DNA from: a virus
DNA: 35,803 nucleotides
Virus record (IMG/VR): IMGVR_UViG_3300046006_001711
Span: 1-35,803 of that record
Direction: 5' to 3' (one strand)
Shown here: piece after piece, positions 1 to 35,803 of the stretch
How positions within the stretch are numbered: position 1 is the first letter of the stretch
How the letters are laid out: every line of letters begins with the position of its first letter
The notes under the pieces: model-generated
The model's database searches: none
Seen by the model: only the letters and a program-made list of their open reading frames with translations
What the model was told of the DNA's origin: nothing
Made by a program: the position numbers and the translations under genes

Positions 1-1002
1 TGCCTCGGGTATTACCTCGCCGGCATTATAGCCAGACACAATATCACCGTTGCCATCGTAAACATTAGGTACAGTCCATGCTTCTTCACCACGGTTTGTT
101 AATAAATTTTGATCAATGAATATTGCAGTTTTACCGTTGAGTTGAGTAGCAACACCTGCATAGCCTGGAAACGCAGCAAGGAATTGACTAACAGTATGAT
201 TTTGTATATCAGCATAGGCAAGAGGCACTGCGTACTCTACGTTGGCCACTACATTCATTAACACATATCTGTCTTGGGCACTTGCCTGCGGCACATTAAA
301 TGTAATTGTACCCGAGTCTGCACCGTTGTTAATAACTCCGAATACATCACGTGTACTAACTGTCGGAGTTGCATTTACTAGACCATCTACACCTAATTCA
401 GTTTGTATCCAGAATTGATTACCCAATTGATCAACTTCAAATGTGTATCGGCCACCACGTGCTAGAGTAAGAGTATTTTTTGTCGGGCTAGTAGATGTAA
501 ACTCGTAACGAGACGAACTTACATTACGAACAACATTATAGGTTTTTTCTAAATCAACTCCGCTGGTGTTAACATCAACAGCGTTTGGACCATCTGCAAG
601 CCAGTAGTATTGACTAAAATTAATAAATTTATCAAATGATATTTGTGGGTCAAAGCTATAATATTCGTCGTCAAATAATCTATCATGGTTTGCAGTTAGC
701 CCACCATAATATTCAATTTTGTTTAACAGATCAGTATAACTGGCAAAAAATGTAATTTCTTGTCGATCATTGCGAACAACAATACCTGGTTCAAGTTGAT
801 ACTTTTGTCTTTCAGCTGAATTTTCGATTACATAGCTGTCTTTACTTTTATAAGTTGGAGCAAATGTTCTTCCGATATAGCCGTGTATATTTCTTAAATT
901 TGGCTCAGTTACTAACTGATCCATTGTTGCCGACAAAAACTTATTGTTAGTATCGGTTTGAAATATGGTAGGAAGAAAATTTGAAGTCTTTTTTGTCGCC
1001 AT
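1..1002 (-). CDS. Baseplate wedge protein, gp7-like (N-terminal 334 residues; runs off the left edge)
   Basis: The frame is open from the ATG at 1002 down to base 1, giving 334 residues with no stop, so the C-terminal part lies outside the window. The protein starts MATKKTSNFLPTIFQTDTNN and has a YYWLADGPNAVDV segment near residue 120. I associate this segment with the large gp7-like wedge proteins of aquatic T4-like phages. It lies directly downstream of gp6, the position gene 7 holds in T4, where gp7 starts wedge assembly with gp10, gp8 and gp6. A late-type promoter element overlaps the gp6 stop codon just upstream. Shine-Dalgarno pairing is weak (GAG about 12 bases before ATG). The structural role is fairly safe. 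The gp7 identity rests on position and partial resemblance; another large baseplate protein is possible. Confidence 0.6.
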   Translation of the reverse strand, partial: MATKKTSNFLPTIFQTDTNNKFLSATMDQLVTEPNLRNIHGYIGRTFAPTYKSKDSYVIENSAERQKYQLEPGIVVRNDRQEITFFASYTDLLNKIEYYGGLTANHDRLFDDEYYSFDPQISFDKFINFSQYYWLADGPNAVDVNTSGVDLEKTYNVVRNVSSSRYEFTSTSPTKNTLTLARGGRYTFEVDQLGNQFWIQTELGVDGLVNATPTVSTRDVFGVINNGADSGTITFNVPQASAQDRYVLMNVVANVEYAVPLAYADIQNHTVSQFLAAFPGYAGVATQLNGKTAIFIDQNLLTNRGEEAWTVPNVYDGNGDIVSGYNAGEVIPEA

Positions 1003-1029
1003 GTCGTTATAATCTCAAGTGTTATATAG

Positions 1030-1037
1030 TATTTAAG
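1030..1037 (-). promoter_or_regulatory. Late-type promoter -10 element for the gp7-like gene
   Basis: On the minus strand this reads CTTAAATA, followed by CTATATAACAC. It resembles the T4 late element TATAAATA and overlaps the gp6 stop codon. The start codon lies 28 bases downstream. The same AAATAC-N-TATAAC pattern precedes gp6 and the gp48-like gene. Confidence 0.45.
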
Positions 1038-4000
1038 CCAATACAGTTTGGTTGATTTGCGCTGCGGTGATTGCACTAATAATCTGTACATTGTCCACAG
1101 TTGCAGCACTTACAATAATTTCATTATAGTTTGCATTGATTTGTAGTAGGCTACCGAATGTGCCAGTTTCACTCGATGGAACAATAGTGATACTTGCAAT
1201 ATTAGGTGCAAGCACACTATGCAGGTACGCACTCAATTCACTGAAGTAGAATGTTTCACCAAAGTCCCAGTTAGCTACATCAAAGTAACTGTTAATTGCA
1301 TCAATGACTTTAGTTTTAATATCATTATCACTGACCACTATACTTGTATTTTTTACCACTTTAAATGTTGCCTGTAATGAAATTGCTGCTTTGGCGCCAA
1401 ATATTGGTTTAAATTTAGCAGGGTTATAAATGATAGTATCTGTTAAATTTTTATAATTTTCCAAACTACTAAACTCTGTACTCAATGCATCAACGGTTGG
1501 AGCCGTTGGCTCAGCGACTACACCTGTAGTATCCTGTATCCATGCAGTATAATCAGTGGCGTATTGTTTTGTTAATAGATACAAGTCAATAATATTATTT
1601 GGGCTTGGATCGATACGACGATAGTTAGGGCTATTATGACGATATTGGAAATATATATCTTGACGACCAACTTTAGCAGTATATCCGGTTACCTCAGATA
1701 ATACGTAGGTTGCATCAGACTGATAAAATTTATTCTCAGCTGCAATATAAAATAATTGTCCAATAGGCCAAGTTTGACTAACTGCCTGCGCTGCTATCAG
1801 GGTTGCATAAGAGGAATTGATAAGATCGTTGCTGACAAGCGTTTGTGTAACAAAATTATCATATCCATAGGTTGCTTGAAAGTATACATATTTGCTATTG
1901 CTATCAACATCCGGGCTAACAATTAATTCAAACAATTCTGGATTATCTAATATACCATTGGTATCTATATCAGAAAACGTAACTAATATTTTATTAGGAT
2001 TTTCGTAACCATCAACTTCAATAATATTTTTATAAATGTACCATGTATAATCCAATGCTAGAGGATTTGAATCATCGGGATTGGCGTTTACCTTTAATAC
2101 TTTAATGTTATCATGTACAGTAAGACCTGTTTTAGGGTCAAACACTTTAACTGTATTGTCAAAGTAGAAATTAGTTTCTTTTACACTTTCAAATACATAA
2201 TTAAGTCCACGATATAGCACAGTGTAAGTTTGTCCTACTGTTTTAAAACGGATCAACCAACTAGCATCTAAAGCGGCGCCACTGGTATTTCCTGCATCAG
2301 TTAGACTAAAATCACCTGTGTTTAAATTACTAGGTAATATTAATTTCCATGATGTAGTGTCAATATCATAACGCAGACCAAAATCTTGATATGACTGTAC
2401 ATAACCTACTATGCTATCCACTAGCGCAGTTGAAAATTCAGTATTTAACACCGCATATACTGCAACAGCTATAGCACCATCGGGCACTTGTTCGCCCAGG
2501 ATAATCGGACCAGAGCCATTGGCTAAATTACCCAGGCCCCCATTGGTTCCATCACCAACAATCTGTTGAACTGATGCATATATAAAATATTTGTCGCCTG
2601 GCTTGCTCGGAGTATCATTATATACAATAGTATTTCGTGAATCAAAATAGTTGCCAGTGCCTGCTGAGAATTTAATTATAGAACTTTGTTTTATGTATTT
2701 GTTATTATTAGCAACTACATCACCAACTTGTAATATGATGTCTGATGCATTAACTAGATAACCAGTCGATCCGTTGGCCACTGTTGTTGAATAATGCCAC
2801 TGTGTGTCACTGATAACGATAGTAGGATATTTACTATAGAAAAAATGTAGTGTTTCTTGTGCTGACGCCACGGGTTTCACTTTGTTATAGATTGCTTTGT
2901 AAATATCATTCTTTGTGTTATAATCAAAGGAAAACGTACCTACAAACGGATCACGATATAATACACCGTCATCTGCAAAGATGTTAGTACTTGAATATTT
3001 TCCAGTTGTATCAATAACATCTAAGTAACGACTAATACCAGAACTTGTACGGTTAACTGCTTTAACTTTAAGTATGTTACTGAACAATGTGTAAGGTAAG
3101 ATGTTGTAATCTTCGCCTGTTACCATACGATCTTGTGTATAGTATTGTTGAGGTGCTTTCTGACGTATTTCTTCCAGCGATTCACGTGAGCTAGCATTAG
3201 CCACAGTGTAGCGCAGGCTAGCACGAATAGTCAAGGTTTCAACTCTGCCACTACGGCTTGTATAATTAACTGGTACAACTATTCCCTGCATTTCATCTGG
3301 GGTGATTTTATAATCAGCACCATTACTCACACGGTAGTACAGTCTATAATTGCCCTGTGGAATGTTAGCAAAGGCACCATCACCAAATACTAGATCAATT
3401 TGATCACTGGCTCTAGTGTTGACTTGGAATATAGATTTATTAGTACTTTTATTATAGATAACATTGGTGTTGTTTACTGCTGGAACCTGTGTCCATAAGG
3501 CATTTGGCAAGCCCTGTGCATTTAAACTGTATAACCATATATCAGTGTTATTGATATTGTCAACATTGACACTATACACACGATTTGGTGTACTTTCTTG
3601 GAATGTAAAATCAAGTGATTTTAATTCGCCCTGTTTGAAGTAGGTAAAGAATCCAGTATTTGCACTGGTATTGCCCAAGTTATCATTTTTGTAAAGTAAA
3701 TTAAATGGTTGATTTTGACGAGGTGCACTTTCGTATATATAAGTTTTACCGGCACTTGTTGGGCTAGTCATTTCAAACTTAGTAGTTGTGCCTTCAATTT
3801 TAGTTGTAAAACTGTAGGTTGCAATGATGCTTGATACTAAATTTATCTGATATTCGTCATTGATTATACCATTAATCAATTGACTGTTGCTAGGTTTACC
3901 TATAGATTGAGCTGACATTAATCCTGCATTGATCACCGCGGTAAATTGCTCGTACCAATTGTCATTGGCTGAGTCTGCCCACGAAATTACTAAACCGGAT

Positions 4001-4410
4001 AAATTAATACCGTTACTGTCGTAGACAGTTTCAGTTGTACTTACACTGTCAACTTTTAAAAGTCCGCTAGCAGGAATATTACGTTTAGGATTATAAGAAA
4101 TTAGTTTAGCAAGTTTAAGAATACTGTCACGACGTTGTGCAGTGTCCATAAAGTTTTCACGAGCATTTAAATCGCCGCGGAATGCTAGACTTTGTCCTAA
4201 GAATGCAATTAAATCTATTAGAGCAATGAACTCACTTGATTCAATAAAGTCATTGAAATCTTCCGGATAGTATAAGCGCAAATAATCAATCATCGACTTA
4301 CGAAGTGTTTCATAATCGTAGCTTTGGAAGTCTGCATTGCGGAAAGTTTGATAGACGCGAGTCCAATCTTCAGCAACTAATAAACCGGTTTGTCTTGTGG
4401 TAATAGCCAT
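1033..4410 (-). CDS. gp6: Baseplate wedge protein gp6
   Basis: This 1125-residue protein has the conserved gp6 N-terminus: a short aromatic-rich segment (DYETLRKSMIDYLRLYYPED, residues about 32-51), then ALIDLIAFLGQSLAFRGDLN and ARENFMDTAQRRDSILKLA at about 63-101. In T4, gp6 dimers link adjacent wedges into the inner baseplate ring, and the family is related to the phage P2 gpJ baseplate proteins. At 1125 residues it is much longer than T4 gp6 (about 660); the extra length lies in the middle and C-terminal parts, which are rich in beta-type sequence. The start at 4410 is preceded by AGGAAA and a late-type element. It follows gp25 after 51 bases, and the 25-6-7 order matches T4. Confidence 0.9.
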   Translation of the reverse strand: MAITTRQTGLLVAEDWTRVYQTFRNADFQSYDYETLRKSMIDYLRLYYPEDFNDFIESSEFIALIDLIAFLGQSLAFRGDLNARENFMDTAQRRDSILKLAKLISYNPKRNIPASGLLKVDSVSTTETVYDSNGINLSGLVISWADSANDNWYEQFTAVINAGLMSAQSIGKPSNSQLINGIINDEYQINLVSSIIATYSFTTKIEGTTTKFEMTSPTSAGKTYIYESAPRQNQPFNLLYKNDNLGNTSANTGFFTYFKQGELKSLDFTFQESTPNRVYSVNVDNINNTDIWLYSLNAQGLPNALWTQVPAVNNTNVIYNKSTNKSIFQVNTRASDQIDLVFGDGAFANIPQGNYRLYYRVSNGADYKITPDEMQGIVVPVNYTSRSGRVETLTIRASLRYTVANASSRESLEEIRQKAPQQYYTQDRMVTGEDYNILPYTLFSNILKVKAVNRTSSGISRYLDVIDTTGKYSSTNIFADDGVLYRDPFVGTFSFDYNTKNDIYKAIYNKVKPVASAQETLHFFYSKYPTIVISDTQWHYSTTVANGSTGYLVNASDIILQVGDVVANNNKYIKQSSIIKFSAGTGNYFDSRNTIVYNDTPSKPGDKYFIYASVQQIVGDGTNGGLGNLANGSGPIILGEQVPDGAIAVAVYAVLNTEFSTALVDSIVGYVQSYQDFGLRYDIDTTSWKLILPSNLNTGDFSLTDAGNTSGAALDASWLIRFKTVGQTYTVLYRGLNYVFESVKETNFYFDNTVKVFDPKTGLTVHDNIKVLKVNANPDDSNPLALDYTWYIYKNIIEVDGYENPNKILVTFSDIDTNGILDNPELFELIVSPDVDSNSKYVYFQATYGYDNFVTQTLVSNDLINSSYATLIAAQAVSQTWPIGQLFYIAAENKFYQSDATYVLSEVTGYTAKVGRQDIYFQYRHNSPNYRRIDPSPNNIIDLYLLTKQYATDYTAWIQDTTGVVAEPTAPTVDALSTEFSSLENYKNLTDTIIYNPAKFKPIFGAKAAISLQATFKVVKNTSIVVSDNDIKTKVIDAINSYFDVANWDFGETFYFSELSAYLHSVLAPNIASITIVPSSETGTFGSLLQINANYNEIIVSAATVDNVQIISAITAAQINQTVLA

Positions 4411-4430
4411 ACTAATTTCCTGTTATAATG

Positions 4431-4438
4431 TATTTATT
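4431..4438 (-). promoter_or_regulatory. Late-type promoter -10 element for gp6
   Basis: The minus strand reads AATAAATA, followed by CATTATAAC and then AGGAAA before the ATG at 4410. The match to TATAAATA and the 20-base spacing to the start codon fit a T4-type late promoter. Confidence 0.5.
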
Positions 4439-4461
4439 TAAGGAAAAAAGTACGTAGTTTA

Positions 4462-4839
4462 TTAGTTTGCGGTAAGTGTTCTGCTTTGATTGTTGAATCT
4501 TAGATTCATTAGATTTGTTTGATTTGTCTGTAGATAGCGTAGTTCAAGTTCGATTTGAATGCCTGTTTCATACTCAGTAACAATAACATTATCGATCGAC
4601 ACACGTGGGTCATAGGCAGCAATTGCTTTAATGTCGGCTATGATAGCACTTTTAAGTTCAGGAGTAAACGGATCATATAAGACGTTCCATATAATAGTGC
4701 CAAAATTAGGATTCATCAGCTTCTCACCTTTGCGGATTTGAAAGTGATTGATTAAATCTTGTTTAATTAACTCAAAGTCAGTTAGACGAAACTTTTTATT
4801 TCTGCCTACTGTTGAGAAACCTTTATATAAAATAGCCAT
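4462..4839 (-). CDS. gp25: Baseplate wedge protein gp25
   Basis: This 125-residue protein is about the length of T4 gp25 (132). It carries the family core: an N-terminal strand (YKGFST), FELIKQDLINHFQIRKGEKL at about 22-41, then MNPNFGTIIWNVLYDPFTPE at about 42-61. gp25 belongs to the lysozyme-like baseplate family shared with P2 gpW and type VI secretion TssE. It sits in the inner wedge with gp6 and gp53 and helps start sheath assembly. The gene starts 19 bases after the gp5 stop on the same strand. An AGGATAAATA sequence lies just upstream and could act as the ribosome site, as a very close late promoter, or both. Confidence 0.92.
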   Translation of the reverse strand: MAILYKGFSTVGRNKKFRLTDFELIKQDLINHFQIRKGEKLMNPNFGTIIWNVLYDPFTPELKSAIIADIKAIAAYDPRVSIDNVIVTEYETGIQIELELRYLQTNQTNLMNLRFNNQSRTLTAN

Positions 4840-4858
4840 AATAATATTTATCCTAGGG

Positions 4859-6997
4859 TTATGTGGATTTAATTGGTTGATCTAGTGTGGCCATTTTTGG
4901 TCCTAGTACTGCAACAGCATATTTGCCTTTGGCAAAATAATTGTCGCCGGTAGTACCAAAAGCATCTGTTTTACCACTACCGCCGCGCCATTGTTTAGCA
5001 CCGCCAGCGCCTAGTAGGTGACTTACTGCTAATAATCCCGCTACATCTTCGAGAGGAGTATCTTTAGTCACAGTACCAATATTACATAATGTTTTGTAGT
5101 TGCGTTTGGTATAAGCACACATCTCAGCTTCTTGTATGGCTGGACTGTTTAGGAATTTTTCTAAGCTATCAATGCCGTCTTTGCCAATCCAGTTATTTGG
5201 GTTGCGTAACTGTGCATTACTACCGCAGGACATTTTAACATGTTTGGCATCCTGTAATGCAGGATATCCAAATTGATATTTCCCCACGAACCCGATACTA
5301 TTGATACATCGATATCCGCTTTCACCGTTTGCTTGTCCACCACGTCCGGGAGATCCGCTTTCGCTTTTACCTATAACTGCATAGTACGCTGTCATTTGTG
5401 CAGAAGTTAGACCGCCAATTGAACAGTCAGTGGTAGGTTGATTTCGTAGATCAACTTCGGTGGCTGGATTTTTAACTCCTATGCCGGCGGCTGTTTTAGT
5501 TGCATCAGTCTTACCTGTATATGTTTCAGCAGGTTGTTGTCCAATTGATTCTGCCGCTGCAAACGGCAATGGCGCACTTCGTCTATATGGTTCGTGCGTA
5601 GGAGCAACTGTGACTATCGAAGATAAACTACCGGTGCTGGTATATAAGCCAACTGTTGAATTAAGTACCACATCCGACAAATTATTAATTTGTATTTCTT
5701 TTGGCTTATTAACTGACTGTGCGCCGCCGCTGTTTTGTTTTATCAATTCACCAGTGTGAGCAATATCTCCGGCTGCCTTCATTGATATACTTGCGGCGTC
5801 GATGTTAACAGGTGAATCACTTTGTAGTCCTATAGTACCGTTCGCTCCAACAGTAACTACTCCAGTAGACAACATGTTAAAACTACCACAGTCAATTTGA
5901 AATTTACTGCCTGATTTCATGTTTATTTTATTAGCGGCATTAAGGTTTATATTATTGTCTGAATGTAAATTAATAGACCCTTCACTTCTTACATTAAACC
6001 CATTATTTGTATAGATATTGACCGCACCGTCTTTAGTTAATTCGACCCAGCTTGTACCATCACTATGCGAGATATACAAAGTATTGTCAGTCGCAGTGTC
6101 ATTCATCATTATCTGATGACCACCAGCAGTACGCAATCTTACTAATTGATTTTCACCCGTTACAGCACCGTCATCCATGACAAACGTGTGGCCGCCTACA
6201 CGAGTTGAAAAACGATAATCGTCTTCAGTTAAGGTTCCGGCTTTTTGTTTGGCAAGATATGCTTCGCGATTATTAGCCGGATCATCTGCATACGGTCGGC
6301 CAGGTGTGCTAATACCAAAAACATTACTGGGGCTCTCACGTTGGCTACTACTGGTAATTGTGCCGCGAGCAGTATCTCTATCTAACCCTTGTGTTTTTAA
6401 TATACTATATTGTTGTTCATGTATTGGTTTAGGATTGTCAATAAAGTTTGGATTTGATCTAGCTGTAAGATCATTTTCGTTATACTCTGCTACTGGAGCA
6501 GTAATCCCATTTTGATATGATTTTTTAGTATCTGCCGATGCGCCCGATGTATCAATCTTATTACTGCTGGCTAAACCAGGCATCATGTGTCTACTGACAT
6601 GCGAGTTAACACAGGCAATAAAATATCCACGTAACGGGTCACCTGCGATGAATATTACGATTACTTCAACACCGATGTCAGGTGGCACCATCCACATACC
6701 GTAGGTATGTGGAACATTTACAAATTTATTATCACTATTGGGTTTGTTTGCATATTTTGATGCGATATCAGTTGTGCCCATAAACGGACTAGCATAGCTA
6801 ACTGTGCGCCAATTTGATGGTGCATCTGGGTCGCCACCTAAATCCGGAACCCATACTTGTAGTCGGCCGGCACGTGTTGGGTCAAGATTGTTTTTAACAA
6901 TACCAATGTATGGGTGCGGGTCAACTCTAGTGGCGGCAGCATCTTCTCTGCGCAGATGCTTAACTACTTTACTACCGACTCTGTGATCTATTGCCAT
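4859..6997 (-). CDS. gp5: Baseplate hub/spike protein gp5 with a C-terminal cell-wall-hydrolase-like domain
   Basis: This 712-residue protein shows three regions. An OB-fold-like N-terminal domain (PYIGIVKNNLDPTRAGRLQV at about 28-47, then GVEVIVIFIAGDPLRGYFIA at about 108-127) matches gp5/VgrG proteins. A central stretch at about 265-420 has short repeated beta motifs (GGHTFVMDDG, GGHQIMMND, NLHSDNNINLNAANKINMKS), as in the triple-stranded beta-helix spike. A C-terminal domain from about residue 538 starts YYAVIGKSESG, continues with SIGFVGKYQFGYPAL and has VAGLLAVSHLLGAGGA; it looks like a lysozyme or transglycosylase-like wall hydrolase, with the Glu of GKSES a plausible catalytic residue. 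In T4 gp5 the lysozyme lies between the OB fold and the helix, so the order differs here. Start: AAGGAAAG precedes the ATG. Confidence 0.87.
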   Translation of the reverse strand: MAIDHRVGSKVVKHLRREDAAATRVDPHPYIGIVKNNLDPTRAGRLQVWVPDLGGDPDAPSNWRTVSYASPFMGTTDIASKYANKPNSDNKFVNVPHTYGMWMVPPDIGVEVIVIFIAGDPLRGYFIACVNSHVSRHMMPGLASSNKIDTSGASADTKKSYQNGITAPVAEYNENDLTARSNPNFIDNPKPIHEQQYSILKTQGLDRDTARGTITSSSQRESPSNVFGISTPGRPYADDPANNREAYLAKQKAGTLTEDDYRFSTRVGGHTFVMDDGAVTGENQLVRLRTAGGHQIMMNDTATDNTLYISHSDGTSWVELTKDGAVNIYTNNGFNVRSEGSINLHSDNNINLNAANKINMKSGSKFQIDCGSFNMLSTGVVTVGANGTIGLQSDSPVNIDAASISMKAAGDIAHTGELIKQNSGGAQSVNKPKEIQINNLSDVVLNSTVGLYTSTGSLSSIVTVAPTHEPYRRSAPLPFAAAESIGQQPAETYTGKTDATKTAAGIGVKNPATEVDLRNQPTTDCSIGGLTSAQMTAYYAVIGKSESGSPGRGGQANGESGYRCINSIGFVGKYQFGYPALQDAKHVKMSCGSNAQLRNPNNWIGKDGIDSLEKFLNSPAIQEAEMCAYTKRNYKTLCNIGTVTKDTPLEDVAGLLAVSHLLGAGGAKQWRGGSGKTDAFGTTGDNYFAKGKYAVAVLGPKMATLDQPIKST

Positions 6998-7019
6998 TTA
7001 TTACTTTCCTTATTTTTGA

Positions 7020-10000
7020 TTAAGCCGCTCTTGTATATGCATCTAATGCGTTAACGTATGCAGTTTGTGCGGCTTTATTGGCTGCATCTAAAGGTGCATA
7101 CTTAGCTTGTGCAGTTGCTAACTGATTCTGTGCTAGAGCCAAGGATTGTTGATTATTAGCAATTAATGGGTCAGCTTCGGCTTGTGTTAATACTCCCCGT
7201 GCTACTCTGTCGGGATATCTATCAAGGTTAGCACGTATAGTCTCAATTCTAGATTCAATTTGCGCAACTGCATCTAACGCAGCATTTGCTGCAGATTGTG
7301 CCTGATCTCTTGCGGCTCTGGCTTGATCTGATGTAGCTTTTAATGCTAATTTCTCTGCACTTGGTGGAACTGGGCTCGGTATTGCTACTGGTTCTGTTTG
7401 TGTAGTTATTGCAGTCTCTGGTGCAGTTGCGTCAACTTTGGCTAACGCCTTTTCTTCAGCAGTTTGCACTGGTGGTGTAGTATCTTCGACTGGTGCACTA
7501 CCCGGTGCTTTATCATCACCGGTTGTTGTTGCAGTAGATGCAACATTAGCCGCGGCTACATCGGTTGGTGCCGGAGTTACTGCTTCAACTTCACGTTCTT
7601 TATTAGCAGTTTTTGAGGGATATTTTGGTTCAAGTGATGTTTGTCGAGGTAAGCGTACCACATCCAATGTTTGTTCAAATTTTCCGCCGGTGAATGTGCT
7701 TTCAACAGTTAATATGCGATACATTCCTGAAAATAAACTCGTTGAATATTTAGAATCAAACTTCATCAACCCGGTTGCTTCATCTATATCGCTTGGACTT
7801 TTAACTGTTATCTGTACATAGATTTCACCTTGGTCCATACGTAGACTACCATTGGCAATTAATCGAGGTTCTATTCCTGTTCCATCAACTTGATCCGACA
7901 ATACAGTCATTTCTGGTGGATAAAAAACATCATCTTGTTTAATATACTGTGGGTCGCCAATTATTTTTAATTTTGCCTGAAGCATATCGCCACCGGCTGT
8001 TGTATACAATGATGCTTCTATATCAGCTAGTGCAATTGCTTCAACTGTTACAGCGCCGCCTGTTGATTGTTGTTGTGAATTTAGTACAATCTTTTTCTTG
8101 CCCTGAGGCATTACTGCATTAGCATCTCTCGACTCCGGCGTAATTTTTGCATTAGTAGTTTCATCTATTAATAGATTCTGTGTCTTAGATAAGTTTTCTC
8201 TATATGCCGTAACGGCAGTATAATACAGTGCATTAAATTCAACATTAAAATCAAGTACATCATTGTTTTTTCCAGTGTACCAATAGTTATGTAGTTTACA
8301 CGGTTCAGTCCACGTTCCCTGCGGTCCTTCACGTGTTTTTGTATTGTATACTGTATACGGAAGTATATGATAGGTAATTTCACGAGCCCATGTTTCTTGT
8401 GTTATATTATATTCACCTAACTTTATGGTCGGCACAACCTTATACCATTTCAGCGGCTCATCGGCCTGTGATTCAAGATATTTTTTATATTCTGCATCGT
8501 CTTTAAATTTTGAAACTGGTTGTACTTGTCCTTGTAAGTACTTGGTATGACGCATTGCAAAGGCAATAACTTGATCTATACTTGTACCTGTATTAATTGC
8601 AAATACCCGCATACCATGATCCAAATTTCCAGGAGTGCCCCTAATAGACATTCCGTTTTCTTCGCTGGCCATGGGTGTTTGTGCTGTACTTAATGTTTCA
8701 ATGTTAAGATTAAATTGAGTGCCACCATCTTTAATAATGTCTGGGTGAACTTTAAAGTAGTATTTGTCAGCAACTGTTGTTTTTTCTCTAGCGGCGAGAT
8801 CTGCATAATATGCACTAATAGCGCCACCATATGATTTTACTTTATAGAATGCATCTTTGCCTCTAATAGAATTAGTAGATTCTGCACTTGCATTTCCTAT
8901 AGCAGTTAACGGAACAACTTCGCCTGTTCCTCCCCTGACTGTTAGAAGTCCGTTGGCACCCTGTTGAAATTGACCGTTTTTGCCAATTAATCCTTCGCGT
9001 TCTTTTTTTGCGTCAGCAAATGCTGTTTCCTCGACAGTGCTTTGTAAGAAACTTTCAAGCGTGCCAGCTGTTATTTCAAAGTTTGCTGGCGTAGTAACTG
9101 TTGATAGATCATAGGCTGAATGACTATATGGGCATGCTTCCATTTGATATTCTGCACCTTTTGCAGATGCTTTTATATCCATTTTTAAAATACGAATAGG
9201 TATACGTTTTGTTTGATCGGGGATAATCCCAACAATCTCACCAGCGTCGTTCATGCCAAAGAAATCAATCTGTAATAGATATGGCTGTGCTATATAGTTC
9301 AACGAACCAATATCAGCACTAAGGTCAAGAATTCGATTTAATAAGGTAACCCCGTATGGTTCAATAATAGTAAATGTAAAATTAATTGCATTAGTTGAAC
9401 GTGAACGATCGTTAAGGCCAATTACCGTAGTCATATTAAGATTGTCAAAGTAAAAATCTTCAGCAAAGAATGGTGCACGTTTAAACATTGATGCACCTTC
9501 GTCGATGTTATATCTGCCTGCACTGGCTATGATAACGCGATTTGATTGGTAATTTTTAACATCGCTAACAATATCATTATATTCTTTAACTGTTAGTAAT
9601 GCTAAACTTATTCCGTAGGTATAAGACGGGTAGGCTAGTAACGGATTAGGTATAGGAGCTTTTTTCTTTTTATTATTTGCTGTAGTTGCTTTTGTTGATT
9701 CACCACTTGTAACTTCTGATGCAGTTGATGTAGTAGCATCAGCAACGGTTGCCGGTGACGTATTTGCTATTCTTGCATCTTCAGTTTTTGAAACTGCGGG
9801 CACTCTTGATAGTGCTGCATTTTGTTGTGCCCTTAGTTTTTCGAATTCGTTCTGAAATTGTGTCTGCGTTATCTTCCCGCTTTTTAGATCATTTGCTAGT
9901 TTGACTTGATATTGTGTGTATTGCTGATTAATCTGCGCTGCTGATCCTGCAGGCGCAGGTGGTGTAGATGCTAATTTATTTGTTACTGTATCTTGTGTCG

Positions 10001-10139
10001 GAGCTTGTTCTTTTAACAATTGTGCATTTATTTTTGCGATTCCGGCTTGAAATTGTGCTTGCGTTATAGTGCCAGCAGACAAATCATTTACTAATTTAAG
10101 TTGAGCTTGCTGAGCTATTTCAGCTTTTGTAAGTGCCAT
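7020..10139 (-). CDS. Large baseplate hub or tail structural protein (1039 residues)
   Basis: Two repeats sit at the N-terminus (LVNDLSAGTITQAQFQ at about 16-31 and LANDLKSGKITQTQFQ at about 81-96); they resemble SHOCT-type short helical modules. The globular core starts near residue 170 with NPLLAYPSYTYGISLALLT and includes DFYFDNLNMTTVIGLNDRSR and PYLLQIDFFGMND. I recognise this core as a structural family of aquatic T4-like phages, but I cannot tie it to a T4 gene number. The C-terminal 150 residues are rich in Ala, Gln and Glu with heptad-like spacing, so probably coiled coil, and contain a further GVLTQAEAD motif. It lies 22 bases before gp5 and 3 bases after gp53. A gp27-like hub ring role is possible, because no other gp27 candidate is visible, but this is inference. 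Confidence 0.7.
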   Translation of the reverse strand: MALTKAEIAQQAQLKLVNDLSAGTITQAQFQAGIAKINAQLLKEQAPTQDTVTNKLASTPPAPAGSAAQINQQYTQYQVKLANDLKSGKITQTQFQNEFEKLRAQQNAALSRVPAVSKTEDARIANTSPATVADATTSTASEVTSGESTKATTANNKKKKAPIPNPLLAYPSYTYGISLALLTVKEYNDIVSDVKNYQSNRVIIASAGRYNIDEGASMFKRAPFFAEDFYFDNLNMTTVIGLNDRSRSTNAINFTFTIIEPYGVTLLNRILDLSADIGSLNYIAQPYLLQIDFFGMNDAGEIVGIIPDQTKRIPIRILKMDIKASAKGAEYQMEACPYSHSAYDLSTVTTPANFEITAGTLESFLQSTVEETAFADAKKEREGLIGKNGQFQQGANGLLTVRGGTGEVVPLTAIGNASAESTNSIRGKDAFYKVKSYGGAISAYYADLAAREKTTVADKYYFKVHPDIIKDGGTQFNLNIETLSTAQTPMASEENGMSIRGTPGNLDHGMRVFAINTGTSIDQVIAFAMRHTKYLQGQVQPVSKFKDDAEYKKYLESQADEPLKWYKVVPTIKLGEYNITQETWAREITYHILPYTVYNTKTREGPQGTWTEPCKLHNYWYTGKNNDVLDFNVEFNALYYTAVTAYRENLSKTQNLLIDETTNAKITPESRDANAVMPQGKKKIVLNSQQQSTGGAVTVEAIALADIEASLYTTAGGDMLQAKLKIIGDPQYIKQDDVFYPPEMTVLSDQVDGTGIEPRLIANGSLRMDQGEIYVQITVKSPSDIDEATGLMKFDSKYSTSLFSGMYRILTVESTFTGGKFEQTLDVVRLPRQTSLEPKYPSKTANKEREVEAVTPAPTDVAAANVASTATTTGDDKAPGSAPVEDTTPPVQTAEEKALAKVDATAPETAITTQTEPVAIPSPVPPSAEKLALKATSDQARAARDQAQSAANAALDAVAQIESRIETIRANLDRYPDRVARGVLTQAEADPLIANNQQSLALAQNQLATAQAKYAPLDAANKAAQTAYVNALDAYTRAA

Positions 10140-10142
10140 TTA

Positions 10143-10448
10143 CTATAATCCTAATGCCGCAATGATTGTTTCTTTTTTAGGAATGAATATTGTTGTACCT
10201 GGCAGGAAATCAAATACCGGGTCCTGTATTGTGTTTGGATTGCGCATAGCAAACACCCACCACAAGGCACTGTCACCATACAGGTCATATGCCAGCAAGT
10301 CTGGACGATATTTGTAGGTTGCAGCAATTCTATATACTACATCGGCAGCCAATGCCGGTATATCTCTAAATGTTGTGACATCTAAAAAGAATCCATACGA
10401 GTCTGTTTTGCTATATGGACTTGTTTGACTATAGGTAACCGCTGACAT
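10143..10448 (-). CDS. gp53: Baseplate wedge protein gp53
   Basis: This 101-residue protein carries the gp53 signature RPDLLAYDLYGDSALWWVFA at about 48-67, followed by MRNPNTIQDPVFDFLPGT and IFIPKKETI, a LysM-like ending. In T4, gp53 completes each wedge and bridges neighbouring wedges at the inner ring together with gp6 and gp25. T4 gp53 is longer (196), so this is the short form. The start codon overlaps the stop of the upstream gp48-like gene (TAATG), which suggests coupled translation. The stop lies 3 bases before the next gene, so this is a tight operon. Confidence 0.85.
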   Translation of the reverse strand: MSAVTYSQTSPYSKTDSYGFFLDVTTFRDIPALAADVVYRIAATYKYRPDLLAYDLYGDSALWWVFAMRNPNTIQDPVFDFLPGTTIFIPKKETIIAALGL

Positions 10449-11686
10449 TATAGGAATCCTCCTGTAGTAGCAGTTTGTATTAGTCTGCCTGCGGCAAATG
10501 CATCAAGATTAAAGTTATCGTGCAGATTTTTACGACTGTATATTGGTTTCAATGTAATTGATATCGTACTTACTGCTGGCACCCTTGTCGACGATGTTAC
10601 TGTCTTGTAAGATGATACAGTCGATTCAGCAGTGGCTTTTTTACTACCCCACTGTGGTGCAAATTGCATGCCTTGATTATCAAGTTGATTCACTACACTC
10701 ATAGGAGTCGAAGGAGTAACAGTTGACTCTGTTAATGTAGTTGTTGTTACTGGAATTTGTATATAATCAACTTCGTTTGGCATAGTGTGTGTAAAGTTAG
10801 TTATCACACAAGGCACATGTGGGAAATAGTGACTACCGTATCCATCCAAGAATACAATTGGCGGTGGATTACCTGCATTTGCTCCACTACCAAAGAACAT
10901 TTTAGTAGCTGATCTAAAAAAGTAGATAGCCGCTAGTAAATATTTTCCTTCATCGATGCCTTGTACAGTAAATTCTCCACCGATAGTAATGTCACTTACT
11001 TCACTGTTGGTGTAAAATTGTTGTGAATAATTACTGTGTACTGGAGTAGTTGGACTGTAATTAGCTACATGCGATACTGTTATAGTCGGTGTATACGGAA
11101 ATATAACTCCGTTAGTTTCTCTTAACGGAGCCATAAGATTATTAGGACTTGCGCCACTTGCTTTGTAAAAGATAGTTGCTTTGTCTGCTAAACTTATGCG
11201 TACTCGCCAGTCATCATCCGATGCGGCACCGCTAGAACTAGCATTTGTATCTTGTATGGCTATTGAAGGATCACTTTTTGTTGCGGCCGCAGCGGCATTA
11301 TCTGGTAATAGGCTTCGTCTTGCGGCTTCTGATTCATAGGAGTTGACATCTTTTGATGGATCATGCCCGCCGCCGCTTTCCTCAACTTGATCTCCGTAGA
11401 AACCGCCTCTAAAATCTGCGCCCTGATTGTAATTCTCAGATACTGCAGCTTGGCCGCCAATTGAATCTGTACCAGTTAAGTATGCGCTTGGGTTACTGGG
11501 ATTATATCCGCCACCACTGCTTAATACTTGTTCGCCATTATACCCACCGGCAAAACTTGGAGCATAAGCGCCAGTGTAGTTTTGTGGAGCATAAGGATCG
11601 TATCCACCATTAGTGGATTCGACTTGACCTGGTACATATCCGCCTCTATTGTCGTATACGGGTGCGTCTGTAGGATTTAGAGCCAT
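10448..11686 (-). CDS. Baseplate tail-tube cap protein, gp48/gp54-like
   Basis: The C-terminal part of this 412-residue protein (from about residue 158: DDDWRVRISLADKATIFYK, then GVIFPYTPTITVSHVANYSP at about 188-207, YLLAAIYFFRSATKMFFG and FPHVPCVITNFTHTMPNEVDYI) matches my memory of gp48/gp54-type proteins in aquatic T4-like phages. These proteins cap the baseplate and nucleate the tail tube. The first 130 residues are different: three imperfect Gly/Tyr repeats (GGYVPGQVESTNGGYDP, GGYNGEQVLSSGGGYNP, GGFYGDQVEESGGGHDP), likely flexible. It is the first gene of the leftward baseplate operon, 125 bases from the divergent gp55 gene, with a late-type promoter upstream. Choosing between gp48 and gp54 is not possible here. 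Confidence 0.72.
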   Translation of the reverse strand: MALNPTDAPVYDNRGGYVPGQVESTNGGYDPYAPQNYTGAYAPSFAGGYNGEQVLSSGGGYNPSNPSAYLTGTDSIGGQAAVSENYNQGADFRGGFYGDQVEESGGGHDPSKDVNSYESEAARRSLLPDNAAAAATKSDPSIAIQDTNASSSGAASDDDWRVRISLADKATIFYKASGASPNNLMAPLRETNGVIFPYTPTITVSHVANYSPTTPVHSNYSQQFYTNSEVSDITIGGEFTVQGIDEGKYLLAAIYFFRSATKMFFGSGANAGNPPPIVFLDGYGSHYFPHVPCVITNFTHTMPNEVDYIQIPVTTTTLTESTVTPSTPMSVVNQLDNQGMQFAPQWGSKKATAESTVSSYKTVTSSTRVPAVSTISITLKPIYSRKNLHDNFNLDAFAAGRLIQTATTGGFL

Positions 11687-11709
11687 AATAAAACCTCTGT
11701 GTTATAGTG

Positions 11710-11717
11710 TATTTATT
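11710..11717 (-). promoter_or_regulatory. Late-type promoter -10 element for the leftward baseplate operon
   Basis: The minus strand reads AATAAATA followed by CACTATAACAC, 23 bases before the ATG at 11686. The downstream bases nearly match those at the gp6 and gp7-like promoters and, in part, the portal promoter (TATAAATACACTAT). Confidence 0.5.
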
Positions 11718-11760
11718 ACCGGAGAAATAGTAGCAGTTAAAGATTGTCCGCATAAATAGG

Positions 11761-11790
11761 TTGTATAGTGCAATGCTATTATGTTATACT
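11761..11790 (+). promoter_or_regulatory. Host-sigma70-like promoter for gp55
   Basis: TTGTAT at 11761-11766, an 18-base spacer, then TATACT at 11785-11790, followed by AATTA. The predicted transcript starts near 11797, giving a short leader with AAAAGGAA before the GTG start. The same TATACTAATTA block and spacer length recur upstream of gp47. Expression of the late sigma gene from a host-type promoter fits its need to act before late transcription. Confidence 0.5.
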
Positions 11791-11811
11791 AATTAAAAGG
11801 AACCAAACACT

Positions 11812-12705
11812 GTGGCTCGTAAAATTAATTATCTCAACAACAAAGACATATTAAAAGAAATAGCAAAAAGTAAATTAGCATATTGTAGCTTCATTAATAA
11901 AGAAGTAACCGTATACGATGCTATTGTATCAAATGTTAGTGCAATAAACAAAAAATCCGTAGCAGAAGCAAGAGCAACACGTGCAACTAGGTTAGCTAAA
12001 GAAGCACAAGAAGCCGAGCTTTTATTAGGTAACAAACGCAAATTAGACGAATTTGCAATTCCTGTGGAAAATATTCCAGTAACTGATATTGTATTCCGTG
12101 TCATGACATGGGAACATATACCTATCGACGAAGTTAAACAGAAAAAATCCGATGCCAAAGCTCAAGAAGCTTACGATGAGGATTTATTTGAAACTGAATA
12201 TGATGAACCGGCAGTTAAGGTCAAAGGTGCTACTAAGTACGTTAAACTAAACTTTCCCCCATTCTTTCATTATTCAGTAACTGAAGAATTAACTCCTGTT
12301 ATAGTAGGCAAGAGTCACTGGAAGGGCGATTTAGAAACTGGTAAATTCAGTAGAGATCACGGTCAGATGACTGCTAAGTTAGCTCATATGTTTGTTAAGC
12401 TATGTGAACGTTATGCTACTCGTAGTAACTGGCGTGGGTACACCTACAATGACGAAATGCGCAGTCAGGCATTATTACAACTAAGTCAAATTGGCCTACA
12501 GTTTGACGAAAGTAAATCAGACAATCCGTTTGCCTATTACACAGCAGCTATCACTAACAGCTTCACCCGTGTGCTAAACATCGAAAAGCGTAATCAAAAC
12601 ATTCGTGATGACATCTTAGAGATGAATAACTTTGCACCTAGTTATACTAGACAGAATCAAGGCGGTGGTTCGTGGGGTGGTGGCGGACACGGAGCAGATG
12701 AGTAA
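11812..12705 (+). CDS. gp55: Late-transcription sigma factor gp55
   Basis: gp55 directs host RNA polymerase to late promoters with a TATAAATA-type -10 element, many of which are visible in this window. The conserved sigma region-2-like part is at about residues 199-275: YATRSNWRGYTYNDEMRSQA, then NPFAYYTAAITNSFTRVLNI and EKRNQNIRDDILEM. The protein is 297 residues, longer than T4 gp55 (185), with an extra lysine- and acid-rich N-terminal half. The C-terminus is glycine-rich (NQGGGSWGGGGHGADE) and lacks an obvious hydrophobic-acidic clamp-binding tail of the T4 kind. The start is GTG with AAAAGGAA about 10 bases upstream; no earlier in-frame start is evident. The last 8 bases overlap the radical SAM gene. 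Confidence 0.88.
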   Translation: MARKINYLNNKDILKEIAKSKLAYCSFINKEVTVYDAIVSNVSAINKKSVAEARATRATRLAKEAQEAELLLGNKRKLDEFAIPVENIPVTDIVFRVMTWEHIPIDEVKQKKSDAKAQEAYDEDLFETEYDEPAVKVKGATKYVKLNFPPFFHYSVTEELTPVIVGKSHWKGDLETGKFSRDHGQMTAKLAHMFVKLCERYATRSNWRGYTYNDEMRSQALLQLSQIGLQFDESKSDNPFAYYTAAITNSFTRVLNIEKRNQNIRDDILEMNNFAPSYTRQNQGGGSWGGGGHGADE

Positions 12706-13948
12706 AATCATTGAGTTGCATCAACTAATACCAGAAACGCCTCCGGCAAATTTTTGTATTGCACCCTTTCAAAGTATTAGGCAGAACCCATACGGGCGTA
12801 ATAGCCCGTGTGCGTTTGGTGCTGGCGAATGGCATCACGGTGACCTAACTCCAGAACAACGATGGGACAGTGCAGAACTAAATCAACTTAGGGCAGAATT
12901 TATCAACGGTGATCGTCCAAGTGCCTGTCACCGTTGTTGGGCCGAAGAAGATTCTGGTAAGAAAAGTCTACGTCAGCGACAAATTGAATATTTCCCTAAC
13001 GATTATGAGGACTTTATTCGTAGTGGTAAATGGCAACAAGGGCCTAAAACAGCAGTATTTAAAAGTAGTAATGTATGTAATTTAGCCTGTAGAAGTTGCG
13101 GAGGGTGGGATACTAATTCATATACACCCGAAGGATTATATTATCTTGAAAAATATAAGACTGAAGAGCGATCCAATGGTAAAATTGAACAATGGAATAA
13201 ATTCATCCCTAAGCTGCCACCTAAGCACATGGATTTTAGTCAGTACTATAGTATTGCCCATAATTTAGAAAAAATTGACTTCTTTGGTGGTGATCCGTTC
13301 TTGAATACCACGCAGTTAGATCTATTAGAGTACCTGGTTCAGCAGGGATTAAGCAAGAACATTACTTTGTATTATAGTACCAATTGTACCAATCATCCAA
13401 CTGAACGATTAAAACGTGCTTGGAATAATTTCAAACGTATTGAAATTGCTATGAGTATCGACGGGCTTGAACAAGAATTTGAGTATCTGCGATGGCCAGG
13501 TAAATGGGACGAAATGAATCTAGTTGCTGATCATATACTGGGACTTAAAGGTACCATGGATTGCGAAATTTATACCATGGGCTCACTTACTGTTAGTGTA
13601 TTAAATGCAGGATCCATTGATCGATTGACTGCATGGGTTGAAGATAAAATTGGACCTTATTATATTAACATGGTTAACAGTCCGGCTTGGTTAGCAGTAC
13701 ACATTGCACCCGAATCAGTCAAGACTGCTTTAATAGCACAGACAAATAATACAGAGTTGCTCGGTTATTTGACTTTACAAGAACATAATCCTATGTTATG
13801 GAAACAATTTGTAATATGGACTAAACGGCAGGACTTATATCGTGAGCAGAAGTTCGCCGATGCATTTCCGGAATATTTTAAATTAATACAACCTTATTGG
13901 GATCCTATTACAGATTTAAGCGAGGATAATTTTCATTCCAACAGGTAA
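12698..13948 (+). CDS. Twitch-domain radical SAM protein
   Basis: This 416-residue protein has the radical SAM cluster motif CNLACRSC (Cys127, Cys131, Cys134), which binds a 4Fe-4S cluster for S-adenosylmethionine cleavage, and a likely SAM-contacting FFGGDP motif near 203-208. The N-terminal 95 residues carry four more cysteines (20, 38, 77, 80) in a FCIAPF...SPCAF...CHRCWAEEDSG pattern, as in SPASM/twitch-type auxiliary cluster domains. I chose ATG 12698 because GGAG sits just upstream and the start overlaps the gp55 end by 8 bases; an upstream in-frame ATG at 12632 lies inside gp55. Relatives in this superfamily modify peptides or proteins, but the substrate here is unknown. The overlap implies co-expression with the late sigma factor. 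Confidence 0.85.
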   Translation: MSKIIELHQLIPETPPANFCIAPFQSIRQNPYGRNSPCAFGAGEWHHGDLTPEQRWDSAELNQLRAEFINGDRPSACHRCWAEEDSGKKSLRQRQIEYFPNDYEDFIRSGKWQQGPKTAVFKSSNVCNLACRSCGGWDTNSYTPEGLYYLEKYKTEERSNGKIEQWNKFIPKLPPKHMDFSQYYSIAHNLEKIDFFGGDPFLNTTQLDLLEYLVQQGLSKNITLYYSTNCTNHPTERLKRAWNNFKRIEIAMSIDGLEQEFEYLRWPGKWDEMNLVADHILGLKGTMDCEIYTMGSLTVSVLNAGSIDRLTAWVEDKIGPYYINMVNSPAWLAVHIAPESVKTALIAQTNNTELLGYLTLQEHNPMLWKQFVIWTKRQDLYREQKFADAFPEYFKLIQPYWDPITDLSEDNFHSNR

Positions 13949-13964
13949 TTTGGCTAACTTTCAC

Positions 13965-13994
13965 TAGACAACTTAAGGTTATTTCACGTATACT
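13965..13994 (+). promoter_or_regulatory. Host-sigma70-like promoter for the gp47-gp46 cluster
   Basis: TAGACA at 13965-13970, an 18-base spacer and TATACT at 13989-13994. With normal spacing the transcript would begin within a base or two of the gp47 ATG at 14001, so the mRNA may be leaderless; no Shine-Dalgarno sequence follows the -10. The -10 and next five bases match those at gp55. Confidence 0.5.
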
Positions 13995-14000
13995 AATTAT

Positions 14001-15017
14001 ATGACAAATTTATTTAAAAAAGCAGCAATTCTGACTGACATACATTTTGGCTTAAAGTCAAATAGTCAAACACACAACGATGATTGTTTAAACTTTGTTA
14101 AGTGGTTTATTAGCAAAGCTAAAGAAGAAGGTTGTGATGTTTGCTTTATGTTAGGTGATTGGCACAATAACCGCGCGGCAATTAATATCATTACGTTAAA
14201 CTACAGCCTAACAGCACTTGAGTTGTTGGGCCGAGCCTTTGAGCGTGTTATATTCATTCCGGGCAATCATGATTTATATTATCGTGACAAGCGTGATATA
14301 CAGTCAGCTGAATGGGCTAGACATATTCCTAACATTGAAATTATCAACGACTTCTATCAAGAGGGCGATGTTAGTATTGTGCCCTGGTTAGTAGGCGACG
14401 ATCATAAAAAGATTCCTAAGATCAATGCCAAGTATATGTTTGGGCATTTTGAATTACCAGGCTATTACATGAATGCTATGGTACAGATGCCAGAACACGG
14501 TGAGATTAGACGTGAAGACTTCGGGCACATTGATCATGTATACAGTGGGCATTTTCATAAACGTCAAACAGGTAAGAATATTACCTATGTAGGCAATGCG
14601 TTTCCGCACAACTATGCAGATGCAGGTGACGATGAACGTGGCATGATGATATTAGAGTGGGGCAATGAGCCAACGTTTCATGCTTGGCCGGATCAGCCCA
14701 AGTATCGTGTTTATAGCCTAAGTAATATTTTAAAAACACCAGAAACACTACTACAAAAAGGCATGCACTGTCGTGTAAACATCGACGTGGATATTTCGTA
14801 CGAAGAAGCAACGTTTATTAAAGAAACATTCGTAGGTACGTATAATCTACGTGAACTTACATTAATCCCAGTCAAGCATACTGACATTGGCACAGATATT
14901 ATGTTAGGTAATATTCAATTTGAAAGTATCGATACTATTGTAACTAGTCAACTAACAGCTATTAACAGTGATCATTATAATCCTAACTTATTGTTAGACA
15001 TCTACAGGAATCTATGA
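14001..15017 (+). CDS. gp47: Recombination endonuclease subunit gp47 (Mre11/SbcD-like)
   Basis: This 338-residue calcineurin-like phosphoesterase has the expected metal-binding motifs in order: TDIHFG (Asp13, His15), GDWHNN (Asp53, His55), GNHD (Asn89, His90, Asp91), FGHFE and YSGHFHKRQ. T4 gp47 (339 residues) forms a complex with the gp46 ATPase that resects DNA ends during recombination-dependent replication and host DNA breakdown; the length match is near exact. The stop overlaps the next start by 4 bases (ATGA). Its partner gp46 lies downstream, but two accessory genes separate them. Confidence 0.95.
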   Translation: MTNLFKKAAILTDIHFGLKSNSQTHNDDCLNFVKWFISKAKEEGCDVCFMLGDWHNNRAAINIITLNYSLTALELLGRAFERVIFIPGNHDLYYRDKRDIQSAEWARHIPNIEIINDFYQEGDVSIVPWLVGDDHKKIPKINAKYMFGHFELPGYYMNAMVQMPEHGEIRREDFGHIDHVYSGHFHKRQTGKNITYVGNAFPHNYADAGDDERGMMILEWGNEPTFHAWPDQPKYRVYSLSNILKTPETLLQKGMHCRVNIDVDISYEEATFIKETFVGTYNLRELTLIPVKHTDIGTDIMLGNIQFESIDTIVTSQLTAINSDHYNPNLLLDIYRNL

Positions 15018-15907
15018 GGTTCTGCACCGATAGTAACGACATTATTTGTATAAGTTACCCTTCTGGTGGGTTTGGAAATTTTCTATACTATATATTAAGT
15101 GAATTTGCAGACCAAACAGTTAAATTATCAAATAACGAATTAACTTTTAGTCAAGACGGAAACAGTCATAGTATTGTAATGTATACCAATACGTATTTTA
15201 TGGATCCGACTGAATACCAACTGCACTGCGACATTGACCCAAAGAATAATAAAGTAGTAGTCCTGTGCGACAATGGGATCAATAACGACTGTTACGATAA
15301 AATAAACTTAACATTTCCAAATGCTAAGATTGTACGCATAGTAATCGACCCTGCTGTTAGACCTATAATATATCAAACCTGCATAATCAAAGCTGTATGT
15401 CAGGATCTTAATGCCAATCACAGCGAACATGTACAAAACAATTGGTCCGATGCCGCAGAAGATTATGCTCAGCGAGAAGATTTTACTTTAATGTATCACA
15501 ACTGGTCATATGGTTGGGAGCCAACTGAATCAACGATCAATTTGAGTTTTGAACAGTTGTTAATATCGCCAATTAATACTATAAAAAAATTAATCAACCA
15601 GTTGGGTATGAAACTAATCAATGAAGATAGGTTAACATTAGTGTTAGCCGATTGGTTTACAGCTAATTCAAAATATTTTAGTGTATACTTTCATGCCAAT
15701 TTAATTTTATCTGCATTGGAAAATAACAAAAATATTGATATATCTCATATAGTTGATCTACACGAACAGGGATATATTAACTATTGTATAGAAAAACGAT
15801 ATAATATTGAAATTCCAGTATATGACTATCGCAATTGGTTTCAGTCTACTGAACAAATACAACAAGCAATTATTAAAATAAATGAAAAAAACCTTATTAG
15901 CAATTAG
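15014..15907 (+). CDS. Conserved phage protein, possibly sulfotransferase-like
   Basis: This 297-residue protein is not assigned with confidence. Three features suggest a sulfotransferase-like P-loop fold: an N-terminal SYPSGGFGNFLYYIL segment (residues about 14-28) where such enzymes bind the PAPS 5'-phosphosulfate, an FPNAKIVRIVIDP segment near 109-121 that resembles the 3'-phosphate-binding region (FPNAK-IVRDP), and a later SFEQLLISPINTIKKLINQL segment typical of the C-terminal helix region. The usual Lys of YPKSGT is missing, so activity is uncertain. I recall similar proteins in aquatic T4-like phages as unnamed neighbours of SGNH-like proteins. Translation is probably coupled to gp47 (ATGA overlap, CAGGAA upstream). 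It ends 26 bases inside the next gene. Confidence 0.55.
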   Translation: MRFCTDSNDIICISYPSGGFGNFLYYILSEFADQTVKLSNNELTFSQDGNSHSIVMYTNTYFMDPTEYQLHCDIDPKNNKVVVLCDNGINNDCYDKINLTFPNAKIVRIVIDPAVRPIIYQTCIIKAVCQDLNANHSEHVQNNWSDAAEDYAQREDFTLMYHNWSYGWEPTESTINLSFEQLLISPINTIKKLINQLGMKLINEDRLTLVLADWFTANSKYFSVYFHANLILSALENNKNIDISHIVDLHEQGYINYCIEKRYNIEIPVYDYRNWFQSTEQIQQAIIKINEKNLISN

Positions 15908-16583
15908 TGACGGCAATGGAGTCGACAACGACTTTAAAAAATGGCCAACGTTATTACAGTTAATGACGTCGGATTCATTACAGATTAAAAATAAATCTGT
16001 AATCGGTGCTAGTAATGAGTTGATATTAATGCAGGTTGCAGAATCAATTGAAACTGAAAATATCGACTGTGCAATTATTCAATGGACTATACCCGCACGA
16101 ATTGATTTAGTAGCTGATGAATTTTGGCAAGAGCAGGCAAAGATCGATCCTGTGTATCATTTTAATATTGTGCAATCTAATAATCAAGATTGGTGGGTTA
16201 CTAGTTCCAGCAACAATCAATATATAAAAGAATATCATAATAGATATATTAAAGAATGGCAAGCAACTCAGCGCAGTCAATCGTATATGTTAGCCGCATC
16301 AACTCTATTAAAAAATAAAAATATACCTTTTGTGTTTACTCTAGCATATGACTTTAATTTCGACGGTCCGATGGCCATTGCTGTTAAAAATTTACCTTGG
16401 ATAGACCAAGATTTAAGTAGCTTTAGATTAATTAGCACGTACAAAGACCTTGACTCTGGATTGGCACAGCCGCATTCTGCTGTACAACTTGAATGGTTAG
16501 ATACCATAGTCAAACCTAACTGTGATTTCATTGACTATGATCCTAAAAGGTATTATAATATACAAAAGCACCTGACAAAATAA
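15882..16583 (+). CDS. SGNH-hydrolase-like conserved phage protein
   Basis: This 233-residue protein starts MKKTLLAISDGNGVDNDFKK, where ISDGNG could be a variant of the GDS-type nucleophile block. Next come SVIGASNELI near 40 (a block II-like Gly-Asn region), a strand IIQWTIPARID near 67, and QPHSAVQLEWLDTIVKP near 199, which resembles the catalytic His block (HPS--GH) of SGNH hydrolases. Block spacing fits, but the match is loose; I recall it as an uncharacterised family in T4-like cyanophages. It overlaps the preceding gene by 26 bases and ends 13 bases before gp46. With its neighbour it forms a two-gene unit, perhaps acting on a sugar or surface group, which is inference. Confidence 0.55.
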   Translation: MKKTLLAISDGNGVDNDFKKWPTLLQLMTSDSLQIKNKSVIGASNELILMQVAESIETENIDCAIIQWTIPARIDLVADEFWQEQAKIDPVYHFNIVQSNNQDWWVTSSSNNQYIKEYHNRYIKEWQATQRSQSYMLAASTLLKNKNIPFVFTLAYDFNFDGPMAIAVKNLPWIDQDLSSFRLISTYKDLDSGLAQPHSAVQLEWLDTIVKPNCDFIDYDPKRYYNIQKHLTK

Positions 16584-16596
16584 ATGATGAGAAATT

Positions 16597-18369
16597 ATGA
16601 CATTTAAAATAAAAAATCTTACAGTCAAGAACTTCATGAGTGTTGGTAATGCAACACAAGCTGTGGACTTTGACCGCAACGACCTGACATTAGTATTAGG
16701 TGTTAACGTTGACTTAGGCGGCGATGATAGTGGCGCACGTAATGGCACTGGTAAAACAACTATTATCAATGCCTTAAGCTACAGTCTGTTTGGGCAGGCA
16801 TTAACCAATATCAAACGTGATAATTTAATTAACAAAACTAACGGTAAGAACATGTTGGTTACTGTTGAATTTGAACATAACGGGCAAGACTATAAGATTG
16901 AACGTGGTCGTAAGCCAAACATAATGAAGTTTTATGTAGGTGATGAAGAAAAAGAAATTACCGACGAAAGTCAAGGCGATAGTAGAGAAACACAGGCTGA
17001 AATTGAACGTTTGTTAAGCATGTCGCACAATATGTTCAAACACATTGTTGCGCTTAATACCTACACCGAACCATTCCTTAGTCTTAAATCTAACGACCAA
17101 CGTGAAATTATTGAACAGCTACTTGGTATCACTGTCTTAAGTGAAAAGGCAGAAAAACTTAAAGAGTTGGGTCGTGCTACTAAGGATGCAATACAGCAAG
17201 AAGAGTTCAATATTAAGGCTATAACCGACGCAAATGGTCGTATTCAAGAGCAAATTGACAGCTTAAAACGCCGGCAAACTATGTGGACTACCAAGCATGC
17301 AGATGACACAGTAAAACTACAAAATGCCCTTACAGAACTACGTAAAATTGATATTGAACAAGAGCTAGCGGCACACACTGCGCTTACTGCTTACAACCAA
17401 CAGCGTAAAGACTTAGATGATTTGACCAAGGCCATTTTGCGTAGCGAAGCAGATATTGCCCGTGAACAAAAGACTATAGATAAAGTTACTAAAGAAATTG
17501 CCGACCTCGAAGCACATACTTGTTATGCTTGCGGTCAACATTTTCACGATAGCAAACACGAAGAAGTGTTAGCGGCTAAACGTACATCACTCGAAACTGC
17601 TACTACACAGTACCAAACTGATCAAACACAATTAACGGCGCTGATAGGTGCTAAAACAGAAATTGGTCCTCTTGGTGCGCAACCTCGAGTATATTACGAT
17701 AAAGAAGCAGATGCGTTTCATCACAAGGGTTCTATTACTAGTTTAGAAACACAGTTGGCCGCTAAGGCTACAGAAGTTGATCCATATGATGAACAAATCG
17801 AAGAGATGACACAGACTGCATTAGTAGAAACTGATTATACTACTATGAACGAGCTAGTTAAGTTAAAAGAACATCAAGACTTCTTGTTGAAACTATTAAC
17901 TAACAAAGATAGCTTTATTCGTAAACGTATTATTGATCAAAACTTGTCGCATTTAAACGCACGCCTAAGTCAATACTTAGATCGTATAGGATTGCCACAT
18001 ACAGTAACATTCTTAAACGATTTAAGTGTAGAAATTACAGAGTTAGGCCGTGAACTAGACTTTGATAACTTATCACGTGGTGAACGCAATCGCTTGATAT
18101 TAAGTTTATCGTGGGCATTCCGTGATGTCTGGGAAAGTTTATACAATCCTATTAACTTATTATTCATTGATGAGCTTATTGACAGCGGCATGGACAGTAG
18201 CGGAGTTGAAAGTTCATTGGGTATACTTAAAAAAATGTCTAGAGAGCATGAGAAAAGTATTTGGCTTGTTTCGCATAAAGATGAACTTGCGGGGCGAGTT
18301 AATAACATTATGACTGTAACCAAAGAAAATGGGTTTACATCATATAGTACTGACGTAGAAGTAATTTAA
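16597..18369 (+). CDS. gp46: Recombination endonuclease subunit gp46 (Rad50/SbcC-like ATPase)
   Basis: This 590-residue SMC-type ATPase has Walker A at about 46-55 (GARNGTGKTT), a Q-loop region near LNTYTEPFL, coiled-coil arms at about 185-450, and a zinc hook CYACGQ with Cys309 and Cys312 at the apex. It also has the ABC signature LSRGERNRLILSLS, Walker B LLFIDELIDSGMD and the switch histidine in WLVSHKDE near the end. With gp47 it forms the T4 Mre11/Rad50-type complex; T4 gp46 is 560 residues, so this is full length. The start is preceded by GATGAGAAATT. A hairpin and a late-type element follow the stop, marking the end of this transcription unit. Confidence 0.95.
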   Translation: MTFKIKNLTVKNFMSVGNATQAVDFDRNDLTLVLGVNVDLGGDDSGARNGTGKTTIINALSYSLFGQALTNIKRDNLINKTNGKNMLVTVEFEHNGQDYKIERGRKPNIMKFYVGDEEKEITDESQGDSRETQAEIERLLSMSHNMFKHIVALNTYTEPFLSLKSNDQREIIEQLLGITVLSEKAEKLKELGRATKDAIQQEEFNIKAITDANGRIQEQIDSLKRRQTMWTTKHADDTVKLQNALTELRKIDIEQELAAHTALTAYNQQRKDLDDLTKAILRSEADIAREQKTIDKVTKEIADLEAHTCYACGQHFHDSKHEEVLAAKRTSLETATTQYQTDQTQLTALIGAKTEIGPLGAQPRVYYDKEADAFHHKGSITSLETQLAAKATEVDPYDEQIEEMTQTALVETDYTTMNELVKLKEHQDFLLKLLTNKDSFIRKRIIDQNLSHLNARLSQYLDRIGLPHTVTFLNDLSVEITELGRELDFDNLSRGERNRLILSLSWAFRDVWESLYNPINLLFIDELIDSGMDSSGVESSLGILKKMSREHEKSIWLVSHKDELAGRVNNIMTVTKENGFTSYSTDVEVI

Positions 18370-18373
18370 TTTT

Positions 18374-18393
18374 ACCATCCAATACAGGGTGGT
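18374..18393 (+). terminator. Hairpin after gp46, weak terminator candidate
   Basis: ACCATCC at 18374-18380 pairs with GGGTGGT at 18387-18393 (7 pairs, one U-G) around a 6-base loop. Only TTAAAT follows, not a T tract, so rho-independent termination would be weak. It could instead shield mRNA ends. Confidence 0.35.
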
Positions 18394-18399
18394 TAAATA
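18392..18399 (+). promoter_or_regulatory. Late-type promoter element before the histone-like gene
   Basis: GTTAAATA, followed by CACACAACAACAAGGAG and the ATG at 18425. The predicted start site near 18405 would leave a leader of about 20 bases containing the ribosome site. Confidence 0.35.
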
Positions 18400-18424
18400 C
18401 ACACAACAACAAGGAGAAGTAAAC

Positions 18425-18610
18425 ATGGCAATTCATGATGATATTTTAGCAGCAGTAGAATTATACGTAGCAGAATCAGAAAAATTTGAAGTTAAAGGTG
18501 TTAAAGCCGCAGCGGCACGTGCTCGTGGTGCATTAGGTGACTTGGCTAAATTGGCCAAAGCTCGTCGTGCAGAAATCCAAGAGAAGAAAAATGCAGCGGC
18601 TGCAAAATAA
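18425..18610 (+). CDS. Small histone-H1/Hc1-like protein
   Basis: This 61-residue, Ala- and Lys-rich helical protein has a core GVKAAAARARGALGDLAKLA followed by KARRAEIQEKK. The layout (an acidic first helix, then [V/N]KAAAxRARxAL and a basic helix) resembles the short histone H1/Hc1-like proteins annotated in T4-like cyanophages; a DNA-compacting or nucleoid role is inferred. I chose ATG 18425 over the in-frame upstream ATG at 18389 because AAGGAG lies 8 bases before it and the upstream start would fall within the hairpin and promoter. It stands alone between gp46 and the GIY-YIG gene. Confidence 0.6.
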   Translation: MAIHDDILAAVELYVAESEKFEVKGVKAAAARARGALGDLAKLAKARRAEIQEKKNAAAAK

Positions 18611-18617
18611 ATAACGT

Positions 18618-19058
18618 ATGACATACGAATATCCTTGGACGTACAATGGTGTAATATTTGACTCTGAGGATATTGGTGCATACTACGGTTTCATTTATAG
18701 AATAACCAACCTTACTAACGGCTACGATTATGTTGGCCGTAAGTATTTTAAAACTATCAAAAAAAGACCACCGTTAAAAGGCAAGAAGAACAAACGTCTA
18801 GAAACAATTGAAACTGATTGGAAAGACTATTGGGGTTCTTCGAGTCGACTAGTAGCAGATATCCTAGCTTTAGGCAAGGAACAGTTTAAACGCGAAATTA
18901 TACATCTATGTCTAAGTCGTGGTGAAACTAACTACATGGAAGCGCATTATCAATTTATGGAAGAAGTACTGTTGAGAGAAGATAACTACAATGGTATTAT
19001 ACAAATTAAATTAGGCAAGGGTTCCGTAAAAGATTTAAAAATTAATAAAACCAGTTGA
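18618..19058 (+). CDS. GIY-YIG endonuclease (SegE-like)
   Basis: This 146-residue protein has a GIY-YIG nuclease core: YGFIY at 23-27, YVGRK at 38-42 (Arg41 a candidate catalytic residue), DWKDYWGSSSRLVADI at about 67-82, and a probable metal-binding Glu in NYMEAHYQF (Glu108). The pattern fits the SegE-type family of T4-like phages, freestanding homing or mobility endonucleases. No second DNA-binding domain is visible, and the C-terminus is short and basic. It starts 7 bases after the histone-like gene with no strong Shine-Dalgarno sequence. Its stop codon lies inside the -35 box of a strong-looking promoter that points into the following non-coding region. Confidence 0.75.
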   Translation: MTYEYPWTYNGVIFDSEDIGAYYGFIYRITNLTNGYDYVGRKYFKTIKKRPPLKGKKNKRLETIETDWKDYWGSSSRLVADILALGKEQFKREIIHLCLSRGETNYMEAHYQFMEEVLLREDNYNGIIQIKLGKGSVKDLKINKTS

Positions 19059-19083
19059 CCAACAACACTAAACGTATTACAAT
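19055..19083 (+). promoter_or_regulatory. Near-consensus sigma70-type promoter of the non-coding locus
   Basis: TTGACC at 19055-19060 and TACAAT at 19078-19083 are separated by exactly 17 bases; each box differs from the Escherichia coli consensus at one position. The predicted start is near 19090. No convincing coding frame follows on this strand before the convergent gene pair at 19736, so it appears to drive a non-coding transcript. Confidence 0.6.
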
Positions 19084-19604
19084 AAACACATAGCTCCTAG
19101 ACACCAAGTCACTCTCACAGAAACAAATTCCAACTCAGCAGTAAATGTAGTTAAAAGCCCTATTGCAGATTAAGTTCTGTATTCAGAGGAGATCGTGCTC
19201 GCGTAATGGCCGCACGTGGAACGTGTAGACTAGACTACACACTGAATGGCGACCGTGTATTGTGCTATAAAAAGCGAATCAACAATATAAAAATTAGGTG
19301 TAAAAACCGAATGATTTGGGCACTGTGAAAAAGATACAACCCATATGATGACATAGTTTGGCTAACTACGGATTATGCATCAACCGTCGCAAGAAGCAAG
19401 AGTAGGGAGTACAGGGCGACCGCTTCCGTGTAAATGAATATAATCTCTTTTAGTTAGTATGATGAAGCACTCGGATGAAGTCGCTCTGTTTTACTTTGCC
19501 TGTAATGGGTGAAGTATGACTATAATCTGGATGAAGCAGTTCTAAAGTCAAAAGCATTACAGTACATATCAAAGTAAATTAGATTAATTAGATTAGAAGA
19601 AAAG

Positions 19605-19643
19605 GCATGAGCGCAAGCGAAATGCGAATGTCTTTAGACATTC
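19605..19643 (+). other. Two adjacent RNA hairpins at the 3' part of the non-coding locus
   Basis: The first stem is GCAT/ATGC, then GC/GC, closed by a GCAA (GNRA) loop, with GA opposite GAA as an internal loop that can form sheared G-A pairs. The second is GAATGTC-TTTA-GACATTC, directly abutting the first. Such stacking is typical of folded RNA and would be odd in neutral spacer. Confidence 0.5.
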
Positions 19644-19705
19644 CTTAAATGTACTTAAATGTCTTTTGCTCTTATAATGACCTTAGCTTACGTATATCAT
19701 AGTCA

Positions 19706-19731
19706 ATAAAAAAGCACAATAAATGTGCTTT
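19706..19731 (-). terminator. Rho-independent terminator for the gp26-gp51 unit, possibly bidirectional
   Basis: On the minus strand, AAAGCACA and TGTGCTTT form an 8-pair stem around a 5-base loop and run into TTTTTTATTG, directly after the gp51-like stop at 19736. On the plus strand the same stem is followed only by TTTAATATT, so it could also end the non-coding transcript, less efficiently. Confidence 0.7.
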
Positions 19732-19735
19732 AATA

Positions 19736-19954
19736 TTAAAAAAACGGGAGGCCACTTTTTTGGGTCGTTTCCATATTATCTTTAATAATCTTTCCGATAA
19801 TATCTCTTTCTTGCTGTGTTAAAAACATTGCATCTTCGTAACTTAAACCACCACGCATATACCAACACATACGTAACGCTTCTTCTCTAAAGGCTTTTGA
19901 CTCTTTATCGTAGGAATCAAGCAATTCTACGATAGCATCGTTATCTAAGGTCAA
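19736..19954 (-). CDS. Baseplate hub assembly protein, gp51-like
   Basis: This 72-residue protein has a conserved core, DKESKAFREEALRMCWYMRG, followed by GLSYEDAMFLTQQERDIIGK. I recall this as the short gene next to gp26 in T4-like cyanophages, labelled gp51, the hub assembly catalyst. T4 gp51 is longer (249), so the name rests on neighbourhood and partial memory. The start is TTG at 19954, overlapping the gp26 stop as TTGA; no Shine-Dalgarno sequence is evident, which suggests translational coupling to gp26. A terminator follows directly. Confidence 0.55.
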   Translation of the reverse strand: MTLDNDAIVELLDSYDKESKAFREEALRMCWYMRGGLSYEDAMFLTQQERDIIGKIIKDNMETTQKSGLPFF

Positions 19955-20805
19955 AAGCCGCGAGCGAAAAAACTTGCGTAGTCGAAATCAATGGCTAATT
20001 TAAATTCTTTTGAACATTCAGTACATACTACATCAACTGGTTTAATACTAATTGCCTTAGCTAATTCTTCAATTGTCTGTTGTATTGTACGCAACACAGT
20101 TGATTCAGAATTTGTGTAGTACTCTCTAATAAATTTTGTGTCTGTTACAATATCACCGTCTTCTGTGGTAATAGCTGCTGTGCAATTAGTTATAGTTTCA
20201 ATGTTTAATTCAACCATCTTACTAATATGTTCGGTGTATCTAACTTTTCTAACTTCGGCATCAAGATCTGGATCTGCCAGTGTTTGAATTAACTTTTCTT
20301 CTTCAAACACAGTGTTACCGGATTTGCTAATTTGAGCATAGGTCAATGGTTTAAGGCTAACAGATAATCCATCGGGTAGTTCAACAGTTTTTGAATAATC
20401 TGGCATCGATACGGAACCTAAGGTAGCAGTTAAGTCTACATCATAATCGTGTTCTGTTCCACACTCAGGGCAAGTTGATCCGATAGCCATTGTAGGACCG
20501 TAACTAGCAATACGGATAGCAATTAATGTAGTGTCTACATCAACGCTAGGCATATCCCAAGCGTTTTTAATACTTGGACAGCAACTTTGTATAACATCGA
20601 CTACACTAGTACCACTGATCAGTGCATCTGGTGTGCGTAGTGTAATTTCATCTCTAGTGGTCATTGGATATACAGGAAGTTCGCCTGTTACAGGTAGTTC
20701 CAATGAGCCTTCTTTCCAAAACCGACCTTCACTGGTTAACTTGATATACAGCGCAGGTTGGCGAAAGTGTTTAGCCAACGGATTTGCGTTATTGATTTGA
20801 GCCAT
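19951..20805 (-). CDS. gp26: Baseplate hub protein gp26
   Basis: This 284-residue protein matches the T4 baseplate protein family that includes gp26: NPLAKHFRQPALYIKLTSEG and RFWKEGSLELPVTGELPVYP at the N-terminus, RDEITLRTPDALISGTSVVD at about 51-70, and IAIRIASYGPTMAIGSTCPE. Two CxxC pairs (Cys112/Cys115 in CPEC and Cys261/Cys264 in CTEC) probably bind one zinc ion. T4 gp26 is 208 residues. The protein acts in hub assembly at the centre of the baseplate. The start codon lies inside a palindrome shared with the divergent tape-measure gene, with AGGA about 7 bases upstream. Confidence 0.85.
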   Translation of the reverse strand: MAQINNANPLAKHFRQPALYIKLTSEGRFWKEGSLELPVTGELPVYPMTTRDEITLRTPDALISGTSVVDVIQSCCPSIKNAWDMPSVDVDTTLIAIRIASYGPTMAIGSTCPECGTEHDYDVDLTATLGSVSMPDYSKTVELPDGLSVSLKPLTYAQISKSGNTVFEEEKLIQTLADPDLDAEVRKVRYTEHISKMVELNIETITNCTAAITTEDGDIVTDTKFIREYYTNSESTVLRTIQQTIEELAKAISIKPVDVVCTECSKEFKLAIDFDYASFFARGF

Positions 20806-20816
20806 GGTTTAATTCC

Positions 20817-20824
20817 TATAAATA
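20817..20824 (+). promoter_or_regulatory. Late promoter TATAAATA for the tape-measure gene
   Basis: Exact match to the T4 late -10 element, 33 bases before the ATG at 20857. Confidence 0.65.
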
Positions 20825-20838
20825 TAATTGATATACTA

Positions 20839-20846
20839 TATTTATA
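20839..20846 (-). promoter_or_regulatory. Late promoter TATAAATA for gp26-gp51
   Basis: Exact TATAAATA on the minus strand, 34 bases before the gp26 ATG at 20805, and the mirror image of the plus-strand element. Confidence 0.65.
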
Positions 20847-20856
20847 GGTTAAAACC

Positions 20857-23424
20857 ATGGATGAAAAAGAATTAGACCAGAGGATCGAAGCCCTTGCTAA
20901 TGCATCAGAAAAAGCACGAGCTCAAATGGAGATCTATGCAGATGTTGCTAAAAAAATGAATCTCTCTGGGGTTGAAGCCAAGAAAAAGATATTAGAGTTA
21001 GCAGGTGGTGTTGATAAATTCAATAGTACGATGAAAAAATCGGCTGTTGAAATCAAAAAATCTATGGATGATCTTAAAAAGAGCATCAACAAAGGCGAAG
21101 TTAGTGCCGAAGAATTATCAGACCAATTAAATACTCTCAGAGACGAAGTTAATAAAACGTCAGATCAAGGTAAAAAGCAAGCTCTACTTGATGCCAAGGC
21201 TGATCTTGAAGCACTAAATGCTCGTAATAAAGCTCATGCAGCATTAAAAGACAGCATGTGGAACATGGCTGGGGTACTAACTGTTGGTGCCGCTAATGCA
21301 TTTAAAGGTGCAACTACTACAGCACTACGCGGTGGTGATTCATTTGACGTAGCTACATCGATGATGACTGCTGGTGTTGATCTAGTTAACACTGCCAATC
21401 AAGGTAGCGCAAACGCTTTGAAATCGTTTGGTGCTGCAACAGCTGGTGCCGGCGGCAATGTAGGTAAATTTGGCATTGGTGCCACAATCGCAGGTGAAGC
21501 ACTAGGTGCATTAAGCAATACAGTATCCGAACTAGCTAAAGCAGGTATTGGGTTTATGCTTGCACAAACTAAGGAACTAATCGCTGGGTTCCAATCGATG
21601 TCAGCAGTTGGAGCAGTATATAGTGGTGGTATGATCAGCATGACCGATACTGCATTAAGTGCCGGTATGAAATTAGAACAGTTTTCTAAAGTAGTTGTTC
21701 AAAATAGAGATACTTTTGCAAGATCGGGTCTTGGAGTAGCAGAAGGCAGTAAACGTATGGCTGCTGCTATGCAAAAAGGCGGCGATGCAGCACGTAACGG
21801 AATGTTTGCTCTGGGCATGGGCTTAGAAGAACAAGCCGATGCGTATGCAACAACAATGGCTATTATGGCTGGTCCTTCGAGAAGACTAAATGCATCAAAC
21901 GAACAAATAGCAGCACAGACTCAAGAATATGCAAAAAATATGAAAGTGCTGTCTGATCTAACCGGAGAAGATACAAAATCTAAGCAAGAAAAACTTCGCC
22001 AAGATAACGATACATTAGCATTCCAACAGATATTAGATGGCAAATCGGCTACTGAACAAGCACGCATCAATGATGCGATGATGAACATGAATGCTGATCA
22101 GCAACGAGCATTCCGTGAAAATATGATTTACGGTAGTGTTATTAGTAAAGACCTTGCTATAGCACAAGCAACTAATAGAGGCATTGCTGAGTTTAATACT
22201 AAAACATTTAAAGCAGCACAAGATGGCACACTGTCTGCGGAACAAACAGCTCGATTACAAAAAGACACTATGCAATCGACCCACGATGCTGCAATGGCAA
22301 ATAAAGGCATGGCAATGGCAACTAGTGCCGATGCGCAAGCTGCAAGTGCTATAAATTTAAGAGCAACTCAATATTCAGCAAATTTTGCAAAATCCGAAGA
22401 AGAAAGAGCTAAAATAGCTGCTGAACAAGCCGCAGGAGCAAAAGGCGCAGGCGGCGTAGCTGTTGAATTAATGGCACAACAACAAGAAATGGCAGTAAGA
22501 ATGCAAGCAATTGCATTAACCCATTTAGATTCATTTAGTACAGCTCTTCAAGCATCATACGAAGCTGCCTTTAAAGCTGTAGAATCATTAGATAGTTTAG
22601 CTACAATGGTTGAAAACAATCCGTGGAAATCTTTACTACTTTCATTGGCGGCACCAATTCTTGGAGTGTTGCAACTAGTAGGTCCGTCGTTGCTTAAAGG
22701 ACTAAAAGGTATGCCAGGTGGTATAGGCGGCCCAGGCGCAGGTGGATACGATAAAGATGGCCGTTATCGTGATGCCTCGGGTAAATTTGCCAAAGCTCCT
22801 ACTGCATCATCTGCTCTTAGCAGTGCAAAGACGTTTGGAAAATTTGGTGGTATTGCTGGTGCAGTATTTGGAACTGCTATGGCCGCAAGTGATATCTACG
22901 ATACAGAAAATGATGCAACATTAACCAAAGGTCAAAAACGCGAAAAAGAAGGCGGTATAGTTGGTAGTGCCGCATTAGGCGCCGGTGGAGCTTGGGGTGG
23001 TGCCACAGCTGGTGCCGCATTAGGTACACTAGTAGCAGGACCAGTGGGTACAGTAGTTGGCGGGCTAATAGGCGGAGCATTAGGATACTGGGGTGGTAGT
23101 GAAGGTGGCGAGAAATTAGGCAAAGCCATTATGAAAGACGAGTCTGCTGCAAGCACAGTTGCAGCAGCTGCTACCGGAGCAACTACTCAATCAACTGCAC
23201 CTAAACCGTTGACTAGTGTGTCAGCACAACAGTTAGCCGCTGAACAGGCAAAATTACATAGTATACCGGCTACTAATGCTGAAGCACTTAAAAAAGCTAT
23301 GGAAAAACCTTCTGCTACTGCTAATCCAGCAGAACAACAACAAATTACTCTGTTGCAAAGTATTTTAACTACAATGCAAAAAAATAATGCTATATCGTCA
23401 GGAATATTGCAGAACAGCTATTAA
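20857..23424 (+). CDS. Putative tail tape-measure protein (855 residues)
   Basis: The N-terminal 130 residues are charged and heptad-like (coiled coil). A long Ala/Gly/Met-rich helical body follows. There is a hydrophobic segment at about 587-615 (NNPWKSLLLSLAAPILGVLQ), and a glycine-zipper-like stretch at about 699-750 (GGIVGSAALGAGG, VVGGLIGGALGYWGG) that could insert into membrane. This layout, and the position next to hub genes and the portal gene, fit a tape measure that sets tail length and helps DNA passage. There is no clear sequence match to T4 gp29 (590 residues), so the assignment is structural inference; an internal virion protein is the alternative. Residues 198-206 (AGGNVGKFG) are encoded by a 29-base stretch repeated exactly in the fibre gene. 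Confidence 0.65.
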   Translation: MDEKELDQRIEALANASEKARAQMEIYADVAKKMNLSGVEAKKKILELAGGVDKFNSTMKKSAVEIKKSMDDLKKSINKGEVSAEELSDQLNTLRDEVNKTSDQGKKQALLDAKADLEALNARNKAHAALKDSMWNMAGVLTVGAANAFKGATTTALRGGDSFDVATSMMTAGVDLVNTANQGSANALKSFGAATAGAGGNVGKFGIGATIAGEALGALSNTVSELAKAGIGFMLAQTKELIAGFQSMSAVGAVYSGGMISMTDTALSAGMKLEQFSKVVVQNRDTFARSGLGVAEGSKRMAAAMQKGGDAARNGMFALGMGLEEQADAYATTMAIMAGPSRRLNASNEQIAAQTQEYAKNMKVLSDLTGEDTKSKQEKLRQDNDTLAFQQILDGKSATEQARINDAMMNMNADQQRAFRENMIYGSVISKDLAIAQATNRGIAEFNTKTFKAAQDGTLSAEQTARLQKDTMQSTHDAAMANKGMAMATSADAQAASAINLRATQYSANFAKSEEERAKIAAEQAAGAKGAGGVAVELMAQQQEMAVRMQAIALTHLDSFSTALQASYEAAFKAVESLDSLATMVENNPWKSLLLSLAAPILGVLQLVGPSLLKGLKGMPGGIGGPGAGGYDKDGRYRDASGKFAKAPTASSALSSAKTFGKFGGIAGAVFGTAMAASDIYDTENDATLTKGQKREKEGGIVGSAALGAGGAWGGATAGAALGTLVAGPVGTVVGGLIGGALGYWGGSEGGEKLGKAIMKDESAASTVAAAATGATTQSTAPKPLTSVSAQQLAAEQAKLHSIPATNAEALKKAMEKPSATANPAEQQQITLLQSILTTMQKNNAISSGILQNSY
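21447..21475 (+). repeat. Copy 1 of an exact 29-base repeat (tape-measure gene)
   Basis: Identical over 29 bases to 34497-34525 in the fibre gene. Both copies are in the same frame and encode AGGNVGKFG. Confidence 0.85.
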
Positions 23425-23426
23425 GC

Positions 23427-23434
23427 TATAAATA
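23427..23434 (+). promoter_or_regulatory. Late promoter TATAAATA for the portal gene
   Basis: Exact TATAAATA followed by CACTATCG, 24 bases before the ATG at 23459; AAAGAGAA before the ATG serves as ribosome site. Confidence 0.65.
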
Positions 23435-23458
23435 CACTATCGTAAAGAGAATATAACT

Positions 23459-25174
23459 ATGTCATGGAAAAAGCACTTCCGAACTGCAAACACTGGCGGA
23501 CAACTAAGTCCAATTAGTGGAATTAACAATTCTGCAGATCCGAGCTATCGTAACTATCAAAGCCAATTGCCCGAAGTGTATATTGGCCATCCAAATCGTA
23601 CTGAGCGTTACAATCAGTATGAACAAATGGACATGGACAGTGAAGTTAATGCTGCTCTTGATATTATTGCAGAATTCTGCACACAGCCAAATACAGAAAA
23701 TGGCACAGGCTTTGATTTATTCTTTAAAGAAAAACCAACAGACAACGAAGTTAAACTACTTAAAGATCAACTGCTACAATGGGTTAATCTAAATCAATTA
23801 AACAAACGTCTATTTAAACTTGTACGTAATACATTAAAATATGGTGATCAAGTATTCTTACGTGATCCAGAAACATTTAAATTATACTGGACAGAAATGG
23901 GCAGTGTAATCAAAGTTATTGTTAACGAAGCAGAAGGCAAAGAGCCAGAACAATACGTAATTAAAAATCTTAATCTTAACTTTCAAAACTTAACTGCGAC
24001 AGCATTAAGCTCGAGCGATACCTACACAAATCACCCGCAACAAGGTGGTAGCGGTGGTTCCGGTTCATACGTACAACCAAATGTTCCGTATAGTGGCGGT
24101 TCACGCTTTAGTCATGCGCAAAACGAAGCAGTGCTAGATGCAGAACATGTAGTGCATATTAGTCTAACAGAGGGCTTAGATGTAAACTGGCCTTTTGGTA
24201 CTAGTATTCTTGAAAGCATATTTAAAATCTTTAAACAAAAAGAACTGTTAGAAGACGCTATTATTATCTATCGTGTACAACGTGCACCGGAACGTCGTGT
24301 ATTTAAAATTGACGTAGGTAATATGCCCACACACATGGCCATGGCCTTTGTGGATCGTATTAAAAATGAAGTACATCAACGTCGTATACCTACACAAACA
24401 GGTGGCGGACAAAATATGATGGATGCTACTTACAATCCATTAAGCACAAATGAAGACTTTTTCTTTCCAGTAACCGCAGAAGGTCGTGGATCAAGCGTTG
24501 AGCCATTACCAGGCGGTAGTAACTTAGGTGAAATTACAGACTTACGTTTCTTCACTAACAAAATGTTCCGTGGCTTGCGTATTCCTAGCAGCTATTTGCC
24601 CACGGGCAGTGATGACAGTTCATCTACATTTAACGACGGTAAGTCGACTACAGCACTAATCCAAGAATGGCGTTTTAATCAATATTGTATGCGTTTACAA
24701 ACTATGATAGTTGAAAAACTAGACAACGAGTTTAAAATGTTCATGCGTTGGAGAGGCATTAACATTGATGGTCAGCTATTTGAATTGCGCTTTAATGAAC
24801 CACAAAACTTTGCCAAATATCGCCAAGCAGAAGTAGATGCGGCACGTATACAGGCATTTACATCATTGGAGCAAACACCTTATCTAAGTAAACGTTTCCT
24901 ATTAGAGCGTTATTTAGATCTGAGCGAAGAAGAAATGCAACGTAACAGTGATTTATGGGATGAAGAGCATAACGAAACTCCTGGTGTGGCTGATACTGAT
25001 GCTGGATTACGTGCAGTTGATGTTACACCAGCTGGAATTGAAAGTGACATGAGTAATTTAGAAATGCCTGATTTAACTGCAGAACCAGCTCCAGGAGTAG
25101 AACCAGGTGCATTACCTGCAACAGGAAATCAGCCAGCAGTACCAGTAACACCTACAGCACCTCCAGGTTTATAA
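23459..25174 (+). CDS. gp20: Portal vertex protein gp20
   Basis: The 571-residue protein carries the T4 portal family signature near the N-terminus (YNQYEQMDMDSEVNAALDII, residues about 51-70) and continues with EFCTQPNTENG, LFKLVRNTLKYGDQVFLRDP and HVVHISLTEGLDVNWPFGTS. A further core segment reads ITDLRFFTNKMFRGLRIPSS. The portal dodecamer forms the DNA entry channel, starts head assembly and docks the packaging motor. T4 gp20 is 524 residues; the extra length includes a Gly/Ser-rich insert near 193-210 and a Pro-rich C-terminal tail. The sheath and tube genes that precede gene 20 in T4 are not present here. Confidence 0.95.
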   Translation: MSWKKHFRTANTGGQLSPISGINNSADPSYRNYQSQLPEVYIGHPNRTERYNQYEQMDMDSEVNAALDIIAEFCTQPNTENGTGFDLFFKEKPTDNEVKLLKDQLLQWVNLNQLNKRLFKLVRNTLKYGDQVFLRDPETFKLYWTEMGSVIKVIVNEAEGKEPEQYVIKNLNLNFQNLTATALSSSDTYTNHPQQGGSGGSGSYVQPNVPYSGGSRFSHAQNEAVLDAEHVVHISLTEGLDVNWPFGTSILESIFKIFKQKELLEDAIIIYRVQRAPERRVFKIDVGNMPTHMAMAFVDRIKNEVHQRRIPTQTGGGQNMMDATYNPLSTNEDFFFPVTAEGRGSSVEPLPGGSNLGEITDLRFFTNKMFRGLRIPSSYLPTGSDDSSSTFNDGKSTTALIQEWRFNQYCMRLQTMIVEKLDNEFKMFMRWRGINIDGQLFELRFNEPQNFAKYRQAEVDAARIQAFTSLEQTPYLSKRFLLERYLDLSEEEMQRNSDLWDEEHNETPGVADTDAGLRAVDVTPAGIESDMSNLEMPDLTAEPAPGVEPGALPATGNQPAVPVTPTAPPGL

Positions 25175-25194
25175 TATTTTAGGTAAATAATATT

Positions 25195-25419
25195 ATGAAT
25201 CTACTTGAAATATTTAATTCTGAATTAGTGCAACAGCACCAGACTGAAAAAGAGGATAACACTCCTTTAAAGTTGTCTGATCTGCGTAAAACTAAATTAA
25301 CATTAACACAGTTGCATCGTTTACGTATTATGAATGATGTACGTAGATTAGAAAAAGAGCAAGATTTAGAACGAGTAAGATCACAATACAAACCGGCGGA
25401 AGTTGCTCCACTGGGGTAG
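25195..25419 (+). CDS. Small conserved protein between portal and head-core genes
   Basis: This 74-residue, highly charged protein has the core LKLSDLRKTKLTLTQLHRLR and ends with a Pro-containing tail. It is probably helical. I recall a short gene with a similar RKTKLTL-x-x-[LI] stretch after gene 20 in marine T4-like phages, where it has no known function. The position equals that of T4 genes 67/68 (prohead core), but the sequence is basic rather than acidic, so I do not call it gp67. The ATG at 25195 is preceded by TAGG 12 bases away and by GTAAATAATATT, which may be a very close late promoter. Confidence 0.6.
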   Translation: MNLLEIFNSELVQQHQTEKEDNTPLKLSDLRKTKLTLTQLHRLRIMNDVRRLEKEQDLERVRSQYKPAEVAPLG

Positions 25420-25475
25420 TTATCAACAAGAATCAATCAAAAAACACGCATTTAACTTCAATTTTTCAATAAACC

Positions 25476-25483
25476 AGTAAATA
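25476..25483 (+). promoter_or_regulatory. Late-type promoter element for the head-core operon
   Basis: AGTAAATA followed by ATATTAC; the predicted start site near 25489 falls at the base of the leader hairpin at 25492-25515. It is 63 bases before the ATG at 25547. Confidence 0.4.
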
Positions 25484-25491
25484 ATATTACA

Positions 25492-25515
25492 GAGATATTA
25501 CGTAACGTAAATCTC
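25492..25515 (+). promoter_or_regulatory. 5'-leader hairpin of the head-core mRNA
   Basis: GAGAT-A-TTACG pairs with CGTAA-ATCTC: ten base pairs with one bulged A and a TAA loop. It stands 31 bases before the next start codon and directly after the proposed transcription start. It may protect the mRNA 5' end. No T tract follows, so it is not a terminator. Confidence 0.5.
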
Positions 25516-25546
25516 ACCTAGACAGACACAATTTAAGGAGTTCTTT

Positions 25547-26335
25547 ATGAACAAGTATGAACAGTTAATAGAACACATCATTAATGATGAAACTGATAAG
25601 GCTCGCGAATTATTCCACAACATCGTTGTTGAGAAATCACGTGACATTTATGAAAGCCTAATCGACGAAACAGATTTAGACGAAGTAGGCGGAAACAAAG
25701 TACAAGGTTACATGGATGAAGTTACTATCGATGAACAAGGTATCAGCGAAGAAGATGAAGAAGGCGCTGGCGAATTTGAAATGGACAGCGATGACAGCGA
25801 AATAGAAAACGATTTCGACAACTCAGGTGATTTAGATTCACATGAAGAAGAGCACGGCGACGTTGAAACACGTGTTGATGATTTAGAGTCAGCATTAGAC
25901 GAACTTAAAGCTGAATTTGATGCTTTAATGGCTGGCGAAGAAAACGAACCAGAGCATGCTGATATGTTTGGCGGCGAAGAAGAAGCGCCAGCTGAATTCA
26001 TGGAAGCTGAAGAATGTGACACAGAAGAAGACGAAGAAGAAGAAGTTGAAGAATCTATCGTTCGTGAATATGTAGAAAAAGTAGCTGCTCCATCAAATAC
26101 TGAAGGTGCTGACAACAAACAATCTACAGTAGCTAAGAAAAATGATATGGGCGGTTCATCTGCTAACATCGTACGCGGTGGTACAGAGAACGGTGGTACA
26201 GTTAAAAAACCAACAGTAAATAACATGGGTAATATTAATGTTCCTGGTGGTAAAGCTGGTAATGCATTTGCTAAGAAAGAAAAAGCACCTGCTGCACAAG
26301 CACCAACAAGTACAAATAGTCCAGTAGCAAAATAA
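25547..26335 (+). CDS. Acidic prohead-core-like protein
   Basis: This 262-residue protein has a helical N-terminus (MNKYEQLIEHIINDETDKAR, then LFHNIVVEKSRDIYESLIDE). A very acidic middle follows at about 48-175, with runs such as EEDEEGAGEFEMDSDDSEIE and TEEDEEEEVEE. The tail is basic and Ala/Pro-rich (KKEKAPAAQAP). It lies between portal and protease genes, where T4 has the acidic core proteins gp67 and gp68, so a prohead-core role is likely. Several (L/I)xE-type sites suggest it could be cut by gp21. It has AAGGAG 9 bases before the ATG and a structured leader. Direct homology to gp67 cannot be shown from sequence alone, and it is much longer than gp67 (80 residues). Confidence 0.6.
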   Translation: MNKYEQLIEHIINDETDKARELFHNIVVEKSRDIYESLIDETDLDEVGGNKVQGYMDEVTIDEQGISEEDEEGAGEFEMDSDDSEIENDFDNSGDLDSHEEEHGDVETRVDDLESALDELKAEFDALMAGEENEPEHADMFGGEEEAPAEFMEAEECDTEEDEEEEVEESIVREYVEKVAAPSNTEGADNKQSTVAKKNDMGGSSANIVRGGTENGGTVKKPTVNNMGNINVPGGKAGNAFAKKEKAPAAQAPTSTNSPVAK

Positions 26336-26349
26336 TTTAGGATACTACA

Positions 26350-26991
26350 ATGGCTTCATACTTAAAAGAAAACTTAACCTTTGACAATGCTAGAATGGAA
26401 ATTCTGACAGAAGATAGTCATGACGGTAAAGGTAAGAATCTTTATATGAAAGGCATATTCATTCAAGGTGGCGTTAAAAACCACAACGAACGAGTGTATC
26501 CAGTAAATGAAATTAGCAATGCCGTAACAAACATTAATGAACAAATCAAGGGTGGCTACAGCGTCTTAGGCGAAGTAGATCACCCAGATGATTTGAAAAT
26601 TAATTTGGACCGTGTAAGTCACATGATTACAGATATGTGGATGGACGGTCCTAACGGCTTTGGTAAATTAAAGGTTCTCCCTACTCCAATGGGTAAGTTA
26701 GTAGAAACAATGTTGGAAAGTGGAGTTAAACTTGGTGTTAGTTCTAGAGGTAGCGGCAACGTTAGCGAAAGTAACGGCCAAGTGAGTGACTTTGAAATAG
26801 TCACAGTAGATGTAGTTGCGCAACCTAGTGCTCCTAATGCATACCCAACAGCGATTTACGAAGGACTGTTGAATATGCGTGGTGGTGCCAAGGCATTCGA
26901 AATAGCGAAAGAAGCTAGCGCAGATCAAAAGGTACAAAAATATTTAAAAGAGCAAGTTACACGCTTGATTAAAGATTTAAAATTAAAATAG
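26350..26991 (+). CDS. gp21: Prohead core protease gp21
   Basis: The 213-residue protein matches the T4-type prohead serine protease family (peptidase S77). The motifs are in order: KGIFIQGGVKNHNERVYP near 34-51, GEVDHPDD with the probable catalytic His78, KLGVSSRGSG with the nucleophile Ser131 or Ser132, and FEIVTVDVVAQPSAPNA with the likely Asp153. gp21 matures the head by cutting scaffold, core and capsid proteins at (I/L)xE sites. The length is the same as T4 gp21 (212). It starts 14 bases after the acidic core gene with TAGGA upstream, and is followed 9 bases later by gp22. Confidence 0.95.
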   Translation: MASYLKENLTFDNARMEILTEDSHDGKGKNLYMKGIFIQGGVKNHNERVYPVNEISNAVTNINEQIKGGYSVLGEVDHPDDLKINLDRVSHMITDMWMDGPNGFGKLKVLPTPMGKLVETMLESGVKLGVSSRGSGNVSESNGQVSDFEIVTVDVVAQPSAPNAYPTAIYEGLLNMRGGAKAFEIAKEASADQKVQKYLKEQVTRLIKDLKLK

Positions 26992-27000
26992 GAGATCAGT

Positions 27001-28101
27001 ATGTTAACAGCTATCAAGCCATTGTTAGATAGTGGCATCATTAACGAAGATACTCAAGCAGCTATTACCGAAGCTTGGGAATCACAAATTAATGAGGCTC
27101 GTGAACAAGTTCGTGCAGAATTGCGCGAAGAGTTTGCAGGTCGCTACACTCATGACAAACAAGTAATGGTTGAAGCTCTAGACAAAATGGTTACTGAAAG
27201 TCTTACTGCCGAACTTAATGAGTTCGCCAATGAGAAACAAGCTCTTGCAGAAGACCGCGTGAAATTTAAACGTCACATGGTTGAAAGCGCCAGCAAATTT
27301 AACAACTTTTTAGTTAATAAATTAGCTGAAGAAATCAAAGAATTACGCACAGATCGCAAAGTTCAAAACGAAGCAACTGCTAAGTTAGAAAAATTTGTTA
27401 TCAAAGCGTTAGCTGAAGAAATCAAAGAGTTCGATGCTGACAAGAAAGCAGTTGTTGAAACTAAAGTTAAACTAGTAGCAGAAGCTAAAGAAAAATTAGC
27501 AAAACTACAAGAAGCTTTTGTTGCACGTTCAGCTAAACTTGTTAAAGAATCAGTAGCACAAAATCTAGGCACAGAACTGACCCAATTAAAAGAAGACATC
27601 CAAAGTGCTCGTGAGAACATGTTTGGTCGTCGCTTATTCGAAGCATTTGCTAGCGAATTCTCAGTAACTCATTTAAATGAGAACAAAGAAATTGCTAAAT
27701 TGCATCAAACTATTGAAGCTGTTAAAGCTGATTTAGCTGAAAGCAAAAAAGTAATTGCGGAAAAACAAGCATTAGTTGAGTCAAAAAACCGTGAAGTACG
27801 TGTAATTACTGAAAGTGTTAACCGTAAGGACACACTTAATGGATTACTAAAAACATTAAATAAAGAGAAAGCCGGCGTAATGGCCAGCCTACTCGAAGGT
27901 GTGCAAACAGCAAAATTGCAATCTGCATACGACAAGTATCTACCAGCAGTTTTAAACAATTCACAAGCACCGGTAAAGGCTGAAAAGTCTGTACTAGCTG
28001 AGAGTCGTGTAGAAGTAACTGGTGATAAATCTGCTAAAACAGTAAATTTAGAAACCAACAACAACGTTGTTGAACTAAAACGTTTAGCAGGGCTAAAGTA
28101 A
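27001..28101 (+). CDS. gp22: Prohead scaffold protein gp22
   Basis: A 366-residue, highly helical, charged protein in the gp21-gp22-gp23 position. It begins MLTAIKPLLDSGIINEDTQA and has an internal tandem repeat of 29 residues (LAEEIKEL near 109 and LAEEIKEF near 138), with nearly identical DNA at 27322 and 27409. The core FGRRLFEAFASEFS near 208 is typical of the family, as is the C-terminal VVELKRLAGL. The scaffold forms the core on which the capsid shell assembles and is then degraded by gp21. T4 gp22 is 269 residues, so this version is longer. Start: AGGAGATCAGT before ATG. Confidence 0.92.
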   Translation: MLTAIKPLLDSGIINEDTQAAITEAWESQINEAREQVRAELREEFAGRYTHDKQVMVEALDKMVTESLTAELNEFANEKQALAEDRVKFKRHMVESASKFNNFLVNKLAEEIKELRTDRKVQNEATAKLEKFVIKALAEEIKEFDADKKAVVETKVKLVAEAKEKLAKLQEAFVARSAKLVKESVAQNLGTELTQLKEDIQSARENMFGRRLFEAFASEFSVTHLNENKEIAKLHQTIEAVKADLAESKKVIAEKQALVESKNREVRVITESVNRKDTLNGLLKTLNKEKAGVMASLLEGVQTAKLQSAYDKYLPAVLNNSQAPVKAEKSVLAESRVEVTGDKSAKTVNLETNNNVVELKRLAGLK

Positions 28102-28131
28102 TACAAAAACTTATAAAAGGAAAATAAAGAA

Positions 28132-29310
28132 ATGACAACCCAACTATTAGAAGGCCGTTGGAACGAAACTAAGGATGCCCTGTTAGAAGGTCTACAAGGT
28201 TCAAAACGTTCTACAATGTCCGTAATCTTAGAAAACACACGTAAACACTTAGTTGAAAACGCTTCAGCTGGTGCAACAGCAGTAGGTAATGTTGCTACAC
28301 TAAACCGCGTTATTCTTCCAGTAATTCGTCGTGTAATGCCAACAGTTATCGCTAACGAAATCGTTGGCGTACAACCAATGACTGGTCCAGTTGCACAAAT
28401 TCACACATTACGTGTGCGTTATGCAGATTCACAAGCTGCTGGTTCATTAGGCGGCGACGCAGCAACTCCAGGCCAAGAAGCATTAAGCCCATTCAACATT
28501 GCTACAGCTTACTCAAGCAAAACATCAACAGGTGCAGCAGCTTCAACTAGCTCACTAGAAGGTGTTCCAGGTAACCGTATCAACGTTCAAATCTTGAAAC
28601 AAGTTGTTGAAGCTAAAACACGTAAATTGTCTGCTCGTTGGACATTTGAAGCTGCGCAAGATGCACAATCTATGCACGGTTTAGATGTTGAAGCAGAAAT
28701 CATGGCAGCTTTGGCTCAAGAAATTACTGTTGAAATTGACCAAGAAGTTCTAGGTTCATTGGCAGCATTAGCTTCTACAGCAACTGACAACTACAACCAA
28801 GCTACTGTTTCTGGTACTGCTACATTCGTTGGTGACGAACACGCTGCTTTAGCTGTTTTAATCAACCGTAGTGCTAACAAAATTGCACAACGTACACGTC
28901 GTGGCGCTGGTAACTGGGCTGTTGTAAGTCCATCAGCTTTAACAGTGTTACAATCTGCAACTACTTCAGCTTTTGCTCGTAGTACAGAAGGTACATTTGA
29001 AGCTCCTACAAACACAAAATTCGTTGGTACTTTAAATAGTGCTATGAAGATCTATGTTAACACATACGCTTCAAACGACACAGTGTTGGTTGGTTACAAA
29101 GGTTCTTCAGAATCAGACGCAGCAGCGTTCTACTGCCCATACGTTCCATTAATGAGCAGTGGCGTTGTGTTAGATCCAGCTACTTTTGAACCAGTAGTGG
29201 GCTTTATGACACGTTATGGTTATGTTGAATTAAGTAACACTGCATCATCTCTTGGTAATGCAGCTGACTACTTAGAAAAAATCACTGTAGCAAACTTATC
29301 ATTCCAATAA
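28132..29310 (+). CDS. gp23: Major capsid protein gp23
   Basis: The 392-residue protein has the family core ATLNRVILPVIRRVMPTVIA at about 55-74, then NEIVGVQPMTGPVAQIHTLR, and later LKQVVEAKTRKLSARWTFEA and LDVEAEIMAALAQEITVEID. It forms the hexamers of the head shell. A gp21-type cut is expected after Glu42 (LVE, then NASAGAT). It is clearly shorter than T4 gp23 (521), apparently lacking much of the insertion domain, a trait of distant T4 relatives. No gp24-type vertex gene is visible here. The codons favour T- and A-ending forms and the gene is followed by a strong terminator, as expected for a very highly expressed gene. Confidence 0.95.
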   Translation: MTTQLLEGRWNETKDALLEGLQGSKRSTMSVILENTRKHLVENASAGATAVGNVATLNRVILPVIRRVMPTVIANEIVGVQPMTGPVAQIHTLRVRYADSQAAGSLGGDAATPGQEALSPFNIATAYSSKTSTGAAASTSSLEGVPGNRINVQILKQVVEAKTRKLSARWTFEAAQDAQSMHGLDVEAEIMAALAQEITVEIDQEVLGSLAALASTATDNYNQATVSGTATFVGDEHAALAVLINRSANKIAQRTRRGAGNWAVVSPSALTVLQSATTSAFARSTEGTFEAPTNTKFVGTLNSAMKIYVNTYASNDTVLVGYKGSSESDAAAFYCPYVPLMSSGVVLDPATFEPVVGFMTRYGYVELSNTASSLGNAADYLEKITVANLSFQ

Positions 29311-29337
29311 GATTTATTCTTAGTAGGATATGAAAAT

Positions 29338-29363
29338 AAAAAGCCCCGTAAGGGGCTTTTTTG
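29338..29363 (+). terminator. Strong rho-independent terminator after gp23
   Basis: AAAAAGCCCC (29338-29347), GTAA loop (GNRA type), GGGGCTTTTTT (29352-29362). The 10-pair stem with a following T tract is a clear terminator for the head operon. Confidence 0.92.
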
Positions 29364-29384
29364 TTGGCTATAAAAATTAAAAAC

Positions 29385-29392
29385 GATAAATA
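29385..29392 (+). promoter_or_regulatory. Late-type promoter element for the 315-residue virion protein
   Basis: GATAAATA followed by TATTTG, directly after the gp23 terminator and 81 bases before the ATG at 29474. The predicted leader of about 75 bases contains several hairpins. Confidence 0.5.
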
Positions 29393-29421
29393 TATTTGTT
29401 CGCTCTTGAATGAGAGTTTAT

Positions 29422-29456
29422 GCAGTAACCCACTGCGTAGGCGTTAGAACGCTAAC
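29422..29456 (+). promoter_or_regulatory. Tandem hairpins in the mRNA leader
   Basis: GCAGT-AACCC-ACTGC at 29422-29436 and GTTAG-AACG-CTAAC at 29443-29456 are perfect 5-pair stems. A weaker CTCT/AGAG pair lies just upstream. The ribosome site AAGGAG follows the second hairpin and stays open. Confidence 0.45.
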
Positions 29457-29473
29457 TATACAAGGAGAAACAA

Positions 29474-30421
29474 ATGGGACGTCCTATTAAGAAAAAGTTT
29501 TTTGGTTCAGATAATGTTAATGATGGTTTAACATACAGTGCTGCAGGTGGTGAAGGTATTTCGAGTATTACTTACACAAACCGTGGTACAAACTACTCAC
29601 AAGGTTTAACAGCTACAGTGGCACTTAGCCCAATCGGTGGCACAGTTGCCAGAGTGACAGTCGATGCAGTTAGTACAGCTAACGGTCGTATCGATACAGC
29701 TAGTGTTACAACAGCAGGTACTGGTTACACAACTGCACCGGTAATTACATTAGTTAAACCAGCTAACGTTGTTGTAACTGGCGGTGGTATCACTGGTTCA
29801 AATGTACTAACAGTTTCAACTACTGTAGGTTTATTTGTCGGTATGGCCGCAAATACAGCATTTGCAGCAACTACTACAATCACAGCTATCGGCACAGGTA
29901 ATGTTACAATGAGTGCCGCTAATACTAGCGCAACAAGTACAACATTAATTAGCTTTGGTGATATTGGATCTGCAGGTTCATTAACAGCAGTTTTAGCTGC
30001 AACTACAGTTACAGCTAATACAATCCAAGCTAATGCATGGATTACTGGTGCTACAATTGGTTCACTAGCTGATATCGTTTCACAACGTTCATCACGTCGT
30101 TACAGAGTTACTAATACTGACGGTACTGCGGTAGTTCGTTTAGTTCCAACAGGGGTTAATGGTGTTAATAGTCCAACAGTAGCGCAAGTTGTTGCCGCTA
30201 ATGGCCCAACAGCCGCAGGCGAAATGACCCTTACAGCATTTGATTCTGATAACGGTGCTTACTTGGTTGGTAAACTTGAATCACGTACTGCATTATTATT
30301 CCCAGCAGCAGTTGACGGATATAGTGCAGGTGTACAGTTTACTGCAAACAGCCATGCTAGATGGACTTCAACCGGTGCTGCAGTAGCAGGCACAACAGTT
30401 AAAATTTCATCAAACGACTAA
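29474..30421 (+). CDS. Virion structural protein with Gly/Thr-rich beta modules
   Basis: A 315-residue protein starting MGRPIKKKFFGSDNVNDGLT, poor in charge after the first 12 residues and rich in Thr, Ala, Gly and Val. Two related beta modules follow: SSITYTNRGTNYSQGLTATV at about 31-50 and ASVTTAGTGYTTAPVITLVK at about 75-94. The C-terminal half contains ADIVSQRSSRRYRVTNTDGT. I recall similar proteins beginning GRPIKKKFFG beside capsid genes of aquatic T4-like phages, usually called structural. A head-decoration or fibre-related role is possible. It forms its own unit, with a promoter and structured leader before it and a strong UUCG terminator after it. Confidence 0.65.
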   Translation: MGRPIKKKFFGSDNVNDGLTYSAAGGEGISSITYTNRGTNYSQGLTATVALSPIGGTVARVTVDAVSTANGRIDTASVTTAGTGYTTAPVITLVKPANVVVTGGGITGSNVLTVSTTVGLFVGMAANTAFAATTTITAIGTGNVTMSAANTSATSTTLISFGDIGSAGSLTAVLAATTVTANTIQANAWITGATIGSLADIVSQRSSRRYRVTNTDGTAVVRLVPTGVNGVNSPTVAQVVAANGPTAAGEMTLTAFDSDNGAYLVGKLESRTALLFPAAVDGYSAGVQFTANSHARWTSTGAAVAGTTVKISSND

Positions 30422-30425
30422 TTTT

Positions 30426-30466
30426 AGTCAAAGTAAAAATAACAGCTTCGGCTGTTATTTTTTTGA
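30426..30466 (+). terminator. Rho-independent terminator with UUCG tetraloop
   Basis: AAAATAACAGC, TTCG loop, GCTGTTATTTT, followed by further T residues. AGTCAAA and TTTGACT extend the stem at its base, with a small internal mismatch. Confidence 0.9.
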
Positions 30467-30485
30467 CTATACTATCTACAATTAG

Positions 30486-30493
30486 CATAAATA
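30486..30493 (+). promoter_or_regulatory. Late-type promoter element for the fibre-associated genes
   Basis: CATAAATA followed by ATAGAAACTAGGA, 20 bases before the ATG at 30514 and just after the UUCG terminator. Confidence 0.5.
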
Positions 30494-30513
30494 ATAGAAA
30501 CTAGGATATTTAA

Positions 30514-31095
30514 ATGGCCGCTGTTAAAAAACTTAACACCTCGTACACAATTGACACCACAGATGTTATCATCACAGGCAATTTAACAGTACAAGGTTCA
30601 CAAACTGCAATCGAAACAACTAACACTACGTTAAAAGATAATGTTATTGTTCTCAATGATGGTGAAACAGGCGCTGGCGTTACATTAGGTACTGCTGGTA
30701 TTGCTGTTGCTCGTGGCTCATTAGCCAACGTTGCGTTACGCTGGAATGAGTCAATTAACAAATGGGAGTTGACCAATGATGGATCGACTTACTCAGTTAT
30801 AACATCGTCAACCAGTGGTAGCACAATATTAATAGATGATTTAGCTCCTGCACTTGGTGGCAATTTAAATACTAATGGCTATACAATTTTAGCAAACGTA
30901 GGAAATGTAAAATTTGGTGGTAATATACAAATTAATAATACCGCAGTTGCACCAACAGCAGTCGCTGGCGCTACTGTAGTATATGCAGCAACTCCTGGCG
31001 CTGGTGCAAGTGGAGTATATGTTGTTAATGGTGAAGCCGTTAACGAAGAACTAATTACGAAAAAGCGAGCATTTGCTTTTTCAATACTATTATAG
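30514..31095 (+). CDS. Fibre-associated virion protein (193 residues)
   Basis: It starts MAAVKKLNTSYTIDTTDVII and continues with TGNLTVQGSQTAIETTNTTL and KDNVIVLNDGETG, a beta-rich module common at the ends of phage fibres and tail appendages. A close relative of this module is at the right edge of the large fibre gene (ISGNLQVAGTETIFNANNLS then IADSLIYLADDN). The middle has WNESINKWELTNDGSTYSVI. The role is probably a fibre tip, hinge or virion attachment protein; no enzyme motif is seen. TAGGA lies 11 bases upstream of the start. The last codons (31060-31081) can also form a weak A/T-rich hairpin. Confidence 0.6.
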   Translation: MAAVKKLNTSYTIDTTDVIITGNLTVQGSQTAIETTNTTLKDNVIVLNDGETGAGVTLGTAGIAVARGSLANVALRWNESINKWELTNDGSTYSVITSSTSGSTILIDDLAPALGGNLNTNGYTILANVGNVKFGGNIQINNTAVAPTAVAGATVVYAATPGAGASGVYVVNGEAVNEELITKKRAFAFSILL

Positions 31096-31105
31096 GATTA
31101 ACACA

Positions 31106-31417
31106 ATGGCAATTTCTAACACCTTATTAACAACAGTGGTATCAAACGTATATGTCAGTTCAGGCAATACTGTAGTATCAGTTATGTACTTTTGCAACAC
31201 AGATGCTACTGCTAAAACATTTGATTTATATGCAGTGCCTAGCGGTACAACAACAATTAACAGTGACGTACAAATTTACAAAAGTGTTCAAATACAAAGT
31301 AATGATACTTTTGTTGTTGATATGGAAAAAATTGTATTAGCCAACGGTGATACATTGCGAGCCGCAGCATCAGCAAATTCAGCAATAACAGCAACAGTTA
31401 GTTACGTAGGAATGTAA
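31106..31417 (+). CDS. Small beta-rich virion protein (103 residues)
   Basis: It starts at ATG 31106 with TAGGATTAACACA before it; the earlier in-frame ATG at 31073 lies inside the previous gene and lacks a ribosome site. The sequence alternates short strands (VVSVMYFCNTDATAKTFDLY, then YKSVQIQSNDTFVVDMEKIV and ITATVSYVGM). The pattern resembles small beta-sandwich tail-accessory proteins of T4-like phages, but I do not recognise the family. Its stop codon directly abuts the next ATG, so translation of the two is probably coupled. Confidence 0.6.
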   Translation: MAISNTLLTTVVSNVYVSSGNTVVSVMYFCNTDATAKTFDLYAVPSGTTTINSDVQIYKSVQIQSNDTFVVDMEKIVLANGDTLRAAASANSAITATVSYVGM

Positions 31418-31834
31418 ATGGGACGCTTACTTAAAAATACAGTATTTAAAACAGGTAGCTATGCATTAGGTGTGCCAGTTGGATCAAGTTCAATTGGGCC
31501 AGATGTGCCAGTTGTAGGGCAAACTCGTTATAATACTTCAACAGGCAAATTAGAATTCTATAATAGTAGTGTATGGAACGCAGTAGCTAAAGAAGGCGAT
31601 GTTACTATTACTAAAGACACCCTAGCTGGTGATAATATAGTTTCTGATTTTACTATGTCTAAAACGTATAATTCTGGACAAGAGGCACAGGTATTGGTAT
31701 TTTTAAATACTGTATATCAAAATCCTGGCATTAACTACACATTCAATGGAACAACAAATATACATTTTACAAGTGTGCCTACTGGTGGCGCAGTTATATT
31801 AGTACTACACAATATTGCAAGCACTACAGTATAG
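31418..31834 (+). CDS. Fibre-domain-like virion protein (138 residues)
   Basis: It begins MGRLLKNTVFKTGSYALGVP. Residues about 33-55 (VGQTRYNTSTGKLEFYNSSV) match the style of IGYIRFNTDNDAVEYWTGAE inside the large fibre gene. The following strands (VLVFLNTVYQNPGINYTFNG, then IHFTSVPTGGAVILVLHNIA) parallel GLLVSINGTMQQPFTSYNMS and ITFTETPQDTDIIEIRHIVA there. The gene is therefore a free-standing copy of a domain also built into the fibre, perhaps an adhesin or a fibre partner. The ribosome site TAGGA is inside the end of the preceding gene and the ATG follows its stop immediately. Confidence 0.62.
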   Translation: MGRLLKNTVFKTGSYALGVPVGSSSIGPDVPVVGQTRYNTSTGKLEFYNSSVWNAVAKEGDVTITKDTLAGDNIVSDFTMSKTYNSGQEAQVLVFLNTVYQNPGINYTFNGTTNIHFTSVPTGGAVILVLHNIASTTV

Positions 31835-31845
31835 CCTGTTCCTTA

Positions 31846-31853
31846 GCTAAATA
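31846..31853 (+). promoter_or_regulatory. Late-type promoter element for the fibre gene
   Basis: GCTAAATA followed by TTAAAATAGGAG, 19 bases before the ATG at 31873. Confidence 0.4.
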
Positions 31854-31872
31854 TTAAAATAGGAGTTAGTTA

Positions 31873-34800
31873 ATGGCAATAGGTCGTGTACCCGGGGCAG
31901 CACTGTTAGGAAATCTAGATAGACAAGGTCTTGATCTAGGCTTCACTACCAACAGTGACACATTATTACAGTTAGATTTTACTAACTTTCGTCTTGGTAT
32001 CAACACGGCATCTCCCCAAGAATCATTAGAAGTTACTGGGAACATTCTTGTAACAACCGGCAATATATTAACCTCAGCTAATTTAACATACGATATTGGT
32101 GCGACTAATAAATATTGGCGCAATATCTATAGCGGAAACCTTTATACTAGCAATATTACCAGTACAAATATCACTGGTACGTTAACCACAGCTATACAAA
32201 CTAATATAACCACAGTAGGTACGTTAGGCAACCTATCAGTCACTGGTAATATTGATGCAGGCAATATAATAAGTAATATCACCGGCAATGTAATTGGATC
32301 GGCAACTACGGTAACTGCATCAGCACAGCCAAATATAACATCACTGGGTATATTAACTGCTCTCGATGTAACAGGTAATGTTGGTGCAGGCAATGTTAGT
32401 GGTACATATTTAACTGGTACATTACTAACTCAAGCACAACCATACATAACATCAACAGGTATATTAACTGCTCTCGATGTAACAGGTAATGTTGGTGCAG
32501 GCAATGTCAGTGGTACATACTTAACAGGTACATTGCTAACAAGTGCTCAACCAAACATCACAACATTATCCGGTGTTACTAGCATCGGTGCAAGTGGAAG
32601 TACAGTATTAACCGGCACACTAGCGACTAATGCACAACCTAATGTTACATCTTTAGGTACATTAATATCACTAGACGTAACAGGTAATGTTGGCGCAGGC
32701 AATGTTAGTGGTACATATCTAACTGGCACACTATTGACGGCCAGCCAAACTAATGTTACATCATTGGGCACATTATCAGCATTAACAGTCAGTGGAAATA
32801 TCATTGCGCAAAGCTCTATTGTACCAACAAGTAACATTGCTGGTAATATTGGTTATGCCGATACATGGTGGAGTGCAGTATACGCTAATACAATTAATGC
32901 AACTAATTTAAATGGCACGATACTTACAACTAATCAACCTTATATTTCTAATTTAGGAAATATTACAGTTGATAGCATTTCCATTGGTGGAAATATTAGT
33001 ATTACTGGTAATGTTAACGGAACAGACATTACTGCTAACACCATAACAGCCAACACAATCACTGGCACATTACTTACAGGCAATCAGCCTAACATAACAA
33101 ATTTAAGCAACATCTCAGTTGATAGCATTTCTATTAGTGGAAATTTAGGTATCACAGGAACTACAACAGCCGGTATTATCAATGCTGATGAGATCTATGA
33201 AAGTAATATTCGTGTTGTAACTCAAGAAACTACAATTACAGTTACTGGTGATGCTACTGGCAGTGGTAATGTTTCAAATATTGCATTAACTTTAGCAGAC
33301 ACTGGTGTTACTGCAGGCACATATGGTGCTGCAGATGATGAAACATGGGATAGAATTCCTAAAATTACTGTAGACAGCAAAGGCCGCATTACAAATATTG
33401 CTAACATTACTCTTACTCAAGTCGGTAATGTAACCTTTACTGATACAACTATATCAACAGTGGCTAACTTAACAATAGCACCAACTAATGGTTATATTTT
33501 TGCTAATAGTAGTGTTATATCTGACGTTGCTGATCCAGTTAGCGCACAGGATGTAGTTACATTAAACTATCTAACAACAACATTAAGTGGTGCTGCAAAT
33601 AGCCTAGTCATTGGTGATAGTCTAGTAAATCTAATAGATGAAACTAATAATAGTAGATTAGAAATTACCCTTGATTCAGAATTAATTGCAAATATAACAG
33701 CTAATGCATCAACATTTTACAATACTGTTAATATTGGTAACATATCAATAGTTGATAACACAATTTCATCAAGTGGAAATATATACATCGATGCACAGAA
33801 TACAGGCATTGTACAAATTGTTGGATCCGATGCACTGGGCATTCCTGTTGGAAATGTAATTACTCGTCCTCTAAATCCTGAGATAGGGTACATACGTTTT
33901 AACACTGACAATGATGCTGTGGAATACTGGACTGGCGCAGAATGGACATACCCGGGCGCAGCTACAATTACATCAGAAACTGTCTACCCTGATGGACTAA
34001 CTGCAAGCTATAATTTAACAACCTCGGCTACTCCAGACGGGTTGCTAGTTAGTATCAACGGTACAATGCAACAACCATTTACATCATATAATATGTCTGG
34101 TAATGTAATAACATTCACAGAAACTCCGCAAGATACTGATATTATTGAAATTCGACATATTGTTGCTGGCGCAGTTTCTATAGGATCACTGACCTACGGA
34201 CCTACGTCTAAAGTAGAATTATCTACTGGTAATGTCAATATTACCGGTAATTTAATACCAACAGCAAATGTCACATATGATCTGGGTTCTGATTCAATGT
34301 GGTGGCGCGACCTGTACATGAGTGGCAGTACTATTCATATTGGTGGTGCACTGCTTAAAGTAGTCGACAATGCATTGAGTTTTACTCCTGCGGGTAGCCC
34401 TACTCCGATTAATCTAACATCAGATGTTGATCCGACTATACTTATTGCAAATACCACGCAGGTCAAAGCAACTGATGACTTTGTAAATGTTTCTATTGCC
34501 GGCGGCAATGTAGGTAAATTTGGCAGTGATGGGTTAACGATCACAGGAAATGTTAGTGCAGACTACATCATAGGTGATGGCAGTCAACTAACCGGCTTGC
34601 CAGCAGGGTATACTGACACAAATGTAGCGGCATACTTACCATCTTATACAGGAAACATAAGTTCATTAACCACAGCCAACACAGCAATGAAAGGCTATGT
34701 TGATGAGCAGATTACCACTGTTACTAATTCAGTCACCGGTGCTAATGCTGCAATAGTTACAGCCAACACAGCAATGAAAGATTATGTTGATGCAGCCAAT

Positions 34801-35803
34801 ACTATACAATCAAATGAAATTACAGCCATTAGTAATAGTGTAACCGGTGCTAATACTGCAATTGTAACTGCTAACACAGCTATGAAAGGGTATGTTGATG
34901 CAATAAATTCAACTCTAACGGCCAATGCTGGAGCACAAGCAGGCACATTAGCAACTATACAAAACAACTATGCACAATTATCGGGTGCAACATTTACTGG
35001 CGCCTTGGCCGCACCAAATATATCGTTAACATCTGCACTGGCTATATCATCTGGTGGTACAGGTGGAACAAGTACTAGTTCTGCATTAAACAATCTATTA
35101 CCCAGTGGTGAAGTCAGTGGCTACGTATTAAAAACTGCAGGTGAAGGCAGTTACTATTGGAGTGCAGAAACAGGTGGAGGCAGCGTAGTTGGTACAACTA
35201 TCAGCACCAGTAGAACTTATTTTACTGCTACTTCAGGACAAACTGTATACACTGGAATCACATACACTCCGGGTGCAGGACAGTTACGCATATACATCAA
35301 TGGTGTTAGACAGTTTGACAGTGCCTATACTGAAACAAATAGTTCAGCAGTTACACTATCTACAGGAGTTACTAGCGGAACTGTAGTATTAGCAGAAGTT
35401 GACGCATATACAGATTATAATGTCTATGCTAATGCAACCTACAGTAGTCCGGTTGGAACAATTAGTTCAACTACAGTTCAAGATGCCCTGGCAGAATTAG
35501 ACACAGAAAAAGCTGCACTGGCAGGAGCAGCATTCACAGGCAACGTATCGACCAGTGGTAATCTGCGTGTTACTGATACAACACAAAGTACCGGAGAAGG
35601 AACCGGCGCACTAGTAGTCAGTGGTGGTGCAAGTTTTAGTGGAAATGTTTACATCAGCGGTAACTTACAAGTTGCTGGAACTGAAACAATATTTAATGCC
35701 AACAATCTAAGTATTGCTGACTCGCTGATATATCTAGCCGATGACAACTCCGGTGATGTATTAGATATCGGTATCGTAAGTTCGTTTACTAATCCTGGAT
35801 ATC
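31873..35803 (+). CDS. Large tail-fibre-like protein (at least 1310 residues; runs off the right edge)
   Basis: The frame is open from ATG 31873 (AGGAG upstream) to the window end. Residues 1-75 start MAIGRVPGAALLGNLDRQGL. From about 100 to 430 there are eight repeats of the form QPNITSLGTL-x-x-L-x-VTGNV, suggesting a trimeric beta-fibrous shaft. A domain at about 666-785 (IGYIRFNTDNDAVEYW through ITFTETPQDTDIIEIRHIVA) resembles the free-standing 138-residue protein. Three repeats at about 935-1010 carry TANTAMK[G/D]YVDA. A second INGVRQF-type domain is near 1105-1190, and an ISGNLQVAGTETIF module ends the window. The likely role is host recognition. No chaperone or peptidase domain is visible within the window. 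Confidence 0.8.
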   Translation, partial: MAIGRVPGAALLGNLDRQGLDLGFTTNSDTLLQLDFTNFRLGINTASPQESLEVTGNILVTTGNILTSANLTYDIGATNKYWRNIYSGNLYTSNITSTNITGTLTTAIQTNITTVGTLGNLSVTGNIDAGNIISNITGNVIGSATTVTASAQPNITSLGILTALDVTGNVGAGNVSGTYLTGTLLTQAQPYITSTGILTALDVTGNVGAGNVSGTYLTGTLLTSAQPNITTLSGVTSIGASGSTVLTGTLATNAQPNVTSLGTLISLDVTGNVGAGNVSGTYLTGTLLTASQTNVTSLGTLSALTVSGNIIAQSSIVPTSNIAGNIGYADTWWSAVYANTINATNLNGTILTTNQPYISNLGNITVDSISIGGNISITGNVNGTDITANTITANTITGTLLTGNQPNITNLSNISVDSISISGNLGITGTTTAGIINADEIYESNIRVVTQETTITVTGDATGSGNVSNIALTLADTGVTAGTYGAADDETWDRIPKITVDSKGRITNIANITLTQVGNVTFTDTTISTVANLTIAPTNGYIFANSSVISDVADPVSAQDVVTLNYLTTTLSGAANSLVIGDSLVNLIDETNNSRLEITLDSELIANITANASTFYNTVNIGNISIVDNTISSSGNIYIDAQNTGIVQIVGSDALGIPVGNVITRPLNPEIGYIRFNTDNDAVEYWTGAEWTYPGAATITSETVYPDGLTASYNLTTSATPDGLLVSINGTMQQPFTSYNMSGNVITFTETPQDTDIIEIRHIVAGAVSIGSLTYGPTSKVELSTGNVNITGNLIPTANVTYDLGSDSMWWRDLYMSGSTIHIGGALLKVVDNALSFTPAGSPTPINLTSDVDPTILIANTTQVKATDDFVNVSIAGGNVGKFGSDGLTITGNVSADYIIGDGSQLTGLPAGYTDTNVAAYLPSYTGNISSLTTANTAMKGYVDEQITTVTNSVTGANAAIVTANTAMKDYVDAANTIQSNEITAISNSVTGANTAIVTANTAMKGYVDAINSTLTANAGAQAGTLATIQNNYAQLSGATFTGALAAPNISLTSALAISSGGTGGTSTSSALNNLLPSGEVSGYVLKTAGEGSYYWSAETGGGSVVGTTISTSRTYFTATSGQTVYTGITYTPGAGQLRIYINGVRQFDSAYTETNSSAVTLSTGVTSGTVVLAEVDAYTDYNVYANATYSSPVGTISSTTVQDALAELDTEKAALAGAAFTGNVSTSGNLRVTDTTQSTGEGTGALVVSGGASFSGNVYISGNLQVAGTETIFNANNLSIADSLIYLADDNSGDVLDIGIVSSFTNPGY
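32347..32735 (+). repeat. Long direct repeats in the fibre shaft
   Basis: A segment starting GGTATATTAACTGCTCTCG at 32347 returns at 32458 almost unchanged for about 60 bases (111-base, 37-codon step). A third, more diverged copy aligns from about 32663 (198 bases further on). All copies keep the reading frame. Confidence 0.8.
34497..34525 (+). repeat. Copy 2 of an exact 29-base repeat (fibre gene)
   Basis: Identical to 21447-21475 in the tape-measure gene and in frame (AGGNVGKFG). Confidence 0.85.
34675..34899 (+). repeat. Tandem coding repeats in the fibre gene (TANTAMKGYVDA)
   Basis: Three copies start at 34675, 34762 and 34870 (steps of 87 and 108 bases). Each encodes TANTAMK[G/D]YVD, with alternating heptad-like linkers (ITAISNSVTGAN). 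Confidence 0.75.

Follow-up and report, generated by a model that had tools for sequence, protein, structure and literature searches.

A large structured RNA with matched twin boxes in T4-like phages, and its probable relatives in jumbo phages

The stretch of DNA that we analyzed (the window) is the whole of a 35.8-kb virus record, IMGVR_UViG_3300046006_001711 (35,803 nucleotides). It comes from a T4-like phage: we found genes for a late sigma factor, SbcD, SbcC, and the baseplate hub. A gap of 677 bases separates a GIY-YIG gene (18618–19058, plus strand) from a convergent 72-amino-acid frame (19736–19954, minus strand), and recombination genes adjoin the gap. An earlier reading of this DNA, made without database searches (the sequence-only reading), had noticed a gene-free gap of about 680 bases directly after a GIY-YIG gene and had proposed that it encodes a large structured non-coding RNA, perhaps of a new class. 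Both the gap and its upstream neighbor are as described. A program's list of open reading frames includes no frame of 50 amino acids or more between 19059 and 19735, and the GIY-YIG gene is of the SegE type (domain E = 1.2e-34). ARAGORN found no tRNA within the window. Near the other end of the window, a frame finder that was run without open ends reported nothing but short frames from 31866 to 35386, the majority of them on the minus strand; this is perhaps a large tail gene that leaves the end of the contig. The features in and around the gap are:

18618–19058, plus strand: GIY-YIG gene, outside the RNA
19055–19083, plus strand: promoter-like TTGACC-N17-TACAAT, overlapping the stop codon of the GIY-YIG gene and conserved in near relatives only
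19059–19156, plus strand: homing-endonuclease scar
19157–19643, plus strand: structured RNA body (5' domain, middle, pseudoknot core, twin boxes, and 3' hairpins), from nhmmer and a 66-pair structure
19165–19247, plus strand: 5' domain, with a hairpin at 19166–19179, a closing helix (19181–19186 with 19242–19247), and hairpins 19194–19198/19212–19216 and 19223–19228/19235–19240
19352–19377, plus strand: middle hairpin (19352–19357 with 19372–19377) enclosing a conserved TTGGCTAACTACGG stretch
19384–19449, plus strand: pseudoknot core, in which helix 1 (19386–19390 with 19416–19420) crosses helix 2 (19398–19402 with 19445–19449) and helix 3 (19405–19409 with 19423–19427)
19469–19480, plus strand: twin box 1, ACTCGGATGAAG, with its heptamer at 19473–19479; the bases at three variable positions match box 2
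19492–19516, plus strand: hairpin between the boxes (19492–19500 with 19508–19516)
19525–19536, plus strand: twin box 2, ATCTGGATGAAG, with its heptamer at 19529–19535; the bases at three variable positions match box 1
19605–19643, plus strand: two 3' hairpins, 19605–19625 and 19626–19643, whose pairing is kept with two-sided changes
19711–19731, no strand assigned: terminator-like hairpin between the RNA and the convergent gene

The RNA body is about 490 nucleotides long, and it has many homologs. We fetched loci with SbcC and with GIY-YIG, keeping 80 from each. Of 157 loci, the window's among them, 138 had an nhmmer match to the element. After two scans with DNA patterns, it was matched in 340 of 363 loci; this larger set is enriched by the patterns and includes some contigs that were fetched more than once. 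For a count that is blind to the RNA, we considered the 80 loci fetched with SbcC. The element is present in all 45 of those that also hold the hub or orf72. It is present in 17 of the remaining 35; of the 18 that lack it, 16 extend for less than 3 kb beyond SbcC. L038 and L065, which were also fetched with SbcC and have more than 4 kb downstream, lack both the RNA and the hub.

The element's place, between SbcC/GIY-YIG and the baseplate-hub genes, is conserved. Among 149 loci with unique cores, SbcC is upstream in all 117 where it is present in the locus, the hub is downstream on the opposite strand in all 117 where it is present, and GIY-YIG is the nearest upstream gene among the six that we searched for in 133. 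The RNA is thus kept at the equivalent place in considerably more than a hundred distinct sequences from related phages. All 12 window-type contigs that we searched have a single copy, and one of these (G004) has a weak second match as well (E = 0.09). Another of our contigs, which carries locus L006, has a second match of 95 bases (G001:C1:131981-132075, 92%) to the 5' domain only (gap positions 98–192), far from the RNA locus; it is perhaps a partial copy. Distant relatives of the window's RNA can be aligned over the 3' half only, and the 5' domain is variable. Using blastn against named phages, we found no match for the window's RNA or for its relative L118; a third query, L061, had eight short matches (E = 7e-3 or worse) at unrelated places. 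The region might instead have held a conserved protein frame, but the 40 relatives listed share no open frame, and we rejected a protein-coding reading.

The sequence-only reading had placed a strong sigma70-type promoter at the start of the gap. The motif is there and matches at 10 of 12 positions, and it is conserved within the window's clade (13 distinct sequences), but it is a trait of near relatives and is not general to window-type RNAs. Such sites are no more common than in shuffled sequence (9 found versus 7.2 ± 3.0 expected). In most window-type relatives, we found no common promoter: a site that matches at 10 of 12 positions lies within 700 nucleotides of the core in 12 of the 42 close loci, in 3 of the 45 intermediate ones, and in 2 of the 45 distant ones. 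The GIY-YIG frame of other relatives stops at or near the RNA. In the window, a scar of roughly 100 bases separates the promoter from the RNA. At the equivalent stretch, between GIY-YIG and the RNA, two relatives (L097:3565-4266 and L006:9100-9990) have an intact 234-codon frame that is homing-endonuclease-like and has NUMOD3 motifs (E = 8e-11); in the window, this frame is gone. The terminator that had been thought to end the gap did not hold up, as the hairpin at 19711–19731 scores on the minus strand only.

The folding energy of the gap is close to that of shuffled sequences (z = -1.85 for the plus strand and -1.22 for the minus strand, with 20 shuffles each), so the case for a structured RNA rests on comparison. 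We removed near-identical sequences before counting. One alignment (A1) includes 57 of 61 sequences, with four long outliers omitted, and another (A2) includes 47 of 56, with nine distant or odd ones omitted. From 299 core sequences, we left out 31 that did not parse into a fixed architecture (because of odd anchors or insertions), and we left out 11 from the counts of boxes because they did not parse into two boxes.

Compensatory change within the proposed structure is strong. In 47 full-length sequences, 95.7% of the cells of the 66-pair structure are paired, compared to 84.0 ± 0.4% after shuffling. If the structure is slid by 1–3 columns, then 35.0–43.6% are paired, although this control favors the structure, which was partly derived from the tested sequences. 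In the same 47 sequences, 35 of the 66 pairs show changes on both sides, with 354 such cells (shuffled, 106.7 ± 7.9), and the covariation score is 0.334 (shuffled, 0.119 ± 0.005). The number of further pair types is less striking (75 versus 69.8 ± 2.7, with 19 of 500 shuffles as high). Our covariation E-values are from an in-house G-test with a null simulated on the tree, not from R-scape. By this tree-corrected test, only six pairs are significant (E < 0.05) in 56 full-length sequences, because few of the sequences are independent (effective number 24). Three of the six are Watson-Crick pairs and three are between the twin boxes.

Two-sided changes occur across the RNA. In the closing helix and the last two hairpins of the 5' domain, 15 of 17 pairs change on both sides, with 95.7–100% of cells paired. 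In the middle hairpin, 5 of 6 pairs do so, with 90% of cells paired. The hairpin between the boxes is paired in 100% of cells in the 47 sequences, with two-sided changes in 2 of its 9 pairs. In the core, helix 1 enters the loop of helix 3, inside helix 2. Helix 1 is GUCGC/GCGAC in the window and GUUGU/ACAAC, GUUGA/UCAAC, or GUCAG/CUGAC in relatives. When parsing the cores, we picked helix partners for the best pairing, which inflates the pairing totals; the identity of the boxes was not a criterion. Across the 149 unique cores, helix 2 (E = 1e-4) and the twin boxes are among the top column pairs, as is helix 1 (E = 0.014, 0.043, and 0.2).

Some of the helices that the sequence-only reading had listed are conserved and others are not. 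All seven pairs of the hairpin at 19626–19643 are kept in 55 of 56 aligned sequences. The adjacent hairpin (19605–19625) was described as GNRA-capped; its four outer pairs are kept in 40 of 56 sequences, with two-sided changes, but the loop is not always GNRA (by eye, we also see GAUA, GACA, and UUUA). A proposed long-range helix of ten pairs, 19411–19420 with 19480–19489, is whole in just 4 of 56 sequences. We rejected it because its 5' strand is needed for the conserved helix 1 of the pseudoknot.

One pair in helix 3 is an invariant G-U (47 of 47 sequences), which would be A-C on the other strand. This suggests that the functional strand is the plus strand. The gap almost certainly encodes a real structured RNA on this strand, as the sequence-only reading had proposed: its place is conserved, it covaries, it lacks a frame, and it does not match Rfam (see below). 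The fixed place in the genome, the direct repeats 47–64 bp apart (the boxes), and the adjoining recombination genes could also belong to a DNA element, such as an origin or a packaging or recombination site, in which proteins would bind the repeats and any structure would be incidental. Changes on both sides that preserve pairing, the pseudoknot, the G-U pair, and the promoter motifs at related copies (described below) are all contrary to this. Covariation largely refutes the DNA-element reading, and we consider it very improbable.

The most telling feature of the RNA is its pair of boxes, which were first noticed as a repeated GATGAAG and are present at 19474–19480 and 19530–19536. The order 3' of the core is A-CUC-X-GAU-Y-A-Z, then a hairpin, and then A-UCU-X-GAU-Y-A-Z. 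In 287 of 288 parsed loci, the two heptamers are identical, and they take ten forms, nine of which have five or more members, while the tenth was seen once. This set includes near-duplicates and contigs that were fetched more than once, so the 149 unique cores give the better figure: the heptamers are identical in 148. Position X matches in 148 and positions Y and Z in all 149 (E = 0.002, 2e-4, and 2e-4), with 0% complementary, while the flanking CUC of box 1 and UCU of box 2 remain different from each other. Rare forms of the box also match (L337, L345, and L077, by eye). The boxes may differ between cores that are 92–95% identical, yet they stay matched within each RNA.

What could read these boxes? 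A phage protein, or a dimer of it, might bind both boxes, with the remaining RNA presenting them as a landing pad or sponge. Each RNA does have two identical words that are probably single-stranded and that have no complement within the RNA (0 versus 0.7 expected for the complement of its own heptamer). In the rest of the loci, the complement is not enriched (79 versus 90.0 expected) and the sense hexamer is slightly above expectation (615 versus 545.3). However, the boxes change between close relatives and also between paralogs within the genomes of 7t3, Hallingskeid, CBB, and 121Q (see below), and they are matched within each RNA. Because a common reader would not require matching within the RNA, we disfavor the landing pad and consider it unlikely. 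From boxes that are identical within each RNA but differ between paralogs, we infer direct contact between boxes or between RNAs rather than one shared reader. Most likely, the boxes would touch each other or one partner, position by position, within one RNA or an RNA dimer. A more specific idea is that they make same-base contacts register by register (base i with base i, in parallel-stranded homotypic pairing), within an RNA or between the identical RNAs of a ring or cage; this is speculative and, in our view, improbable. If it were true, there would be a folding rule that can be read from covariation but that complementarity-based models do not score, and a new class of giant RNA with several parallel versions per virus.

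We rejected two other explanations for the boxes. A single antisense target per genome does not fit, given the lack of enrichment of each RNA's own complement and the differing paralogs. Direct repeats are also used in the RT-template RNAs of DRT2 and of telomerase, but RVT_1 was found in 0 of 10 records (the control was matched in 3 of 14).

The window's SbcC is most similar to those of PA5oct (50% identity), Phosso, Atu_ph07, and the CBB/121Q group. In these phages, the framework of late sigma factor, SbcD, SbcC, and hub is kept, with other genes interposed. It was through this SbcC synteny that we reached the 121Q/CBB-type RNAs. At the equivalent place, CBB has a gap of 786 bases, and this sequence has matches in 34 phage records, 20 of them over most of its length. 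Two lines of evidence link this sequence to the window's RNA. First, we searched 12 loci (102 kb) with R1, a covariance model that was built from 57 window-type cores only. The best seven of eleven matches are CBB-type RNAs on the right strand and at the expected place (L372, E = 1.3e-5; L377, 1.2e-4; L382, 1.3e-4; L376, 0.012; L373, 0.016; L378, 0.024; L380, 0.068), and the other four are weak matches elsewhere in the 102 kb. R1 missed two of nine CBB-type copies, which are the SbcC-locus copies of CBB and 121Q (L363 and L371). With stricter filters, across the whole genomes of six named phages, it found only XaC1 (E = 4.3e-5 and 0.04). We also scanned bacterial genome contigs with one pattern, which had 17 matches there; R1 had 12, each spanning the searched pattern only (17–23 of 153 positions).

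Second, 40 CBB-type RNAs (with only exact duplicates removed; effective number 29) gave the equivalent core from their own covariation, at columns 387/414, 397/447, and 403/425, and a further pseudoknot between a loop and the tail (343–348/451–456). Most of the top-ranked column pairs are complementary, including those of the two pseudoknots. Both groups share the layout CC-helix 1, helix 2, helix 3, a loop of six or seven bases, helix 1', C(C)G, helix 3', and then AAU-helix 2'. Both groups also have twin boxes with same-base covariation. In the CBB-type RNAs, the boxes have a like arrangement with other letters: one position is U/U in 22 and C/C in 18 (E = 0.023), and another is G/G in 23, A/A in 16, and G/A in 1 (E = 0.37). 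Paralogs within 7t3, Hallingskeid, CBB, and 121Q have different boxes from copy to copy that match within each RNA. K64-1 has a diverged copy with CUUCAAG in both boxes (L373, AB897757.1). Window-type and 121Q/CBB-type RNAs very probably form one RNA superfamily of T4-like jumbo phages.

In the 121Q/CBB-type genomes, the RNA is present in several copies, which are all on one strand within each genome. We found five places each in CBB, GAP32, Kaldavass, XbC2, pEa_SNUABM_44, 7t3, Hallingskeid, fENko-Kae01, and XaC1, four in 121Q, and two in K64-1. These counts are groupings of matches, the count for K64-1 is from one CBB query, and three CBB matches of 31–62 bases were not counted as copies. In GenBank, the RNA region of some CBB-type records (such as L365, L368, or L369) bears small hypothetical proteins on the opposite strand, while in others it is empty; these small genes may be spurious.

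Of 20 CBB-type copies, 18 are preceded by a promoter motif, TG[AG][AG]A[CT]-N15-19-TATA[AC]T, whose place relative to the RNA is fixed. As background, the 22 loci that we searched (including two duplicates; 185,814 strand-bases) contain 22 matches to the motif in total. A second promoter class predicted in the CBB genome paper (PMC5259590) consists of TGAAACG and a TATA -10 region.

Does the RNA act on the next gene? In this account, it would be a giant cis-acting leader that controls elongation or translation of the gene that follows, and the copy between convergent genes would be a relic or would control the end of an operon. Of the nine copies known in CBB and 121Q, seven (four of five in CBB and three of four in 121Q) are 5' leaders, which occupy gaps of 612–738 bases directly before a co-oriented gene, with the promoter motif at the far end of the leader; the remaining copy in each phage is the one at the SbcC locus. 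(One of the 121Q leader gaps also has a small gene annotated on its opposite strand.) In L423, L435, L450, and L452, the last hairpin has GGAG at its tip, and an ATG follows three bases after the stem (by eye). But the genes behind the leader copies differ from copy to copy, and the window group's copy precedes convergent genes (117 of 117 where the hub was seen), with no gene on the same strand after it, and yet shows full covariation. A cis role for the leader copies is the best rival to our proposal, but we think that this account is rather unlikely.

We lean toward a main role in trans. The core recurs in three settings: after GIY-YIG where convergent genes flank it, as a unit between other genes that has a promoter motif of its own, and as a long 5' leader of several unrelated genes. 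This lack of a constant target gene argues for a role in trans. The copy numbers are in favor of it as well, with one copy per window-type contig, several on one strand in ten 121Q/CBB-type genomes, and two in K64-1. For the 121Q/CBB-type leader copies, a secondary role in cis is plausible, given the GGAG in the last hairpin just before the start codon.

PA5oct has three places with a common block of 122–130 bases, and each is preceded by a promoter-like TTGACA-N17 site (by eye). Two of the three contain a pseudoknot with the superfamily's layout, in which helix 1 is GGGAU/GUCCC in one and GGCAU/GUGCC in the other; this difference is compensatory. One of these places is ncRNA004 (NC_071039.1, 246116–246734), a 619-nucleotide "putative lncRNA" that was annotated from RNA-seq. 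In the open-licence literature, we found no paper behind this annotation. ncRNA004 is from a jumbo phage with the same SbcC-to-hub framework, but R1 finds no match there and twin boxes are not recognized. (R1 had no match below E = 3 in PA5oct, Phosso, or Atu_ph07.) The link to PA5oct therefore rests on synteny and on a short descriptor that was widened after the fact. In its first form, the descriptor matched L508 and missed both L507 and L509, while 285,460 shuffled bases gave 5 chance matches; it also matched the minus strand of L361, one extra site in L001, and two sites on minus strands of other loci. After viewing L509, we widened the loop and the spacer, and then L508 and L509 match and L507 does not, with 0 matches in 83,745 shuffled bases. 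The ncRNA004 copy (GGCAU/GUGCC) fits only with the wider loop. The descriptor is absent from the PA5oct place that is syntenic with the window's locus. It is likely, though not certain, that ncRNA004 is related to this superfamily, and it would then be a possible sign that such RNAs are expressed.

To compare the RNA to known families, we used Rfam 15, as the sequence-only reading had suggested for GOLLD, ROOL, group I introns, and tmRNA. No family reaches its gathering score in the window, and there is no match to group I introns, tmRNA, or tRNA by Rfam or ARAGORN. When we scanned permissively (1 kb around the RNA, 8 relatives, and 12 CBB-type loci), only other families came up, all below threshold, and the matches around the window's RNA look like chance. 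Across ten genomes, the GOLLD model (RF02032) matches only Phosso, a 469-kb Sinorhizobium jumbo phage (L513, PV764938.1), at 33533–34001 (E = 1e-53), away from the SbcC-to-hub region; it does not match the window's record. That region of Phosso includes 1,014 bases without an annotated gene. The ROOL model (RF03087; 574 positions) matches none of the ten genomes, but the control genomes were silent too, so this search has no positive control.

The RNA does resemble these families. According to one paper (PMC12286853), GOLLD is a phage-encoded RNA of several hundred nucleotides whose function is not known, with a conserved 3' region, a less conserved 5' region, and a pseudoknot; ROOL is phage-encoded, with an ornate fold and a function that is not known; and both assemble into RNA-only cages (a 14-mer for GOLLD and an 8-mer for ROOL). 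GOLLD is often, though not always, near tRNA genes, whereas the window's RNA has no tRNA neighbor. Also unlike GOLLD, our superfamily has twin identical boxes and, in one branch, several copies per genome. ROOL is set apart by the model search, without a detailed comparison of structures. A divergent GOLLD or ROOL would account for a large phage RNA with, as in GOLLD, a conserved 3' half and a variable 5' half (same source). But given the silent ROOL model (with its silent controls), the single GOLLD match in Phosso far from the SbcC gap, and permissive scans that hit only other families, we consider this exceedingly improbable. We found no description of this RNA in the literature that we searched (titles and abstracts, and open-licence papers only). 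By descent, the RNA is a new class; its kind, giant structured phage RNAs, is already known.

This RNA resembles GOLLD and ROOL in that it has pseudoknots and a 3' half that is more conserved than its 5' domain, and in that no enzyme is its constant partner. We propose that it is a trans-acting architectural RNA that works like them. It would be made during infection from phage promoters, would fold into a compact body, and would probably assemble with itself or with a phage protein. Taken as a whole, this proposal could equally well prove right or wrong. Self-assembly in particular is possible but somewhat doubtful.

These RNAs would add a large and strongly covarying superfamily to a kind that has very few classes (GOLLD and ROOL). 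Its hosts are cultured jumbo phages of E. coli, Salmonella, Klebsiella, Erwinia, and others, perhaps including P. aeruginosa, so the function can be tested in them. The twin boxes, with their same-base covariation, give a clean but unexplained signal, and a structure would show whether methods that rely on complementarity miss such contacts.
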